DNA of 64,000 nt. Origin: an uncultured Flavobacteriales bacterium. Its GTDB lineage: Bacteria; Bacteroidota; Bacteroidia; Flavobacteriales_D; Parvicellaceae. This document shows positions 1 to 64,000 of the stretch, one piece after another. The notes beneath the pieces are model-generated. The model was not told the origin of the DNA and did no database searches. It worked only from the letters and a program-made list of their open reading frames with translations. A program made the position numbers and the translations under genes. The stretch spans positions 1-64,000 of the forward strand of contig CALSMU010000021.1 in assembly GCA_943787535.1 (NCBI GenBank), given 5' to 3'. Within the stretch, counting starts at the first letter, position 1. Each line of letters opens with the position of its first letter.

Positions 1-1965
1 TCCATTGCTAAGCCAGTTTTTAGTATAATAGGCTATACTGTTAAATCCGGGAAGCTGGTCCATCTGATCTACGGACAACACATTTACACCATCTGTTCCA
101 ATAGTTCCTTTGGCTGCACCATCAAAATCATTTCCTGAAATATCTTCAACAATTGTTAGGTCATCTCCGCAAAGCTTATTCATGGAGTAATAAGCCATTA
201 AGTTTTGTATTTTAGGATGAGTAGATGCAACCGTTTCAGTCATCAGTTGATTAATGTCCGAAGAAACCAACACATCATTCCAAATAGTAACTTCCGTCAT
301 TTCTCCTTCAAAGAAATTACTCTTGTCTAAGCCACTGTCAAATTCTTGCCCTAAAGAAATTAAATTGGTACTAGAGATTGTTTGGGAATTGTTGTAAGTA
401 AGCTCTAATGATCCATCTATATAAAGTTTTGTTTCACCTGTAGCTTCATTATACGTATAGCCCACATGATGCCACAATCCATCTGTAACAATAGTTGTTC
501 CCCAATGAGAAGTAGCTCCATCGTAAATACCTAATGTTTCACTTGTACTTATTTGCAAGTTACACACATTGCCACCTGTAGATGTGTTAATCCCAGCTAA
601 AACCTGGGATTCACTAGAAACTGTGGTAGATTGTCTCATCCACATAAACACGGAACGATTTACTCCAGCTAATGTATCGCTTAGCGCATTTAGTTCTATC
701 CAAGTCTCATCTGATTTGTCGAAGGTTGCATACGAAACATAATCAGTAGAGGCGTGGTAAGTCAAATCCGTAGGTGAACAAATATCAGTGTCATCAATAA
801 TATTCTCTGTGTAAGTAACATTTCCATTGCAATTTCCCGGTGGAGATATATCCGTTCTTTTAAAACCAAAAACGTAGCGTTGATTAGAAGACTCGGCGAA
901 ACAAGTAGGGTGTGTGGGAGAAAATTCTGTCAAGGTCCAAATAGTGTCATTATCAGGAGATAAATGAATGTCCTCAATACCAGGAGGAAATGTGAATTTA
1001 GCATAATTATCTCCCATACTTATCGATTGATCTTGCACTGTATTTATACCAAAATCATAATTAAAAGTGAATAGAACACTATTGTTTACAGCACCGTAAC
1101 TAGTGGAGACCCATATATCTTTCTTATTGGAGTTGTGTAAGTTGTTCGCCGAGCCAAGCCCTTGCATATTACCAAACAAACCATCATAATAGGGTGTATT
1201 CGTATTAACCATTCCTACATTGTACCATAGCAAACGATTGAATTCAGGAGAAGGACAATTGATTGGTCCACAATTCTGAAAGCTTCCTAGTACCATTTTC
1301 TCATCGTCCCAATCATAAGATACAAACGACGGATTGATTGGCATACTGTCTATTGTATTTGGTGTTCTTGCTAAGATATATCCATAATTATAAAAAGTAG
1401 GCTGAAAAGCTGTTGGTACTTGCTTTATTTGATCTAGCGGAAAAGCATACATCGCATCTATCGTGCTTCTTGAGTCGGGAACATATAGTGTGTCATTAAT
1501 AATAACCAGTCCTCCTGCATGCATATCATAAAAAGTATCATAGTTTTCATCGACCAATAATACATGACGATAAGCAATGTTATCCATATCTGTAATGTCT
1601 ACAAAAGAGACCCTTGAACCCCTATTCCTATAATCCGCATTCTGCCCATTACATGGAAAAGGATAATTGTAATTCCGACCATACCAAGAAACTACGGAGA
1701 ACTCTTTGCAACCAGCATTTACACCCGTAATTCCTTGTGGGCGCCATTTGACCGTAGTAGCATCACCGCTATTCCATTTATACCCAACGACTGCAGGCGA
1801 TACTGTAGCTAAATTAGCTACCGAAAGCTTTGTTGCCACCCTGTTCAAGTCCAAATCACAAAGCGGCACAATTGCAAAGGTGTCTGCTGCATGCTGACTA
1901 AAAGACTTACTTATACCGAATGTTAGTAAAATTATAAAGGCGAATCCAATTCTTGTTTTTTTCAT
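1..1965 (-). CDS. Secreted LamG-domain protein, partial (3' end off the left edge)
   Basis: The ORF track omits this frame because it has no stop inside the window. Starting at ATG 1965, 655 codons stay open to base 1. Residues 1-24 are a signal peptide ending SFSQ. Residues about 30-345 form a secreted domain with repeated aromatic/Asp-rich strands (e.g. YDMHAGGLVI), possibly a beta-propeller. Residues about 400-540 look like a concanavalin A-like LamG domain (Laminin_G_3), with the typical pattern SVFMWMR ... GLWHHVGYTY ... KLYIDG. Such multidomain proteins in Bacteroidota are usually exported by the type IX secretion system and end in a sorting domain, which would lie outside this window. 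Substrate and role are unknown. The call of secreted LamG protein is fairly secure; a binding role for glycans or surfaces is inference. Confidence 0.8.
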   Translation of the reverse strand, partial: MKKTRIGFAFIILLTFGISKSFSQHAADTFAIVPLCDLDLNRVATKLSVANLATVSPAVVGYKWNSGDATTVKWRPQGITGVNAGCKEFSVVSWYGRNYNYPFPCNGQNADYRNRGSRVSFVDITDMDNIAYRHVLLVDENYDTFYDMHAGGLVIINDTLYVPDSRSTIDAMYAFPLDQIKQVPTAFQPTFYNYGYILARTPNTIDSMPINPSFVSYDWDDEKMVLGSFQNCGPINCPSPEFNRLLWYNVGMVNTNTPYYDGLFGNMQGLGSANNLHNSNKKDIWVSTSYGAVNNSVLFTFNYDFGINTVQDQSISMGDNYAKFTFPPGIEDIHLSPDNDTIWTLTEFSPTHPTCFAESSNQRYVFGFKRTDISPPGNCNGNVTYTENIIDDTDICSPTDLTYHASTDYVSYATFDKSDETWIELNALSDTLAGVNRSVFMWMRQSTTVSSESQVLAGINTSTGGNVCNLQISTSETLGIYDGATSHWGTTIVTDGLWHHVGYTYNEATGETKLYIDGSLELTYNNSQTISSTNLISLGQEFDSGLDKSNFFEGEMTEVTIWNDVLVSSDINQLMTETVASTHPKIQNLMAYYSMNKLCGDDLTIVEDISGNDFDGAAKGTIGTDGVNVLSVDQMDQLPGFNSIAYYTKNWLSNG

Positions 1966-2060
1966 ATTTGTAATATAATAAAGTGAATTTAGCAACACTG
2001 AAGGGTTCCCAAGATCCACAAAAGTCTCAAAATAACACCTGCTCTTGGCCTAAATAGTTT

Positions 2061-2204
2061 CTAGTGGATGTTACTCAAAACTATATAAAATGTTAGTAAT
2101 AAACAATTAAGGAACCAAACTTCATCCTCAACCAACCCCAAAACCTTCTCACGAGCACTCACATCCAGCTCCCCATCATCATCCAAAACGGAAACAAATC
2201 CCAT
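2061..2204 (-). CDS. Small orphan ORF, possible gene remnant
   Basis: A 47-codon ATG-initiated frame too short for the ORF track. The first 25 residues are acidic and charged (VLDDDGELDVSAREK) and are encoded by noticeably more GC-rich DNA than the surroundings. The last 17 are hydrophobic and AT-rich. That break in composition suggests the 5' part is a fragment of a transferred gene running into unrelated sequence. I do not recognise a family. It sits at the edge of the accessory stretch 2.1-7.3 kb. Confidence 0.25.
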   Translation of the reverse strand: MGFVSVLDDDGELDVSAREKVLGLVEDEVWFLNCLLLTFYIVLSNIH

Positions 2205-2233
2205 TTACACTGGTGTTTAGCTTTTATTGTAAC

Positions 2234-2245
2234 CCGTTTTTACTT
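2234..2245 (-). repeat. 12-bp inverted-repeat partner flanking the DinB-like gene
   Basis: CCGTTTTTACTT at the 3' end of the DUF1572 gene (overlapping its stop codon) is the exact reverse complement of AAGTAAAAACGG at 2844-2855, just upstream of the same gene. The DUF1572 gene is therefore bracketed by a perfect 12-bp inverted repeat. Confidence 0.5.
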
Positions 2246-2812
2246 TTTATTATTTAACATTTCATCTGTAAAATGAATTTTTGATTTCTCTTTTGAGAAT
2301 TTTTCATTGTTATAATCAGATGATCTGCCCTTAGGTATTGAAAGGCTTTTCCAATCGTTTCCTTTTATCATTCTTCCAACAAAAACGATTTGACCTATAT
2401 GGTAGGAATAATGAGATAATTGCCTGTTGATTGCCTCAATAATAGTATGTCCTTGATTCCTTATGTAAATTATTGTTTCAAAATTCTCCTTATTTATTGA
2501 GTTTAAAGCTTCAAAAAGACATTGCCAGCCTTTTTCCCATTTATTAATTAATTCTTTTTTTGATTTTATGACATCATCTTCAAATTCCAAATCTCTAGAA
2601 CGCCATTCTTTCTCTCCATCGGAAACTAGAAAATCGGTCCACCTGGACATCATATTCCCCCAAAGGTGATTTACCATAATGGCAATAGAATTACTTTCAG
2701 AATTATATTGCCAAAGCAATTCATTATCATTTAATTGGTCAATAGTTTTATCTCCCAACATTTTATAATATTGAAATTGTTTTTTTAAACTTTCTAGATA
2801 TTCTTTATCCAT
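2240..2812 (-). CDS. DUF1572 family protein (DinB-like four-helix bundle)
   Basis: 190 residues with the layout of DUF1572, a branch of the DinB/YfiT superfamily of putative metal-binding four-helix-bundle proteins. Support is the early IAIMVNHLWGNM segment and the late NRQLSHYSYHIGQI segment, which place His residues where the family keeps its metal ligands (about H49 and H134/H138). It is probably cytosolic; members are often thiol- or stress-related but the reaction is unknown. It is the first of three small same-strand genes at 2.2-4.0 kb that share related intergenic repeats rather than a function, which suggests accessory, cassette-like DNA. Confidence 0.8.
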   Translation of the reverse strand: MDKEYLESLKKQFQYYKMLGDKTIDQLNDNELLWQYNSESNSIAIMVNHLWGNMMSRWTDFLVSDGEKEWRSRDLEFEDDVIKSKKELINKWEKGWQCLFEALNSINKENFETIIYIRNQGHTIIEAINRQLSHYSYHIGQIVFVGRMIKGNDWKSLSIPKGRSSDYNNEKFSKEKSKIHFTDEMLNNKK

Positions 2813-2843
2813 AATTCTAATGGGCTACCGTTCCAACTAAAAT

Positions 2844-2890
2844 AAGTAAAAACGGTGTGGTTGGCAGGTTTATTTATTTTAGCCGTTGTA
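2844..2890. repeat. Intergenic repeat, copy A
   Basis: This 47-bp segment lies between the DUF1572 and GyrI-like genes. It aligns with 3423-3470 between the next two genes at roughly three quarters of positions; AAACGGT, a GGCA core and TTTATTTTAGC are shared in the same order and orientation. Its first 12 bp are the inverted-repeat partner of 2234-2245. Confidence 0.55.
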
Positions 2891-2899
2891 GGTGCTGGC

Positions 2900-3376
2900 T
2901 TATTTTTCTTTTATCGGAATCCAAATCTCTTCCTCAGAATTTGGATCATTGTTCTTATATTTTGTTCCCAAGACTTCAAAATAGAGTCTGTTATCAACTA
3001 GATATTCTGAACTAGGTAACCATTCTGAGAAAATGCACTGAAATATCGAATTATCAGAACTTAAACCCTTGTAATCAAAGACTGCATAAAGTCCACCTTT
3101 CAGGATAAATGATTTCATCCCATTCGGAATCTTCTCGAAACTTTTAACCTCTACTGTTGCCCATTTTTCAAATTCATTGTTAGGTCTAAATTGTTTGTAG
3201 TAAAGCGGAGGGTAGATTTGCAAAGAGATTTTATCTTTTGTTGTCTTGTTCTGAATTTCTTTAATTCGTGGTGCAAATTGACCCCAAAGTTGTCCTGTTT
3301 TATTGTCAATCAAACTCATCATTATATTTTGACCTATTAACTTCTTCTCTTTTAGTTCTTCAATTCTAGGATTCAT
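2900..3376 (-). CDS. GyrI-like / AraC effector-binding domain protein
   Basis: 158 residues with the SOUL/GyrI-like effector-binding fold: an N-terminal helix, paired beta-alpha-beta units (FAPRIKEI; then WATVEVKSF) and the typical GLYAVFDYKG strand followed by an IFSEWLPSSEY segment. There is no DNA-binding domain, so it is a stand-alone small-molecule-binding module rather than a regulator. Homologues often bind hydrophobic or cationic compounds; the ligand here is unknown. It has no signal peptide and is probably cytosolic. It is flanked on both sides by the related intergenic repeats, so its neighbours say little about its job. Confidence 0.78.
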   Translation of the reverse strand: MNPRIEELKEKKLIGQNIMMSLIDNKTGQLWGQFAPRIKEIQNKTTKDKISLQIYPPLYYKQFRPNNEFEKWATVEVKSFEKIPNGMKSFILKGGLYAVFDYKGLSSDNSIFQCIFSEWLPSSEYLVDNRLYFEVLGTKYKNNDPNSEEEIWIPIKEK

Positions 3377-3422
3377 TTGTCTGTTTCGGTTTTCTGCTTT
3401 TACCTAACGTTGCGGCTAACGT

Positions 3423-3470
3423 AAGCAGAAACGGTTTGGTAGGCAAAAGCTGTTTATTTTAGCTTTGTTA
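3423..3470. repeat. Intergenic repeat, copy B
   Basis: Second copy of the intergenic module (see 2844-2890), placed between the GyrI-like gene and the next small gene. Flanking bases include ACGTTGCGGCTAACG and a short palindrome GTTATATAAC. These recall recombination-site arrays, but I cannot assemble a canonical integron attC from them. Confidence 0.5.
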
Positions 3471-3487
3471 TATAACGTTTCTTTTGC

Positions 3488-3970
3488 CTAAAAATTCGGA
3501 ATAGGTATATCTAAAGGAGGACTAAATAAGAAGGTAATCTGGGTATTTGATAATTCAATCTCCACGGTTGTTTTTAATCCTTCATTATTTTTTGCTGAAA
3601 CATAAATAAAAGAAGCTTCAGTAGTCATCTGATATGATTCAGGCAGTATTAATTTGTCTTTCAATTGTTTGAAAAATTCTTTCGCCTCTTTTTCTGTGTT
3701 AAAACTGTAATTATTCATTGAGGAATAACCTGCAGTCTCTATAAAATTTCGTGTAACATTTGTAAGTGGGATTTTTGCAGTAGGTAATCCGTTCTCTTTA
3801 TCCCTTTTAATTAGGTCAATGTTTCCTTCATGAAACTTCTCTGCTGCAGATAGATTCTCTACAAATGTTTTATTGAATTTCTTCCAGTTCTTTTTAGAAA
3901 ACTCTTCGGTTTGTGCTGACAGAGTACTTACTAGTGTAATAATCAATGTGATTAAAAATATTTTTTTCAT
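3488..3970 (-). CDS. Hypothetical secreted protein
   Basis: 160 residues with an N-terminal signal peptide (KKIFLITLIITLVSTLSAQ) and no lipobox. The mature part is small, rich in Lys/Glu/Asn and has no cysteines; I recognise no family. It is probably periplasmic or outer-membrane-associated. It is the third gene of the repeat-separated minus-strand trio. Confidence 0.7.
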   Translation of the reverse strand: MKKIFLITLIITLVSTLSAQTEEFSKKNWKKFNKTFVENLSAAEKFHEGNIDLIKRDKENGLPTAKIPLTNVTRNFIETAGYSSMNNYSFNTEKEAKEFFKQLKDKLILPESYQMTTEASFIYVSAKNNEGLKTTVEIELSNTQITFLFSPPLDIPIPNF

Positions 3971-4149
3971 AAACGGTTTTATGTTTTACAACGTGCGTGT
4001 ATACACAGGACTGTATATAACAACCTTATGGTTTATACTACTTTCGTGACTCGTAAAATTAAGTTTTTTTATCAAAAAATTCATCCAAAGGGATTGATAA
4101 ATTTGCAAAATCAGCTGAGGATACATGCTTATAAATCATTGAAAGCAGA

Positions 4150-4308
4150 ATGTTTTATAGAAATACGTTATCATTCATAGACATTGTAAAACGTTATCTA
4201 AATAATTGTGAATCCTACGAAGAATACGCTAAATTTATCGAGTTAATTGCAGAAGGTAAATCTAGCCAACGTATTGGTTTTGAGGATCCATTTGATTTCC
4301 CATTTTGA
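4150..4308 (+). CDS. Small orphan ORF in a gene-poor gap, possible remnant
   Basis: A 52-codon ATG frame (begins MFYRNTLSFIDIV, ends DPFDFPF) inside the 427-bp gap 3971-4397, on the strand opposite its neighbours. It has plausible amino-acid composition but no recognised family. Just upstream a second frame stays open with protein-like residues (HPKGLINLQNQLR), which suggests a decayed, frameshifted gene rather than an intact small gene. The rest of the gap holds nothing I can assign. Confidence 0.3.
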   Translation: MFYRNTLSFIDIVKRYLNNCESYEEYAKFIELIAEGKSSQRIGFEDPFDFPF

Positions 4309-4397
4309 AAATTGAAATACACCAAAACTCTCCAATTGATAGCTAAAATTAGATAAGACCTTGGCTGTTAATGTACTTTTTTAAAGCATTAATTCCA

Positions 4398-7070
4398 TCA
4401 ATATGGGCTAACATCTAATGTATTGGAAATATCAAAGTTTTTACAAAGCATATTCCCAGCTTCTATCTGAAGCTGGACACTATTGTTTACATTATATCCA
4501 TAATTATGCGATGCAAAATCTGTAACACCATTAATAACGTTCCACATAGATATTCCAGATTTAGCATTTCTTTTTTTAGCTACGCTAATTTTTTCAATAT
4601 CAACTCCTAAATTAAGGTAGTCTCTAAAGGTCTGTTTATGATTAATGAATTCTTCTACTTCATGATTTGTAATTTCAGAATGATCGGTAAGAAGCTTTAT
4701 AGCCTTAGTAAGTTCGTCTGATTGTTTCCTTTGAACTTTTATTAATTTGTTACTCCTTAAGATATAGGCAAAAACGAATGTAATGATGCCCAATATGGAT
4801 GTATATAATAAATATGCCCAAGAAGTTCGATACCAAGGAGGGAGTATCTCAATTTTGAAAGATGATATTGAAGATTCTATTTCGTTAACGTTTTTTGCCT
4901 TCAACTTAAATTCATAAACTCCTACATTTAAATTTAATTCTTTAAATGTTTTATTGCTCCAGTCTGACCAAACGGAATCCATGCCTTCAATAAAGTAGCT
5001 ATACTAGTTACCTTCTTCATTAATAAAGGAGTTACAGCTATATTCAACTAATAATGAATTGTTTCCCACGTATGGCAAGGAGTAACTGTTGTTTGGACTG
5101 ATTTTATATCCATTGTATATTGTATTACCGTTAACAATAATTTTTCTAAAAATTGACTCAATTTTTAATTCTTCATCATCTTTAGATTTTCCATCGTATC
5201 TTATTACTCCTTCGAGGCCTCCCAACCAGCTAATTCCGTTTTCTTCATGGAACATTGTGTGAATAATTTCATCAGTATACCCCAAAAAGGAAGAATTGTT
5301 CCAAATGTATTTTCCATTTTTGATTGATGAGAATCCATATTGAAACCTACCTTCATCATCAAAAAGAATCATCCAAATATTTCCGAATTTATCTTTATTA
5401 ATTCGATGAACACCAAGATTCTCTTTTGTGAAATTAATGCCAAATTCATTGTAAGGAGAGAATTTTTCATTCTTCAATAGGAATATTCCATTATCATGAC
5501 CTGTGAACAATTTTCCATCATGAAAAAATAGGTAATTGCTCCCTTTGGGTAGACCTTGTTCCTGTCCATAGTATTTAAATTTAGGTATAGAATCATTGAA
5601 CATATTTACATGTCCTTTTAAAATACCAGAGCTATCACCTTTAAAGGTTCCAATCCAAATATTTCCTTTTAAGTCAATTTGAGCGTTGAAAAGTTCCATT
5701 TTGGTAAAACCTTTTATGGATTTTATTTTACTGAAAGCACCATTTTCATATTTAAGTTTAGATATTCCATTCCAATGTATAACAATAATTTCTGATGAAT
5801 CTAAAGGTGATTGAATGCATTGGTAAGGGCCACCTTTTTCGATAGAGTATAAATTTTCATTTTCATCATAAACATATAACTCATTAAGTTGAGAAATAAA
5901 TAAAAATGATTCATTGTTAATATTGATGACATCTAATCCATAAAAATCAGTTTTACTATGGATTTTGGATATACCAAGTATATCTAATTTATACAGACCA
6001 TGTGATGTAGCGAAAATATGAGCATTTTGAAATTTTTGAATATCTTCAACTCCTCCTTTTAATCCTATGTTCCTATCATATTTTATAATTCCAGAGTTGA
6101 TGGCTACTTTTGATATACCACGGTTGGTTCCTAGCCATAAGTTCCCTTCATTATCTTGAAATTGACATTTTATTGTTTTGTCAGTAATTGTTTTCTCGTC
6201 TATAACATGTTTGATATTTAAAGCAGAATCAAATAATAAAACTCCTTCTTTAAAAGTTCCAATAGATAGCATTCCATTTACAATTTTTGAGCTATGTATA
6301 AGTGGAATGTTAGCTAAAAAAACAGGGGGTTTCTTCATAGATACCCATTCGAAAATTCCATTTTCTGATAATATCAATGTTTTCCCCGCAAAAGTTATGA
6401 TATTGTTTATGTAATTTTTATCAAATTGCTTGTCAAGTTGAACTTTTTCTAGACTATTATTTACTATTTTATAAAGACCCAGTTCGTCTTTGTAGACATA
6501 AACCTCATTTTCAAATAAGAAGATGTTATGACGATAGTAAAATTTACTACGATTATCTAGTTGTATTCTATTCAACAATTTAGAGGAATCTAAAATTAAA
6601 ATTTCGGAACTAGTTTGTAATGTTATATTATCCTTGCAAACAATAATAGAGTAGACCACACCAATGGAATCAATATTGTATTTATCCAATAACGATTGGT
6701 ACTCAAGAAGTCCATATTTATTTGGCGTTAATACGCCAAATTGATTTCTTCCTCCTGCAGTTCCTCCAACATATATTTGAGAGTTATTTCCCTTTGCAAG
6801 GCAGGCGGTAGATTGATTTTTCTCACCTATTTTAATTGTTCTCCATGAAGAACCATCGTATTCAAGAACACCAGCATAATTTGCAAAATACATCATTCCT
6901 CTATCATCTTGAAGAATGTCATGAATTTGTGGATTACCACCATATTCTTTCTTCAAATAATTTCTATGAGAAAAAAAACCTAATGCAGAAGGAGTTATTG
7001 TTTTTGTCTGTCCGAAGGAAGTTGACAAGAAATAAAGGAATAAACCAAAGAAACAAATTATATTTTTCAT
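4398..7070 (-). pseudogene. Propeller/Y_Y_Y membrane sensor, split by an in-frame TAG, with a DUF932-like C-terminal tail
   Basis: The ORF track splits this into 5004-7070 (688 aa) and 4398-4982 (194 aa), but both are in one frame, separated only by TAG at 5004-5006 and seven sense codons. Read through, it encodes about 890 residues: signal peptide 1-21; two-component-regulator-type beta-propeller repeats (GNLWLGTNRG, GNIWIGTFKG, GISWLGGLEG) to about residue 625; a Y_Y_Y domain that spans the stop (SYFIEGMDSVWSDW just after it); and a transmembrane helix (YLLYTSILGIITFVFAYIL). A normal member would then carry a kinase, LuxR or LytTR output. Instead the last ~100 residues (SGISMWNVINGVTDFASH ... 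AGNMLCKNF) resemble the C-terminus of DUF932 phage/plasmid proteins. I judge it a broken, chimeric sensor; sequencing error at the TAG is possible. Confidence 0.75.
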
Positions 7071-7160
7071 GAATAATTAATTATTATTTCAGCAAATTAA
7101 TCAGATTGCCTCAAGCTCTTAATTTAATTAAATATACATAGTATTTATAACAATGCAACT

Positions 7161-7191
7161 TGGGCCAGAAGTTTCAGCTGGATAGAGTACC
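7161..7191 (+). repeat. tRNA-Arg 5'-half fragment (inverted relative to the gene)
   Basis: TGGGCCAGAAGTTTCAGCTG and the following GATAGAGTACC reproduce the acceptor 5' strand and D-arm of the tRNA-Arg at 7484-7557 with only a few changes and one extra base. It lies on the opposite strand. No anticodon arm follows, so it is not a functional tRNA. Confidence 0.7.
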
Positions 7192-7259
7192 AACAAACAA
7201 CTTAAAACCTACCATGCTACCTTACCATAGCTTTCTCATCAGAAACTTCCAAGCATAAA

Positions 7260-7293
7260 AAAAGTCTTAAACTCTAATGAGAATAAGACTTTT
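7260..7293. terminator. Strong hairpin terminator
   Basis: AAAAGTCTTA and TAAGACTTTT form a perfect 10-bp stem around an inner CTC-TAAT-GAG hairpin, with A and T tracts on the outside, so it can act in both directions. It sits just beyond the tRNA 3'-end fragment at 7298-7314, just as the terminator at 7449-7480 sits beyond the intact tRNA-Arg. Confidence 0.7.
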
Positions 7294-7297
7294 AAAT

Positions 7298-7314
7298 GTG
7301 AGCCAGAAAGGATT
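7298..7314 (-). repeat. tRNA-Arg 3'-end direct repeat (att-like)
   Basis: GTGAGCCAGAAAGGATT is identical to 7483-7499, the 3' end of the intact tRNA-Arg plus one flanking base. A 17-bp direct copy of a tRNA 3' end is what tyrosine-recombinase integration into tRNA genes usually leaves. No integrase gene is visible between the two copies, which lie 185 bp apart. Confidence 0.6.
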
Positions 7315-7448
7315 ACTCCGCTTTGCTTATTGATCCATGCTATTGTTAGTTTTTTACACGAGTATAAATGCCAATTCTGATAAATCAGAATTCCGATCTT
7401 TTTTGTTTCCCATCTCCCTCAAACTTCGTTTGGAGTCGCCGTAAATCA

Positions 7449-7480
7449 AAAAAGACCGACACTTTCGTGTTGGTCTTTTT
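7449..7480 (-). terminator. tRNA-Arg terminator
   Basis: AAAAAGACCGACAC and GTGTTGGTCTTTTT pair across a 4-base loop with one wobble position. The hairpin lies immediately downstream of tRNA-Arg on the minus strand, with a T-run in the transcript. Confidence 0.8.
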
Positions 7481-7483
7481 ACG

Positions 7484-7557
7484 TGAGCCAGAAAGGATTC
7501 GAACCTTTGACCGCCTCCTTAGAAGGGAGGTGCTCTATCCAGCTGAGCTACTGGCCC
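7484..7557 (-). tRNA. tRNA-Arg (anticodon TCT)
   Basis: On the minus strand the 74-base sequence folds as a standard cloverleaf: acceptor GGGCCAG/CTGGCTC with discriminator A, D-arm GCTCAGCTGGATAGAGC, anticodon stem CCTCC/GGAGG around loop CTTCTAA (anticodon TCT, reading AGA), and T-arm with GGTTCGAATCC. CCA is not encoded. It follows the accessory region and is flanked on that side by partial copies of itself, which suggests use as an integration target. It precedes the dihydroorotase-like gene in the opposite reading direction of the window but on the same strand. Confidence 0.95.
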
Positions 7558-7641
7558 AATTTAAAGGATGTTCCTTTGTTTGGGTGTGCAAAAATAAAAA
7601 AAACTTATTAATAAAAATGAAAATAATACTTTTCTTTATTT

Positions 7642-8907
7642 TTAATCAAAATCAATTGTATCATTATTTATAATTCCCAGAACTTTACCTGTAAATTCAG
7701 TTCCTATAAAAGGCGTATTTGCACTTTTAGATACTAACATTTCTTTCGTTAAGGTCCATTTTTTTGTTGGATTGAAAAGTGTAATGTTTGCTGAAAATTC
7801 TTTTTCTATAACGGGAACATCTAATTGTAAAATAGTTCTTGGATTAATGGCCATTTTTTGAATGATGCCTTCTATTCCAATGTGCTCTATCAAATGTGTG
7901 CAAGCAATCGGAAATGCGGTTTGTAAACCGATGATTCCAAATTCTGCTAAGTCAAATTCTTTCTGTTTGCATTCAATATCTTGTGGAGTGTGATCGGATA
8001 CTATTACATCTATAGTACCATCTTTTAGCCCCTCGATAAGCGCTTCTGTGTCTATGTCTTCTCTTAGCGGAGGCAATGTCTTATAGTTTGAGTCAAAATC
8101 TACAAGTGCAGTGTCTGTTAAAGCAATTTGATGTGCCGCAATTTCAGAAGTAACATTTATTCCTTCATTCTTTGCTTCTTGAATCATTGTTACAGAATTG
8201 GCAGTAGAAATAGTAGAGAAATGAATTTTAGATTCGTTGTATGAAGTGAGAAACAAATCTCTTGAAATTTGCAGTTCTTCTGATAGGGTAGGAATACTCT
8301 CAAGCCCCAAAGAGGTGCTTACTTCACCTTCGTGCATTTGTCCTTCGTTCGAAAGACTCTCGTCGTTGGCAAAACTAATTACCAGTCCATCAAAGTTTTT
8401 TGAGTAAAGAAGAGCTCTAGACATTAGTCCAGAGCTTTCAATTGCTTTTTTGTTATCTGAAAATGCAACAGCGCCTGCCTGCTTCATGTCATACATTTCG
8501 GATAATTCTTTCCCTTCTAAATTGTGACTTAAAGCTCCGATGGAAAACACATCTACAATATGACTTTGCGTTCTTGACTTTACAAATTCAATGTCTGTTT
8601 TTGAAGAGCGAGTAGGATTTGTATTTGGCATAATTGCTACCGAAGTAAACCCTCCTTTTGCAGCAGCATTGGCTCCTGAGATTAAATCCTCTTTGTATTC
8701 CATTCCTGGTTCGCAAAATTCTGCATGCATATCCATCAAGCCAGGCGAGATATGTAAATTTTTTTCTTGAATAACCCTGTCTGCAATATCGGATAAGTTT
8801 TTTCCGATATTTTTGATGATTCCTTCTTCAATGTAAACATCAACGGTTTTTCCATTAAATGAAGAATTTGGATCGATGACTTTTGCCGCTTTAATTAAAA
8901 TTTTCAT
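7642..8907 (-). CDS. pyrC: Dihydroorotase-like protein, probably catalytically inactive
   Basis: 421 residues, full length for a class I dihydroorotase (amidohydrolase superfamily), the third step of pyrimidine synthesis. The family framework is clear (EPGMEYKEDL, AAAKGGFTSVAIMPNTNP, VIVSDHTPQ), but the metal and substrate ligands are eroded. The HxH motif, normally DxHxHLREPG, reads DMHAEFCEPG (residues 59-68). The later zinc-binding His of HxxHxST is Thr in IHFSTIST (228-235). TPHH is AAHQ (257-260). Only the Asp of SDHTPQ (304-309) remains. It may be a non-catalytic partner of aspartate transcarbamoylase, as known for PyrC' proteins, with an active PyrC elsewhere. The 19-bp gap to the upstream BatA-like gene suggests an operon. 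Confidence 0.85.
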   Translation of the reverse strand: MKILIKAAKVIDPNSSFNGKTVDVYIEEGIIKNIGKNLSDIADRVIQEKNLHISPGLMDMHAEFCEPGMEYKEDLISGANAAAKGGFTSVAIMPNTNPTRSSKTDIEFVKSRTQSHIVDVFSIGALSHNLEGKELSEMYDMKQAGAVAFSDNKKAIESSGLMSRALLYSKNFDGLVISFANDESLSNEGQMHEGEVSTSLGLESIPTLSEELQISRDLFLTSYNESKIHFSTISTANSVTMIQEAKNEGINVTSEIAAHQIALTDTALVDFDSNYKTLPPLREDIDTEALIEGLKDGTIDVIVSDHTPQDIECKQKEFDLAEFGIIGLQTAFPIACTHLIEHIGIEGIIQKMAINPRTILQLDVPVIEKEFSANITLFNPTKKWTLTKEMLVSKSANTPFIGTEFTGKVLGIINNDTIDFD

Positions 8908-8926
8908 TTCCTTTTAATTTTAAATA

Positions 8927-10981
8927 TCATTTCCATAATCTTGTGATAACTATTTCTAATCCTAATAATATTATAACTAGTAGTATACATTCCCACCAAT
9001 ATTGTTTTCCTTGCACGAGTTCATTCACGTTAATAAATGAAGCATCATCCGCTCCTTGTATTATATTAGCTTGATTTCCGATTGGCGATTTAGCGAGTAA
9101 TTCAGATAATTCTTTTGTGGTATAAAAACTAAAATCCGATTCAGCTCTGTCGTAGTTAAAACTAAATCCTCCGATAGGATTAATACCCAACGTAATATTA
9201 TAATGTCCTGAAGTATTTATTTGATCGTAGAGTAATAAGTTTGTTTCATTTTTAACCTTTCTAACTTCAGGAATAAATTCTATTTCTTCGATAATTGATT
9301 TTATTGTTAGTTTTTCCAAATCAGACGGTATTTCCTGAAAGGCAATAGTATTATCTCTGCCGATGGAGTATGATAAGGTAGAGCTCGGTTGACTAAATTC
9401 TCCAATCCTTAGCAAAGATGCTACAAATAAGGCATGCTTCGGAAAGCTTGATGCTTTGCTGGTTAATGGGGTGGAGCAGAAATAAAAAGTCCCTTTCGCA
9501 ACTTGGCAAGAACTTAAAAATGAATCACCATTTTGAAGTTTCATAAGGTACTCTGTCCCTGAAGAATTGGCAAATGATAGTACATAATGCTGATTTACTT
9601 TTGGTAAATAAACATTTTCAGGAATTTTATCAAAAACGTCTTTGTAAATAGGATGTTCTAGGTTTAAGTAAGAAACTTTCGTGTTCCCAGTGTCTAATCC
9701 TAAAACGTCAGCTCCTGCCATGGTTTGCAATAAATTATTATATGCATCTAAATCAATTGACGAAGATGGAAACACCAATAGGCTTCCTCCTTGCTTGGTG
9801 TAGTTTATTAATTCAGATGAAAGCCCTGTCGAAATATCGACAAGTCCCTTTGCGATGATGAAATCATACTGATTAAGAGTAGAAAAATCAAGTTTGCCTA
9901 AGCTTTTCGAAGTAAACTGATAGAGGTTGTTTGTACTAAAAAGATTAGCTAAATACCCGAGCGTATCATTCGCGTTTTCTTTTTCCACTAGTTGAAGAAT
10001 ACTGACTTTGTTCTCTATGTTATAAGAGAAGAAGTATTCATCGTCAAAAAGCATATCTGGATCAGGATATTCAGTTAAGTAGAGTTTACAATGCTGCATT
10101 CCTTTTTTAGCAACTGTAAAAGGCACAATACAGTTGGTTGTAGAGTTTTCTGCAATTGCAAAGTTTCCAAAGCCTTGTATGGCATCATTAATGGATAATT
10201 CGATTTTAAACTCAATAGGAGAATCCGTCTTATTTACAACTCTAGCAAAAATATTTTCTTCGCTTTCCGTTTTTCGGATTGGTGTTTTAAACCAAATACT
10301 ATCAATATAAACGTTTCCCTTTCCTTCCTGTTGATATGGTAATAAGTAGATTTTTAAAGATGAATCTTTTTTGACATCAGACAATTGAGCCGTATTTTTT
10401 TGGAAATCAGATAACCAATAAAGTGATTTGTTTCCTTCTCTATCCAGCATTGCATCTGATTGCCTTAAATAAATTTCGTTCAGTTCTCTAGCAACATAAC
10501 TTGGTTCGATTTCTTCTACTAAATCTATAAACTCATCTTTACTAACCAATCTTTGATGGCGTGCTTCTAAATCATTTGTTATAACTTGAAAGCGATCTGT
10601 AGCTTTATAGCCCTCTGCAATGCGTATAGCTTGTTCTTTGGCTAGTTCGAGTAAATATCCATTCTCACCTTTTGTGTCCATACTGTGCGAGTTATCAATA
10701 TAAACCCCTATAGTCGCATCCCCAAGCTGTATTTCGTTTTCTACAGGAATATAAGGTTGTGCGAAAGCTACTACAAGAAATGTAACAAGCAGCAAGCGAA
10801 TAAGAAGTATCAGAAAGTGTTTAAGTCGAGACTTACTTTTTGTTTCCAGTTTTACTTCCTTCAGCAATTCAATGTTGGAAAAGTAAACTTTAGTAAACTT
10901 TCGAAAATTAAATAAATGAATGATTATTGGGATAGATAAGGCGGTAAGCGCCCAAAGAAATTCTGGATAGAGAAGTTTCAT
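8927..10981 (-). CDS. BatA-type membrane protein with vWA-like domain
   Basis: 684 residues from ATG 10981; the ORF track start one codon upstream is TTG. The N-terminus is the Bacteroidota BatA double-transmembrane region: LYPEFLWALTALSIPIIIHLF, the basic segment FRKFTKVYFSN, then a second helix (LIRLLLVTFLVVAFAQP). A von Willebrand A-like domain follows with a metal-site-like DNSHSMD at about residues 92-98, then long beta-rich periplasmic domains and a C-terminal transmembrane helix (CILLVIILLGLEIVI). It lacks the MoxR/Bat neighbours of the aerotolerance operon. Such stand-alone proteins are common in the phylum and of unknown function. It is probably co-transcribed with the dihydroorotase-like gene. 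Compare the related protein at 36644-38734. Confidence 0.8.
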   Translation of the reverse strand: MKLLYPEFLWALTALSIPIIIHLFNFRKFTKVYFSNIELLKEVKLETKSKSRLKHFLILLIRLLLVTFLVVAFAQPYIPVENEIQLGDATIGVYIDNSHSMDTKGENGYLLELAKEQAIRIAEGYKATDRFQVITNDLEARHQRLVSKDEFIDLVEEIEPSYVARELNEIYLRQSDAMLDREGNKSLYWLSDFQKNTAQLSDVKKDSSLKIYLLPYQQEGKGNVYIDSIWFKTPIRKTESEENIFARVVNKTDSPIEFKIELSINDAIQGFGNFAIAENSTTNCIVPFTVAKKGMQHCKLYLTEYPDPDMLFDDEYFFSYNIENKVSILQLVEKENANDTLGYLANLFSTNNLYQFTSKSLGKLDFSTLNQYDFIIAKGLVDISTGLSSELINYTKQGGSLLVFPSSSIDLDAYNNLLQTMAGADVLGLDTGNTKVSYLNLEHPIYKDVFDKIPENVYLPKVNQHYVLSFANSSGTEYLMKLQNGDSFLSSCQVAKGTFYFCSTPLTSKASSFPKHALFVASLLRIGEFSQPSSTLSYSIGRDNTIAFQEIPSDLEKLTIKSIIEEIEFIPEVRKVKNETNLLLYDQINTSGHYNITLGINPIGGFSFNYDRAESDFSFYTTKELSELLAKSPIGNQANIIQGADDASFINVNELVQGKQYWWECILLVIILLGLEIVITRLWK

Positions 10982-11023
10982 CAAAAAACAAAGTTAATCT
11001 TTTCTTTAATAATAGCCCATATC

Positions 11024-11803
11024 TTAGGCAAACTTTTCAAAAACACCCAATCCAAATAATGCGAAATCATATTTGACAGGATCTGATGCATCCATTTTTC
11101 GTAAATTACCATCTAACTCCATAACAGCTTTCCAATCATTTTGTTTCCGAGGTAATAAGCCTAATACACGTCCAACATTCCCAGAATGAACATCTAATGG
11201 ACAAGATAATAAGGAAGGGTTTATACTTTTCCAAATTCCAAAATCAACTCCTTTTTTATCTTGACGTACCATCCATCTTAAATACATATTAATTCGCTTT
11301 GAAGCAGAACCTCTTGCGGGACTTGCAACATGTTTGAAGGTTCTGAATTTAGCATCATTCACCGTTTCAAAAAACACCTTTCTAAAGTTCTCAATTGAAC
11401 CATACATTGTAGTTGTTTTAGACTCAATAGGAGATGAGAACGCGTTTTCCATACCTTTATGCTTAGTGTATATGTTTTTTAATGCTGTGATGAAAAATTC
11501 TAGATCAAAAGAATTGAAAGTCCTATGTTTGAAATTTCTTAGAAAAGCGCTATCAGTTTCTCTGTAATTCATAATAAAATCATATGGAGAGTTTCCCAAA
11601 ATAGTGGCCAGAGAATTTCCAGATTTAATTATCATTTTCCGATTTCCCCAAGCAATGGTAGCTACAAGAAATCCCATGATTTCTATATCTTCTTTTAAAT
11701 CAAATTGATGTGGGATGGAAATAGGATCACTTTCAATAAATGTCGGGGTATTGTACAGTTCCACCTTTTCATCTAAAAATTGTTTCAGCTCAGAAAAGTT
11801 CAT
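11024..11803 (-). CDS. TIGR02757 family protein
   Basis: 259 residues matching TIGR02757 (DUF2400), a conserved family of unknown function in Bacteroidota, Spirochaetes and others. Visible hallmarks are DPISIPHQF near the N-terminus, GFLVATIAWGNR, the RGSASKRINMYLRWMVR basic helix, and PLDVHSGNVGRVLGLL. The His/Asp-containing helical region is reminiscent of helix-hairpin-helix DNA glycosylases, but an enzymatic role is unproven. There is no signal peptide. It lies 42 bp upstream of the BatA-like gene on the same strand and may share its transcript. Confidence 0.88.
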   Translation of the reverse strand: MNFSELKQFLDEKVELYNTPTFIESDPISIPHQFDLKEDIEIMGFLVATIAWGNRKMIIKSGNSLATILGNSPYDFIMNYRETDSAFLRNFKHRTFNSFDLEFFITALKNIYTKHKGMENAFSSPIESKTTTMYGSIENFRKVFFETVNDAKFRTFKHVASPARGSASKRINMYLRWMVRQDKKGVDFGIWKSINPSLLSCPLDVHSGNVGRVLGLLPRKQNDWKAVMELDGNLRKMDASDPVKYDFALFGLGVFEKFA

Positions 11804-11898
11804 TTACATTTACATTTATTGTTCAAATGTAGTCATTAATCTAGTCTAGCTAATTCTTTTATGCTTAGATTTACCTAAAACCTAGTTAACCATCTGGT

Positions 11899-12927
11899 AT
11901 GAATAAAGCTATTCTATTTATTGTGATTTTAAGTCTTAGCAAGATGGGTTTTGCTCAAATTCCACCTGGGTATTATAATGCAGCTGAAAACTTAAGTGGA
12001 GAGCCACTTCGTGCAGCTTTATACAATATTATTAATGGCCATTCTGTAAAAGATTATACTACACTATGGGGCTATTTTCAAACAACAGATAATAACAGCG
12101 GAATAGTTTGGGATATGTACACAGATAACCCATCGGGATCTGCTAGTTACACGTATAATTTTGGTTCAGATCAATGTGGTAATTACACTGCTGAAGGAGA
12201 TTGCTTTAACAGAGAGCATTCCTTTCCTAAAAGTTGGTTTAACGATGCTTTGCCCATGTATTCTGATTTATTTCATATATACCCAACAGATGGCTGGGTA
12301 AATGGAAAGAGAGGCAATTACCCTTACGGGGAAGTTAATAGCCCAACGTATACTTCTAGCAATGGAAGTAAGCTTGGAGCAAATGTTTATCCGGGTTATT
12401 CAGGCACAGTTTTCGAACCAATAGATGAATACAAAGGTGATTTTGCACGTACATATTTTTATATGGTTACCCGATATAAAAATGTTTCTTCTACTTGGAC
12501 TAGCGATATGCTAATCGGTGATAACCTTTCTGAATGGGCAAAAACAATGTTGATTAGTTGGGATGCTTTAGACCCCGTAAGTCAGAAAGAAATTGATAGA
12601 AATAATGCTGTTCATGCTATTCAGGGGAATAGGAATCCTTTTATTGATAGACCAAGCTGGATTGACTGGATATGGGGGCCTACAGCTTCTGTGTCAGATT
12701 TGAGGAAACCTCAGTTAAGTATGTATAACGCAGATGGATTATTACACATTAACAATGCTTATTCTAAACAAGTAGTGCTTAATATAGTTAATATGCTAGG
12801 TGTTACTGTGAAAGGAATTTCTATTGAACAAGGCGAAAGTAGAGTAGAACTCGATTTTCCGCAAGGTGTGTACATCGCTACCTCAACTATCGAAGGAAGG
12901 TTATATACATTAAAGTTTGTTCGGTAG
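11899..12927 (+). CDS. Secreted endonuclease I family nuclease with T9SS sorting domain
   Basis: 342 residues: signal peptide 1-19, then an Endonuclease_1 (EndA/NucM) domain of about 230 residues with the beta-beta-alpha-metal site FNREHSFPKSW (about 103-113) and the following DLFHIYPTDGWVNGKRGNYP. It cleaves DNA or RNA non-specifically outside the cell. The last ~75 residues (VVLNIVNMLGVTVKGIS ... PQGVYIA) look like a type A T9SS C-terminal sorting domain, so secretion across the outer membrane is likely. It is transcribed divergently from TIGR02757. Probable role: use of extracellular DNA for nutrients or matrix remodelling, together with the nuclease at 55172-56410. Confidence 0.9.
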   Translation: MNKAILFIVILSLSKMGFAQIPPGYYNAAENLSGEPLRAALYNIINGHSVKDYTTLWGYFQTTDNNSGIVWDMYTDNPSGSASYTYNFGSDQCGNYTAEGDCFNREHSFPKSWFNDALPMYSDLFHIYPTDGWVNGKRGNYPYGEVNSPTYTSSNGSKLGANVYPGYSGTVFEPIDEYKGDFARTYFYMVTRYKNVSSTWTSDMLIGDNLSEWAKTMLISWDALDPVSQKEIDRNNAVHAIQGNRNPFIDRPSWIDWIWGPTASVSDLRKPQLSMYNADGLLHINNAYSKQVVLNIVNMLGVTVKGISIEQGESRVELDFPQGVYIATSTIEGRLYTLKFVR

Positions 12928-12953
12928 TTTTTGTAGGAAAAAACAAATAAAAC

Positions 12954-14813
12954 TTAATCGTCTAAAAATCGACCAATTAAATCTGGAAGCAATGTAGTAG
13001 GCGGCACTTCAAAATCAAACCATTCGTGGACACTTATATCTATATCTAGTCCATTTAAATAATTATTCAATGCCAAATTTAGCCCATGTGTATATAGGTC
13101 ATGGTTAGCCCCGGTTGGGTCATTATGTGTCAAGTCATTTTGTGCAAATCCTTTAAATTTAGGTCCGGTAATAGTAATCTCAAATTCATCTGGGTTCTTT
13201 CCAATTGGACTGTGAACAGTTGTTGTGAACTTATGCCAAAAAGCAGAATGGATACAACCGTTTTCAAAAAGTTGTCGAACGACTTCTAATGAGTCGATAG
13301 TCTCTTGCTCTGTCTCTGTTGGGAAGCCATACATAAGATACGCATGTACCATAATGTTTTGCTCGGCAAAATCATTCGTAACCCTCGCAACTTGACCAAT
13401 ATCCACACCTTTTTTCATTTTGGTTAGAAGTCTGTCAGCTGCAACTTCTAATCCTCCAGTCACGGCAATACATCCCGATTTGGCCATTAAGCTACATAGT
13501 TCTGAAGTAAATGTTTTCTCAAAACGAATATTGGTCCACCAGGTTATGTATATCTTTCTTTTAATTAATTCCTCTGCCAATGCTTTTAACATTTTTGGTG
13601 GAGCAGCTTCATCCACAAAGTGAAATCCAGAAACCCCTGTTTCTACAACAATACTTTCTATCTTATTAACTAAATCCTCAGCCGTTGTATTTTGATAATT
13701 CCCAATGTAATCTAAATTGACATCGCAAAAAGAGCACTGTTTCCAGTAACATCCATGAGAAATGGTCAGTTTATTCCATTTTCCGTCGCTCCATAACCGA
13801 TGCATGGGGTTCATAACATCTAAAAAAGAAAGATAAGAATCATGCTTTAAGCCTTCGTAACTAGGCGCCGGCAGCTTACTATGGTGAAATAGGGTATTCG
13901 GGGTTTTGTTAATGTATTCTACTTTATTGTTTTTCAAAACAAACGTTCTTTCTAGTTCATCTTGCTTAATTTCTTTTGAAAGGTATTGGGTAATTTTTAA
14001 TAAAGGACTTTCACCATCATCTAACGAAATAAAATCTACATATTTAAAAATTCTGGTGTCGGCAAGAGAACGCAGTTCGGTGTTGCAATATCCTCCTCCA
14101 AAAGCAACTTTGATTGATGGATAATATTGTTTTATATATTGTGCGCATCGCAATGCAGCAAATAAATTTCCTGGAAAAGGAATGGAAAAACAAACTAAAT
14201 CGGGTTTGTTTAGTTCCAGTTTTTCAGCTAATAATTGAGTTAATTTAGATTCTATAATGGTTAAATCAAAAGAAAGGTATTCCTCCAGTTTGTCAAAACT
14301 ACTAGCAGATGTAGCTATTTTTTCCGCATAGCGTGTAAAGGAAAAAAACTCGTCTACGTTGGCAGTTATAAAGTCGCCTAATTCTTCAATAAATAATGTT
14401 GCAAAATGCTTGGCTTTATCCAATACACCTAAATTTCCAAAGGCCCAGTTTAAATCTTCTTCTAATTTTTCGAAACGATGTGCTTTGGGTAAAAAGCTAT
14501 CATTTATTATCTGGTAGGCTAAAGTAACTTCCTGGATTTGGAGGTAGTTAATAACCAGGTCAACTTTATCAATGTATTCAGCTCTTTGGTTCCATACCAA
14601 TTGATGTTCGTAGCTCTCTTGTTTATCTGCTTCTTGAAAAATATTTCGTATAAAACTATTGGTAAAAATACTTGTAAATAGTTCTATGCTTAAGTCGCAT
14701 TGAGAAACAGAAATATTTTTACTCTGCAAAAACCCTTTTAAGTACATTGTAGCTGGATACGGCGTATTCAGCTGTGTAAAGGGCGGTGTGACTAATAATA
14801 CTTTTGTAGACAT
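12954..14813 (-). CDS. B12-binding-domain radical SAM protein
   Basis: 619 residues. The N-terminal ~280 residues carry an extended cobalamin-binding (Rossmann-like) region with KPDLVCFSIPFPGNLFAALR and IKVAFGGGYCN. A radical SAM core follows, with the cluster motif CYWKQCSFC (residues 355-363, CX4CX2C spacing) and SGFHFVDEAAPPK. The C-terminal region contains the TGGLEVAADRLLTKMKKG and YLMYGFPTETEQE stretches typical of this class. The canonical B12 His ligand motif DxHxxG is not obvious. The substrate is unknown; relatives include methyltransferases and ring-forming enzymes. A DUF1456 gene lies 6 bp upstream, so the two are likely co-transcribed. Confidence 0.82.
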   Translation of the reverse strand: MSTKVLLVTPPFTQLNTPYPATMYLKGFLQSKNISVSQCDLSIELFTSIFTNSFIRNIFQEADKQESYEHQLVWNQRAEYIDKVDLVINYLQIQEVTLAYQIINDSFLPKAHRFEKLEEDLNWAFGNLGVLDKAKHFATLFIEELGDFITANVDEFFSFTRYAEKIATSASSFDKLEEYLSFDLTIIESKLTQLLAEKLELNKPDLVCFSIPFPGNLFAALRCAQYIKQYYPSIKVAFGGGYCNTELRSLADTRIFKYVDFISLDDGESPLLKITQYLSKEIKQDELERTFVLKNNKVEYINKTPNTLFHHSKLPAPSYEGLKHDSYLSFLDVMNPMHRLWSDGKWNKLTISHGCYWKQCSFCDVNLDYIGNYQNTTAEDLVNKIESIVVETGVSGFHFVDEAAPPKMLKALAEELIKRKIYITWWTNIRFEKTFTSELCSLMAKSGCIAVTGGLEVAADRLLTKMKKGVDIGQVARVTNDFAEQNIMVHAYLMYGFPTETEQETIDSLEVVRQLFENGCIHSAFWHKFTTTVHSPIGKNPDEFEITITGPKFKGFAQNDLTHNDPTGANHDLYTHGLNLALNNYLNGLDIDISVHEWFDFEVPPTTLLPDLIGRFLDD

Positions 14814-14819
14814 TTTGGA

Positions 14820-15077
14820 TTAGTCGTCTGTTTTTGGATCAACGAATTTTTTCTCCTGTGGACCCCTTTTGTAAATTATCAATCCGTTTAAGAAATTCCT
14901 CAATATCTGATCTTGTAATTCCATGTATTTTGGATGTGTTTCTTTTCGAAAAAAAGCACCTAACTCACTTTTGGAAATCCTGAAATCTGCCAAAGCTAAA
15001 ATATCTACAATTTCATCATCACGTAGCTTTAGAGCAACTCTTAATTTCTTTATTACATCATTATTTGTAAGCGCCAT
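14820..15077 (-). CDS. DUF1456 family protein (YehS-like)
   Basis: 85 residues matching DUF1456: NNDVIKKLRVALKLRDDEIVDIL, then ISKSELGAFFRKETHPKY and a helix LQDQILRNFLNGLI. E. coli YehS carries two such modules (~150 residues); this copy has one and ends in a short charged tail. It is small and cytosolic, and its function is unknown. It sits 6 bp upstream of the radical SAM gene on the same strand. Confidence 0.82.
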   Translation of the reverse strand: MALTNNDVIKKLRVALKLRDDEIVDILALADFRISKSELGAFFRKETHPKYMELQDQILRNFLNGLIIYKRGPQEKKFVDPKTDD

Positions 15078-15126
15078 TGTTTGAGTTTTTGTTGCAATTT
15101 ACATTTAATTATAGATCTAGCTTCAT

Positions 15127-15531
15127 TCATTTATACTCAGAACAAATAAAATGAGGAATTACATCCATAAAGATATGTTTTGTAGTTTCCCAAATACCCT
15201 CAGGACTAGAATAGTTAAACGTACCTCTTTCTTTACCTATTGTTAAATATTCATTATTCGGTTTTAAAATGGCCTCATAAGAAGATCCATCTTTTTGAAT
15301 ACATAATAATTTAAGATATGGATATTCAGAATTAATTTCTGGAGGGTTTTCTAAAATGGAATAAGGTAAGGAAATATCGTTTGAAAAGATTTCACTTGGT
15401 TGATGAAATTGATTTTTACTATTGGGCTGAATTATCCAGGTATTTCCCATTTCATCAGAAAAAGTTATTTCATCAAGTCGAGAAAGTTGCCCCATAGGAA
15501 GTTGGTTGTTTCTATTTCGATTTAAATGCAA
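15127..15531 (-). CDS. Hypothetical protein; start uncertain, possible lost start codon
   Basis: 134 residues from a TTG start chosen by the ORF track; no recognised family. Upstream of that TTG the same frame stays open for about 40 codons back to the end of msrB and encodes a convincing hydrophobic N-terminus (KVRYILATLLIALLIFSHSD) typical of a signal anchor. It contains no ATG, GTG or TTG. Either a rare start (ATA or ATT) is used, for example ATA just before NIYTKLK, or the original ATG has mutated. The mature region has beta-rich, aromatic segments. An envelope location is inferred only from this hidden leader. Confidence 0.5.
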   Translation of the reverse strand: MHLNRNRNNQLPMGQLSRLDEITFSDEMGNTWIIQPNSKNQFHQPSEIFSNDISLPYSILENPPEINSEYPYLKLLCIQKDGSSYEAILKPNNEYLTIGKERGTFNYSSPEGIWETTKHIFMDVIPHFICSEYK

Positions 15532-15651
15532 ATCACTGTGACTAAATATTAGTAAAGCTATTAGAAGGGTAGCTAAAATGTAACGGACCTTTAATTTTGT
15601 ATATATATTTATTATTCTAATGATATTGCTAATAAATGAAGATGTGATAAT

Positions 15652-16059
15652 CTAACTTTCTTTTTTATGAATTAATGAAATTGAATTAACACAATATCTC
15701 TTTCCTGTTTCTGTTGGTCCATCATTAAATATATGTCCGAGATGAGAGCCGCAGTTTCCACAGACTATTTCGGTTCTTACCATTCCCATTGATTTGTCTT
15801 GAATCTGTTCAATATTTGCTGAATCCAATTCGTTGTCAAAACTGGGCCATCCACAGGAAGATTGAAATTTCTGCTCTGACGAAAATAATTGCACATCACA
15901 CCCTTTACAGTAATAAACCCCTTTGTCAATAAAATCTGTATACTTACCTTTAAATGGAGCTTCAGTACCTTTGTTTCGCATAACATGATACTCTAATTCG
16001 GTAAGAATTTCTTGCCATTGTTCTTCAGAATTATGAAAAGCGTATTTTTTTTCATGCAT
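15652..16059 (-). CDS. msrB: Peptide-methionine (R)-S-oxide reductase
   Basis: 135 residues, full length for MsrB, which reduces methionine-R-sulfoxide in oxidised proteins using thioredoxin. It has the structural zinc pairs CKGC (51-54) and CGNC (100-103), the CGWPSFD motif, HLGHIF, and the catalytic Cys in RYCVNSISL (C123). There is no signal peptide, so it is cytosolic. It is a single-domain enzyme, not fused to MsrA. Confidence 0.95.
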   Translation of the reverse strand: MHEKKYAFHNSEEQWQEILTELEYHVMRNKGTEAPFKGKYTDFIDKGVYYCKGCDVQLFSSEQKFQSSCGWPSFDNELDSANIEQIQDKSMGMVRTEIVCGNCGSHLGHIFNDGPTETGKRYCVNSISLIHKKES

Positions 16060-16127
16060 AGCTCAAACTTTGGTAGTATTTTTGAAACGTTTTATACGAA
16101 ACAATTACAATTTATAGTTTATTTAAG

Positions 16128-17102
16128 GTGGAAGATAACAAATCTAATAGAAAAACACTTATAAGTTCCTTAAAAGAACCCACATCTGGTTTAATAATAA
16201 GTAGTCTGACGCTTATTGTATCTATGCCAATATTCATTACCTTCTATCAGCTTATACCCATCATTTACCTGCCACTTTCGGATAAATTAAGAATTGACCA
16301 CATATTACTATTTGCCGTTATATTTATTTTCATTTATATCCTTATTCGAAAATTAGCAAAGTTAATTTATGTTGTGTTAGCCTTCGCCTTTGTTGGCTTG
16401 TTGATTTCCACTTTCACTGGACATTATGGGATACGTAATTTGTATTACGATTACTCTGTGATGCTTTATAATTTGAATGAAAATGGAATTCAGTTAAATT
16501 TTGAAGAAAAACATGATCCATTTTCTAAGCAAGCGCAAATAGCTATTGCTGTAAACTATCAGAATGAAGAAGTTCGTAAAATAGCAACGAACTGGGCAGT
16601 AAAAAATTTTAAAGCATACCAGTCTGTAACACCTAGTTTAAGTGTATTACATGCTATGTCTATTTTCAAAGAGGTGCGCAATCGTTGGAATTATGTTTAT
16701 GACCCTAAAGGAGAAGATTACTATGCAAGTGCTAGCGAAACGCTTTCTCAACTTGAATCTGATGACTTGTTAAAAGGAGATTGTGATGATTATAGCATTA
16801 TGATTGCTGCCTTAATTAAAGCTACTGGAGGCGAAACACAATTGGTAAGAACTGTAATAAAAAATGCAGATGGTACTTTAACGGGGCATTTGTATCCAGA
16901 AGTCAAAATAGGTACTAAAAAAGATTTGGAAACTATAGCGTACTTGATTAAAAACAAGTTTTTCCTGAAAGAATCAAAAGACAAAGCTATTTTTTATTAC
17001 ATCGATAAGGAGGATAATGTTTGGCTTAATTTTGATTATAATGAATATTACCCAGGTGGGAAATATCAAAGTTTATACAGAGAGAGTGTAATGGACCTAT
17101 AA
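16128..17102 (+). CDS. Membrane protein with transglutaminase-like cysteine protease domain
   Basis: 324 residues from a GTG start, the only start after an upstream in-frame stop. The N-terminus has three hydrophobic helices (about 22-48, 58-72 and 78-95). The C-terminal half is a transglutaminase-like domain with the catalytic Cys in LKGDCDDYSIMIAAL (about residue 218), a His in LTGHLYPEVKIG, and a following Asp in the WLNFDYNE strand. Such proteins may act as proteases or amidases at the membrane. The substrate is unknown. The gene is followed 24 bp later by yaaA on the same strand. Confidence 0.8.
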   Translation: MEDNKSNRKTLISSLKEPTSGLIISSLTLIVSMPIFITFYQLIPIIYLPLSDKLRIDHILLFAVIFIFIYILIRKLAKLIYVVLAFAFVGLLISTFTGHYGIRNLYYDYSVMLYNLNENGIQLNFEEKHDPFSKQAQIAIAVNYQNEEVRKIATNWAVKNFKAYQSVTPSLSVLHAMSIFKEVRNRWNYVYDPKGEDYYASASETLSQLESDDLLKGDCDDYSIMIAALIKATGGETQLVRTVIKNADGTLTGHLYPEVKIGTKKDLETIAYLIKNKFFLKESKDKAIFYYIDKEDNVWLNFDYNEYYPGGKYQSLYRESVMDL

Positions 17103-17126
17103 AATAACCATATAACAAAGATATTT

Positions 17127-17888
17127 ATGAAAATTGTATTATCACCAGCTAAATCGCTTGATTTTGAAAATGTTCCGGAAACGAAAGATCTCACTCAACC
17201 TATTTTCCTAAAGGAAAGTGAGTTATTGATAAATAAATTAAAGAAATATTCTCCTGAGCAAATAAGTACTTTGATGAGCATCAGTCAAAAATTATCTGAT
17301 TTGAATTATAACAGATTCCAAGACTGGATTTTGCCATTTACAATAGAGAATGCTAAGCCTGCAGTGCATGTTTTTACTGGCGACGCATATCGCGGGATGA
17401 ACCCAAAAGACTTCTCTGTAGAAGATATGCTAAATTCTCAAGATTATTTAAGGATATTAAGCGGTTTATATGGTATTTTAAAGCCTTTAGATATCATTCA
17501 GCCTTATCGACTGGAAATGGGAACTAAGTTGGAATATACGAAAGAAGTAAATAATCTTTATAAATATTGGGGTGATAAAGTTACGGATGCTTTAAATGAA
17601 GAGATGGAAGATGAAGAAGTCTTAATTAACTTAGCCTCGAATGAATATTTCAAGGTAATTAATCGAAAGAAGTTAAATCACAGAATTGTTACTTGTTCAT
17701 TTAAAGATGAGAAGAATGGTGAATACAAAATGATTTCATTCTACGCCAAATTTGCAAGAGGACTAATGACACGTTTTATTATCCAAAATAAAATTACAGA
17801 AGTTGAACACCTTAAAGCTTTTGATTTGGATAGATATGGCTACAATGAAGAGATGTCGACCGAGGATAATTTTGTATTTGTTAGGTAA
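17127..17888 (+). CDS. yaaA: Peroxide stress protein YaaA (DUF328)
   Basis: 253 residues, the usual length for YaaA. Family signatures are the N-terminal MKIVLSPAKSLDFE, HVFTGDAYRGM, YGILKPLDIIQPYRLEMGTKL and NLASNEYFKVI, with FYAKFARGLMTRFI near the end. In E. coli YaaA lowers free iron during peroxide stress and binds DNA with a helix-hairpin-helix fold. It is cytosolic. It lies 24 bp after the transglutaminase-like gene, probably on one transcript. Confidence 0.93.
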   Translation: MKIVLSPAKSLDFENVPETKDLTQPIFLKESELLINKLKKYSPEQISTLMSISQKLSDLNYNRFQDWILPFTIENAKPAVHVFTGDAYRGMNPKDFSVEDMLNSQDYLRILSGLYGILKPLDIIQPYRLEMGTKLEYTKEVNNLYKYWGDKVTDALNEEMEDEEVLINLASNEYFKVINRKKLNHRIVTCSFKDEKNGEYKMISFYAKFARGLMTRFIIQNKITEVEHLKAFDLDRYGYNEEMSTEDNFVFVR

Positions 17889-17916
17889 TTTGTTTTCGTA
17901 AGAACCAAGTGCTTAC

Positions 17917-18886
17917 CTATCGATTCAATTTCGCATAATCCTTAGCGAAATATGTCAAAATTACATCTGCACCTGCTCTTTTTATACTCAATAACATTTC
18001 TTGCATTGCTGAGTCGTAATCTAACCAGCCGTTTTTCGCTGCCGCATGCAACATGGCACATTCTCCACTTACATTATAAGCAGAAATAGGTACATCAAAC
18101 CTTTCTTTTAAAACATGAATAATATCCAAGTAGCACAATGCCGGTTTTACCATTAAAAAATCTGCTCCTTCGGCAATATCTAATTCTGCTTCTAAAATGG
18201 CTTCATACTTGTTAGCGGGATCCATTTGATAGGTTTTTTTATCCCCAGCTTTTGGCGCTGAGTCCAAAGCATCTCTAAATGGACCGTAGAATGCACTTGC
18301 ATATTTTGCGGAATAACTCATAATACTTGTCTGGTCAAAACCTCCCGCATCCAACTCTTCACGGATATACCCAATTCTTCCATCCATCATATCGGAAGGC
18401 CCAATAATGTCGATTCCTGCCTCAGCTTGTGCTAAGGCCATTTTAGCCAAAATCGGAAGTGTTTCATCATTCAATATTTTTCCATCTTGCACAAATCCAT
18501 CGTGTCCATCAGAGGAGTAGGGGTCCATTGCAACATCACTCATTAAACAGGCTTCTGGAAATTGTTTTTTAATTTCTCGAATTGCTTTTAAATAAAAATT
18601 AGCATCATCGTAACTATAAGCAGCAGTGCTATCTTTTAAAGCTTCCTCTATAGCAGGAAACAAAACAAAACTGTTAAGTCCTAGCTGTCAGACACTCCTC
18701 AATCTCTGGAAGCAATGTGTCTAAAGACCACCTAAAGTTACCTGGCATGGAGCTGACTTTTTGTTTTACCCCTTTTCCATCTACAATGAATAGAGGATAA
18801 ATCAGGTTATCTAAACGCATGGTAGTTTCTCTAACCATGTTTCGAATGGCTGGAGACTTTCTATTTCTTCTAGGTCTTTGGTGCAT
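17917..18886 (-). pseudogene. hemB: Porphobilinogen synthase with a single-base frameshift
   Basis: HemB condenses two 5-aminolevulinate molecules in heme synthesis. The N-terminal 70 codons (start ATG 18886, RLDNLIYPLFIVDGKG) end at TAA 18674; the rest (17917-18673) continues in another frame. One extra base, best placed at 18682, explains the break: ECLTA, then a shift, then GLNSFVLFPAIEE. The ORF-track start at 18663 is an internal TTG. The remaining sequence is intact: the metal-site region reads DVAMDPYSSDGHDG (the non-zinc, Mg-type variant), and both active-site lysines are present in SAKYASAFYGPF and FLMVKPALCYLD. An intact body with one indel points to sequencing error, a very recent mutation, or frameshift decoding. 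Confidence 0.85.
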
Positions 18887-18991
18887 AATTTTAGGTTTTT
18901 TACACCCCGCTTTTAAGGATGTTTAGGAGACTCTTAATTGATAGTTACAAATATGATTTCAGTTTATCTGTCTAATAATTGCCATTAAAAT

Positions 18992-20080
18992 CTATTTAAT
19001 ATACCTAAAGTCTTGTCCGTTTTTAATGCTTTGTAAACTTTCATAAATTAATGTGATAACATTTTCAATGTCACTTTTAGCGCACATTTCTACAGTGGTG
19101 TGCATATATCTCAAAGGCATTGATATTAATGCAGAGGCAACACCTTTGCCAGAATAAGCGAAGGCATCTGTATCTGTTCCTGTTGACCTAGAAGCTGCTT
19201 GTCGTTGAAAAGGTATTTTGTTTTTCTCAGCCGTATCAATTAATAGTTTTAAAAGATTATTGTGAACTGACGGCCCATAACTTAAAACAGGCCCTTTTCC
19301 ATTTTTAAGATCACCTTGCACAATTTTTTTAATCATGGGAGTGCTAGTGTCGTGACAAACATCTGTTATAATAGCAACATCCGGTTGTATTCTTTCAGCA
19401 ATCATTTGCGCCCCACGTAAACCTATTTCCTCTTGTACAGCATTTGTAATGTATAGTCCAAAAGGTAATTTTACTTTGTTTTCTTTCAGTAATCGTGCAA
19501 CTTCAGCAATTACAAATCCACCCATTCTGTTATCGAGGGCTCTACCTACGTAATTTTTCTTATTCAAAACAATAAATTCATCTTCATAGGTTATAACACA
19601 ACCTACATGAACCCCTAATTTTTCAACTTCTTTTTTTGATTCACAACCGCAGTCTAAAAATATATTATCTGTTTTGGGAGTTTCTTCTTTCCCCTTGCGC
19701 GTGTGAATTGCTGGCCATCCAAATACAGCTTTAACCACACCTTTGTCAGTATGGATGTTAACTCTCTTACTTGGTGCAATTTGATGGTCACTACCTCCAT
19801 TTCTTCTCAAATAAATAAAACCATCATCCGTTATATAATGAACAAACCAAGAGATTTCGTCAGCGTGAGCCTCAATTACCACTTTATATTTCGCTTTAGG
19901 GTTAATAACTCCAACAACACTGCCGTAAGTGTCGGTAAAATATTCATCGATATACGGATTGATATAATCCAACCATAATTTCTGTCCTGCCGACTCAAAT
20001 CCCGTAGGCGAGGCGTTGTTTAAATATTTCTTTAAGAACTTCTCTGATTTTGAAGTGATAATTGTTTTTAATTTAGCCAT
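18992..20080 (-). CDS. M42 family metallopeptidase
   Basis: 362 residues, the usual length for M42 aminopeptidases and related tetrahedral dodecameric peptidases. The dinuclear metal-site residues are visible: EAHADEIS, RALDNRMGGF, the catalytic pair in NAVQEEIGLRGA, ITDVCHD, and the late MHTTVEM His. It is cytosolic and likely trims N-terminal residues from short peptides. A more distant relative is at 46383-47306. It is single-gene, with its own upstream region shared with the divergent TPR gene. Confidence 0.92.
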   Translation of the reverse strand: MAKLKTIITSKSEKFLKKYLNNASPTGFESAGQKLWLDYINPYIDEYFTDTYGSVVGVINPKAKYKVVIEAHADEISWFVHYITDDGFIYLRRNGGSDHQIAPSKRVNIHTDKGVVKAVFGWPAIHTRKGKEETPKTDNIFLDCGCESKKEVEKLGVHVGCVITYEDEFIVLNKKNYVGRALDNRMGGFVIAEVARLLKENKVKLPFGLYITNAVQEEIGLRGAQMIAERIQPDVAIITDVCHDTSTPMIKKIVQGDLKNGKGPVLSYGPSVHNNLLKLLIDTAEKNKIPFQRQAASRSTGTDTDAFAYSGKGVASALISMPLRYMHTTVEMCAKSDIENVITLIYESLQSIKNGQDFRYIK

Positions 20081-20237
20081 AGCTAATTACTAATTTAGAT
20101 TGTGAATATACTAGGTATTTAATTAATCAGATACATCCTATTGTAAGAATTTGGTAATTTTTTTGACAATGGGGTATATTGTATAAAACTTCATTTAGAT
20201 TTATTACATTTACGATTGTCAAAAAAAAACTGGAAGA

Positions 20238-21308
20238 ATGAAAAAACTTATATTTTTAGTTTCACTTTTAATTTCGATTGGAGTTTCCTCTCAAGAACCT
20301 TCGGAAGAGTTTTTACAAAAGTTGTATTCATTGGGGGCTACAGATTCTACAGCCCAAGCCCAAATGATGTACAATAAAGGAGTTGCTTTAATGGAGGTTC
20401 ATAATTATTCAGAAGCAATTACATTTTTCAATCAGGTATTTAATTACGATACTGATTTTGCTTTAGCTTATTTGAATCGAGGGATTTGCTATATGGAATT
20501 GGGGTCTTCTGACAAAGCAATTGGAGATTTAAAAAGCGGACTAGAAAAAGATCCTAAATTGCATTTAGCGCATTATGAAATGGGCGTTATTTACGAAAAA
20601 GAGAACAAATTGGAAGAGGCCATAACAAGTTATTCGGCAGCAATTAAGTTGAACCCAAAAGAGGCTAAGTATTATTACCATAGAGGTGTGTTGGTTTTTC
20701 AAAAAGAAGAATACCAGAAAGCAAAAGATGATTTTACAGTTGCGGTTAGTTTAGAAAGTAACCATGCATATGCTTATAATGATAGGGGAAGTGCTAATTT
20801 GAAGTTGGATGATTTAGACGCTGCTATTGCGGATTATATAAAAGCAACTGAATTGAACCCTAATTTAGATTTTGCCTTTAATAACTTAGGGTCTGTTTAC
20901 CGAAAGAAAGGAAAATTCGAGGATGCGATTAAAGCTTACAATAGCGCACTTTTAAACAAGAGAGACTATTACATTGCCTTTAATAATAGAGGTTTAGCAA
21001 AATTGGGTAAGAAAGATTACGAAGGAGCGATAAAAGATTTTACTAAGGCTATCTCACTTAAAAATGATTATGCTTTTGCTTTTAATAACCGATCTTCTGC
21101 ATACATATTGCAAGAAGAATGGGATAAAGCCATTACAGATTGTGACAAGGCAATTTCTTTAAATGTTGATTATGCGTATGCATATTATAACCGAGCGATA
21201 GCTAAAGAGATGAAAAGAGATTTGGACGGAGCTTGCGCAGATTGGGAAGTAGCAGGGAATTTAGGATTGGAAGCAAGCCGCTCGTTTTATAGCTCTTCGT
21301 GTAAATAA
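20238..21308 (+). CDS. Secreted TPR-repeat protein
   Basis: 356 residues: signal peptide 1-18, then at least eight tetratricopeptide repeats from about residue 44 to the end, each with the usual spacing and residues (YNKGVALMEVHNYSEAITFF, AYLNRGICYMELGSSDKAI, AFNNRGLAKLGKKDYEGAI). It is probably a periplasmic scaffold. It lies 21 bp upstream of the PorE-like OmpA gene on the same strand, so a joint envelope role, perhaps at the outer membrane or T9SS, is plausible but inferred. Confidence 0.88.
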   Translation: MKKLIFLVSLLISIGVSSQEPSEEFLQKLYSLGATDSTAQAQMMYNKGVALMEVHNYSEAITFFNQVFNYDTDFALAYLNRGICYMELGSSDKAIGDLKSGLEKDPKLHLAHYEMGVIYEKENKLEEAITSYSAAIKLNPKEAKYYYHRGVLVFQKEEYQKAKDDFTVAVSLESNHAYAYNDRGSANLKLDDLDAAIADYIKATELNPNLDFAFNNLGSVYRKKGKFEDAIKAYNSALLNKRDYYIAFNNRGLAKLGKKDYEGAIKDFTKAISLKNDYAFAFNNRSSAYILQEEWDKAITDCDKAISLNVDYAYAYYNRAIAKEMKRDLDGACADWEVAGNLGLEASRSFYSSSCK

Positions 21309-21329
21309 TTTAGATTAAAAGGATAGGTG

Positions 21330-23438
21330 ATGAAAAATATACTACTATTATCAATAATTGTAATTTCTTTTAATTCATTGGCTCAAAACATATCTGTGCC
21401 TTTTGATAAGAAAATCTTTAAAGAGAAAAAGGATGCTTTCAAAATTGCTGTTGACAATCTGGATGAAGGAGATAAGTTTTACGAATTAGGCCAGAATCCC
21501 GCAATAGGATTCTCTATTTGGAGCAAAGCAATTCCTTTTTATAAAAAAGCAAACGATTTCAATCCAGATAATGCTACTTTAAATTATAAATTAGGAAACT
21601 GTAATTTGGTGTCAATACATAAATATCATGCTTTAGATTATTTTTTGCAGGCGTATAAATTGAAGCCAACGATTGCTAAAGACATTCATTACAAAATAGG
21701 TAGAGCTTATCAGTATCAATATAAATTTGATGAGGCATTACATGAATACGGTTTATTTAGGAAGACGCTAAATAACGATACAGATGCAAAGGTAATTGTT
21801 GAATTAAATAGATTTATCAAACAGTGTGAAACGGGAAAAACATTAATGGACTTCCCTGAAAGAGTATGGATTGATAATTTAGGAAAGCAGATTAATACCG
21901 AATACCCCGATTATGCACCTTTAATTTCTGCAGATGAATCTGTAATTATGTTTACTTCAAGAAGGTCAAACAGTACGGGAGGAGAAATTGTCGGAGCAAT
22001 GTATAATGAAGATTTATACATTTCTGAAAAAGATAAAGATGGAAATTGGAGTCCAGCAGTTGGAATCAGTGAAAAAATAAATACAAAAGGACATGATGCT
22101 ACTGCAGGGTTATCTCTTGATGGATTATCATTATTTGTCTACATGGATAATGGCGATAGAGGAAATCTTTACATAAGTAATAAACTGGAAGATGGATGGG
22201 AGAAGCCAAAAGGAGTAGGGAAAAATATAAATGGAAAGAAAACGAGAGAAACGGGTGCTTGTTTTACTTTTGATAAAAAATCATTTTATTTTGTTTCTGA
22301 CCGTGAAGGAACGCATGGAGGTACTGATATTTGGAAAACTGACTGGGATGAGGAAAAAGAGGAATGGGGCAAACCTGTTAATATTGGAGATGTAATTAAT
22401 ACGAATTACGATGAGGTAGGTGTGTTTATACATCCAGATGGTAGAACCATGTATTTTTCATCAAAAGGTCACCAAGGGATGGGAGGATTTGATATTTTCT
22501 ATTCTATAATGAATGATGATGGCACATGGAATGAGCCAGTAAATATAGGATACCCTGTATCTACGCCGGATGATGATGTACACTTTGTTATTTCTGCAAG
22601 TGGTAAACATGGTTATTATTCTTCTTTTAGAGAGGTTGATGGAATGGGAGAGAAGGATATTTATATGATTACCTTTTTAGGAGGTAAGAAGGAGCCTCTC
22701 TTAAGTACAGAAGATAATTTATTAGCTAGTATTACAGCGCCAATTAAGGAGGAGTTAATTCAGCCAAAAGTGGCTGTAAGTGCAAAGAATCTATCTATAC
22801 TAAAAGGCTTAGTTTTGGATGCTGAAACAAAACAGCCTGTCAAGTCTTTTATTGACTTAGTAGACAATGGAACACAAGAGCACATTTCAGAATTTAACAA
22901 CGACCCTATAACTGGTAAGTTTTTAATGTCTTTACCCGCAGGTAAGAATTATGGTATTGCTGCTAAATCAGAAGGATATCTGTTTCATTCAGAAAACTTT
23001 GATATTCCAGCAGATGCGGGATTTAAAGAGTACGAGAAAGTTATTTATTTAAATAAAATTAAGAAAGGTGTTAGTATTGTTTTGCGCAATATTTTCTTCG
23101 ATACGGATAAGTATTCTTTAAAGGCAGAGTCAAAAATAGAGTTGGATCGATTGATACAGTTGTTGACTGATAATCTTAACTTGAGAATTGAAATTTCAGG
23201 ACATACAGATACACATGGTTCTTCTTCATATAACCAACGTTTATCTGAAGATAGAGCAGGAGCCGTTGTTGATTATTTAGTAGTGCATGGATTTGGTAGA
23301 GAGCGTTTTGAATTTAAAGGAGTTGGCGAGGCGAAACCATTGGTTACCGATGCTGAAAGAGATAAAATGAAATCTAAAAAAGATAGAGATGATGCCGATG
23401 CAAATAATCGGAGAACCGAATTTATGATTATCGATTAA
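21330..23438 (+). CDS. OmpA-family protein with TPR and PD40 repeats (PorE-like)
   Basis: 702 residues; I use ATG 21330 rather than the GTG one codon earlier. Order of parts: signal peptide 1-19; TPR-like helices about 35-165; a WD40/PD40 beta-propeller about 190-435 (YPDYAPLISADESVIMFTSRR, GTDIWKTDWDEEKEEWGKPVNIG, MYFSSKGHQGMGGFDIFYS); a carboxypeptidase-regulatory-like domain about 480-560; and a C-terminal OmpA domain (ISGHTDTHGSSSYNQRLSEDRA) that binds peptidoglycan. This architecture is that of PorE, a T9SS component linked to peptidoglycan, though several paralogues with it occur per genome, so I leave the gene symbol empty. Confidence 0.88.
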   Translation: MKNILLLSIIVISFNSLAQNISVPFDKKIFKEKKDAFKIAVDNLDEGDKFYELGQNPAIGFSIWSKAIPFYKKANDFNPDNATLNYKLGNCNLVSIHKYHALDYFLQAYKLKPTIAKDIHYKIGRAYQYQYKFDEALHEYGLFRKTLNNDTDAKVIVELNRFIKQCETGKTLMDFPERVWIDNLGKQINTEYPDYAPLISADESVIMFTSRRSNSTGGEIVGAMYNEDLYISEKDKDGNWSPAVGISEKINTKGHDATAGLSLDGLSLFVYMDNGDRGNLYISNKLEDGWEKPKGVGKNINGKKTRETGACFTFDKKSFYFVSDREGTHGGTDIWKTDWDEEKEEWGKPVNIGDVINTNYDEVGVFIHPDGRTMYFSSKGHQGMGGFDIFYSIMNDDGTWNEPVNIGYPVSTPDDDVHFVISASGKHGYYSSFREVDGMGEKDIYMITFLGGKKEPLLSTEDNLLASITAPIKEELIQPKVAVSAKNLSILKGLVLDAETKQPVKSFIDLVDNGTQEHISEFNNDPITGKFLMSLPAGKNYGIAAKSEGYLFHSENFDIPADAGFKEYEKVIYLNKIKKGVSIVLRNIFFDTDKYSLKAESKIELDRLIQLLTDNLNLRIEISGHTDTHGSSSYNQRLSEDRAGAVVDYLVVHGFGRERFEFKGVGEAKPLVTDAERDKMKSKKDRDDADANNRRTEFMIID

Positions 23439-23578
23439 ATTATTGCGTATATTTACAATATTGCAGTTATATCTTCGCCAATTTGATGGTCATATATATT
23501 GTTGTATTCATCACAATATTAAAACATTTAGCCCTTTAGCTCGTAGCATATTGATATGCCCTAGTTATCTATTTTTTT

Positions 23579-25213
23579 ATGAGTTTTCAAAACATTTTAT
23601 ACATATTGTTGTGTTTTAGTTTAGCCTCTTGTAGCTCTGTTGTTTCCGATAATGCTTCAGAGAAAGTTATAGAGACTTTAGAGTTCTCTTCAAACTTAAA
23701 AGCTTCGTTAAAGGGTTATATCGCTCAACCCAACTCTGAATCACCTCAGATAAAAAAGGTGTACGACATGAACAAGTTCGCTCCATTTTGGGTAAATGAA
23801 CGAATGGAGTTGTCTAATGTTGGTGTAGAATTTTCAAATATTTTGTTTAAATCCATGCATTATGGTTTGGATACTATGCGATACGATGTAATTGAATTGA
23901 GAGATAAAATAAATGGCTTGGACGAAATTAAATCGGATATCTCTGCTATTGAATTAGATGTTCTTCTGACGGTTCAGTATTTTAAATTTTCAAACGACAT
24001 TTCAAGAGGAATAGTTGATACATCACTATATCATCCAGAATTTGGAAATCGTAAACCTAGTAAAGATTTAAGCGAATACTTGTATGCATCTCACAAAGAG
24101 GGAAACATTATTGAAAAACTTTTGGATTTAGAACCGCAAAAAGATGAGTATAAAAAACTCCAGGCTGGTTTAGCTCTATTTTTAACTAATCATACTCTTG
24201 TTGATTCTTCTTTAAAAGTTCACGCTTATAAAAAGAAGAGTTCTGATGCTGATTCGATAAGAACTTACAAAGAAGCTAAAGAGGCATTGGTTTTACATGA
24301 TTATATCGTTTCCAACCAAGTTGATGATTCAGTATTCTTAAAAGGTCTTCAAGCTTTTCAGATTAACCATGGTTTAAAGCCTGATATGAAAGTTGGAAAA
24401 AATACAGCTAAAGCGTTATCTGGTAATCCATTTGAATTTTACAAAAGAGCCGCAGTTTCACTAGAGAAATGGAAATGGGTAGATGATTGGAAAGATGAGT
24501 ATATCTTAGCAAATATAGCTACCTATAAATTGAAGTTTTATAAAGATGAAAATTTAATGCAAGAGCATAAAGTTGTTGTTGGGACGATTGGGAATAAAAC
24601 TCCTGAACTTGACAGTGAAATTGAATATATGGTAGCTTATCCGTTTTGGACAGTTCCGAAAAGTATTAGAAATGGGGAGCTTGTTCCGAAATCAAAAAAG
24701 GATTCTACGTATTTATCAAGAAACAATTACCAATTACTTAAAGGAGGAAAGGTAGTGGAAATGTCTAGTGTATATTGGAAAAATATATCTAATGATAATT
24801 TTGATTACACAGTTCGTCAACGTGGAGGAAGGAGCAACGCGCTTGGTTTGATAAAATTTTATTTTAAAAATAAACATTCGGTCTATTTTCATGACACACC
24901 TAGTAAAGGAAAATTTCTGAACGACATCAGGGCTTATAGCCATGGGTGTGTTAGAGTTGATGAACCAATGAAATTGGCTGAATATCTACTTGCAAGAGAT
25001 GGTGAAATATTTCAAATAGATAGTGTTCAAGCTACTATTGATAAGAGACAAAGAAAAACGTTTACTTTGAAAAATAATATGCCTGTATATATTCGTTATA
25101 TTACTGCTGAAGGAGATGAAGAAGGCAATATTAGATTCTATCCTGATATATATAGAAAGGAAAAGGAGTTAGAAGAGATAATGTTTCCTATTGCTGAAGA
25201 AATTGAAGTTTAA
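23579..25213 (+). CDS. L,D-transpeptidase lipoprotein (YcbB-like)
   Basis: 544 residues. The N-terminus has a lipoprotein signal (LLCFSLASC, Cys about residue 18). A helical/scaffold domain, a peptidoglycan-binding segment (LKGLQAFQINHGLKPDMKVG) and a YkuD catalytic domain follow, with VYFHDTP and the active-site motif AYSHGCVRV (454-457 SHGC). The overall order matches E. coli YcbB/LdtD-type murein L,D-transpeptidases, which make 3-3 cross-links. The tail of ~90 residues after the motif is charged. Its stop codon directly abuts the stop of the convergent L,D-transpeptidase on the other strand, with no spacer. Confidence 0.92.
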   Translation: MSFQNILYILLCFSLASCSSVVSDNASEKVIETLEFSSNLKASLKGYIAQPNSESPQIKKVYDMNKFAPFWVNERMELSNVGVEFSNILFKSMHYGLDTMRYDVIELRDKINGLDEIKSDISAIELDVLLTVQYFKFSNDISRGIVDTSLYHPEFGNRKPSKDLSEYLYASHKEGNIIEKLLDLEPQKDEYKKLQAGLALFLTNHTLVDSSLKVHAYKKKSSDADSIRTYKEAKEALVLHDYIVSNQVDDSVFLKGLQAFQINHGLKPDMKVGKNTAKALSGNPFEFYKRAAVSLEKWKWVDDWKDEYILANIATYKLKFYKDENLMQEHKVVVGTIGNKTPELDSEIEYMVAYPFWTVPKSIRNGELVPKSKKDSTYLSRNNYQLLKGGKVVEMSSVYWKNISNDNFDYTVRQRGGRSNALGLIKFYFKNKHSVYFHDTPSKGKFLNDIRAYSHGCVRVDEPMKLAEYLLARDGEIFQIDSVQATIDKRQRKTFTLKNNMPVYIRYITAEGDEEGNIRFYPDIYRKEKELEEIMFPIAEEIEV

Positions 25214-25960
25214 CTATTTAATAAAACTTACGTTTCCAGATTGATTCAGTACAAATTCTTTCCTTGAATTTACAATTCTAGAACGTGATAAATAACTTCG
25301 ACTCGGATAGTAGATAAAATAGCAGCTTCCACCTTGCAGTTTATTAACTGTTTCTTCATACCCTTCTTTCTCAATTGCTGGACATCCAAAACTTCTTCCT
25401 AACCGCCCATTTGATTCTATGTACTCACAACTCACGTAATCTGCACTGTGAACAACTACACCTCTATTTCTTGCATTGTCATTTGAGTATTCTTGACCAT
25501 CTAGTTTCATGGATAAATCATGACGGCCATTGTAAAGTTCACCAGTGATAAAAAAACCAAGACAAGTTTTATGACTACTTTGTTCATTAGAGAATTTAGA
25601 AGCAAATTCATATCCAGTTTTCATTCCATGGGCTACAAGTTTTTTCTCCACCAAAATTCTCTTTTCCATATCAATAATAAACATACGTTCAGTATTTGCA
25701 GAAAGACTCATGTCAATAATGGTTAAGAATTTTTTGTTTCTAAGTTTGTTTTTTAGGGATAACTCAGAATATCCTTTAAGCGCTATTTCCAAAACTTCAA
25801 AGCTAAGGTGCTGATCGTTTATTTCTTTGAATAAATCTAAAGTATATTGACTTAATGGGGTGAAAGATTCCTCCTTCTCCTTATTATTCGAGTCAACTTT
25901 TAGGGTAATAGTTTTAGTTGGATTGAAAGTAACTAAAACAAATAATAGGAATGCTTTCAT
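25214..25960 (-). CDS. Murein L,D-transpeptidase catalytic-domain protein (YkuD_2)
   Basis: About 248 residues from ATG 25960; the ORF-track start is an upstream TTG, and ATG 25969 is also possible. Starting at MKAFLLFVLVTF gives a clean signal peptide. The catalytic region has the YkuD_2 pattern: RGVVVHSADYVS followed by GRSFGCPAIEKEGYE, with the nucleophilic Cys in GCPA. Members of this family remodel peptidoglycan or have lost activity; the motif is intact here. It is convergent with, and end-to-end against, the YcbB-like gene. Confidence 0.87.
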   Translation of the reverse strand: MKAFLLFVLVTFNPTKTITLKVDSNNKEKEESFTPLSQYTLDLFKEINDQHLSFEVLEIALKGYSELSLKNKLRNKKFLTIIDMSLSANTERMFIIDMEKRILVEKKLVAHGMKTGYEFASKFSNEQSSHKTCLGFFITGELYNGRHDLSMKLDGQEYSNDNARNRGVVVHSADYVSCEYIESNGRLGRSFGCPAIEKEGYEETVNKLQGGSCYFIYYPSRSYLSRSRIVNSRKEFVLNQSGNVSFIK

Positions 25961-26069
25961 TGATACCATTGCGTGCAAATATAATAAACTAGGTTAAATT
26001 ATTGATTGTTTGTCAATGGTTTATGAACAATTGCATACCATAATATATATTAAAATGGATTTAATGGAT

Positions 26070-26642
26070 CTAAGTTGTTCCTAATCTTATAGCTACTTGA
26101 CTTTCAATTTTCCTATACAAATTAGAGGGACTAAGAGTGCGCCAGTTTACCATGTTTAATTGTCCTCCTAGAAGAAAGTAAGAGTCTATATTTCCACTTT
26201 TCAACTCTTCTAAAACATGCTCCCGAAAATTTAAAGCTGCTATCCATCCATCTTCAATATCTTCAAACCATTCTTCATAATAACAATCATCGGAATAATG
26301 AAAATTTAGAACGTTTTCTCCTATTAGAATGAATTTATTAATGCCTTCCTGTATTAAAATTTCAATAATATCTCTTTTTAAAAACATAATATCATTGTAA
26401 AGACAGTCGTTCCATTCTCCAAAAAGCTCAATAACACAATAACCATCATCGTAATCTGCAAAAAGTAACTTAATAAATAAGGTTGTAGAATCTATGTTGT
26501 CCCATTGTGGATGGATATAGTGATCGTAAATTTGATCTGTATAATGCGTTTCTGAATACTCCCTCTGAAAGAAAGGTGATCTTGGGTCACCCTCTGCTGT
26601 ATAAAGGTTTCTCCAGTTGTAATAAGGCTCAATTGTGTGCAA
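26070..26642 (-). CDS. Conserved-looking hypothetical protein
   Basis: 190 residues starting at TTG 26642 (AAGAGAATTAC lies just upstream; the only upstream in-frame stop is 21 bp away, and no internal Met precedes residue 86). It is rich in Tyr, Trp, Asp and Glu, with an acidic Tyr-rich stretch (DDCYYEEWFEDIEDGW) and no signal peptide or membrane segment, so it is probably cytosolic. The repeated alternation of hydrophobic strands (TLFIKLLFADY, YCVIELFGEW) suggests an alpha/beta fold. I recognise no named family. Confidence 0.7.
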   Translation of the reverse strand: MHTIEPYYNWRNLYTAEGDPRSPFFQREYSETHYTDQIYDHYIHPQWDNIDSTTLFIKLLFADYDDGYCVIELFGEWNDCLYNDIMFLKRDIIEILIQEGINKFILIGENVLNFHYSDDCYYEEWFEDIEDGWIAALNFREHVLEELKSGNIDSYFLLGGQLNMVNWRTLSPSNLYRKIESQVAIRLGTT

Positions 26643-26756
26643 AGTAATTCTCTTTTTACAAAATTAGAAAAATCAGTTTATATAGTTAGACTTCATGCAA
26701 GATATTGTTACAGTAATAAAACAGGTTAATTCCTATTTTCTAAAGTCATAAAACAG

Positions 26757-26764
26757 TAGTTTTG
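26757..26764 (+). promoter_or_regulatory. Candidate -7 promoter box for the DUF4836 gene
   Basis: TAGTTTTG matches the Bacteroidota -7 consensus TAnnTTTG. The predicted transcription start falls about 20 bases before the ATG at 26792. The -33 region is poor (TTTTC), so the call rests on the -7 box and its position. Confidence 0.4.
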
Positions 26765-26791
26765 TGTACAATAGAAAAATAAAAAATTATT

Positions 26792-28402
26792 ATGGTTAAA
26801 GGATATATTTATTTAATAGCAACATTGACGACTTTTGCGCTGCTTTTTACAAGTTGCGGAGAGGATGAATTAAAGTTGCATACCCCAGAGTTCAATATGA
26901 TTTCTTCTATAGATAATCATGCTGTTATTTTTTCATATGACTTCATGAAATTAATGGACAAGTCTAAGGTTCAAAATTCAGAAGATATGCCAATGGAGGT
27001 TAAAATGGCCATGAGTATTTACATTGGGAATATGCTTAATTCTAGCAATATGGGAATTCGTTTAGAAGGAAACAACCATGTAGTAATCACAACTGCTGAT
27101 AATGGAGAGGCTGACTTGGTTTTTTTATCTGCTGAAGTTGTAAATGAGGATAAAGTAAAAAAAGGTGTAAAAGATTTTTTTAAAGGAAAGTCTTTTGAAG
27201 AAGATGGTTTACATTTTATAGAACATAAATTTTCAAATACACTGGCTGCTTGGGACAAAGATCATATACTATTTATTCATACTGAAAATGATGCCATTGA
27301 TTTAAAGATAAAAGCGAAATCAATTTTAGAGGCAAGAATAGTTGAAGGGGCAGAAAATGATGTTCTCGAGAATTATTTGAATCGCGAAGACGATATGAAT
27401 ATGATAGTTTATCTGGATAAATGGATGGAATTATTAAAAAAAGAAGCGGAGGTAGCTGCGTTGGACGAAGATTTTTTAAGTCTTTATGATAGCACATATA
27501 TTATTGGTTCAGGTAATTTTTTGCCGGGAAAAATTGTTTTTGAAATGGAAATGCATGGAGATAAATTAAAAAATTCTAAATACAATTTACTTCCTGGAAA
27601 ACCAATTTCAAATGATTTTATGAACTATTTATCAAATGAAGTCCCAATGATGTTTGGAGTTGCTTCCATAAACATGGATGCAGTTTTTAATATGATGCTT
27701 CAAAATGATGAAGTGAAAGGTCTATTTAGTAATAGAGTACAAGAAATTGGCTGGACAGAAAAACAAATGAGAGGTTTATTTACTGGAGAATTTTCTGCCT
27801 CTTTAATAGGTGTTGAAATGAAGCCTAATCCATTTTATGAATTCCAGTCTTTAATGGATGATGACTTCTTTTCCGATATGGATGAGTCAAATATTTCACT
27901 CCCAACAGAAATCCCTTCTCCCGTTTACCTTTTTACAATAGGATTAAATAATCCGGATAAACTAAAATCCTTATTTACAACTCTTCGTATAACAGAAAAT
28001 AAAGAAGGGTATTTTATTGCTGGTAGTGATGGTTTTTTTGTCTTTGGTGACAATAAACTGATGCTTACTTCAGATGAAAGTGTAGCGGCTAAATTAGGAA
28101 AAGGAGAGGTGCTTAAGGAGTATAAGCCATCCAGCGAAATTAGCTCTTCATTGTATGGAGAAGTTATACCAAATCTAGATAATTTGCCTCAAGCCTTAAA
28201 AGATATGGTAATTACAAATGCTGGTAATGAAGGTGGAGAATTGTTGAAGTTTATGACTGAATTTGAAAAAGTTACTTTCTCAGGTAGCTTTGATAAAATG
28301 AAATTGGAAGTAGTAATGGCAGACAAAGAAACCAACTCTATTGAAGTTATAACGGGTAAATTAATGAAACAAGTCATGCAAAATATGAGCTTGTTCATTT
28401 AA
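26792..28402 (+). CDS. DUF4836 family lipoprotein
   Basis: 536 residues with a lipoprotein signal (TFALLFTSCGED, Cys about residue 22). The body has the long alternating beta-strand/acidic pattern of DUF4836, a family largely confined to Bacteroidota: an N-terminal half with VVITTADNGEADLVFLSAEV, a central region with FTGEFSASLIGVEM, and a C-terminal helix. It is probably anchored at the outer membrane facing the periplasm; the function is unknown. A promoter-like TAGTTTTG lies 28 bases upstream. Confidence 0.82.
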   Translation: MVKGYIYLIATLTTFALLFTSCGEDELKLHTPEFNMISSIDNHAVIFSYDFMKLMDKSKVQNSEDMPMEVKMAMSIYIGNMLNSSNMGIRLEGNNHVVITTADNGEADLVFLSAEVVNEDKVKKGVKDFFKGKSFEEDGLHFIEHKFSNTLAAWDKDHILFIHTENDAIDLKIKAKSILEARIVEGAENDVLENYLNREDDMNMIVYLDKWMELLKKEAEVAALDEDFLSLYDSTYIIGSGNFLPGKIVFEMEMHGDKLKNSKYNLLPGKPISNDFMNYLSNEVPMMFGVASINMDAVFNMMLQNDEVKGLFSNRVQEIGWTEKQMRGLFTGEFSASLIGVEMKPNPFYEFQSLMDDDFFSDMDESNISLPTEIPSPVYLFTIGLNNPDKLKSLFTTLRITENKEGYFIAGSDGFFVFGDNKLMLTSDESVAAKLGKGEVLKEYKPSSEISSSLYGEVIPNLDNLPQALKDMVITNAGNEGGELLKFMTEFEKVTFSGSFDKMKLEVVMADKETNSIEVITGKLMKQVMQNMSLFI

Positions 28403-28526
28403 GCATCCTTTCAGCTATAGTTATTGCTCATTGCCAAATGATAGGTTTAATCGTTTGTTTATATAGTAGAAAGGTTGAAAATTATTTCGAACTCACCATG
28501 TTTGAATATTACTAGAATTATTTATT

Positions 28527-28865
28527 ATGGAGAAATTATTTCTTGGGATATTAATTGCTGTTGGTTTGTCAATTCAAGCGGATGCGCAAAAGGTTTTTTC
28601 CACAGACAGCAAATACGATGCAGATGTGAAGGTGTTTGTTGCAAGCAGCAAATATGATGCAGATTTAGTTGTGTTTAAATGCGCTTCAAAATACGATGCT
28701 AAAGACAATAAAGGGTTGTGGTTTTTTGTGAAGAGCAAGTACGATGCTGATAAAAAGGTGTTTTTTGTCGATAGCAAGTATGAAGCAGATCTACTTATTT
28801 TCTTTTCTGGTAGCAAGTATGATGCAGAATGGAAAAAATCTTCCAAAAAGCACTTAATGTATTAA
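28527..28865 (+). CDS. DUF6150 family secreted repeat protein
   Basis: 112 residues: signal peptide 1-20 (ending ADAQ), then six tandem units each opening with SKYDA (one SKYEA), spaced 13-19 residues apart: SKYDADVKV, SKYDADLVV, SKYDAKDNK, SKYDADKKV, SKYEADLLI, SKYDAEWKK. The pattern matches DUF6150, found in Bacteroidota with unknown function. The repeating Tyr-Asp-Ala-Asp and hydrophobic pair suggests a beta-solenoid or beta-roll with surface Asp rows that could bind cations. A bidirectional terminator follows. Confidence 0.85.
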   Translation: MEKLFLGILIAVGLSIQADAQKVFSTDSKYDADVKVFVASSKYDADLVVFKCASKYDAKDNKGLWFFVKSKYDADKKVFFVDSKYEADLLIFFSGSKYDAEWKKSSKKHLMY

Positions 28866-28882
28866 ATGAATAAAGCTTAAAG

Positions 28883-28914
28883 AAAAAAAACCAAACCTAA
28901 GTTTGGATTTTTTT
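28883..28914. terminator. Bidirectional terminator between the DUF6150 and THX genes
   Basis: CCAAAC (28891-28896) pairs with GTTTGG (28901-28906) over a 4-base loop. It has eight A on the left and a run of T on the right, so it can serve the two convergent genes. Confidence 0.8.
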
Positions 28915-28929
28915 AATTTGTAAATATCA

Positions 28930-29121
28930 TTAAGACTTTTCTTCTTTTTTAGCTTTAGGTGTTGCTTTTTTAACTGCCGGTTTCTTCGCTGTTTTTTTCG
29001 GCGCTGTTTTTTTCTTAGGTTTAGCAGCAACAATTTTCACAGTTTTTTTCCTTTTACGCGTATTTCCGTAGGATCCTCGTGTTCTCTTGCCCTTCGTTGT
29101 TTTGATATCTCCTTTTCCCAT
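28930..29121 (-). CDS. 30S ribosomal protein THX with a lysine-rich tail
   Basis: 63 residues. The first ~27 residues (MGKGDIKTTKGKRTRGSYG followed by NTRKRKK) are those of THX, the small basic protein that fills a cavity in the head of the 30S subunit, classically ~27 residues in Thermus. The other ~35 residues are Lys/Ala/Pro repeats (KKTAPKKTAKKPAVKK) resembling a histone H1 tail. Such extended forms occur in Bacteroidota. It is a single gene and shares a terminator with the convergent DUF6150 gene. Confidence 0.85.
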   Translation of the reverse strand: MGKGDIKTTKGKRTRGSYGNTRKRKKTVKIVAAKPKKKTAPKKTAKKPAVKKATPKAKKEEKS

Positions 29122-29299
29122 TGTTTTGTATTTAAATTATTGTAGTAAACTATTGTTCAATGGAAAGGTACTAATTTATCTTAAAATAGACGATTAATCA
29201 AGCTAATTATAAATATTAGTTTTAAATTAAGTGCAATAAAGTTATTATCTGTAAACATTTAATAGATTTCTATAGATTATAGAAATTGCGGTGATTGTA

Positions 29300-29692
29300 C
29301 TAATAGGCTTTCTCTATTTCAATTATTGTAACTTTACCATCTTGAGTTTTGCTCTTCGCAGTATACGAATCATTGGTAACTGCCACAATTTCTATGTAAA
29401 CAACCGATCCTTCAAATCGTTTAGCGCTCTTCTTTCCCTTTACTCTTTGAAGTGTTAACGTATAAGTACAAGTGGAAGTCCATTCAATAAAGAATTTATA
29501 TTTCTGCCGTTCACGGTTATACCTTTCGAATTGATATTTATTCTTTCGCCTAATTTTTATATCGCCTCCAGATGGTCCAGTCATTTCAAATTTTCCTTTT
29601 CGGAATTTTTCACAATCTAGTTCAGTAATAACAGCTTGCGAACACATAGAGTTTATAGAAAATAGCAATATAAAGGAGGTGAATATGCGCAT
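29300..29692 (-). CDS. Small secreted protein of unknown function
   Basis: 130 residues with a signal peptide (FTSFILLFSINSMCSQ). The mature part is an eight-strand-like pattern: DCEKFRKGKFEM, a charged hairpin, FFIEWTSTCTYTLTLQRV, VVYIEIVAV, and a C-terminal strand. Similar short proteins in Flavobacteriia have sometimes been labelled DNA topoisomerase IV, which the sequence does not support. It resembles a small lipocalin-like barrel. It sits 7 bp downstream of the subtilase stop on the same strand, so co-transcription is likely. Confidence 0.72.
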   Translation of the reverse strand: MRIFTSFILLFSINSMCSQAVITELDCEKFRKGKFEMTGPSGGDIKIRRKNKYQFERYNRERQKYKFFIEWTSTCTYTLTLQRVKGKKSAKRFEGSVVYIEIVAVTNDSYTAKSKTQDGKVTIIEIEKAY

Positions 29693-29699
29693 TAAATCA

Positions 29700-32309
29700 T
29701 TAATGTATTATTAATCGTTCAGTCTTAAAGTCAGAATTATTCTTAACAGAAATAATGTATACGCCTTTTGGCCACTTTGAAACATCAAGTGTGCTAATTG
29801 TCGATTTAGTTTCAAACTGAAAAATAGTTTGTCCAAGGCTATTCAATATTTCAATAGAATACAGCCCGGGAGGCAATTTAGAGGCGTCAAGAGATAACTT
29901 TGATTGTGCAGGGTTTGGATAGATAGAGAATTCATTTAAATTATATTCCGGAACATCTATAGGTTCTTCAGTGCCGTTATAAATTGATACATTATCAATA
30001 TACACGTTATTTCCTTGCCTGTTGGTAGTCTCAAATTGAATCATAATAATATGACCTTGATAAGCAGATAGGTCAATTGAATCCCTTCTCCAGTGTGAAT
30101 GATAGGCTGGGACGAAATCAATAGATAAAGTATCTAGCGTTTCTAATTCATCACCTGTTTTTTCATAGACATTTTCAGAGAAAGTTTGACCACAATCACC
30201 AGAAACGAAAACTTTTAATGTGTCTTGCAATGATGGACTAGAACTTTTTTTCTGATATGCGACATCAAATTTTAATGTAGTACTTCCTGCTATAGGAATT
30301 AATAACTGAGGTCCAATAAGACCATCTTTTTGACTATCGCGGGGATCGTAATCATATAGCTGCATTGATGCAGAATAATTACTCCAAATTAACCCTTCTG
30401 TTGGAATTGCGTCCCAGGATATACTGTTGTCAGGATTCATAATGTACCACTTATCTGAATCAAAACCATTTTCAAAGTCCTCGACAAAAGGTAGGTTGTA
30501 AAAACCTGTTCTGTTAAAGCTGTATAAGCTACGGTTGTTAATTTCATCGTATTCTGGAGCTCCAGATGTTATTGTAGCAATTATACTTAATTCTTGATTA
30601 CCGTAGGTGGATGTGGTTATGCTTGGTAATTGAAGGATTATGGTATCATTGGCAATAAGCGTCCCTGTCCAATTATAGTTTTGAGAAACTCCGGAATTAA
30701 TCGAATAAGCAACATCTATTGCGGTGATTGTACTATCTCCTAAATTTTTAATTGTTACAGTAGGAGAGAAGTTGTCTGTACAAACCAATTCATTTTTAGC
30801 TGGATTTGTTACATCAATAATAGCAACGTCCCATTTTATACTTGTGGGATCAATAGGGGTATTTGTGGCACTTAGATACAAAAATGCTGCATATACATCA
30901 ATTAAACCCATTCCGTAGATGTTGTCTTCTCCAGCAACACCTAAATCAATTGCAGTTAAATACAATGCCCAAAGCAACTCTTCTCCAGAAAGATAGGGGA
31001 AAGCTTCTTTTAATAGTAAAATTGCTCCGGAAACATGCGGTGAGGCCATACTAGTTCCCGAAATCGTATTGTAGCTGTCGCTGCCCCAAGCAGAGCGAAC
31101 ATTTTGACCTGGTGCGACCACTTCTGGATGGATAGATAATGATCCCGTTCCTGGACATTGTTTGGGACCAACACTAGAAAAAGAACTAATCGGATGCGGG
31201 AAAGCTACGTTTCCATTAACACTACCTACACTAAATGTGTTTACCTCGGAGGTGTTTATTCGTTGTGGTGCCGAAACCGTTGTGTTGGAAGGTCCAAAAT
31301 TACCGCCAGAAAAAACGTTTGCAATACCTGCGGCTTCAATTGCGTTCATAAGATTTACAACATAACCACCACATTGCGCTGTGTCAGGTTCATCATACCA
31401 TCTCCAACTATTACTAATTACATCAGGAATATCTGAAGTAGTGGAAATATCTCCATCCGGATTCAGAGCCCATTCAAAAGCAAGTATCATGTCTGCAATT
31501 GGTGGTAAAGTTCCTACAGTTGAATTAACGTAGTCGTTTGCAATCCAATAAGATTTAAAAGCAACCCCAATCGTATCTTTAGTTAATGTATCTAACCCTA
31601 AAATAGTTCCTAAAGTATGAGTGCCATGATCACTTATGGCTCCGTTTGGTTCAGAACTAGCCCAAGGAAACCAAGATTGCGAAGTGGGGAAAAAGTTCCC
31701 CATATATCTACTACTAAAAGCAGGATGATTTGGCCAAACTCCCGTATCGTAATCGTAGACAATTCTTCCCCGACCAGTATAACCAAGAGCCCACATAGCA
31801 GGCGCATTAATCGCTTGCAATCCGTTTTCTACTCCTCCTGGAGTTCTTTGAGAATTTACTGAATTGATTTTGAAAGAGTCGTGCATTATGATTTTATCAT
31901 TTTCAAAATCTAAAAGCGCTATACTAGTTTGCGTATTTAGGAAATCAATTAAATCTGGCTTTGCCTCTAGAATAATGAGGTTAACCACCCAAAACTGTTT
32001 CAAATTTCGATAAGAGGTTTTGTAATGGCTCTCTATATATTCAATTATTTCTGTCTGACTGATTTCCGCCTGATTCTGTAATTGCTCAATGACAATTTTT
32101 GGTCGCTGATCAACAGGAATTTCATTTTCCTTGAATTCATTATTTAGGTAATAGCAATCTACATTTTCCTTAAACTCAATTCTAATTGAGATAAAATCAT
32201 TGGAGTGTGCCTCCGATATTACAGATTGTAATTCAGCGGATAATAGTCCTTGTCCATTAATTGTAAAACAAAACAATACCAAAACAATAGTAAAAAATAT
32301 TCTTAACAT
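29700..32309 (-). CDS. Secreted S8 (subtilisin-like) serine peptidase with T9SS sorting domain
   Basis: 869 residues: signal peptide 1-19, an inhibitor-like propeptide (~25-140), and a subtilisin catalytic domain with Asp in VYDYDTGVW, His in SDHGTHTLGTI, Asn/oxyanion region NVFSGGNFG, and Ser in GTSMASPHVSG. After it come a CARDB-like beta domain, a jelly-roll/MAM-like domain (TTLKFDVAYQKKSSS, IMIQFETTNRQGNNVYIDNVSIY), and a C-terminal type A sorting domain (YPNPAQSKLSLD ... KGVYIISVK). It is secreted by the T9SS to degrade extracellular protein. The small secreted protein downstream lies in the same orientation. Confidence 0.93.
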   Translation of the reverse strand: MLRIFFTIVLVLFCFTINGQGLLSAELQSVISEAHSNDFISIRIEFKENVDCYYLNNEFKENEIPVDQRPKIVIEQLQNQAEISQTEIIEYIESHYKTSYRNLKQFWVVNLIILEAKPDLIDFLNTQTSIALLDFENDKIIMHDSFKINSVNSQRTPGGVENGLQAINAPAMWALGYTGRGRIVYDYDTGVWPNHPAFSSRYMGNFFPTSQSWFPWASSEPNGAISDHGTHTLGTILGLDTLTKDTIGVAFKSYWIANDYVNSTVGTLPPIADMILAFEWALNPDGDISTTSDIPDVISNSWRWYDEPDTAQCGGYVVNLMNAIEAAGIANVFSGGNFGPSNTTVSAPQRINTSEVNTFSVGSVNGNVAFPHPISSFSSVGPKQCPGTGSLSIHPEVVAPGQNVRSAWGSDSYNTISGTSMASPHVSGAILLLKEAFPYLSGEELLWALYLTAIDLGVAGEDNIYGMGLIDVYAAFLYLSATNTPIDPTSIKWDVAIIDVTNPAKNELVCTDNFSPTVTIKNLGDSTITAIDVAYSINSGVSQNYNWTGTLIANDTIILQLPSITTSTYGNQELSIIATITSGAPEYDEINNRSLYSFNRTGFYNLPFVEDFENGFDSDKWYIMNPDNSISWDAIPTEGLIWSNYSASMQLYDYDPRDSQKDGLIGPQLLIPIAGSTTLKFDVAYQKKSSSPSLQDTLKVFVSGDCGQTFSENVYEKTGDELETLDTLSIDFVPAYHSHWRRDSIDLSAYQGHIIMIQFETTNRQGNNVYIDNVSIYNGTEEPIDVPEYNLNEFSIYPNPAQSKLSLDASKLPPGLYSIEILNSLGQTIFQFETKSTISTLDVSKWPKGVYIISVKNNSDFKTERLIIH

Positions 32310-32321
32310 AGTTTACTTAAA

Positions 32322-34772
32322 TTAGTAAATACTAGGGAAATCTTTGGGATTTACTTCGTTCATCATTTCGTAAATTGCATCGAAAATATCTTCCACACTC
32401 GGTTTAGAGAAGTAATCTCCATCCGAACCATAAGCAGGTCTATGTTCTTTTCCTGCTAAAGCAATTGGCGCAGAGTCTAAATGTTGATACCCTCCTTGCT
32501 TTTGCAACACCTGCTGCATCATATATGCAGTTGTTCCGCCTGGAAAATCTTCATCAATAAAAATAATTCTATTTGTTTTCTTTAAAGATGCTGTGATGTC
32601 GTGATTAATATCAAACGGCATCAAAGTTTGAACATCAATAAGCTCTACAGAAATACCTTGATTTTCTAATTGCTCTGCAGCAATTTGGCATAAATTGAAT
32701 GTCGATCCATAACTCACAACAGTAACATCTTTTCCTTCTTTTACTGTTTCGACCAAGCCAATAGGTGTTTTAAATTCGGATAAATTCGTAGGTATTTTTT
32801 CCTTCGAACGATAGCCGTTTAAACACTCAACTACCAATGCTGGATCGTCACCTTCTAACAAGGTGTTGTAGAACCCAGCAGCCTTTGTCATGTTGCGCGG
32901 AACACAAACATGGATGCCTTTTACCAAGTTAATGATTCCTGCCATAGGCGATCCAGCATGCCAAATACCTTCTAATCGGTGACCTCTTGTTCGGATAATT
33001 AAAGGAGCTTTTTGTCCACCTTTAGTTCTCCACTGAACAGTAGCTAAATCATCACTCATAATTTGCAGGCAATATAAAATATAATCCAAATACTGAATTT
33101 CGGCGATTGGACGTAAGCCACGCATAGCCATTCCAATTCCTTGTCCAATAATAGTGGCTTCTCGAATACCTGTATCAGCAACCCTTAAGGTTCCAAATTG
33201 CTCTTGCATTCCCTCCATTGATTGATTAACACCACCTATTTTACCAGTGTCTTCTCCAAATGTGATTACTTCAGGGTATTTCTCAAATAATTTTCTAAAA
33301 TTTTCTTTTAAGATAATACGTCCATCATCTGTCGCTTCATCATCATACACAGGAGGAACTTCCTTAATTTTTAAAGGGCTCTGCTTTGATTCGGAATATA
33401 GATAAGAAGCGTATCTCTCATGTGTTTCTTCAATACTGTTATTTATCCAGGCAATTAAATTTTGTTTTGCAGAACCAGATTCTTCTTTAATTAAACGAAG
33501 AGCTTGTTTTACTGTTTTTATTACATCTTTTCGAATTGGTTCAATTGCCTTTTTCAAGGAATCGGTAATTACAGCAATTTCTTCATTTCCCGTTTCTTTG
33601 GTTACTGCTTCTAATAAAGTAAGCACAGTATCCACATCTTTCTTAATTCCCTCTACAAAATTTGCCCATGCTTTCTTTTGTTCTACTCGAACTTTTTTCT
33701 TGGCATCTTTACGGATAGTATCTAATTCGTCTTCAGTTGCTATCGCTTCCCCTGCTGCATTATCAGAGCTAAGCATCCATTTTTTCATTTGGGCAATACA
33801 ATCAAATTCTTCCGCCCACTTTAATTGTTCAGGAGTTTTATATCGTTCATGAGAACCAGAAGTAGAATGACCCTGAGGCTGTGTTACTTCTTGCACATGA
33901 ACTAAAGTTGGCACGTGGTTTTCTCTGCAATAACTTATAGCTTCCTTGTAGGTTCGCATCAAAGAAGGGTAATCCCATCCTTTAACTTTATAAATTTTAA
34001 AACCGTTAGAATCCTCTGCCTTTTCGAAACCTGATAACGCATCTGAAATACTAGCTTTTGTAGTTTGGAATTTTTTAGGTACAGATATTCCCCAGCCATC
34101 ATCCCAAACAGATATTGCCATAGGAACCTCCAAGACACCGGCTGCGTTCATTGTTTCCCAGAATAAACCTTCGGAAGTACTTGCATCTCCTATTGTCCCG
34201 AAAGCAACTTCATTTCCTTTATTACTAAAATTAGTAAAGCCTTCTAGTTCTGGGATATTTCTGTACATTTTTGAAGCCAATGCTAAACCAAGCAAACGCG
34301 GCATTTGTCCAGCAGTAGGAGAAATATCAGCACTGGAGTTCTTTTGGTTCATTAAGTTTTTCCAACTTCCATCTAAATTTAAACTGCGTGTTGCATAATG
34401 ACCGCCCATTTGGCGACCTCCCGAAGTAGGCTCATTTTCTATTTTGGTGTCAGCATATAGTCCAGCATAATAATCTTTAATACTTAGAGCACCAATTGCC
34501 ATCATGAAAGTCTGATCTCTGTAATAGCCAGATCTAAAATCACCATTTTTAAATTGCTTTGCCATTGCCAGTTGGGCAATTTCTTTGCCATCTCCAAAAA
34601 TTCCGAATTTAGCTTTGCCTGTCAAAACTTCTCTTCGACCTAGTAAAGACATCTCTCTACTGATGCAAGCAATTGTATAATCTGCGATTACTTCTTTTTT
34701 AAAAGTATCGAACTTACTGTAGTCTTTCTCCTCCATTGTCGTCTCCTTGTCTTGCGCCATATTCTGTTTCAT
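32322..34772 (-). CDS. Fused alpha/beta E1 subunit of a 2-oxoacid dehydrogenase
   Basis: 816 residues combining both E1 subunits. The alpha part (about 20-400) has the ThDP/Mg motif starting GDASTSEGLFWETMNAAG and the active-site region GGRQMGGHYATRS. The beta part (about 490-816) has VITFGEDTGKIGGVNQSM, GMAMRGLRPIAEIQYLDY and the C-terminal VVSYGSTFNLCQ / LMPFDINHDI. Fused E1 proteins in Bacteroidota usually serve the branched-chain 2-oxoacid dehydrogenase complex, or the pyruvate complex. The E2 and E3 genes are not nearby. The true start may be an internal Met (MAQDKE or MEEKDYSKFD). Confidence 0.9.
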   Translation of the reverse strand: MKQNMAQDKETTMEEKDYSKFDTFKKEVIADYTIACISREMSLLGRREVLTGKAKFGIFGDGKEIAQLAMAKQFKNGDFRSGYYRDQTFMMAIGALSIKDYYAGLYADTKIENEPTSGGRQMGGHYATRSLNLDGSWKNLMNQKNSSADISPTAGQMPRLLGLALASKMYRNIPELEGFTNFSNKGNEVAFGTIGDASTSEGLFWETMNAAGVLEVPMAISVWDDGWGISVPKKFQTTKASISDALSGFEKAEDSNGFKIYKVKGWDYPSLMRTYKEAISYCRENHVPTLVHVQEVTQPQGHSTSGSHERYKTPEQLKWAEEFDCIAQMKKWMLSSDNAAGEAIATEDELDTIRKDAKKKVRVEQKKAWANFVEGIKKDVDTVLTLLEAVTKETGNEEIAVITDSLKKAIEPIRKDVIKTVKQALRLIKEESGSAKQNLIAWINNSIEETHERYASYLYSESKQSPLKIKEVPPVYDDEATDDGRIILKENFRKLFEKYPEVITFGEDTGKIGGVNQSMEGMQEQFGTLRVADTGIREATIIGQGIGMAMRGLRPIAEIQYLDYILYCLQIMSDDLATVQWRTKGGQKAPLIIRTRGHRLEGIWHAGSPMAGIINLVKGIHVCVPRNMTKAAGFYNTLLEGDDPALVVECLNGYRSKEKIPTNLSEFKTPIGLVETVKEGKDVTVVSYGSTFNLCQIAAEQLENQGISVELIDVQTLMPFDINHDITASLKKTNRIIFIDEDFPGGTTAYMMQQVLQKQGGYQHLDSAPIALAGKEHRPAYGSDGDYFSKPSVEDIFDAIYEMMNEVNPKDFPSIY

Positions 34773-34991
34773 TTAAGTATTGAGCCTGAACCAAAAATGT
34801 GTTTGATTACATGGCTTAATGTCGCGCGAAAATACTAAATATAGGTGAGAATTCAAAGGGTTTTAAGATTTCAATTATCGGATAAAATTTAGTTGTTTCA
34901 CACAATAAAAAGTGCTTTTAGCCTTGCTAGCAAATCCATTTGACTTATTAGACCGAGCGAGTCTATGTTAGATAGAACCCTATTGAATTAA

Positions 34992-35732
34992 CTAAAAAGT
35001 CAATAATTTTCTTCGCCCACATTGGGCCATTGCCAAATAAGCAAAATCCAAGTTTGCTTCGAAAACCAACTCTAAGGTAACAGGAAAAGTTTCTTTATAT
35101 GCCTCATAGCTTTTTAAAGCAGGCATGTTGGCGATTTTTCCTTCATTTGAGATTAAATCAGACAATCCAAGGCCAAGTCTAGCACCAGCAGTAATTCCAA
35201 AATTTTCGGTCCCCATCATATAGCCACCAAAACCAACTGTAATTCCAAAAATATTATTGTTAAAGTAATTTGGATTAAATTCTTCCGTATAAAAATCGTC
35301 TGTTCTATTACCGTTACTGATTAGTGACACTCGTGGTCCAATTTCGACATATCTACCATCTTTGTTGTGACGATACATAAAAATGATATCCATTTTTGTA
35401 AATGTGATTTCTGAACTGTGTTCCTCAGTTGGTGTAATCGTTGAAGAACTATCTAGTTTTGGAAGGTCTATGTCATATCTGAATGCTTGCTTAAAATCAC
35501 CATAAATAAAATCTACTGTAATTTCATGATTTTTGTTAAAATTAAGTCCAATTTTTCCTCCAAAAAAACCTGATCCATTCAGTCTGTGGTTGTATTTGGT
35601 ATCGTTCCATATATTAGCGTTGTTCAGTATTCCAAATCCATACCCTCCTTTTATTCCAATGTCTAGCCAACTTTGTGCAAAACTTATGTTTACAACAAAC
35701 AATAGAAATATTACAGAACTTATTTTTCTCAT
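34992..35732 (-). CDS. Predicted outer-membrane beta-barrel protein
   Basis: 246 residues with signal peptide 1-19 and a run of amphipathic strands with aromatic belts (IGLNFNKNHEITVDFIYG, ITFTKMDIIFMYRH, IFGITVGFGGYMMG, FGITAGARLGLGL), which resemble an eight-stranded OmpW/PorT-like barrel. I cannot assign a specific family. It has its own leader, and the 219-bp gap upstream of the E1 gene contains nothing recognisable. Confidence 0.7.
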   Translation of the reverse strand: MRKISSVIFLLFVVNISFAQSWLDIGIKGGYGFGILNNANIWNDTKYNHRLNGSGFFGGKIGLNFNKNHEITVDFIYGDFKQAFRYDIDLPKLDSSSTITPTEEHSSEITFTKMDIIFMYRHNKDGRYVEIGPRVSLISNGNRTDDFYTEEFNPNYFNNNIFGITVGFGGYMMGTENFGITAGARLGLGLSDLISNEGKIANMPALKSYEAYKETFPVTLELVFEANLDFAYLAMAQCGRRKLLTF

Positions 35733-35878
35733 TATATTTGTTTTTTTGCAAAGGTAAATAACTATAGTATATTTATCTTTTTAGAAGTGTTATTAAATGA
35801 AATAAAATTATTTTTACAATAGGTAAATATCTAGATTAAATAATTCTATTTTAAGTAATTATTATATAAAACGTCAAA

Positions 35879-36625
35879 ATGAAGTTATTAGAGGGTAAAG
35901 TGGCCATTATAAGTGGTGGAACGAGAGGAATCGGAAAAGGTATCGCGTTAAAATTTGCACAAGAAGGTGCGGATGTTATATTCACTTATGTGTCAAGTGA
36001 AGAGACAGCTAATGCTGTTGAAAAAGAAATAGGGGCCTTTGGAGTAAAAGTAAAAGGATACAAATCTAATGCTGCTAACATGGAAGATGCAGTGGAATTG
36101 ATTGATAAAGTTGTTGAAGAGTTTGGGCAGATTGATATCTTAGTGAATAATGCAGGAATAACTAAGGATGGCTTATTAATGAGAATGTCAGAAGAGAATT
36201 TTGATGATGTCATAAAAGTTAACTTAAATTCTGTTTTTAACATGACAAAAGCCGCGTTAAGAACTTTCTTGAAACAGAAGAATGGTTCCATCATTAATAT
36301 GAGTTCTATCGTTGGGGTTAGAGGAAATGCAGGTCAAGCAAATTACGCTGCTTCGAAGGCTGGAATAATAGGTTTTACTAAATCAATTGCTGCTGAATTA
36401 GGTTCGAGGAACATTAGGTGTAATGCTATCGCACCGGGATTTATCGCAACAGAAATGACGGAAAAGTTGGATCCAGAAGTGGTTAAAGGATGGTCAGATA
36501 GTATCCCTTTGAAACGTCCGGGAACACCTGAAGACATTGCAAATGCAACGGTTTTCCTTGCGTCGGACATGAGCACATACATAAGTGGTCAAGTATTGAG
36601 TGTATGCGGTGGTATGTTGATGTAA
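35879..36625 (+). CDS. fabG: 3-oxoacyl-[acyl-carrier-protein] reductase
   Basis: 248 residues, standard length for FabG (short-chain dehydrogenase). NADPH is bound by GGTRGIGKG (about 14-22). NNAGIT follows at about 89-94. The catalytic Ser-Tyr-Lys set lies in MSSIVGVRG and YAASKAG, with IAPGFIATEMT after it and SGQVLSVCGGM at the end. It reduces 3-oxoacyl-ACP in fatty-acid elongation. An ATG start at 35879 is clear. It is followed 18 bp later by a BatA-related protein with no known link to lipid synthesis. Confidence 0.93.
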   Translation: MKLLEGKVAIISGGTRGIGKGIALKFAQEGADVIFTYVSSEETANAVEKEIGAFGVKVKGYKSNAANMEDAVELIDKVVEEFGQIDILVNNAGITKDGLLMRMSEENFDDVIKVNLNSVFNMTKAALRTFLKQKNGSIINMSSIVGVRGNAGQANYAASKAGIIGFTKSIAAELGSRNIRCNAIAPGFIATEMTEKLDPEVVKGWSDSIPLKRPGTPEDIANATVFLASDMSTYISGQVLSVCGGMLM

Positions 36626-36643
36626 TTTTCAATCAGAAAATAA

Positions 36644-38734
36644 ATGACCATAGAATTTAGTTATCCAGTTTGGTATGTGCTTATATGCATATTAATGGGA
36701 TTGCTGTATTCATTTGTATTCTACAGAAAAGAAAAATTATTTAAAGAGGTAAATAAAGCTTTGGTATATGCCATGGGTTTTCTTCGTTTTACATCGGTTT
36801 TTATTCTGACATTGTTATTACTTGAGCCGCTGATTGAAATTGAGAACCAAATAATTGAAAAACCCGTCCTGGTTATTGCGCATGATAACTCCGAAAGTTT
36901 GTTGGTAAATAAGGATTCTGCATTTATAAATTCAGATTATTTAATTTCTTTGACTTCGTTTAAAGAAAAACTAGAGGAAAAGTACGAAGTGAAAACATTT
37001 ACATTTGGAGATGAAGTTCAACCAGGACTAGAAATTGATTTTACCGATAAGGAAACTGGATTTTCAGACTTGCTTAATGAGCTATATACGCGCTATTATG
37101 GGAGGAATTTAGGAGCGGTAATATTGGCCAGTGATGGAATTGTAAACAAAGGGTCAAGCCCTATATATGATATCAAGAAAATTAAACATACTCCGTTTTT
37201 TACAATAGCATTGGGTGACACATTAGAGAGGAAAGATTTGATCCTGAATAATATTGTTCATAATCGCCTAGCGTATAAAGGGAATGACTTTCCAGTAGAA
37301 ATAGTGGTTAAAGCAAATCAGTTTGCAGGTAGTAAAGCAAAGGTATCTATTGCAAAAGATGGGGTAGAGTTGTTTTCTGAAATGGTGTTTTTTGAAAAAA
37401 GCAGTGATATAATTACACTTTCAGCAATACTAGAAGCAAAGAGCACGGGAAAACAAAGATATGTTGTAAACATTGGAGAGTTAGCAGGAGAATTAACCTA
37501 TGAAAATAATAAAAGAGAATTTTACATTGATATTTTAGATAACAAACAACAAATCTTAATTCTTGCAAAAGCTCCTCATCCAGATATAGCTGCGATGCAA
37601 TCAGCTTTAGAAAAGAATGTTAATTATGAAGTGAAATCAATGCTTGTTTCCGAATATGAAGGAGAGGGTAAAGGGTATAGTTTGGTAATATTTCATCAAC
37701 TTCCTTCTGGAAATAAACAACAAAATTTGCTGGTTGAAAAGATTATTAAAATTGGAGTACCTTCTCTTTTTGTTTTAGGATCAGGAACAAATTACACATG
37801 TTTTAACGAATATAATTTAGGCCTTGAGTTAATAGGTGTTAATGGAGTAACTAATGTAACAGCTTCTGTAAATAAAACGTTTTCACAGTTCAAAATTTCC
37901 GAATCATTAAAGGAGGCAACACCTAAGTTTCCACCATTAAAAACTCCATTTGCAGGTAATTATAAGGTTGCAAATAGCTCCTCTGTTTTGTTACACCAAA
38001 AAATTGGAGTGACAGCAACAGATTACCCTTTACTTGTTTTTAATGAAAAGAATGATTCTAAGTATGGTTTTATTATTGGGGAAGGGATTTGGAGATGGAA
38101 ATTGAATGACTACTCAAATAACAAATCACATGATAATTTTAATGATCTTGTTTCTAAAATGATCCAATATCTAGCGTTAAAGGAAGATAAGAGTAAGTTT
38201 CGTATCTATTGTGAAAATACATTTTTGGAAAATCAATCAGTTGTTTTTGAATCAGAGTTATACAACGATAGTTATGAGTTGGTAAACGAAGAAGAGGTGC
38301 TGATAGAGATTACTAATCAAGCTGGGGAAGTTTATCCTGCAAAGAGTTTTAGTCGTTCGGGAAATGCCTATCGTTTGGATGCGGGGGTGTTTGAAGTAGG
38401 AGAGTATTCTTATAATGCGACTGTAATGTTTGGAGGTAAAAAGCTTGATGAGTCTGGGGAATTTACAGTAACTGAATTAAAAGCTGAATATACAAACGTT
38501 GTTGCAGATCACAGTTTGCTGTTTAATATGGCTAATAGCACTGGAGGCAATATGTTTTATCCAAATGAATTGAATAAATTGGCAAAAGCGATTTTCAATA
38601 AAGAAGAAATAGTGGATGTATCTTATATAGAAAAGGATGTTTCAGCGGTAATTAACTGGAAATGGATATTTGCCTTAATGATGTTTCTTCTTTCGCTTGA
38701 ATGGTTTTTGCGAAAAAGAAATGGAGCTTATTAA
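36644..38734 (+). CDS. BatA-related integral membrane protein
   Basis: 696 residues, related in layout to the protein at 8927-10981: two N-terminal transmembrane helices (VWYVLICILMGLLYSFVFY; FLRFTSVFILTLLLLEPLIEI), a long extracytoplasmic region of vWA-like and beta-sandwich domains (VLVIAHDNSESLLVNKD, LGAVILASDGIVNKG), and a C-terminal helix (WIFALMMFLLSLEWFL) before a basic end. DNSES stands where a vWA metal-binding DxSxS would be. It is likely a structural or regulatory envelope protein. It lies 18 bp downstream of fabG and is probably co-transcribed. Confidence 0.78.
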   Translation: MTIEFSYPVWYVLICILMGLLYSFVFYRKEKLFKEVNKALVYAMGFLRFTSVFILTLLLLEPLIEIENQIIEKPVLVIAHDNSESLLVNKDSAFINSDYLISLTSFKEKLEEKYEVKTFTFGDEVQPGLEIDFTDKETGFSDLLNELYTRYYGRNLGAVILASDGIVNKGSSPIYDIKKIKHTPFFTIALGDTLERKDLILNNIVHNRLAYKGNDFPVEIVVKANQFAGSKAKVSIAKDGVELFSEMVFFEKSSDIITLSAILEAKSTGKQRYVVNIGELAGELTYENNKREFYIDILDNKQQILILAKAPHPDIAAMQSALEKNVNYEVKSMLVSEYEGEGKGYSLVIFHQLPSGNKQQNLLVEKIIKIGVPSLFVLGSGTNYTCFNEYNLGLELIGVNGVTNVTASVNKTFSQFKISESLKEATPKFPPLKTPFAGNYKVANSSSVLLHQKIGVTATDYPLLVFNEKNDSKYGFIIGEGIWRWKLNDYSNNKSHDNFNDLVSKMIQYLALKEDKSKFRIYCENTFLENQSVVFESELYNDSYELVNEEEVLIEITNQAGEVYPAKSFSRSGNAYRLDAGVFEVGEYSYNATVMFGGKKLDESGEFTVTELKAEYTNVVADHSLLFNMANSTGGNMFYPNELNKLAKAIFNKEEIVDVSYIEKDVSAVINWKWIFALMMFLLSLEWFLRKRNGAY

Positions 38735-38783
38735 TTACCAAAATAAACTTTATAGTTTATTCTCTTTTTTGGTTAATTTTACT

Positions 38784-40118
38784 TTAGCGCTTAAATATTA
38801 TTTCAAAGCAGCTACCTTTTCCCAATGTTGATTTAGCGGTAATTTTCCCCTTATTAACTTCAACGTATTCTTTTGCTATGCTTAAGCCTAGTCCTGTGCC
38901 TTTGATGTCTGTAACATTTTCAGCACGAAAAAAGGGTTGGAACAATTGAGATTGAGCATCTTCCGTGATACCTAGACCGAAATCTTCTACAGACAAGGTC
39001 AATTCTGTTGCTTTAAAATGAATGCTGAGCTTGGGGTCTTCTTTTCCTATAGAATATTTAAACGCGTTACTTATTAGGTTTGATAACGAATGGTTAAGTA
39101 ATTTGGGGTCCAGATTCAAATGATAGGGTTCTCCAATGATTACAAAATTTAAAGCACGCCCATCTTCTTGGATAATACTGAATTGGTCAACCAATTTTTG
39201 ACCAATAGCCACCAAATCCGTATTTTCGGGATGGTAAACTATACTGCCTGAAGTTACTTTGCCTAAAACAAGAATTTCATCTAATAATTCACTCATAGTG
39301 GCAATTGCATCTTTTATTCGACCGGATATCTTTGCAAACTTACTCGGCTCTATTTCATTGCCGGTACTAGATAATAATTCATATAATTCTGCATTTGCTT
39401 GAATGACTGCTAAAGGTGTTTTGAATTGATGAGATGCCATTGAAACAAAGTTCGTTTTCAGTTCTCCTATCTCTTTTTCTCTCTCTAAGGATTTCAAAAG
39501 TTTTACGTTATGACCTTCAGCTGTTTTGAGAAGTGAAAAAATTGTGTTTTTTTGTTGATTTATATTTTTTAAAAAATAGGAAGCAGCAATAAAAATTACT
39601 ACCGAAGGAGCTGCTATATTCATTAGATAAAAAATTGTACGCACAGTATCGTCTACTTGATTAGCATCTAAAGAAAGAGGAGGCACGCCAATTGCTGTGA
39701 CAATAACAATTATTAAGAACATTAGCATCCACTTTATTGCAGATTTTTGATTAAGGAATAGCAGCGCACCAATTGGTCCCAAGAAACTCCAAGCTATTAC
39801 AAAACCTGAATCATTAATTGATCCTAAGCTCCATTGAATTAAAGCTGAAACCCATGTTATACAAGCTAATTGTGCATAAACTAATAGTTTGTAATTATTA
39901 GTAAAATGTGAAATAAAAATAGATGGAACCACGATAGCAACAAATACTAAAGGGATTTTTGTAGTTAATCCAAATCCCAAAACAGAGTAATAAAATCCAG
40001 CCCATAAAATACCGCAGAAACTACAGCAAGTGGCAATTATAAAAATCAAAGACTTAGTGAGTCTTATTTCTTCGGAATCCGATGAATTATAGCAGTACTT
40101 ATTGATCGTTTTTTTCAT
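38784..40118 (-). CDS. Membrane sensor histidine kinase
   Basis: 444 residues. Six hydrophobic helices span about 22-185 (no large periplasmic loop), then a coiled-coil linker (NTIFSLLKTAEGHNVKLLKSLE), a HisKA domain with phospho-acceptor H230 in MASHQFKTPLAVIQ, and an HATPase_c domain with N box LSNLISNAFKYS, G1 SVEDFGLGI, F box FQPFFRA and G2 GTGLGLSIAKEYV. No response regulator is adjacent, so it is an orphan in this window. The signal is unknown. Confidence 0.92.
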   Translation of the reverse strand: MKKTINKYCYNSSDSEEIRLTKSLIFIIATCCSFCGILWAGFYYSVLGFGLTTKIPLVFVAIVVPSIFISHFTNNYKLLVYAQLACITWVSALIQWSLGSINDSGFVIAWSFLGPIGALLFLNQKSAIKWMLMFLIIVIVTAIGVPPLSLDANQVDDTVRTIFYLMNIAAPSVVIFIAASYFLKNINQQKNTIFSLLKTAEGHNVKLLKSLEREKEIGELKTNFVSMASHQFKTPLAVIQANAELYELLSSTGNEIEPSKFAKISGRIKDAIATMSELLDEILVLGKVTSGSIVYHPENTDLVAIGQKLVDQFSIIQEDGRALNFVIIGEPYHLNLDPKLLNHSLSNLISNAFKYSIGKEDPKLSIHFKATELTLSVEDFGLGITEDAQSQLFQPFFRAENVTDIKGTGLGLSIAKEYVEVNKGKITAKSTLGKGSCFEIIFKR

Positions 40119-40359
40119 TTTCCTTATCCTTACACTTCTTCATATTTAGTTCCTACTTGAAATGTAATTGATACGACTATTAGGTACTATCGATGAAAAT
40201 TGTTTCAAAAATCGTTTTTTATTGCGTTCGTATTTTAAGATAAAAACTCAATCAAAGATAGTCTATTTACATTTAAAATTTATTATTGTTCACAATACTC
40301 TTTTGATGAACTCTTGATATATATATATTGGAAAGGTTAAGTTATAGTAGTTTTGAAAC

Positions 40360-41058
40360 ATGAAGATTGCCGAAGCATTAGATATCGCTTGGTGGAAACT
40401 TAAAAGCTTTTACCCATGGGCTAAGCCAAAGCGATTTTGGGCCACATGGCGTCTACTTTTTTCTTTCGGAGTTTTGACTCTTATTTTTCATGTTTATATT
40501 CTGCAAGCAATTGGAGGTTTTTTAATCAATACAGATAAGATGCCGGATAAAGTCGATGCTATCTTCGTCTTAGGCGGAAATACTTTTGACAGAAGTAATC
40601 ATGCGGCAGAATTATATTTTAAGGGTCTTTCAAAAAATATTGTGACTTTAGGGGCTAATGAAGCCATAATAATAAAAACTATTTTTCCCGATACAGCGGA
40701 TTGGTTAGTTCGGCATTCAGATTGTTTTATTTCCAGAGATCAGCTCATATTAGAAGGGGTTTCTGAAGATCATATTAGAGCACTGGATGTAGGAACTAGT
40801 ACACGGGAAGAAGCTAATGCAATATTGAACCACTGTAAACAAAATGGCTATGAAAAGATTGTTATTGTGTCAGATAAATTTCACACGCGAAGAATGAGTT
40901 TTTCATTTAAAGACTTTGATGTCCACGAAATTGAAGTTTTATTAAGTGGATGTAGTCATTCATTCTACGATGAAAACTTTTGGTGGGAAAGTGAAGAGGG
41001 AATGATAATGGTGAATAATGAGTACATGAAATTGCTCTATTATTATTTAAACTATTAA
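40360..41058 (+). CDS. YdcF/ElyC (DUF218) family membrane protein
   Basis: 232 residues with one N-terminal transmembrane helix (LLFSFGVLTLIFHVYIL, about 36-52) and a DUF218 domain: DAIFVLGGNTFDRS, a central STREEANAILNHC and IVIVSDKFHTRRMSFSF. Relatives (SanA, ElyC, YdcF) affect envelope polysaccharide assembly or drug resistance. A TAGTTTTG box at 40348-40355 ends only five bases before the ATG, so a leaderless or nearly leaderless transcript is possible. The last 4 bp overlap the convergent lipoprotein gene. Confidence 0.85.
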   Translation: MKIAEALDIAWWKLKSFYPWAKPKRFWATWRLLFSFGVLTLIFHVYILQAIGGFLINTDKMPDKVDAIFVLGGNTFDRSNHAAELYFKGLSKNIVTLGANEAIIIKTIFPDTADWLVRHSDCFISRDQLILEGVSEDHIRALDVGTSTREEANAILNHCKQNGYEKIVIVSDKFHTRRMSFSFKDFDVHEIEVLLSGCSHSFYDENFWWESEEGMIMVNNEYMKLLYYYLNY

Positions 41059-41522
41059 CTTGAATGGTCGGCTACAATAACCCATTTAGCATTTTTCATT
41101 TTCCATATAAGAGAATAATATCCACCTAAATTTTCAAGCGAATCTCTTTGCAGCTCCCATTGTCCAACCACTTGCACTGTCTCAATGTCAATAAACTCTT
41201 TAACTTCGTTGGTGAAAGTTAGTTTACCCATAGCTGATTTATCTGGGTAGCTACGAATGTAATTATTCAATGTGGGTTGCCACCCATAAGTTAATCCAGA
41301 TTTGCCAATAAATAATAGTGAGTCGGAGTGCCAATAATGCTCCATAAAACATTCGATATCTCCAGTGTTCCAACAAGCTTCTTGTTCACTCATTTTTTGA
41401 TTTATTATTCCAATTACATTTTTTCGCATATGAATGAAATCCGAATTTTCGGAGTGTTCACATCCACTTAATAAAATTGAAAAGAAAAGGATTTTTAGCG
41501 TATATTTTACATATGATAACAT
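41055..41522 (-). CDS. SnoaL/DUF4440-like lipoprotein
   Basis: 155 residues with a lipoprotein signal (ILFFSILLSGCEH, Cys about residue 21) and a cone-shaped NTF2-like domain: EQEACWNTGDIECFMEHYWHSDSLLFIG, then VQVVGQWELQR and YSLIWKMKNAKWVIVADH. DUF4440/SnoaL-like members range from enzymes to binding proteins; the function here is unknown. It is convergent with the YdcF gene by a 4-bp overlap. Confidence 0.82.
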   Translation of the reverse strand: MLSYVKYTLKILFFSILLSGCEHSENSDFIHMRKNVIGIINQKMSEQEACWNTGDIECFMEHYWHSDSLLFIGKSGLTYGWQPTLNNYIRSYPDKSAMGKLTFTNEVKEFIDIETVQVVGQWELQRDSLENLGGYYSLIWKMKNAKWVIVADHSS

Positions 41523-41615
41523 AAAAACAAAATTATAATAATAATGTAATGTTGTTTCTATTTGTATTAGAATAAATTTAGATTACTGAACAAGAACAGA
41601 AAAAATTTGACAGAT

Positions 41616-41647
41616 TTTGTTTTGAATGAAGTCATAGTTTATCTTTG
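41616..41647 (+). promoter_or_regulatory. Bacteroidota-type promoter of the sterol-desaturase-like gene
   Basis: TTTG at 41616-41619 and TATCTTTG at 41640-41647, separated by 20 bp, match the -33 and -7 (TAnnTTTG) consensus of the Bacteroidota housekeeping sigma factor. The predicted start lies about 55 bases before ATG 41711, which argues against the upstream TTG at 41669 as the start codon. Confidence 0.6.
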
Positions 41648-41710
41648 TACATCCTATCTAATTAGACATTGTATGCGGTAATTAGATTCGGTCTACAGGA
41701 ATCAAAGAAT

Positions 41711-42586
41711 ATGAGCTATTTAGAATTATTCGGAAACAAATTCACCGGTATGGTATCATGGATAATTGACATGGTAACATTTAATGTGGAGTGGAATCAA
41801 AATTGGTTTTATGGACTAATTGCCGTCTCGATAGCAGTTTGGGGATTGGAAATAGTATTTCCATGGCGCAAGTATCAAAAGTTAATTCGAAAAGATTTTT
41901 GGTTAGATGCGTTTTATATGTTTTTCAACTTCTTCATTTTTGCAATCATTTTAGAATCTGTCTATATTTTGTTCGAAACATATTTTACCACTCATGGTTT
42001 GCCAATGGATAAACTTGCTTTATTTAGTGAACAGAGTCCAACCTGGGTAATAATAGTTGTTTTCTTTGTTTTGAGTGATTTTTTTCAATGGTTTACGCAT
42101 CTATTGTTACACCGATATAGCTTTTTATGGAGATTTCATAAAGTTCATCATTCGGTTGAAGAAATGGGGTTTTCTGCACATCTTCGCTATCATTGGATGG
42201 AGAATATATTTTACAAACCACTGAAAACATTGGCGTTAATGCTTGTCATTGGTGCTCAACCAGAGCATGCTTTTTTTGTGCATTTCTTTTCTATTACAAT
42301 CGGCCATTTAAATCATGCAAATGTTCGTATTACTTGGGGTCCTTTAAAATACGTTTTTAACAATTCAGTAATGCATTTATATCACCATGCTAAAGACTTG
42401 CCAGCCCATAGGGTAAACGGAGTCAACTTTGCAATAAGCTTGAGTATTTGGGATTATATTTTTAAAACGAATTATATCCCTCAAGATCAAGATGGGTCTT
42501 ATGCGCTTGGATTTGAAGGAATTGAAAACTACCCAAAAGGATTCTGGGGGCAGTTAGTTTCTGGATTTAGAAAAAATAATCAATAG
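41711..42586 (+). CDS. Sterol desaturase / fatty acid hydroxylase family protein
   Basis: 291 residues from ATG 41711 (the ORF-track TTG is upstream, and the promoter supports the later start). An integral membrane di-iron oxygenase with the family's histidine clusters: HLLLHRYSFLWRFHKVHHS, LRYHWMEN, HLNHAN and MHLYHHAKD, all facing the cytoplasm around several hydrophobic helices. The substrate could be a fatty acid, hopanoid or carotenoid-like lipid; it cannot be told from sequence. It is single-gene with its own promoter. Confidence 0.88.
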   Translation: MSYLELFGNKFTGMVSWIIDMVTFNVEWNQNWFYGLIAVSIAVWGLEIVFPWRKYQKLIRKDFWLDAFYMFFNFFIFAIILESVYILFETYFTTHGLPMDKLALFSEQSPTWVIIVVFFVLSDFFQWFTHLLLHRYSFLWRFHKVHHSVEEMGFSAHLRYHWMENIFYKPLKTLALMLVIGAQPEHAFFVHFFSITIGHLNHANVRITWGPLKYVFNNSVMHLYHHAKDLPAHRVNGVNFAISLSIWDYIFKTNYIPQDQDGSYALGFEGIENYPKGFWGQLVSGFRKNNQ

Positions 42587-42769
42587 CAACATAATAGTTA
42601 TCGTGCTCTTTGAATTATTATAGATGTATAAATAAGTTTATTTAAGAATCATTATCACTTTTAGATCCTTTTTTAAGCAGTTATATTAGTATATCTTTCG
42701 GGGTTGATAAAAACAATCGAATGTTTTTACTTTCAAAAAGGTTAACCGCGCTTACTAAAGGGTACTTGG

Positions 42770-45409
42770 TTATGTTAAATTAATATTTTCAATTACTTGC
42801 TTCTTTTCTGTATCAACGTGATTTTTTCTAAAGACAAAATTATGGTCAAATGCGTCGATTAAAATAGCTTCGTCTGAACTCACGCTACCTGCAAGCATCT
42901 CTTTTGAGAGTTGATTTAAAATCTCTTTCTGTATAACTCTCTTAACCGGTCTAGCACCGAATTGAGGGTCATAGCCAAGTTCAGCTAATGCGGTTATTCC
43001 TTCTTTCGTAATATCAACCTTAATGTTATCTTCTTGTAATCTTTCTTGTAGGCTTTTAATCTGAATTTTTATAATTCCTTCAATGTCTTTTTTAGTCAAT
43101 GGCTGAAACATTATTGTTTCATCAATTCTGTTTAGAAATTCTGGCCGAACTGTTTGTTTTAATATATCAAATACTTGATGTTTCGTATTTTCAATTACTT
43201 CCTCAGCATTTTCGCTGTTAATTTGCTCAAAATTATCTTGTATAACATGTGCCCCAATGTTGGATGTCATAATAATAACCGTATTTTTAAAATTAACCAA
43301 TCGTCCTTTGTTGTCTGTTAACCTACCATCATCTAATACTTGAAGTAAAATATTAAAAACATCTGGATGCGCTTTTTCAATTTCATCTAGCAATATAACC
43401 GAGTAAGGTTTTCTTCTCACTGCCTCTGTTAATTGGCCACCTTCTTCATAACCTACGTATCCTGGAGGCGCGCCAACTAGCCTAGAAACTGCATGTTGCT
43501 CTTGATACTCGCTCATGTCGATTCTTGTCATAGCATTTTCATCGTCAAATAAATAAGCGCTCAAAGCTTTAGCTAATTCTGTTTTACCAACACCTGTTGT
43601 TCCCATGAAGATGAAAGACCCAATTGGTTTTTTCATGTCCTGTAATCCAGCTCTACTTCTTCTAATTGCATCCGAGATAGCAATGATGCCCTCTTTCTGG
43701 CCTATTATTCGTTTTCCTAATTCTTCTTCAAGTTTCAGTAATTTGGCCCTTTCTCCTTGTAACATTTTGGAAACCGGTATTCCTGTCCATTTTGATATAA
43801 CGTCAGCAATCTCCTCAGCATCTACTTCTTCTTTAATCATTTTAGAGTTTGCTTGAAGTTCTATCAGTTTTACCTTAAAAACTTCTATTTCTTGTTCCAA
43901 ATCTTTTAGAGTGCCATATCTTATTTCCGCTACTCTTCCAAAGTTTCCCGATCTCTCAGCTTGTTCAGCTTCTATTTTTAAATCATCAATTTCTTGTTTG
44001 GCCCCCTGAATTTTGTCGACAATGGCTTTCTCACTTTTCCATTTTGCTAACAAATCCGATCTTATTTCACTTAAGTTAGCTATTTCCTTAATTAATGTGC
44101 TTAGTTTTTTCTTATCATTTTCACGTTTGATAGCTTCTCTTTCAATTTCAAGTTGCATAATCTTTCTTTCAATCTCATCCAATTCTTCCGGCTTTGAGTT
44201 CATTTCCATTCTCAATTTGGACGCAGCTTCATCAATTAAATCAATGGCTTTATCTGGTAAGAATCTATCTGTAATGTATCGTTGGGATAACTCTACTGCG
44301 GCAATTATAGCGCCGTCTTTAATTTGAACTTTATGATGATTTTCGTATTTTTCCTTTATTCCTCTAAGTATACTAATTGCGTCTTCAAAGTCAGGTTCAT
44401 CAATAATTACTTTTTGGAATCTTCTTTCCAAGGCTTTATCTTTTTCAAAATACTTTTGATACTCATCAAGGGTAGTGGCACCAATAGCTCTTAATTCTCC
44501 TCTTGCTAAAGCAGGTTTAAGTATGTTTGCAGCGTCCATTGCCCCTTCGCCACCTCCAGCGCCAACAAGCGTGTGGATTTCATCTATAAAGAGAACTATT
44601 TCTTGATTTCCATTTGTAACTTCTTTAACTACAGCTTTTAATCGTTCTTCAAATTCGCCTTTATATTTTGCTCCTGCGATCAACGCGCTCATGTCTAAAG
44701 AGTAAATAATTTTGTCTTTCAAGTTCTCCGGAACATCTCCACTAATAATTCGATGCGCTAGTCCTTCGGCAATAGCTGTTTTACCGACGCCAGGCTCGCC
44801 AATTAAAATAGGGTTGTTTTTTGTTCTTCTCGTGATAATTTGCAGAACTCTTCTAATTTCTTCATCTCTTCCGATTACCGGATCCAGTTTACCATCTTTT
44901 GCCTTTTTGTTTAGGTTGATAGCATATTTCTCAAGAGAGTTGTAAGTATCTTCCTGACCAGAGGAAGTCACTCTTTCTCCATTTCGCAATTCCGTAATAG
45001 CAGCTTTTAAATCTTTCTGGTTAACACCATTGTCTTTTAGTAATTGAGAAACACCATCAGATGAATTAAGAATACCAAGTAAAATATGCTCTAAAGAGAT
45101 GAAATCGTCCTGCATTTTTTTTGCAAGTTCAATTGCGTTATTTAATGAAGATTGAGTATTTCTAGATAACTGCGCTTGTGCACCTGTTACGATAGAGTAG
45201 GATTGAATGATTCCATCTAATGCTTGTTTAAAGACATTCATGTTTACCCCGAATTTGTTTAAAAGATGCGGGGTGACATTATTATCAACTTGGAGCATTC
45301 CTTTAAGAAGATGCCCATTTTCTATTAGTTGGTTTTTATAAGCTGTTGCAAGTTGGTTGGCCTCGTTTATAGCTAGTTGAGATTTTGTTGTGAACTTACT
45401 GAAATCCAT
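42770..45409 (-). CDS. clpB: ATP-dependent disaggregase chaperone ClpB
   Basis: 879 residues, full length. Clp N-domain repeats lie at 1-145; AAA1 has Walker A GEPGVGKTA (about 204-212) and Walker B VLFIDEIHTLVGAGG; a long coiled-coil middle domain spans about 410-525 (the feature separating ClpB from ClpA/ClpC); AAA2 has GTTGVGKTE and ILLDEIEKA. The C-terminal D2-small domain contains GARPVKRVIQ. It works with DnaK to rescue aggregated proteins. The stretch upstream (45410-45608) has an inverted repeat and no gene. Confidence 0.96.
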   Translation of the reverse strand: MDFSKFTTKSQLAINEANQLATAYKNQLIENGHLLKGMLQVDNNVTPHLLNKFGVNMNVFKQALDGIIQSYSIVTGAQAQLSRNTQSSLNNAIELAKKMQDDFISLEHILLGILNSSDGVSQLLKDNGVNQKDLKAAITELRNGERVTSSGQEDTYNSLEKYAINLNKKAKDGKLDPVIGRDEEIRRVLQIITRRTKNNPILIGEPGVGKTAIAEGLAHRIISGDVPENLKDKIIYSLDMSALIAGAKYKGEFEERLKAVVKEVTNGNQEIVLFIDEIHTLVGAGGGEGAMDAANILKPALARGELRAIGATTLDEYQKYFEKDKALERRFQKVIIDEPDFEDAISILRGIKEKYENHHKVQIKDGAIIAAVELSQRYITDRFLPDKAIDLIDEAASKLRMEMNSKPEELDEIERKIMQLEIEREAIKRENDKKKLSTLIKEIANLSEIRSDLLAKWKSEKAIVDKIQGAKQEIDDLKIEAEQAERSGNFGRVAEIRYGTLKDLEQEIEVFKVKLIELQANSKMIKEEVDAEEIADVISKWTGIPVSKMLQGERAKLLKLEEELGKRIIGQKEGIIAISDAIRRSRAGLQDMKKPIGSFIFMGTTGVGKTELAKALSAYLFDDENAMTRIDMSEYQEQHAVSRLVGAPPGYVGYEEGGQLTEAVRRKPYSVILLDEIEKAHPDVFNILLQVLDDGRLTDNKGRLVNFKNTVIIMTSNIGAHVIQDNFEQINSENAEEVIENTKHQVFDILKQTVRPEFLNRIDETIMFQPLTKKDIEGIIKIQIKSLQERLQEDNIKVDITKEGITALAELGYDPQFGARPVKRVIQKEILNQLSKEMLAGSVSSDEAILIDAFDHNFVFRKNHVDTEKKQVIENINLT

Positions 45410-45543
45410 GATTTTATATATTTTAATTATCTTATAACTTTAAATAAATAATTGTTATATTTTTTACATGATGGGTGTTCAAAAACCTTTCCAATGTAAA
45501 TTAAAGTCAGAATAGCAGGAAGTGGAAAAAGAAACTGTGTGAC

Positions 45544-45562
45544 TTCGGAAAAAATGTCCGAA
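45544..45562. promoter_or_regulatory. Inverted repeat upstream of clpB
   Basis: TTCGGA and TCCGAA flank a 7-base A-rich spacer in the 199-bp gap between clpB and the NlpC/P60 gene, about 135 bases before the clpB start. It might be a heat-shock operator or a hairpin; nothing else supports a role. Confidence 0.25.
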
Positions 45563-45608
45563 ACTTCAGTGTTTATAAGACAAATAGACAGAAACAAAAG
45601 AATGAATA

Positions 45609-46373
45609 CTAAAAAATTCTTTTAATCACTCTCAATTTATGGGTGTATTTACCTAGTTCTTTATTAAATATACCTTGTTGGTCTAGGTTGTCTATTCGAA
45701 CTTTACCCGAGGCATGAATAACATTTCCAGGTTCAGTAACAATTCCGACATGTGTTATTTTACCTTCTTCATTGTCAAAAAATGCTAAGTCTCCAGGTTC
45801 AGTAAGTTCTGCAAATTCTACATTAACACCTTCTTCTGCTTGTTGGTAAGCATCTCTTGGAATTCTGTATCCGCATAAGCTATATACTATTTGCGAAAAC
45901 CCAGAACAATCAATTCCAAAAACGGTTCTACCGCCCCAAAGGTAAGGTGCGTTGATAAAGGTTAGTGCGTAATCAATTATTTTACCGGTGTTAGCTTCAT
46001 TTGTGTTTCCCGAAAAAGTATATTTTTCTTTTCGAATTTTTAATTTTCCATTTGAGAAATAGGGAAGTGTAGCTCCAATAGTAATTTTTGAATATGTTGA
46101 CTCAGAACTTCTTACATCTCCTATTACATCTGTCGATTTAGGAAAGTCATTAAGTTTATGATTTTCATATTCTTCGGCAGAAATTTCAAAAAATTGCTTT
46201 CGACAAATCCAACATTCATAACCGTCCAGAGCAGTTTTTATTTTTATCCACTTTTCTGTTTCTTCAATAATTTGATAAACTTCACCGAAAAGAAGTTGCG
46301 TTACCATTTCTGCTTGGTCATTTGCTTCCGAACGACCAGGAACAATTGAAAGATTACTAATTCCGTAAGACAT
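45609..46373 (-). CDS. NlpC/P60 (C40) endopeptidase with SH3 domains
   Basis: 254 residues: N-terminal SH3b-like region (about 1-110, with VTQLLFGEVYQIIEETEKWIKIKT), then an NlpC/P60 catalytic domain with Cys in FGIDCSGFSQIVYSL and His in ITHVGIV, and NVIHASG. These enzymes cut gamma-D-Glu/diamino-acid bonds of cell-wall peptides. There is no signal peptide, which fits a cytosolic peptide-recycling role like YkfC. It lies 9 bp downstream of the M42-like peptidase on the same strand, so the two may form an operon for peptide turnover. Confidence 0.9.
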   Translation of the reverse strand: MSYGISNLSIVPGRSEANDQAEMVTQLLFGEVYQIIEETEKWIKIKTALDGYECWICRKQFFEISAEEYENHKLNDFPKSTDVIGDVRSSESTYSKITIGATLPYFSNGKLKIRKEKYTFSGNTNEANTGKIIDYALTFINAPYLWGGRTVFGIDCSGFSQIVYSLCGYRIPRDAYQQAEEGVNVEFAELTEPGDLAFFDNEEGKITHVGIVTEPGNVIHASGKVRIDNLDQQGIFNKELGKYTHKLRVIKRIF

Positions 46374-46382
46374 AAATCAAAT

Positions 46383-47306
46383 TTACAATTCTTTCATTAA
46401 TACTCTGTATAATTCTAACATAGATGCAATATCTGATTTATGCACTTTCTCATCTGGAGAATGCACATTGTCTTCAGGAGCTCCTATAAATAACCAGTCA
46501 AAAGGGTAAGGAGATTTTTGTAGTTGATTACCATCACTTCCTCCAGTTGCTTCTACCTCTAGTTGGTGCTCAATAGCATGCTTTTCGGCAATAGCTCTAA
46601 TTCTATTTAAGTAAGAGCGTCTTGGGATTCCAGAATCACGTATTGATATAGCAACTCCTTTTCCGTGCTCAATTCCCTCAGTTACCCAAGTAATATCGGA
46701 AATTAGACCTTGCTTTACTTTCCAATTTTCATAGATAAACCTGGCTAAATATCCAATAGATCCCCCTCCATGTTCTTCCCAACAAGAAAAACAAATAACT
46801 CCATCTTTTAAGGTTTCAGCCACTTTTAAAGCATTCCAAACACCTAAGCGGTTGTCCATGTAGCAACATTGAACGAAGTCGCTGTCTTCTCTCCAATCGG
46901 ACTTAAAAACTAATTCTGTCCCTCGATCTATTTCGCGGTCATATAAGTATTCAATAGACTTTGAACCATTTTCATGTTCAATTATTATCAATTCTGTTTC
47001 GATCGGACCCAGGCTATCTTTCCCAACTAGTTTAATCCCTTCTTTAAGAACGGGGCCACCAATTTTCACCAATTCTTTTCCGTATTTAACAGTAAAACCA
47101 ATAGAGTCCATATGGGCAAAAATAGCAGTAGTCGGTTTTCCAAACTTTACTATTATACAGTCTTGAAACTCATCTCCTTCATATATTTCGGGTAGATGGT
47201 CCCAGCTTGACTTGTTGGTTTCTATATACTTAAGGATAAAGTCTTTCAGTGCAACTTCATTTCCAGCAGGCGCGTGTATACCACACATTTCTTTTAATAA
47301 TTCCAT
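46383..47306 (-). CDS. M42-like zinc aminopeptidase
   Basis: 307 residues, somewhat shorter than typical M42 peptidases. Metal and catalytic residues can be followed in order: [19 protein letters not shown], the Glu-Glu of [15 protein letters not shown], and [10 protein letters not shown] at the end; TGGSDGNQL is also characteristic. It is cytosolic. It lies 9 bp upstream of the NlpC/P60 endopeptidase gene, so the pair could degrade cell-wall-derived peptides, although this is inferred only from position. Confidence 0.83.
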
Positions 47307-47377
47307 GTTAATTTAATTACTGCGAAATTATAATATAAAAAATTCTGGAGGCCATTAGAAAGTAAATAAAATGTTTT

Positions 47378-47385
47378 TATATTTG
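47378..47385 (+). promoter_or_regulatory. Candidate -7 promoter box for tRNA-His
   Basis: TATATTTG, matching TAnnTTTG, ends 15 bases before the tRNA. No good -33 TTTG is visible at the usual distance. Confidence 0.45.
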
Positions 47386-47400
47386 CAGGCGCTGATTATG

Positions 47401-47474
47401 GTGGATGTAGCTCAGCTGGTTAGAGTATCGGTTTGTGGTACCGAGGGTCGCGGGTTCGAACCCCGTCTTCCACC
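47401..47474 (+). tRNA. tRNA-His (anticodon GTG)
   Basis: The sequence folds as a cloverleaf with anticodon loop TTGTGGT (anticodon GTG), D-arm GCTCAGCTGGTTAGAGT and T-arm GCGGGTTCGAACCCCGT. The acceptor GTGGATG/CTTCCAC has one T-T mismatch. The base before it is G and the discriminator is C, the G-1:C73 pair expected for tRNA-His; position 47400 is that G-1. CCA is not encoded. A strong terminator follows. Confidence 0.95.
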
Positions 47475-47484
47475 CCCCCAAAAC

Positions 47485-47515
47485 AAAAAAGGTCTTGTAC
47501 AACAAGACCTTTTTT
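47485..47515. terminator. Terminator between tRNA-His and the Fur-family gene
   Basis: GGTCTTGT and ACAAGACC form an 8-bp stem with a 3-base loop (47491-47509), flanked by six A and six T. It can end both the tRNA transcript and the convergent Fur-family gene. Confidence 0.85.
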
Positions 47516-47532
47516 GTTTTCTAACAAGTTAT

Positions 47533-47940
47533 TTATGAACAAATATTACATGTTCCGGTACCTTGAATCTCAATAGAATCTATTTTGAATCTTGGTATAT
47601 TTATTTCAGGAAATTCATGTAAGTCTAAGCAGAATATGTTTTCACACATTTTACATCTAAAATGGATATGCTGAGTAGTATGAACGTGATTTACGGATGA
47701 ACACTCATCCGGGCATAGGGCTAATTTTTTTATGTCACCTGGCATTACAATTTCATGAATCAATCCATTTTCGATAAAAGACTTAATTGTTCTATATAAA
47801 GTTATTCGATCAAATTGTTTTAATCGAGCTTCAATGTCTCCCAAAGCAATGGCGTTTGGTTCATTAATGAATACCTCAAGCACCTCTTTTCTGAAAGGTG
47901 TAAGGCGTAATTTTTTACTTTTTAATAATTTTTCTATCAC
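47533..47940 (-). CDS. Fur-family metalloregulator, probably Zur-like
   Basis: 135 residues from GTG 47940, with an in-frame stop immediately upstream. The N-terminal winged helix (LRLTPFRKEVLEVF, LKQFDRITLYRTIKSFIENGLI) has the Fur DNA-recognition helix. The C-terminal dimer domain carries the metal ligands in HVHTTQHIHFRC and two CxxC pairs (CKMC; CNIC) for the structural zinc. Assignment to zinc rather than iron or peroxide sensing rests on the divergent ZnuD-like receptor and is inference. A perfect palindrome begins two bases from its start codon, suggesting autorepression. Confidence 0.87.
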   Translation of the reverse strand: MIEKLLKSKKLRLTPFRKEVLEVFINEPNAIALGDIEARLKQFDRITLYRTIKSFIENGLIHEIVMPGDIKKLALCPDECSSVNHVHTTQHIHFRCKMCENIFCLDLHEFPEINIPRFKIDSIEIQGTGTCNICS

Positions 47941-47942
47941 TT

Positions 47943-47959
47943 ATGCAACAATGTTGCAT
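47943..47959. promoter_or_regulatory. Palindromic operator 1 (candidate Zur/Fur box)
   Basis: ATGCAACAATGTTGCAT is a perfect 8-1-8 palindrome directly upstream of the Fur-family GTG. Its core GCAAC-N3-GTTGC recurs in the second site at 47974-47990. The position would block transcription of the regulator itself. Confidence 0.65.
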
Positions 47960-47968
47960 TTTTATTTC

Positions 47969-47990
47969 TATGTTTGCAACATCGTTACAA
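47969..47990 (+). promoter_or_regulatory. TonB-receptor -7 box overlapped by operator 2
   Basis: TATGTTTG (47969-47976) matches TAnnTTTG, and the start of transcription would be near 47982, 13 bases before the receptor ATG. TTGCAACATCGTTACAA (47974-47990) is a 7-3-7 palindrome with one mismatch and the same core as operator 1 (GCAAC-N3-GTTRC). A repressor bound here would cover the -7 box and start site. Confidence 0.6.
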
Positions 47991-47994
47991 ATAT

Positions 47995-50265
47995 ATGAAA
48001 AGTCAGACATATAAATTGATGTTTTTAGCATTAATCTTCTTAGATTTTGCTTGTTGCTATTCTCAAGTTTTAAAGGGAGTGGTGCTTAATAGTGATACAA
48101 AAATTGGTGTGCCGGATGCCTACATTTATTCTTTTGACCTGGAAATAGGTAATTCAACAAATGAAAAGGGAAATTTCGAAATCTCGCAATTTCCTAAATA
48201 TAAATCCAAAATTTTGATTAGTGCGCATGGTTATGAAGATCAATCAATGTTTATTTCTTCAGATAGCATTATTACAATTTTGATGGAACCTAAACATGCA
48301 ATGTTAGATGAATTTGTTGTTGCTACACCTACAGGCAAGTTACAAGGTGAAAATATTACTTATGTTACTACAATTAAATTAAACGAGTCTGCCTCAATTA
48401 ACAACAATACAATTGGGGAGGTTTTAACAAATGCTCCAGGAGTTTATGTTGCGAGTGTAGGCAGAGGCATTAGTAAACCCGTTATAAGGGGTTTATCTGG
48501 AAATAGAGTGGTTACCTATTTGGATGGTTTAAGAATTGAAAATCAACAATGGGGTGGGGATCATGGAGTAGGAGTGACAGCACTTGGAATAGATAGGTTC
48601 GAAATTATCAAAGGGCCATCATCGTTGCTATATGGTTCAGATGCTATTGGCGGAGTTCTTTATTTCGTAGAAGCTCAATACGCAAAAAAAAATACCTCGA
48701 AATCTTTTATTGAAACATCTTTTGAATCTAACAGTCTTTCTAATAATACTAGTATAGGAAAACAATTTACGAAAGAAAATTCAAAGTTTAATTTTTTTTA
48801 TGGATCTTCTCTCAATGCTGATTATTCATTGCCTAATGGCCTTAGAATTCTTGATTCTAGGTTTGTATCGCAGGCATTTAAAACTTCCTATGGATATAAT
48901 AAAAATAGATGGAAGATTAATGTTCGATATAATTTTTCAAAATCCATAATTGGGATACCAGGTCACAGTCACAAAGATAGCATCTATACGGAATTGTTTT
49001 ACACTGATAAGCTTGACTGGAGAAGCACATTGCCATATCAAAATATTACAAACAACTTCATCAATGTGGAGAACAAGTTCTATTTTGATAAAAGTTATTT
49101 AACCATGCAAATAGGTCATACAATTAATAGTTCGAAAGAATTTGAAGAAAAAGTAACGATTCCAGGAATAGACATGCTCTTAAATTCATCTACCTTGAAT
49201 TTGAGATACGCTTATAAGTTCTCATCCATTTTAGAATTATTAAGTGGTGTTCAGGGTATGTATCAAAGAAATACGAATGGTAATAATGCTGAAGAAATAT
49301 TAATACCAAATTCCTTTACTACTGATTTAGGTATTTATTCAATTCTTTTTGCGGGTAATAAAAAATTGAAATTTCAGAGTGGATTACGAACTGATTACAG
49401 GATAATTAATGTGGATTCTCGAAATTTTCAAAAAGATTTTACAGGAATAAATTATGCTGTTGGTGGTGGCTATTTTACCAAAAGCTCAATTGTTAGGCTT
49501 AATCTATCGTCTGGTTTTCGCGCACCACACACATCAGAAATGATTGCTAATGGGATCCATCATGGCTCTTTTCAGTATGTTGTTGGAGATTTAGATTTAA
49601 TGACTGAAAATGCAAATCAAATAGATTTAATGTATGAATATAGTAATCAACATCTAGCAATTGTTTTCAATCCATTTTATAACCAAATTAAAAACTTTAT
49701 TTACCTGCAAAGGCAAGATTCAGTTATAGAGTCTTATCCAGTTTATAACTATGTTCAAAACGAAAAAGTGAATATGTATGGTGCTGATTTAGGAGTGCAT
49801 TACCACCCTCATTTTTTTCACAGACTTCACATTGAATCAAGTTACTCCTACTTAAGAGCAATTAATTCAAATAATGAATTTATAGATCAGATTCCACCTG
49901 GAAAATGGATGGCCAACATAAAAATTGAATTTGATGAAAAGGAAGGCTTTTATTTCAAGAATATTGTAATTCGGAATAATTTCATTTTAGCACAAAATGA
50001 GGTGGCTCCAAATGAAATACCTTCAAAAGGTTATAATCTATTAGATTTTGGAATAAACAGTGTTGTTAAAACAAAACAAAATGAAATTAATTTAAACGCT
50101 GGTGTAAAAAACATTTTGAACTGCAATTATGTCGACCACTTATCCAATCTAAAATATTTGAATATTGCTGGACCGGGCATTAATTATTACATCGGTATAA
50201 AATTTAACATAATAAATAAACAACAAAAACATGAAAAAAGTAATTTTAGGAATCTTAGCAATTAG
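47995..50265 (+). CDS. TonB-dependent receptor, ZnuD-like
   Basis: 756 residues from ATG 47995 (the ORF-track start is an upstream TTG inside the operator). Signal peptide 1-24; carboxypeptidase-regulatory-like domain about 25-105 (VLKGVVLNSDTKIGVPDAYIY); plug domain about 120-230 (IGEVLTNAPGVYVASVGRG, IKGPSSLLYGSDAIGGVLY); then a 22-strand barrel. Plug and barrel resemble the ZnuD group, including APHTSEMIANGIHHGSFQY. A His-rich extracellular-type segment (VHYHPHFFHRLH) and GIPGHSHKDS could bind metal. It imports a substrate across the outer membrane with TonB energy, probably zinc or a zinc complex. It overlaps the downstream small lipoprotein gene by 35 bp. Confidence 0.88.
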   Translation: MKSQTYKLMFLALIFLDFACCYSQVLKGVVLNSDTKIGVPDAYIYSFDLEIGNSTNEKGNFEISQFPKYKSKILISAHGYEDQSMFISSDSIITILMEPKHAMLDEFVVATPTGKLQGENITYVTTIKLNESASINNNTIGEVLTNAPGVYVASVGRGISKPVIRGLSGNRVVTYLDGLRIENQQWGGDHGVGVTALGIDRFEIIKGPSSLLYGSDAIGGVLYFVEAQYAKKNTSKSFIETSFESNSLSNNTSIGKQFTKENSKFNFFYGSSLNADYSLPNGLRILDSRFVSQAFKTSYGYNKNRWKINVRYNFSKSIIGIPGHSHKDSIYTELFYTDKLDWRSTLPYQNITNNFINVENKFYFDKSYLTMQIGHTINSSKEFEEKVTIPGIDMLLNSSTLNLRYAYKFSSILELLSGVQGMYQRNTNGNNAEEILIPNSFTTDLGIYSILFAGNKKLKFQSGLRTDYRIINVDSRNFQKDFTGINYAVGGGYFTKSSIVRLNLSSGFRAPHTSEMIANGIHHGSFQYVVGDLDLMTENANQIDLMYEYSNQHLAIVFNPFYNQIKNFIYLQRQDSVIESYPVYNYVQNEKVNMYGADLGVHYHPHFFHRLHIESSYSYLRAINSNNEFIDQIPPGKWMANIKIEFDEKEGFYFKNIVIRNNFILAQNEVAPNEIPSKGYNLLDFGINSVVKTKQNEINLNAGVKNILNCNYVDHLSNLKYLNIAGPGINYYIGIKFNIINKQQKHEKSNFRNLSN

Positions 50266-50449
50266 CGCAATTGGTTTTACATCTTGTAAAAAATGTTCAG
50301 AATGTCATTATGAAGCTTTGGATAGCTCCGGCATGGAAGTTGAAGTAGAGTTTGGAGAACATTGTGGTGATGATTTAAAAGACTTGGAATCAATTGGATA
50401 TCAATTGAGTGATGGAACTTTTGTAGATGTTCATTGCCACGCGCATTAA
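50231..50449 (+). CDS. Small Cys/His-rich lipoprotein, candidate metal-binding partner of the receptor
   Basis: 72 residues: lipoprotein signal IGFTSC (Cys 19), then KKCSECHYE, an acidic middle, FGEHCGDD and the end VDVHCHAH. Four cysteines besides the lipid-attached one, and four histidines in ~50 residues, with CxxCH and HCHAH groupings, suggest metal binding. It overlaps the 3' end of the TonB receptor by 35 bp in a different frame and is likely translated from the same message under the same repressor. I recognise no named family; a role in receiving metal in the periplasm is inference. Confidence 0.72.
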   Translation: MKKVILGILAISAIGFTSCKKCSECHYEALDSSGMEVEVEFGEHCGDDLKDLESIGYQLSDGTFVDVHCHAH

Positions 50450-50546
50450 ATAGAAATTTATCTTAGCATTATTTAATATCTGTAACTATTACATAGTTAA
50501 AATGATTATTAAGTAATCTAATATTTCTTTTTACCTAACACCTGAG

Positions 50547-50573
50547 GCCCTTAATTTTAATGGAGGGCTTTTT
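50547..50573 (+). terminator. Terminator after the receptor/lipoprotein operon
   Basis: GCCCT pairs with AGGGC over a 12-base AT loop and is followed by five T. The position fits the end of the metal-uptake transcript. Confidence 0.55.
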
Positions 50574-50586
50574 AGTAAAAAGATTT

Positions 50587-50616
50587 TTTGTTGTGCAACT
50601 AATTTGTTTTACTTTG
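50587..50616 (+). promoter_or_regulatory. Candidate promoter of the secreted T9SS protein
   Basis: TTTG at 50587-50590 and TACTTTG ending at 50616 approximate the Bacteroidota -33/-7 pair with near-normal spacing; the -7 box is one base short of TAnnTTTG. The start ATG is at 50642. Confidence 0.4.
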
Positions 50617-50641
50617 TGTCTTTCTAAAAAAATTATATAAG

Positions 50642-51481
50642 ATGAAAAAATTGATTTTACTTATGCTTTCAATGTCTATTGGTCAATTTGTGCTTTCTCA
50701 AATTATCTACACGGATGTAACTCCTGACGATACATTGGTCCCTGATTATGTGTCGGATTCTCATTTGATTGATTTTAACGGTGATTTGACACCTGAGTTG
50801 GTTATTTTTTCTTCAAAACAAGACACGGTTATTACACTTCCTGTGACAATTAGTGGTTTAGCAATTTCTACTTTCGGAAATACAGAGATTATTGCGCAAA
50901 TTTCTACGATTGGGAATGAGGATGTTGTTATTGCTGACACGCTTTCACATGGATATTTAATTGATGGTAGCTCGGCATATTTGAGCTCAGCAACGCCTTC
51001 CGTTTTTCCTGGGGTTGGTTTAGGGATTAAGATAGACATAGTCAGTTTAACAGCTGGGGATTTCATCGACAATGGAAACCTTTTCTTTGGTGTTAAATTC
51101 GAATTAGGCACCAATATTCATTACGGATGGGTGCAAGTAAAAATTGCTACAGATGCAAGTTCGGGCATTATTTATGATTTTGCATATCAATCAATTGCAG
51201 ATTCAAGTATTTTGGCCGGTAACGTTGAGGATGGATTTGTTAGTATTTCGAATGGCAACTCAGAAGAGGTAGTTATATATGCGGCTAATAAAAAACTACA
51301 CGTTATAACAGGTAAAGATTCGGGAAGTCTAGTAATTCACAATCTCCTTGGCAAACAATTAATAAGCACTACCATTAATGGGAACATTAGCTTAGATATT
51401 AATGACCTTAGTAAAGGAATCTATTTAGTGTCATTTGCAAATGGCACAAGCACTATAACCAAGAAAGTTTATATTGAATAA
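50642..51481 (+). CDS. Secreted protein with T9SS type A sorting domain
   Basis: 279 residues: signal peptide 1-19; a beta-rich domain about 20-195 (acidic, with GVGLGIKIDIVSLTAGDFID and FFGVKFELGTNIHYGWVQVKI, a pattern common in secreted Bacteroidota proteins); and a C-terminal sorting domain about 200-279 (SLVIHNLLGKQLISTTI, DLSKGIYLVSF). It is exported to the surface or medium; the function of the main domain is unknown. It is not part of the upstream receptor operon, because a terminator and a new promoter intervene. Confidence 0.82.
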   Translation: MKKLILLMLSMSIGQFVLSQIIYTDVTPDDTLVPDYVSDSHLIDFNGDLTPELVIFSSKQDTVITLPVTISGLAISTFGNTEIIAQISTIGNEDVVIADTLSHGYLIDGSSAYLSSATPSVFPGVGLGIKIDIVSLTAGDFIDNGNLFFGVKFELGTNIHYGWVQVKIATDASSGIIYDFAYQSIADSSILAGNVEDGFVSISNGNSEEVVIYAANKKLHVITGKDSGSLVIHNLLGKQLISTTINGNISLDINDLSKGIYLVSFANGTSTITKKVYIE

Positions 51482-51484
51482 GTT

Positions 51485-51997
51485 CTATTTCTTTATTCTC
51501 GCTTTAACGGACCATGTAAAAGTAAAATTTGCCACTTCTTCACCGGCTTCATTTACTCCTTTCATATAACATTCAATTAGTTGTGGCTCCTCTTTTTGGA
51601 TAGCAGTTTTTACGGCTTCTTTTATTTTGTGACCATCACTGCATGTAAATGTGGTTATATCCGTAGCTTTTTTCACGAAATTACCCGTACAATTCACGAT
51701 AATCATTGCAACAGAAGGTCTTTGCTTATGTGTATACATAATGAGCAGAGCACCTGAACTCATTTCTGCAGCCATTCCTAATACAGCCCAAAAAGTAGAT
51801 TGAAAAGGATTTTTGTTTTTGCGTTTGTATGGAACAGTAACCGAACATTTTTCTTCCGTTAATTCGCTAATTTTCATACCAGAAAGAAACCCCATTGGCA
51901 AAATCTTAAACAAGCTAAACCTAAACTTAAAATTATTGGTGAAACTTTTTTTTATAAATTCGATTTGTGAATGGTCAAACTGGAAATTTTCGGTCAT
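51485..51997 (-). CDS. DUF4442 hotdog-fold protein
   Basis: 170 residues with the DUF4442/PaaI-like hotdog fold: KILPMGFLSGMKISELTEEKCSVTVPYK, NPFQSTFWAVLGMAAEMSSGALL (the central helix), and later CNCTG-like and FTFTWSVKA strands. Such proteins are related to acyl-CoA thioesterases, but DUF4442 members have no proven substrate. It is cytosolic. It is convergent with the T9SS protein gene, three bases away. Confidence 0.85.
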   Translation of the reverse strand: MTENFQFDHSQIEFIKKSFTNNFKFRFSLFKILPMGFLSGMKISELTEEKCSVTVPYKRKNKNPFQSTFWAVLGMAAEMSSGALLIMYTHKQRPSVAMIIVNCTGNFVKKATDITTFTCSDGHKIKEAVKTAIQKEEPQLIECYMKGVNEAGEEVANFTFTWSVKARIKK

Positions 51998-52137
51998 CGT
52001 TTATTATCAATAAAAAATTAATATCTATAAAAATGAGAATAAATATTAATATTTACTAAGTTTTCGCTTTCAGAATTCATATAATATCAAAACGTAAAAA
52101 TACTATGTTTTAAAAAACGTATTTTTGTCTGTATTAT

Positions 52138-53469
52138 ATGAGATTATTTGCTGTAGTAGATATTGAGTCAACCGGGAGTATCGCAAATCAAGATAAGATT
52201 ACCGAAATTGCCGTAATCATAACTGATGGCGAAAAAGAAATAGATCGTTTTGAGACATTAATAAATCCTCAGCAACCTATAACACCATTTGTAGTCAGAT
52301 TAACTGGAATTACCAATGAAATGGTTAAAGGCGCTCCATTATTTGAAGAGGTGGCTACAGATTTGTTCGAATTGCTGAAGGGAAAAGTATTTGTAGCGCA
52401 TAATGTGAATTTTGATTATAAATTTATTAAACAAGCTTTCTTTGAGTGTGGAATCAGTTTTGATGAAAAACGTTTGTGCACCGTTAGATTGAGTAGAGAG
52501 ATTATTCCGGGAATGCCTTCTTATAGTTTGGGTAAGTTGACAAGGAGTTTAGGGATTGGGTTAAACAATGCACACCGTGCAATGCCAGATACTGAAGCTA
52601 CGACAGAATTATTTGAATTGTTATACAATAAGAATTTAGCATTTATTCAGGCTTCATTAAAAGCAAACTCAAACGAATCTACTTTACCTGCTAATCTTCC
52701 AAAAGCGCGGTTTAAAAAACTCCCAAAGAAAACAGGTGTTTATTATTTTCATAATAACAAAGGAGAGGTTATATACATAGGGAAGGCAAAAAACTTAAAG
52801 AGTAGGGTTTCATCTCATTTTACAGGTAAATTGTCTCGAAAAAATGAAGTGTTTTCAAGGGAGATATTTGATGTTTCGTTTGAGGTGACAGGGAGTGAGT
52901 TAATAGCGGCATTTGTTGAAGATACTGAAATAAAACACAATTGGCCAGTATATAATCGATTACAAAAATCCAGAATCGATAAGTTTGGTATTTTTATTTA
53001 TGAGGATCGAAATAATAATAAACGATTAGGAATCAATAAAGTGACAAGTCAATCAGCATTTGTAAAAGCTTTTCCAACTCTTAGTGAAGCAAGAAATTGG
53101 CTAATAAAAAAAATAGATGAATTCACATTGAAGCCCTCATATTGCGGAATGGAACAGTTTGATAGAGAAGATATAGCAATTGAGGAGCATGCCACAAATA
53201 TAGAGGTGTTTTTAGAAGGTTTTAATCTAGGTGAAGATACGCTTGTTATCAAAGGCAAGGGGAGAAGGGCGGATGAAAAAAGTTTTATTTATATTGAAAA
53301 AGGAAATTATAAGGGTTATGGTTACTATTCAGGAGAAGAAAACCTTAGTAGAATTGATGATCTAAAAAAAATTTTAACGTTGCAAAAAGAGACAATGTTA
53401 ATAAGGAGTGTTATTAAATCTGAACTAAAAAAGGAGAAGTCAGATTATGAGATAATAACACTAAGCTAG
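52138..53469 (+). CDS. DEDDh 3'-5' exonuclease fused to a GIY-YIG nuclease domain
   Basis: 443 residues. An N-terminal DnaQ-like exonuclease (about 1-170) has acidic motifs VVDIESTG (D8/E10), HNVNFDYKF and HRAMPDTEAT. A GIY-YIG domain (about 195-275) has TGVYYF, EVIYIGKAKNLKSRV and the later Glu in FVEDTEIKHNWPVYN, as in UvrC and Cho. A C-terminal ~165 residues are of unknown type. The same order occurs in other Bacteroidota and in some Actinobacteria as a DNA polymerase III epsilon-like/Cho fusion. Likely role: DNA repair combining incision and trimming. Confidence 0.9.
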   Translation: MRLFAVVDIESTGSIANQDKITEIAVIITDGEKEIDRFETLINPQQPITPFVVRLTGITNEMVKGAPLFEEVATDLFELLKGKVFVAHNVNFDYKFIKQAFFECGISFDEKRLCTVRLSREIIPGMPSYSLGKLTRSLGIGLNNAHRAMPDTEATTELFELLYNKNLAFIQASLKANSNESTLPANLPKARFKKLPKKTGVYYFHNNKGEVIYIGKAKNLKSRVSSHFTGKLSRKNEVFSREIFDVSFEVTGSELIAAFVEDTEIKHNWPVYNRLQKSRIDKFGIFIYEDRNNNKRLGINKVTSQSAFVKAFPTLSEARNWLIKKIDEFTLKPSYCGMEQFDREDIAIEEHATNIEVFLEGFNLGEDTLVIKGKGRRADEKSFIYIEKGNYKGYGYYSGEENLSRIDDLKKILTLQKETMLIRSVIKSELKKEKSDYEIITLS

Positions 53470-53484
53470 TCGGATCACCAGACT

Positions 53485-54099
53485 CTAAAAAGCATTTTTA
53501 TATTTATCTATCCAGTCTGGGTTTTCAACATCTTGAAATAGTTTAAACATGTTTTCTCCGTAAAAAAAATCTGAATCTTGTATTACGCCATATTCTTGTA
53601 AAATTTGTATTTGCGGCCACGATGGATGGAACTTACCCTGCGACCAACCATCAATTTTCATTCCTGGTGCAGGAATACAACCCACAGGGCATGTTGGATT
53701 TCTACTGTACCGCAATGTCCAAAGATCTTCTAGTGTGAAACATTCTGAATAATCATCGGATATAGAATCGTATTTATAGAAACAGTCACTCAGGTTATAC
53801 GCAGCAAAAAGGTCAATATTTTCAAAATTTGCAGCCGAAGTTTGTTTTCCCATTGCTTGAAGAAGAAAAGTTTTTAATTCCATGGGTTTTTTACTCACAA
53901 TCTTTCCATCCCTAACGCCAACTACAGCATAGTTAATTAGTCCTGAATTGTGTGAAGAATTAATGTTAAAAGCAAAATGATACTCGACAAAACCAAACGC
54001 TTCTAGCTGGCTGTTGTTTTTTGTGAAATTATAAAATACCATTCCAAAACAAATTGCAATTACACTAATCGTGTATCCTATTTCAAATTTAAATTTCAT
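53485..54099 (-). CDS. Hypothetical membrane-anchored protein
   Basis: 204 residues with an N-terminal hydrophobic anchor (IGYTISVIAICFGMVFYN, about 7-24). The rest is probably extracytoplasmic, with a Cys cluster (SDCFYK, ECFTLEDL, PTCPVGCIPAPGM) that could form disulfides or bind metal. I recognise no family. It is single-gene, minus strand. Confidence 0.65.
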   Translation of the reverse strand: MKFKFEIGYTISVIAICFGMVFYNFTKNNSQLEAFGFVEYHFAFNINSSHNSGLINYAVVGVRDGKIVSKKPMELKTFLLQAMGKQTSAANFENIDLFAAYNLSDCFYKYDSISDDYSECFTLEDLWTLRYSRNPTCPVGCIPAPGMKIDGWSQGKFHPSWPQIQILQEYGVIQDSDFFYGENMFKLFQDVENPDWIDKYKNAF

Positions 54100-54236
54100 T
54101 ATAAAATAAGTGAGGTAACTTTACAAGGTACAATACTTACTTCGATTCAATAAGTTATTTGATTAGTTTTTGACTAATTGCTGGTTTAATTGGATAAAAA
54201 CCTTCCTATTTTTTAACAATAACGATAAAAGCGATT

Positions 54237-54803
54237 CTATTTGAAAGAATGAATTTTATTTGGAGTTGCGCAATAGTTCATTGGGATATCATTTTTATTA
54301 ACTCCTGATATAGAGGTTATTGGTTCGAAAAGTGAAACACCAATTTTTATGCAATTTGGATTACATCGGGATAAAAAACGATCGTATAAGCCTTTTCCAT
54401 AACCTACACGTGCTCCTTTGGTATCAAAAGCTAAAAGCGGAATAATTACTATGTCAATTTTATTTTCAGAAATTGCTACTCCCTCAACAGGGCATGGAAT
54501 ACCAAGTTTATCCCTTTGGTAAGTTGTATTTTTATCAATAATACAGTGGGTAAGGCCTAGTGGGTTAAATTGTGTAATTGATGTAGCCACAGTGCATTTT
54601 GATTCAAAGAGAAATTCCATAAAAGCGGCTGTATTTATTTCATTGAAGTTAGCTATTGGAAGAAAGATATGAATCGTTTTATTATGGAGTCTAAAATGCT
54701 TTTTTATAAGGTTGAAAATTTGTTCAGAACATGATGTTACCTCAGATGCAGGTAATTGACTTCGTTTAAGTTTATATTCCCTTCTGAGATCAGCCTTCTC
54801 CAT
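54237..54803 (-). CDS. 5-formyltetrahydrofolate cyclo-ligase family protein
   Basis: 188 residues, usual length. The ATP/folate-binding motif VGYGKGLYDRFLSRC is intact, preceded by ADLRREYKLKRSQLP and IVIIPLLAFDTKGAR. It converts 5-formyl-THF to methenyl-THF using ATP, in one-carbon metabolism. It is cytosolic. The secreted 125-residue protein upstream ends 7 bp away. Confidence 0.92.
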   Translation of the reverse strand: MEKADLRREYKLKRSQLPASEVTSCSEQIFNLIKKHFRLHNKTIHIFLPIANFNEINTAAFMEFLFESKCTVATSITQFNPLGLTHCIIDKNTTYQRDKLGIPCPVEGVAISENKIDIVIIPLLAFDTKGARVGYGKGLYDRFLSRCNPNCIKIGVSLFEPITSISGVNKNDIPMNYCATPNKIHSFK

Positions 54804-54810
54804 TGGATTA

Positions 54811-55188
54811 CTATTTCTTAACCTTTACGAATACATAGTGCGTAATCAACAAAGATGTTCCTCTAATAGGATATGTACTAATTAATTTCCATCCGTTTTG
54901 ATCCATTTCGTTGAGGATAACAACGACATGATCCACGCCTTTAAACCCTTTTGATAAAAGACACTTATCTTCTCCCTTTCCAGTGAAAAAAGAAATACGA
55001 GCAAGACCTTTAGAATCTCTTCCTTCTAGAGTTCTAAACTCGTCTTCCATATTTAAACGAACTTCGACTATTCCATGCTGCCCTTTTTCAATTCCCGCGG
55101 AAAGTTCTTTGACTGTGTTCTGCGAGAATCCTGTGATACTAAAAAGTGTAATTGTAATGGTAATTAATGTTTTACTGATTTCCTTCAT
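54811..55188 (-). CDS. Small secreted protein of unknown function
   Basis: 125 residues with a signal peptide (TLITITITLFSITGFSQ). The mature part has basic/acidic strands and the pattern GWKLISTYPIRGTSLLITHYVFVKV at its end, similar to the small DUF4177-type fold that often closes with such a strand. It overlaps the 3' end of the upstream nuclease gene by 17 bp in another frame and precedes the cyclo-ligase gene by 7 bp, so all are probably on one transcript. Confidence 0.65.
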   Translation of the reverse strand: MKEISKTLITITITLFSITGFSQNTVKELSAGIEKGQHGIVEVRLNMEDEFRTLEGRDSKGLARISFFTGKGEDKCLLSKGFKGVDHVVVILNEMDQNGWKLISTYPIRGTSLLITHYVFVKVKK

Positions 55189-56410
55189 TTTCTTCCGTTA
55201 TTATTTTAATAGACTTTTCATTTGAAATATTCATTGTAGGCGTTCCTTTATTGTCCTCGATTTTTCCTGTAATACAAACTTTTCTATTGCTTAGCTCAAC
55301 TTCAGGTATATAGCTAAAGTTGGCTCGATTATCTTTCCAAATTGTTACACTAAATATTTGATTTGGAAATTTCTTATCCAAATTTAAGAAAGTTGCCCCA
55401 GATTTCTCACTATATTTTGTAGATACTACTGTTCCGCATACAGTAGATTTTGTTCCAATGTTATATTGTGCTTGAACTGAATTAATCATTCCTTTTTCAA
55501 GAGTTGTAGGATTTAAGGGAGGTACATCGCCTTTTTTGCTTCCTGATTGCCAAATGTCTATATCGATTTGTTGTTCAGTTAAACCTTCATCTTTAATTTT
55601 TGAAAAGAAGTTAATACCTGTCAATGCTTCTACACTATCAATACTTACTGCATAACTCATGATTGGATAATTACAGTTTCCGTTTGGCATAACAAAACCA
55701 ATACCTCTATGATTGTAATTATCGAGTATTACTTTATAGAAGAAATCAGGAATAGTGACTTCATTTTCTCTTCCCTTATTCTGCATTCTAGGCAAACTAT
55801 CGTTTAATATTCCTCCCGTTACCACATAAACTTGTATTTTTTTTTCTATTACATATTCTCTAATTGCGTTTTCTAATTCAGCCCATTTCTCTCTATTTAA
55901 TTCGGGTAACTGTGGTGCCATGTTTGAATAAAAATAGGACTCACTTAAAGCGGTTTTAGACCACCTGAAATCTGCACTAGGAGCAAGGTGTCCTCTATCA
56001 TATCCACTATACCAATAATCTGCTTTACTAGCTGTTCCGGAAGTGACCAATTTGTCTTTTCTGAAATTATTCGTTCTGGACACATTTCCTTTCTCTACGT
56101 CTGGTAATACGATATGACTTACCCATTGAGCCTGCTCGTGCTTCTCATTGTAACCTAAAATCATTGCTTTGTGATATATGACTTCAATTTCCTCACTGCA
56201 AACTGGATTGCCAACAGCACTTAGATCGTCTTGAATTTTATTCAATTTAAGTTCTTCTAATTGAACTAAAAGCTCGTTTCTTTCTGAGTTTATTGAATCA
56301 ATTTTAGTCGAAATAAATCTAATTTTCTTTTCAGTTTCAGTTTGTGATACAGAAGAAATACTAAGACTAGCTGCTATTAATAAAATAAGATATCTAAAGT
56401 TAAAATGCAT
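55172..56410 (-). CDS. Secreted DNA/RNA non-specific endonuclease with C-terminal OB-like domain
   Basis: 412 residues from ATG 56410, which gives a clean signal peptide (FRYLILLIAASLSISSVSQ); the ORF-track ATG 18 bp earlier overlaps the previous gene. Residues about 25-60 are a coiled coil. The Endonuclease_NS domain has the beta-beta-alpha-metal motif YDRGHLAPSADF (DRGH 138-141) and the downstream NMAPQLPELNREKW. The last ~90 residues (VCGTVVSTKYSEKSGATFLNLD, CITGKIEDNKGTPTMNI) form a nucleic-acid-binding OB fold. Likely role: cleavage of extracellular or periplasmic nucleic acid. Confidence 0.9.
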   Translation of the reverse strand: MHFNFRYLILLIAASLSISSVSQTETEKKIRFISTKIDSINSERNELLVQLEELKLNKIQDDLSAVGNPVCSEEIEVIYHKAMILGYNEKHEQAQWVSHIVLPDVEKGNVSRTNNFRKDKLVTSGTASKADYWYSGYDRGHLAPSADFRWSKTALSESYFYSNMAPQLPELNREKWAELENAIREYVIEKKIQVYVVTGGILNDSLPRMQNKGRENEVTIPDFFYKVILDNYNHRGIGFVMPNGNCNYPIMSYAVSIDSVEALTGINFFSKIKDEGLTEQQIDIDIWQSGSKKGDVPPLNPTTLEKGMINSVQAQYNIGTKSTVCGTVVSTKYSEKSGATFLNLDKKFPNQIFSVTIWKDNRANFSYIPEVELSNRKVCITGKIEDNKGTPTMNISNEKSIKIITEENEGNQ

Positions 56411-56415
56411 AGTAC

Positions 56416-56973
56416 TCAAGCTTTCCATTTTATTCCACAGCCAATACTTGGGAGTTGTTCAAAGTCAATGTCTTTATTTTCTAGCAAATAATTAAACACT
56501 TTTCTTAAGTCCTTTCCATCGCTTTGATAATTGTTGCCAGGTCTGGATTTATCCATCTGACCTCTGTAAATACATTTTAGTTCTGCATTAAATACATTTA
56601 TATCCGGCGTGCAGGCAGCAGTATATGCTTTTGCTACCTCTTGAGTATCATCATATAAATAAGGAAATGGAAAATTATAATTCGCAGCAAATAGTTTCAT
56701 GTTTTCAGGAGAGTCATCTGGATAGTTTATTACATCATTTGAACTAATAACAACAAATCCAATTCCTTTTTTCAAATAATCTTTACCAATTCTTACCAGC
56801 TCATCAATTATATCAATCACAAAGGGGCAATGATTGCATATGAAAAAAACCGCCGTACCTTTTGCACCTTGTAATTCTGAAAGACTATAACTTTTCCCTG
56901 AAATCACATCTGGTAATGTAAAGTCAGGAGCCTTAAAGCCTAATTCAATTTGAATAGTTGGAGTTCTAGCCAT
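56416..56973 (-). CDS. Thioredoxin-like (AhpC/TSA-type) protein
   Basis: 185 residues: GFKAPDFTLPDVISGKSYSL at the start, then the redox motif FFICNHCPFV (CxxC), GFVVISSNDVINYPDDSPENM and the cis-Pro region AYTAACTPDINVF. It has no signal peptide, so it is a cytosolic thioredoxin-fold reductase or peroxiredoxin-related protein. Members of this family with a CNHCPF motif are widespread and uncharacterised. The nuclease gene starts six bases after its stop. Confidence 0.88.
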   Translation of the reverse strand: MARTPTIQIELGFKAPDFTLPDVISGKSYSLSELQGAKGTAVFFICNHCPFVIDIIDELVRIGKDYLKKGIGFVVISSNDVINYPDDSPENMKLFAANYNFPFPYLYDDTQEVAKAYTAACTPDINVFNAELKCIYRGQMDKSRPGNNYQSDGKDLRKVFNYLLENKDIDFEQLPSIGCGIKWKA

Positions 56974-57073
56974 TTTATTTATTTTTGGTATTGATAAAAA
57001 TAAAGACTTCTGGCAATATTATGTCTTTGAGCTTCTATTTTCATTTGCGCACTTTTTAACAAAATCATCAAAC

Positions 57074-58444
57074 ATGTTTAAAACCTTTTTTATTGTAATA
57101 CTATTTTCTCCAATTTTTACTCTTTCTCAGATAGAATTAAATGATTCTTCAATGATTCGGTATATTTTCGATGAAGCCTTAACAAATGGAGAATGTCATC
57201 AAAATTTAAAGGAATTGTGCAAGGGTGTTGGACATAGAATCAGTGGCTCTGATGCATCCTACAAAGCAATTGCTTGGGGTCAGAATGTGTTGAAAAGATA
57301 TGCTTTGGATTCTATTTACTTACAGGAAATTTTAGTTCCCCATTGGGTAAGGGGAAGTAAAGAGCGTCTAGACTTTTCCTCGAAACAAATAAAGCTGTAT
57401 CAATCTAAATGTTTGGCCTATGGTGGATCTGTTGGGACAAATGGTGTTTTAAAAGGGAATATTGTAGAAGTAAAATCATGGGATGAATTGGATGAATTAG
57501 GCGAAAAAAAAATAAAAGGCAATTTCGTTTTTTACAATCGACCAATGAATCCTACACGGCTAAGTACATTTCACGCATATGGTGGGTGCGTAGACCAAAG
57601 ATATTGGGGAGCTGTTAGAGCCTCAAAACTCGGAGCCATAGGTGTTCTTGTGCGTTCTATGACATTAAAACAAGATTTGAATCCACATACAGGTTCTATG
57701 ACTTATGAAGGAGCTGATTTAAAAATTCCCTCAGTTGCTATTAGCACCGTCGATGCACATAATTTAAGCGAACAATTAAAAAAGGATAAAGAAACTGAAG
57801 CAAAAATGAAGTTGGGATGTAAAACTTTGCCCGATACAGTATCTTACAATTTAATAGCCGAAATAAAAGGAAGTGAATTTCCAGACAAAATAATTGTTGT
57901 TGGCGGCCATTTGGATTCATGGGATGTTGGGGAAGGAGCGCATGATGACGGAGCTGGAATTGTGCAGAGTATTGAAGTATTGAAAATTTTTAAAAATCTA
58001 GGAATACAACCAAAACATACTATCCGATGTATTCTTTATATGAATGAAGAAAATGGAAATAGAGGGGGTAAAACCTACGCAGAAATGGTAAAGAACAAAG
58101 GAGAAGAGCATATCTTCGCTATCGAAACAGATAGGGGAGGTTTTACTCCTAAAGGTTTTACCGTAGATGGAACTCCGGAGCAATTAACTTCTTTGCAGCA
58201 ATTTGAATCTTTGCTGGAACCTTATGATTTATTTTTCATAAAGAAAGGCTATAGCGGAGTTGATATTGGACCGCTTAAAGATGGCAAGATATGTCTCGTT
58301 GGATTAGTTCCTGATTCACAACGTTATTTTGATTTTCACCATGCACCAAGTGATATATTTGAAAATGTTAACAAGAGAGAATTGGAATTAGGTGCAGCCT
58401 CATTGGCTTCCTTAATCTACTTAGTAGATAAGCATTGGGATTAG
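57074..58444 (+). CDS. Secreted M28 family metallopeptidase
   Basis: 456 residues: signal peptide 1-18, a protease-associated (PA) insert about 115-235 (RASKLGAIGVLVRSM), and an M28 aminopeptidase/carboxypeptidase-Q-like domain. Zinc ligands and the catalytic base are in GGHLDSWDVGEGAHDDGAG, MNEENGNRGG, AIETDRGGF and FHHAPSD. It releases N-terminal amino acids or dipeptides from proteins in the periplasm or outside. It has no sorting domain, so it is probably periplasmic. It is followed by the esterase gene on the same strand. Confidence 0.92.
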   Translation: MFKTFFIVILFSPIFTLSQIELNDSSMIRYIFDEALTNGECHQNLKELCKGVGHRISGSDASYKAIAWGQNVLKRYALDSIYLQEILVPHWVRGSKERLDFSSKQIKLYQSKCLAYGGSVGTNGVLKGNIVEVKSWDELDELGEKKIKGNFVFYNRPMNPTRLSTFHAYGGCVDQRYWGAVRASKLGAIGVLVRSMTLKQDLNPHTGSMTYEGADLKIPSVAISTVDAHNLSEQLKKDKETEAKMKLGCKTLPDTVSYNLIAEIKGSEFPDKIIVVGGHLDSWDVGEGAHDDGAGIVQSIEVLKIFKNLGIQPKHTIRCILYMNEENGNRGGKTYAEMVKNKGEEHIFAIETDRGGFTPKGFTVDGTPEQLTSLQQFESLLEPYDLFFIKKGYSGVDIGPLKDGKICLVGLVPDSQRYFDFHHAPSDIFENVNKRELELGAASLASLIYLVDKHWD

Positions 58445-58546
58445 TAATTCCTTAATGAATTTATCTTAAAGGAATCTTTATAACCTAAAACCTGTTAGAT
58501 ACCTTTAAACTTTTTAATGTAACTTGGTCAAGATTAAAAAAATAGT

Positions 58547-59683
58547 ATGAAAAAAATAGCATTCCTTATTGCCTTTATTGGTTTAGCCTTTACCGGAACT
58601 TCGCAGCAAACTATAACAGCTACAATTACGCATGATGCAATACAAAGAGAATATATTCTTTATGTTCCAGCTAGTTACACCGGAAGTAACCCTGTTCCTT
58701 TAGTTTTTAACTTTCATGGTTATACCAGTAATGCAACGGAGCAAATGTGGTACGGAGACTTTCGGCCAATTGCAGATACCGCTAATTTTATCATTGTGCA
58801 CCCCAATGGAATGCCAGATGCTACCGGAACAACTCATTTTAATGTTGGATGGGGAGGAAGCACGGTAGATGACCTTGGGTTTGCTAGTGCCTTGATAGAT
58901 TCTATCTCTGCAGATTATAACATAAATTCGGATAGGATTTATAGTACAGGTATGTCAAATGGTGGTTTTATGAGTTATCACTTGGCTTGTCAGTTAAGTA
59001 ATAAAATTGCAGCTGTAGCTTCTGTAACTGGTTCTATGTCGCCCGCTACATTTAATTCATGCAACCCACAGCATCCAACACCTATACTTGAAGTGCATGG
59101 TACAGCGGATGGAACAGTTGCTTATACTGGATCTAACTTTTCTAAGCCGATTATCGATGTTTTGGATTATTGGGTAAACTTCAATAATAGCAATGCAACT
59201 CCAACAATCATAAATGTTCCAGATATAAACACATCCGATGGAAGTACCGTAGAGCATATGATATACTATGGAGGAGATAATGATGTAACGGTAGAACATT
59301 TCAAAATAACCGGTGGGCAACATACATGGGCAAGTACGGCTTTTCCCAGTGCAGGAACAAATTTTGACATTGATGCTTCTGTTGAAGTTTGGAAGTTTTT
59401 TTCCAGATATGATATCAATGGATTAATAGGTGGTCCGACTTTGATAGAAAGTTCCGAACTTAATGATGAAATCAGTATTTATCCTAACCCGACAGTAAAT
59501 AAAGTTTCAATTCAATCTATGTCGTCAAAAGCAACACCTTATGAACTTTACTCAATCCATGGAAGACTAATTCTTAGCGGAGTTAATGATCTTTCATCCA
59601 GAGAGATTGATTTATCATATTTGCCTCAAAATGTCTATATTTTAAAAATTGGTAGCCATTCTTTTAAGTTGTTTAAGCTATAA
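58547..59683 (+). CDS. Secreted CE1/PHB-depolymerase-type esterase with T9SS sorting domain
   Basis: 378 residues: signal peptide 1-19, then an alpha/beta hydrolase of the esterase/LpqC type with nucleophile motif GMSNGGFMS, Asp in HGTADGTVAY and His in TGGQHTW. The C-terminal ~75 residues (IYPNPTVNKVSIQS ... LPQNVYILKIG) are a type A sorting domain, so the enzyme is exported by T9SS. The substrate may be a polyester, feruloylated polysaccharide or acylated glycan; sequence alone cannot decide. Confidence 0.9.
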   Translation: MKKIAFLIAFIGLAFTGTSQQTITATITHDAIQREYILYVPASYTGSNPVPLVFNFHGYTSNATEQMWYGDFRPIADTANFIIVHPNGMPDATGTTHFNVGWGGSTVDDLGFASALIDSISADYNINSDRIYSTGMSNGGFMSYHLACQLSNKIAAVASVTGSMSPATFNSCNPQHPTPILEVHGTADGTVAYTGSNFSKPIIDVLDYWVNFNNSNATPTIINVPDINTSDGSTVEHMIYYGGDNDVTVEHFKITGGQHTWASTAFPSAGTNFDIDASVEVWKFFSRYDINGLIGGPTLIESSELNDEISIYPNPTVNKVSIQSMSSKATPYELYSIHGRLILSGVNDLSSREIDLSYLPQNVYILKIGSHSFKLFKL

Positions 59684-59725
59684 GCGAATTCTTTTCTACT
59701 GTTTAAAGTTTAACTAGATATATAA

Positions 59726-61327
59726 ATGTCAGATAAAGTATATGATCACATTATTATAGGTTCTGGTTTTGGAGGCTCAGTTTCTGCTATGCGGCTTGCT
59801 GAAAAAGGGTATGATGTACTTGTATTGGAAATGGGAAAAGAGTACAAAGCAAAAGACTTTCCAAAGAACAACTGGAAATTAGCGAAGTTTTTCTGGAGTC
59901 CAATGTTTCGGTGGTTCGGTTTTCAGCGTTTAACCTTTTTTAAAAATGTTTTTATACTCAGTGGAGTAGGTGTTGGTGGTGGAAGTTTGGTGTACGCTAA
60001 CACACATATGTTTCCACCAGATGAATTTTTCTCTAATCCTTCGTGGACTAAATCTAAAGACTGGAAACAAACCTTGCTTCCTTTTTATGAAAAGGCCAAG
60101 TTTATGTTGGGGACAGTAAAGAACAAAACATTTGGAGAGGAAGACGCTATTCTGAAAGAGATAGCTCAAGAAATGGGGAGACCTGAATCTTTTGAGGGCG
60201 TTGATGTAGGTGTGTATTTTGGAGATACGGAAAAAGAAATAGACCCTTATTTTAAAGGTTTAGGACCGATGCGAAAGGGGTGTACCGAATGCGCAGGTTG
60301 TATGGTTGGTTGCAAAGAAACCGCAAAGAATTCGTTGGATTATAACTATTTATATTTTGCGCAAAAATTTGGTGCAAAAATTAAAGCTGAAACCAAAGCA
60401 ACTAAGATTGAATACGATGGTGAATTGTATACTATTCATACGGTTAGTAGTACTGCATTTCTATCCAAAAAAAGACAGGTGTTTAAAACAAAAAATATTG
60501 TATTTGCAGCTGGTGTATTAGGAACAATGGATATTCTTTTGAAACAAAAGCACAAGTACAAAACCTTGACAAACTTATCGGAAACACTTGGAGAAAATTT
60601 AAGAACTAACTCTGAAACGCTTTGCGGTGTTACATCAAAGGATAAAAAATTGAATAATGGTATAGCGATTTCTTCCATTTTTAATCCAGACGATGATACA
60701 CATATAGAAATTGTTAAATACTCTAGCGGGTCAAATTCTATGAAAATTTTCTCGACATTGGCCACAAGGCAGTCCACACCATTCCTGAGGCCATTCGTAT
60801 GGTTTGGAAATATTTTCTATAAACCAAGAGCATTCTTTAAACAATTAATTGGAAGAAAGTTTGCGGAGAAATCAGTTGTATTTTTGGTTATGCAAAGCCT
60901 CGACAATTCTATGAAAATGGTTTATAAGCGTTTTCCTTTCTCAAGAATCAGCATCGAGAATAAAAAAGAAAATAGAGTTCCAGCATATATTGATATCGGA
61001 CAAAAGGTGATGCATCGCTATGCAGAAAAAGTAGATGGTCTTCCTCAAAATGCAACAACCGAAGTTTTATTTAATATGTCTTCTACGGCCCATATTTTAG
61101 GTGGAATTCCCATGGGAGAAACCGATAAAACTGGGGTTGTAAATGACAAGTTTGAAGTGTTTAACTATCCAGGAATGATGATTCTAGATGGATCTATCAT
61201 TCCAGGGAATTTAGGTGTTAATCCGAGTCTAACAATTACTGCCATAAGTGAATACGCAATGGCATTAGTGCCAAAAAAAGAGGGGAGTAGTACTGTTTCC
61301 TTGGAAGAACAAATGGCAAATTTGTAG
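59726..61327 (+). CDS. GMC-family FAD oxidoreductase (cholesterol-oxidase-like)
   Basis: 533 residues: FAD-binding Rossmann motif IIGSGFGGSVSAMRLAEKG (about 10-28), GVGVGGGSLVYANTH, a cysteine-rich segment GCTECAGCMVGC (CxxCxxCxxxC spacing), and the GMC C-terminal IIPGNLGVNPSLTITAIS. The cysteine motif is typical of one GMC branch and may hold an Fe-S cluster. It oxidises an alcohol, possibly a sterol-like or terpenoid one. It has no signal peptide; a role with the hydroxylase at 41711 is not supported by position. Confidence 0.88.
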   Translation: MSDKVYDHIIIGSGFGGSVSAMRLAEKGYDVLVLEMGKEYKAKDFPKNNWKLAKFFWSPMFRWFGFQRLTFFKNVFILSGVGVGGGSLVYANTHMFPPDEFFSNPSWTKSKDWKQTLLPFYEKAKFMLGTVKNKTFGEEDAILKEIAQEMGRPESFEGVDVGVYFGDTEKEIDPYFKGLGPMRKGCTECAGCMVGCKETAKNSLDYNYLYFAQKFGAKIKAETKATKIEYDGELYTIHTVSSTAFLSKKRQVFKTKNIVFAAGVLGTMDILLKQKHKYKTLTNLSETLGENLRTNSETLCGVTSKDKKLNNGIAISSIFNPDDDTHIEIVKYSSGSNSMKIFSTLATRQSTPFLRPFVWFGNIFYKPRAFFKQLIGRKFAEKSVVFLVMQSLDNSMKMVYKRFPFSRISIENKKENRVPAYIDIGQKVMHRYAEKVDGLPQNATTEVLFNMSSTAHILGGIPMGETDKTGVVNDKFEVFNYPGMMILDGSIIPGNLGVNPSLTITAISEYAMALVPKKEGSSTVSLEEQMANL

Positions 61328-61419
61328 TATTCTAGTAAAGTATTTGTTTAAATAGCACTGTTTATAACTTTGAATTTTTATTTATTTTGTTTTTTTAAAT
61401 CCGATTATTTTTGCAGGTA

Positions 61420-62355
61420 ATGAGGTATTTGTTAACTATATCATTATTGTCATTATCATTTCTTGGGGTTTCTCAATTCATAAAAGATACAGTTATGATG
61501 GGGGAAGATTCAGTTGTTATCTTTTCTGACAAAAGCTGGGAATATATAGATATGCTTGATTTTGATGGAATTGTGAATCCTACATTACATGAAATTATTC
61601 AAGGAGATAGCAATTACTTGTGGAAAGAAAATTGGGATACCCAAGTACCTTATACTTATGATAATGATTTATCTAAAATTCCAGATACATTATGGCTCTG
61701 TAATGTAGATTCTAACCATAATAAATTCTGTATGCCACATCCAGGATTGGTCACATCAAGGTTTAAATACCGCGGAAGGAAATTTCATTATGGCATTGAT
61801 GTTGACTTAGTTACAGGCGATACTTTAAGTTCTTGTTTTGATGGAATTGTTCGCTATGCAAAATATAATACGGGTGGGTATGGTAACCTTGTAATTATTC
61901 GTCACTACAATGGACTTGAAACGTATTATGCGCATTTAGAAAAGCTTTTTGTTTCTGCAAATCAAGAGGTTAAAGCTGGAGAACATATTGGTTTAGGTGG
62001 AAATACAGGTCATTCTACTGGAGATCACCTGCATTTTGAAATTAGATTTTTTGGCAATGCCTTAAATCCCGAAGAGGTTATTGATTTCAAGAATCGGCAA
62101 CTAAAAAGCGAAAACCTGTTTATTCATGCAGGAATGTTTGCTTATAAAAGAAAATCTTCAAGTAAATCCAATTCTTCTTCAAAAACGAAAACATTGCCCG
62201 GTGACGACAAAGTTACATATCACAAAGTAAGATCAGGGGATTCACTGTTTGCTATGTCACTTAAATACAATACGACTTTGGATAAAATCTGTAAGCTGAA
62301 CGAAATTAAAGCCTCAAAGATCCTGAAAATAGGAGAAATGATCAAAGTTCGGTAA
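61420..62355 (+). CDS. Secreted M23 peptidase with C-terminal LysM
   Basis: 311 residues from ATG 61420 (the ORF-track start is an upstream TTG). Signal peptide 1-18, then an M23 (LytM/lysostaphin-like) domain with zinc ligands in FHYGIDVDL and GDHLHFEIR plus YYAHLEKL, then a Ser/Lys-rich linker and one LysM domain (YHKVRSGDSLFAMSLKYN ... KIGEMIKV). It cleaves peptidoglycan peptide bridges in the periplasm. A candidate TATTTTTG -7 box lies at 61406-61413. Confidence 0.93.
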   Translation: MRYLLTISLLSLSFLGVSQFIKDTVMMGEDSVVIFSDKSWEYIDMLDFDGIVNPTLHEIIQGDSNYLWKENWDTQVPYTYDNDLSKIPDTLWLCNVDSNHNKFCMPHPGLVTSRFKYRGRKFHYGIDVDLVTGDTLSSCFDGIVRYAKYNTGGYGNLVIIRHYNGLETYYAHLEKLFVSANQEVKAGEHIGLGGNTGHSTGDHLHFEIRFFGNALNPEEVIDFKNRQLKSENLFIHAGMFAYKRKSSSKSNSSSKTKTLPGDDKVTYHKVRSGDSLFAMSLKYNTTLDKICKLNEIKASKILKIGEMIKVR

Positions 62356-62398
62356 TTCCGTTTTGGAAAGTTATCGAATTCTGCTCTTCACTACTTAG

Positions 62399-63766
62399 CT
62401 ACATTACAACAATATCTGTATACGGCTTGGGTTCTACTTCTTTTTCTGTAAACACTACATTATACTCTTCCAACTCTTTTAAAACAGGCTCGTAAATTTC
62501 TTTATGAATAGGCAATTGCACTCCTTTTAATTGAATAGTTCCATTGAGAATCATTTTTGTACAAATAGCTACCGGCAAGCCAACTGTTTCACTCATTGCT
62601 GTATAAGTTTGATCCTCTCCAATACAAACCATAGAAGAATTTATCTCATGTAATTCACCATCAATTTTAAACCCAAATTTGTGCCACATAACAATCATAT
62701 CCTTGTCGTCTGGATTTAAAGACCATTTTTCTTCTAGGATCTTTTGAAGAATCTGTGCTGGAGTCATATCATTTTCTAAATTCAATGGCTCCTTTTCAAA
62801 TATACCTAACCAAACAAGCCTATCCCAAATGTAATCGTCATGGTCAATTTTCATATAATGACGGAGCTTTAACTCAACTGAATCGTGCGGATTATATGCT
62901 AAAAAAGAATTTATAAAATCTCGTTTCGTCATATTTTTTGAGCCCTCAAGTATATAACTGTCATCAGTTGCTCCCAAAGAAACAAATACATTCCAAGCTC
63001 TACAAAAACCAACTTTTCTAAATGTTCCTCTATATATTGTCGGTATATCTTCCAAACCATAAATTGACCGATACTTTAAGGAATCTCTATTTGCATACCC
63101 TTCAAATTTGCCGTGTCCTTCTACTTCAATAATCTCAGTTCTTCTAAATAATTTATTGTAGGGAATATACTTGTATTGACCTTGCTGAATAAATTTAGCT
63201 GCACTTCCTTGTCCCGCTAAAACAACATTTCTTGGGTTCCAAGTAAATTTATAATTCCAAGGATTGTCATCGCTCTCTGGAGCAACCAAGCCGCCTGTAA
63301 ATGATTCAAAGTATTCAATAACCCCGTTTTTTTCTGCTATTTCATCAAGTACTTTTTTTGCACTCATATGATCAATGCCAGGATCGACTCCAATTTCATT
63401 CATGATAATAATCCCAGCTGCTTTTGCGGCTTCATCTAATTCTTTCATTTCTTCCGAAACATAAGAAGGTGTGATTACATTAATCTTCAATTCAATACAA
63501 TCCTTAACAACTTCTGTATGAAAACGGGCTGGTAACATAGATACAACAAAATCAACTTTTTGCAACTCTGCTCGCCTTAGGTCTTTGTTTAAAGCATCAA
63601 ATTGAAACGCCTCAGCTCTAGAATGTTCTCCTACTTTATCCTGTGCCATTTCAAGATTCATGTCTCCGACTCTGATATACCAATTCTCCTTTTCTGCATT
63701 ATTTAAGAAATAACGAATCATTGATGAAGATGATCTTCCTGCTCCAATTACGAGTATTGTTTTCAT
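62399..63766 (-). CDS. Saccharopine dehydrogenase family protein
   Basis: 455 residues: NAD(P)-binding MKTILVIGAGRSSSSMIRYF at the start, VDFVVSMLPARFH and MNEIGVDPGIDHMSA (the active-site region of saccharopine dehydrogenase/reductase), with GGLVAPESDDNPWNYKFTW and PHDSVELKLRHYM later. This is the LYS9-like glutamate-forming type. In Bacteroidota it may act in lysine breakdown. It is single-gene with no lysine-pathway partner in view. Confidence 0.88.
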   Translation of the reverse strand: MKTILVIGAGRSSSSMIRYFLNNAEKENWYIRVGDMNLEMAQDKVGEHSRAEAFQFDALNKDLRRAELQKVDFVVSMLPARFHTEVVKDCIELKINVITPSYVSEEMKELDEAAKAAGIIIMNEIGVDPGIDHMSAKKVLDEIAEKNGVIEYFESFTGGLVAPESDDNPWNYKFTWNPRNVVLAGQGSAAKFIQQGQYKYIPYNKLFRRTEIIEVEGHGKFEGYANRDSLKYRSIYGLEDIPTIYRGTFRKVGFCRAWNVFVSLGATDDSYILEGSKNMTKRDFINSFLAYNPHDSVELKLRHYMKIDHDDYIWDRLVWLGIFEKEPLNLENDMTPAQILQKILEEKWSLNPDDKDMIVMWHKFGFKIDGELHEINSSMVCIGEDQTYTAMSETVGLPVAICTKMILNGTIQLKGVQLPIHKEIYEPVLKELEEYNVVFTEKEVEPKPYTDIVVM

Positions 63767-63935
63767 TTATTCTGGTTTCGATTTTAAGGTCATAAATGTA
63801 AACACTAAACAAATACCAAGCACCTTCTATTGGTTAACATTTTATTAACAAACTTGTATTGCTAAAAATATTTTTTGGCATAACTATGGTAATGTCATAT
63901 CTAAAAATTAAATTTACTTATCAAAAAGATATTTT

Positions 63936-64000
63936 ATGAAAAAAATATTACTTACGAATGTATTTGCAATTTTGGCTATTCTATCAGGAATAGGTCAGCA
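63936..64000 (+). CDS. Secreted protein, partial (right edge)
   Basis: ATG 63936 opens a frame MKKILLTNVFAILAILSGIGQ, a complete-looking signal peptide ending at the window edge. Only about 21 codons are visible, so the product cannot be named. Its upstream region is shared with the divergent saccharopine-dehydrogenase gene. Confidence 0.55.
   Translation, partial: MKKILLTNVFAILAILSGIGQ

Follow-up and report, generated by a model that had tools for sequence, protein, structure and literature searches.

The receptor ZnuD is under zinc-sensing control and holds a buried zinc site formed by D99, H100, E340 and H499 (PMC4557270). Zur regulons typically include TonB-dependent zinc receptors and COG0523 chaperones (PMC6103462), some Zur proteins are known to regulate their own expression (PMC4219657, PMC6103462), and C88, a zinc-site residue of E. 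coli Zur, lies 15 residues before C103 (PMC4219657). For lipoproteins of Bacteroidota, the sequence C-X-K-(D/E)2 serves as the signal for surface export (PMC5080379). A search of the open-access literature turned up no account of a Zur box, nor of a Zur-controlled zinc receptor, in Bacteroidota. Here we describe a locus of an uncultured Flavobacteriales bacterium, lying in a window (the whole stretch of DNA analysed) of 64,000 nucleotides, which comparative genomics supports, in line with the original prediction of a likely zinc-uptake unit, as very probably a Zur-controlled, ZnuD-like zinc-uptake unit, with zinc as the presumed metal.

The locus comprises a Zur-like repressor gene of the Fur family (47533-47940, minus strand, 135 aa, GTG start), a divergent gene for a ZnuD-like TonB-dependent receptor with a CarboxypepD-like N-terminal domain (47995-50265, plus strand, first ATG at 47995; Pfam plug, barrel and CarbopepD_reg_2), and a gene for a small Cys/His-rich lipoprotein of 72 aa (50231-50449, plus strand), a candidate partner of the receptor, whose ORF overlaps the 3' end of the receptor gene by 35 bp. 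Direct reading gave a gap of exactly 54 bp (47941-47994) between the repressor and receptor genes. A hairpin with a perfect 19-bp stem, read from the sequence at 47480-47520 between tRNA-His and the repressor stop, is likely a bidirectional terminator, and similar hairpins occur in sister genomes. No Rfam RNA except tRNA was found at the locus, and a sigma-70 promoter scan was uninformative for this phylum.

The divergent region had been predicted to carry a perfect palindrome against the repressor start and a second, related one on the receptor -7 box, and both were present. Zur box 1 (ATGCAACAATGTTGCAT, 8-1-8), the perfect palindrome, occupies 47943-47959, 2 bp from the repressor start, inside the repressor leader and the upstream portion of the receptor promoter. 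Zur box 2 (TTGCAACATCGTTACAA, 47974-47990) has one mismatch and overlaps the -7 elements predicted for both divergent promoters, namely TATGTTTG of the receptor (47969-47976, plus strand) and TATATTTG of the repressor (47988-47995, minus strand). Both elements match TANNTTTG, the established -7 consensus of Bacteroidota. The two boxes are conserved in orthologues, where the receptor -7 element is also kept beside box 2. Alignment of 82 sites from 45 distinct intergenic regions gave the 17-bp box consensus TTGCAACATTGTTGCAA; the receptor-side box was fused to the -7-like element in 33 of the 45 regions (loose match) and, at its other end, to the opposite, repressor -7 box in 25 of them (strict match). 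Since the box is joined to -7 elements at both ends, one bound dimer would block both promoters. Box 1 was also listed by a terminator scan, an assignment we rejected because its conserved pairing with box 2 fits an operator better.

The strict core shared by the two boxes, GCAACN3GTTRC, occurred at 8 distinct places in the 3.15-Mb genome, and with two of these at this locus, against a genome-wide rate that predicts about 1e-4 per 57 bp, and both conserved in orthologues, their occurrence here exceeds chance. The other strict matches in this genome appeared, as judged by eye, to lie inside coding sequence, and the strict regulon may thus consist of this locus alone. A loose search allowing up to 3 mismatches was not above chance in the 64-kb window alone, and genome-wide scans with 3 mismatches returned many matches; the significance of the boxes therefore derives from strict matching and conservation and not from the loose window search. 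Two ZIP genes found in this genome had no good box nearby.

Searching related genomes for the palindrome had been suggested as a check, and it was found conserved upstream of orthologues. Across 60 related genomes, every full-length orthologue with 46% identity or more had both boxes, 29-40 bp apart. Regulator homologues of 30-41% identity in the same set were without boxes upstream of themselves, and several of these Fur homologues still adjoin the same receptor and lipoprotein. Among 80 named GTDB loci (Brumimicrobium, Crocinitomix, Lishizhenia, Fluviicola, Flavicella and many MAGs), one or two boxes were seen in nearly all loci above 43% identity, the Brumimicrobium variant being ATGCAACAATATTGCAT; some Saprospiraceae carry related boxes. 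A box-like site in another locus (L100), matching at 12 of 14 positions, precedes a thioredoxin-reductase-like gene.

Of 299 genomes of the order, 7 contained the perfect box TTGCAACAWTGTTGCAA, once each, whereas the reversed control gave 0, and all seven occurrences precede zinc-type genes. Two stand before regulator-receptor genes (G076, G478), two before a receptor-lipoprotein-regulator operon (G020, G035), and one each before a second TonB receptor with a 202-aa lipoprotein (G184), MerC-FolE (G038) and a CobW-type GTPase (G010). The GTPase is ZigA-like (NCBIfam ZigA 555 bits, E 6e-167, curated cut-off 600). MerC-FolE was found behind the box in two genomes, and of the 16 genomes that carry a box only G010 has a MerC and only G010 a strong CobW/ZigA, each standing behind a perfect palindrome. 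An iron or peroxide regulon had been named as the finding that would speak against the prediction; no iron or peroxide gene stood behind a perfect box among the 7 occurrences, and the regulon follows zinc genes. In G051 a box precedes a lipoprotein-receptor pair of the second kind. Natural replacements of the cargo were also seen. A sister species (G002) retains only a fragment of the receptor, whose place under the same boxes is taken by another TonB receptor, accompanied by two other lipoproteins; a similar receptor-lipoprotein type stands beside a related regulator in G046 and behind the perfect box in G184. These swaps fit an exchangeable zinc cargo under one operator.

The repressor scored 27.1 bits with Pfam FUR (PF01475; gathering score 23.1) and carries two CxxC pairs that are invariant in 16 orthologues, which places it in the Fur superfamily; C76, C80, H87, H91, H93 and C104 were likewise invariant in the 16-sequence alignment. 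It fell far below every curated Zur model of NCBIfam, reaching 25.9 against the 167 bits required by NF008646, a gammaproteobacterial equivalog, and is therefore called Zur-like and not a member of NF008646. The Zur assignment comes from the operators: 7 of 7 perfect boxes lie before zinc-type genes, ZigA and MerC-FolE among them. Weak similarity to PerR models (26 bits) and to 2fe3, together with the fact that sequence alone cannot give metal specificity, leaves some room for a repressor that senses nickel, manganese, cobalt or peroxide and a receptor that carries that metal. We consider this very improbable, since the other targets of the box are zinc-starvation genes and C76/C80 lie 16-20 residues before the first CxxC, a position likened, by spacing only, to that of C88 in E. 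coli Zur (PMC4219657).

The receptor had been described as ZnuD-like, and among solved structures ZnuD indeed proved the closest, in sequence as well as in fold. The best NCBIfam model was ZnuD (E 1e-36), with 126.6 bits against a cut-off of 950, and we therefore write ZnuD-like and not ZnuD. The best solved sequence match was ZnuD 4rdr (4e-20, and 1.7e-40 in another search), and Foldseek placed ZnuD 4rdr/4rdt first for a confident structural model (pLDDT 85, pTM 0.83); the protein has the TonB-dependent receptor fold, with ZnuD as its nearest solved relative. Using the published sites (PMC4557270), a 14-residue offset for the crystal construct and a numbering in which K at 47998 is residue 1, D99/H100 of ZnuD align with D188/H189 and H499 with H521, accounting for three of the four buried-site ligands, and H241/H243 align with H323/H325 in loop L3. 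ZnuD E340 and E347 fall outside the aligned blocks, just before the second block, in the stretch corresponding to loop L4; E381 in L4, invariant in a 40-receptor alignment and present in 122 of 123 receptors of the larger set, is a candidate for the counterpart of the buried-site E340. The strand order of the model puts 320-346 (L3) and 383-390 (L4) outside and the turn 603-609 inside. Five histidines in or beside this turn (H601, H603, H605, H608 and H611) are invariant in 40/40 receptors, and the ZnuD alignment showed no counterpart of this periplasmic cluster.

Heme receptors come close to ZnuD here, the model TIGR01785 reaching 2e-34 in NCBIfam, and they too have a pair of histidines, one in the plug and one in a loop, that face each other (PMC4557270), so that the receptor might be thought to take up heme or another iron source under an iron-type Fur. 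ZnuD nevertheless ranked first in all three comparisons, with models, solved sequences and folds, D188 beside H189 and the HxH of L3 follow ZnuD, the box precedes ZigA and MerC-FolE, and another, canonical Fur-family gene is present elsewhere in the genome; we regard uptake of heme or iron as scarcely probable and zinc as the likely cargo.

The lipoprotein was found as predicted, with CSECH and HCHAH motifs and its gene overlapping the receptor 3' end. It carries a lipobox (TSC19) and four cysteines besides the lipidated one, and would be only about 54 residues long when mature. The family pattern is CxxCHY...VELGExCgDdLE...VHCHxH. Members occur in 77/199 genomes of the order, and in almost all the cases inspected the gene follows immediately after that of the receptor; 96 of 123 receptors of this family have the lipoprotein behind them. 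In the branch whose regulators are divergent, its gene separates the receptor and regulator genes. The two members scanned had no Pfam match, and the structural model, of moderate confidence (pLDDT 73), had no solved fold match. C-X-K, which is similar to the surface-export signal, follows the lipobox in 35/36 lipoproteins and the full C-X-K-(D/E)2 in 6/36, the window's protein being without the full signal.

Co-evolution of the lipoprotein with receptor loops L3 and L4 was first noticed in 40 receptors, where those without HxH in L3 were also without lipoprotein. A further 60 loci were fetched after the pattern had been noticed. Of all 123 loci, 119 agreed (95 with both, 24 with neither, 3 with HxH only and 1 with lipoprotein only; p 3e-21). 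The later-fetched loci alone gave 48, 7, 2 and 1, respectively (p 9e-7). A column scan of the whole receptor without the EH clade, uncorrected for relatedness, returned K385, H323 and H325 as the top three positions (next p 5e-4). Over the full set of 123 loci, K385, in L4, was present in 93/96 receptors with lipoprotein and 1/27 without, H323 in 96/96 and 3/27, and H325 in 95/96 and 6/27. All three lie on the outer face, at or near the peripheral zinc site of ZnuD. Outside the EH clade, D or E replaces H323 in most lipoprotein-less receptors, and a few (L159, L179, L356, L383) have His/Glu-rich inserts in L3 or L4.

The association could also stem from the history of the lineages, or from a switch of substrate by the receptor, without any functional contact between the two proteins, since one large clade, that of the EH receptors, supplies many of the lipoprotein-less cases and the receptor tree, built without the L3/L4 loops under a simple model, came from a quick search. 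We think this unlikely: the association holds without the EH clade and over several separate losses, and among 10 independent pairs on the tree that differ in lipoprotein, HxH changed in the same way in 7-8 and in the opposite way in 0 (median p 0.008). D188/H189 changes only once on the tree, lipoprotein-less receptors keep their periplasmic histidines, and many of them keep Zur boxes; H189/H521 are kept in nearly all of these receptors. Put most simply, the lipoprotein would take over, at the surface, a share of the zinc gathering for which ZnuD uses loops of its own. A lipoprotein facing the periplasm would instead take zinc from the histidine turn H601-H611 of the same zinc-uptake unit, the L3/L4 covariation being indirect; the turn is a short strand-to-strand turn, periplasmic by barrel topology, and most members have an incomplete surface-export signal. 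This too seems doubtful, as H605 is kept in 27/27 lipoprotein-less receptors, so that the histidine turn does not depend on the lipoprotein, and the lipoprotein-linked receptor residues are all on the outer face. That the lipoprotein is a surface zinc-delivery partner handing zinc to L3/L4 is plausible, and about as likely as not; the joint statement, a Zur-type zinc-uptake unit with the lipoprotein as surface partner, we consider likely.

We propose that, when zinc is plentiful, the zinc-loaded repressor would bind box 2 over both divergent -7 elements and also box 1 in the upstream receptor promoter and repressor leader, thereby shutting off itself as well as the receptor-lipoprotein operon, which would be expressed when zinc is scarce. 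The lipoprotein, outside the cell and presumably binding metal, would supply zinc to loops L3/L4 of the receptor, a putative ZnuD-like TonB-dependent zinc importer. Zinc would first reach H323/H325 in L3, then the buried site, made up of D188, H189 and H521 and probably of a glutamate in L4, for which E381 is a candidate, and would leave on the periplasmic side near the invariant five-histidine cluster. If true, receptor and lipoprotein would form a pair whose cargo is a bare metal ion, and lineages losing the lipoprotein would change the outer zinc site to acidic residues or, in a few cases, to His/Glu-rich inserts. With so specific a box, the zinc regulon of the group can be searched for directly, and the lipoprotein, which has no Pfam family, now has a testable partner, interface and substrate. 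The lipoprotein and its co-evolution with the receptor loops are the new part.

Comparison with known systems reveals likenesses as well as differences. The repressor shares with E. coli and proteobacterial Zur the Fur superfamily, a palindromic operator over the promoter and cysteines in the presumed sensing region (PMC4219657, PMC6103462), but it differs in scoring far below the curated Zur model, and its operator is TTGCAAC-N3-GTTGCAA, compared to the E. coli motif TRWNAYRWTATAWYRTNWCA (PMC6103462). PG1828-family lipoproteins (NF050142) resemble the lipoprotein in the leader and one CxxC, but the match, 29.3 against a cut-off of 50 bits, is restricted to residues 1-37, that is, the leader only, and was rejected, this model picking up many unrelated lipoprotein leaders. 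BtuG/BtuB-type pairs of Bacteroides likewise have a TonB-dependent transporter, and theirs has a surface lipoprotein as functional partner (PMC10404256); here, in contrast, the lipoprotein has about 54 mature residues, the presumed cargo is a metal ion, and the surface position and complex are proposals. ZnuD of Neisseria meningitidis (4rdr, 4rdt) is the nearest solved relative, a TonB-dependent zinc receptor in which D99/H100/H499 and the L3 histidines H241/H243 align and which gives the best fold match. It shows 19% identity over the fold, and the present system differs in its extra CarboxypepD-like N-terminal domain, its invariant periplasmic HxHPHxxHxxH turn and the lipoprotein gene behind the receptor.

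Next to the probable zinc-uptake unit of the window, a hairpin with a perfect 19-bp stem (47480-47520) lies between tRNA-His (47400-47477) and the repressor stop codon and is likely to be a bidirectional terminator; resembling hairpins are present in two sister genomes. The gene located 3' of the 72-residue lipoprotein gene encodes a T9SS-sorted secreted protein (50642-51481), which, as far as seen, falls outside the unit. For the inner-membrane step of zinc uptake, two ZIP-family genes of the same genome (G000:C13, 84357-84803 and 241799-242317) are candidates. No good Zur box was found near either gene in the surrounding loci (L384 and L385).

In the sister species G002 (locus L079, 8300-12299), the ZnuD-like receptor has decayed to a fragment, and a different TonB receptor, carrying an HHHHDE segment and accompanied by two lipoproteins of 209 and 155 residues, has taken its place under the conserved boxes. 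The receptor is gone and the regulator and boxes are retained in G012 (L081), where the gene on the other side of the boxes encodes a 160-residue protein, and in G051 (L087), where an L,D-transpeptidase-like gene occupies that place. His/Glu-rich insertions in outer loop L3 or L4 were found in the receptors of four loci (L159, L179, L356 and L383), all devoid of the lipoprotein.

A second TonB receptor-lipoprotein system adjoins Zur-like regulators or lies behind a box at L094, L095, L102 and L290. Its lipoprotein has 188-205 residues, and an additional lipoprotein at L094 carries HGHTHDH. The second-system lipoproteins tested (two of 188-189 residues, one of 156) matched no Pfam or NCBIfam family.

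Elsewhere, a box-like site (12/14) near 5098 of L100 (G010:C16) precedes a gene resembling thioredoxin reductase, behind which come others of apparently metal-related function; the site may reflect either chance or a metal-stress operon. A Fur paralogue of about 34% identity is encoded in G010 and G057 (L097 and L098). The stretch that separates the end of this gene from a short ORF, after which comes an RND-type efflux gene, contains TTGCAACTCACTTGCAT. The paralogue may regulate metal efflux through an operator of a related kind.
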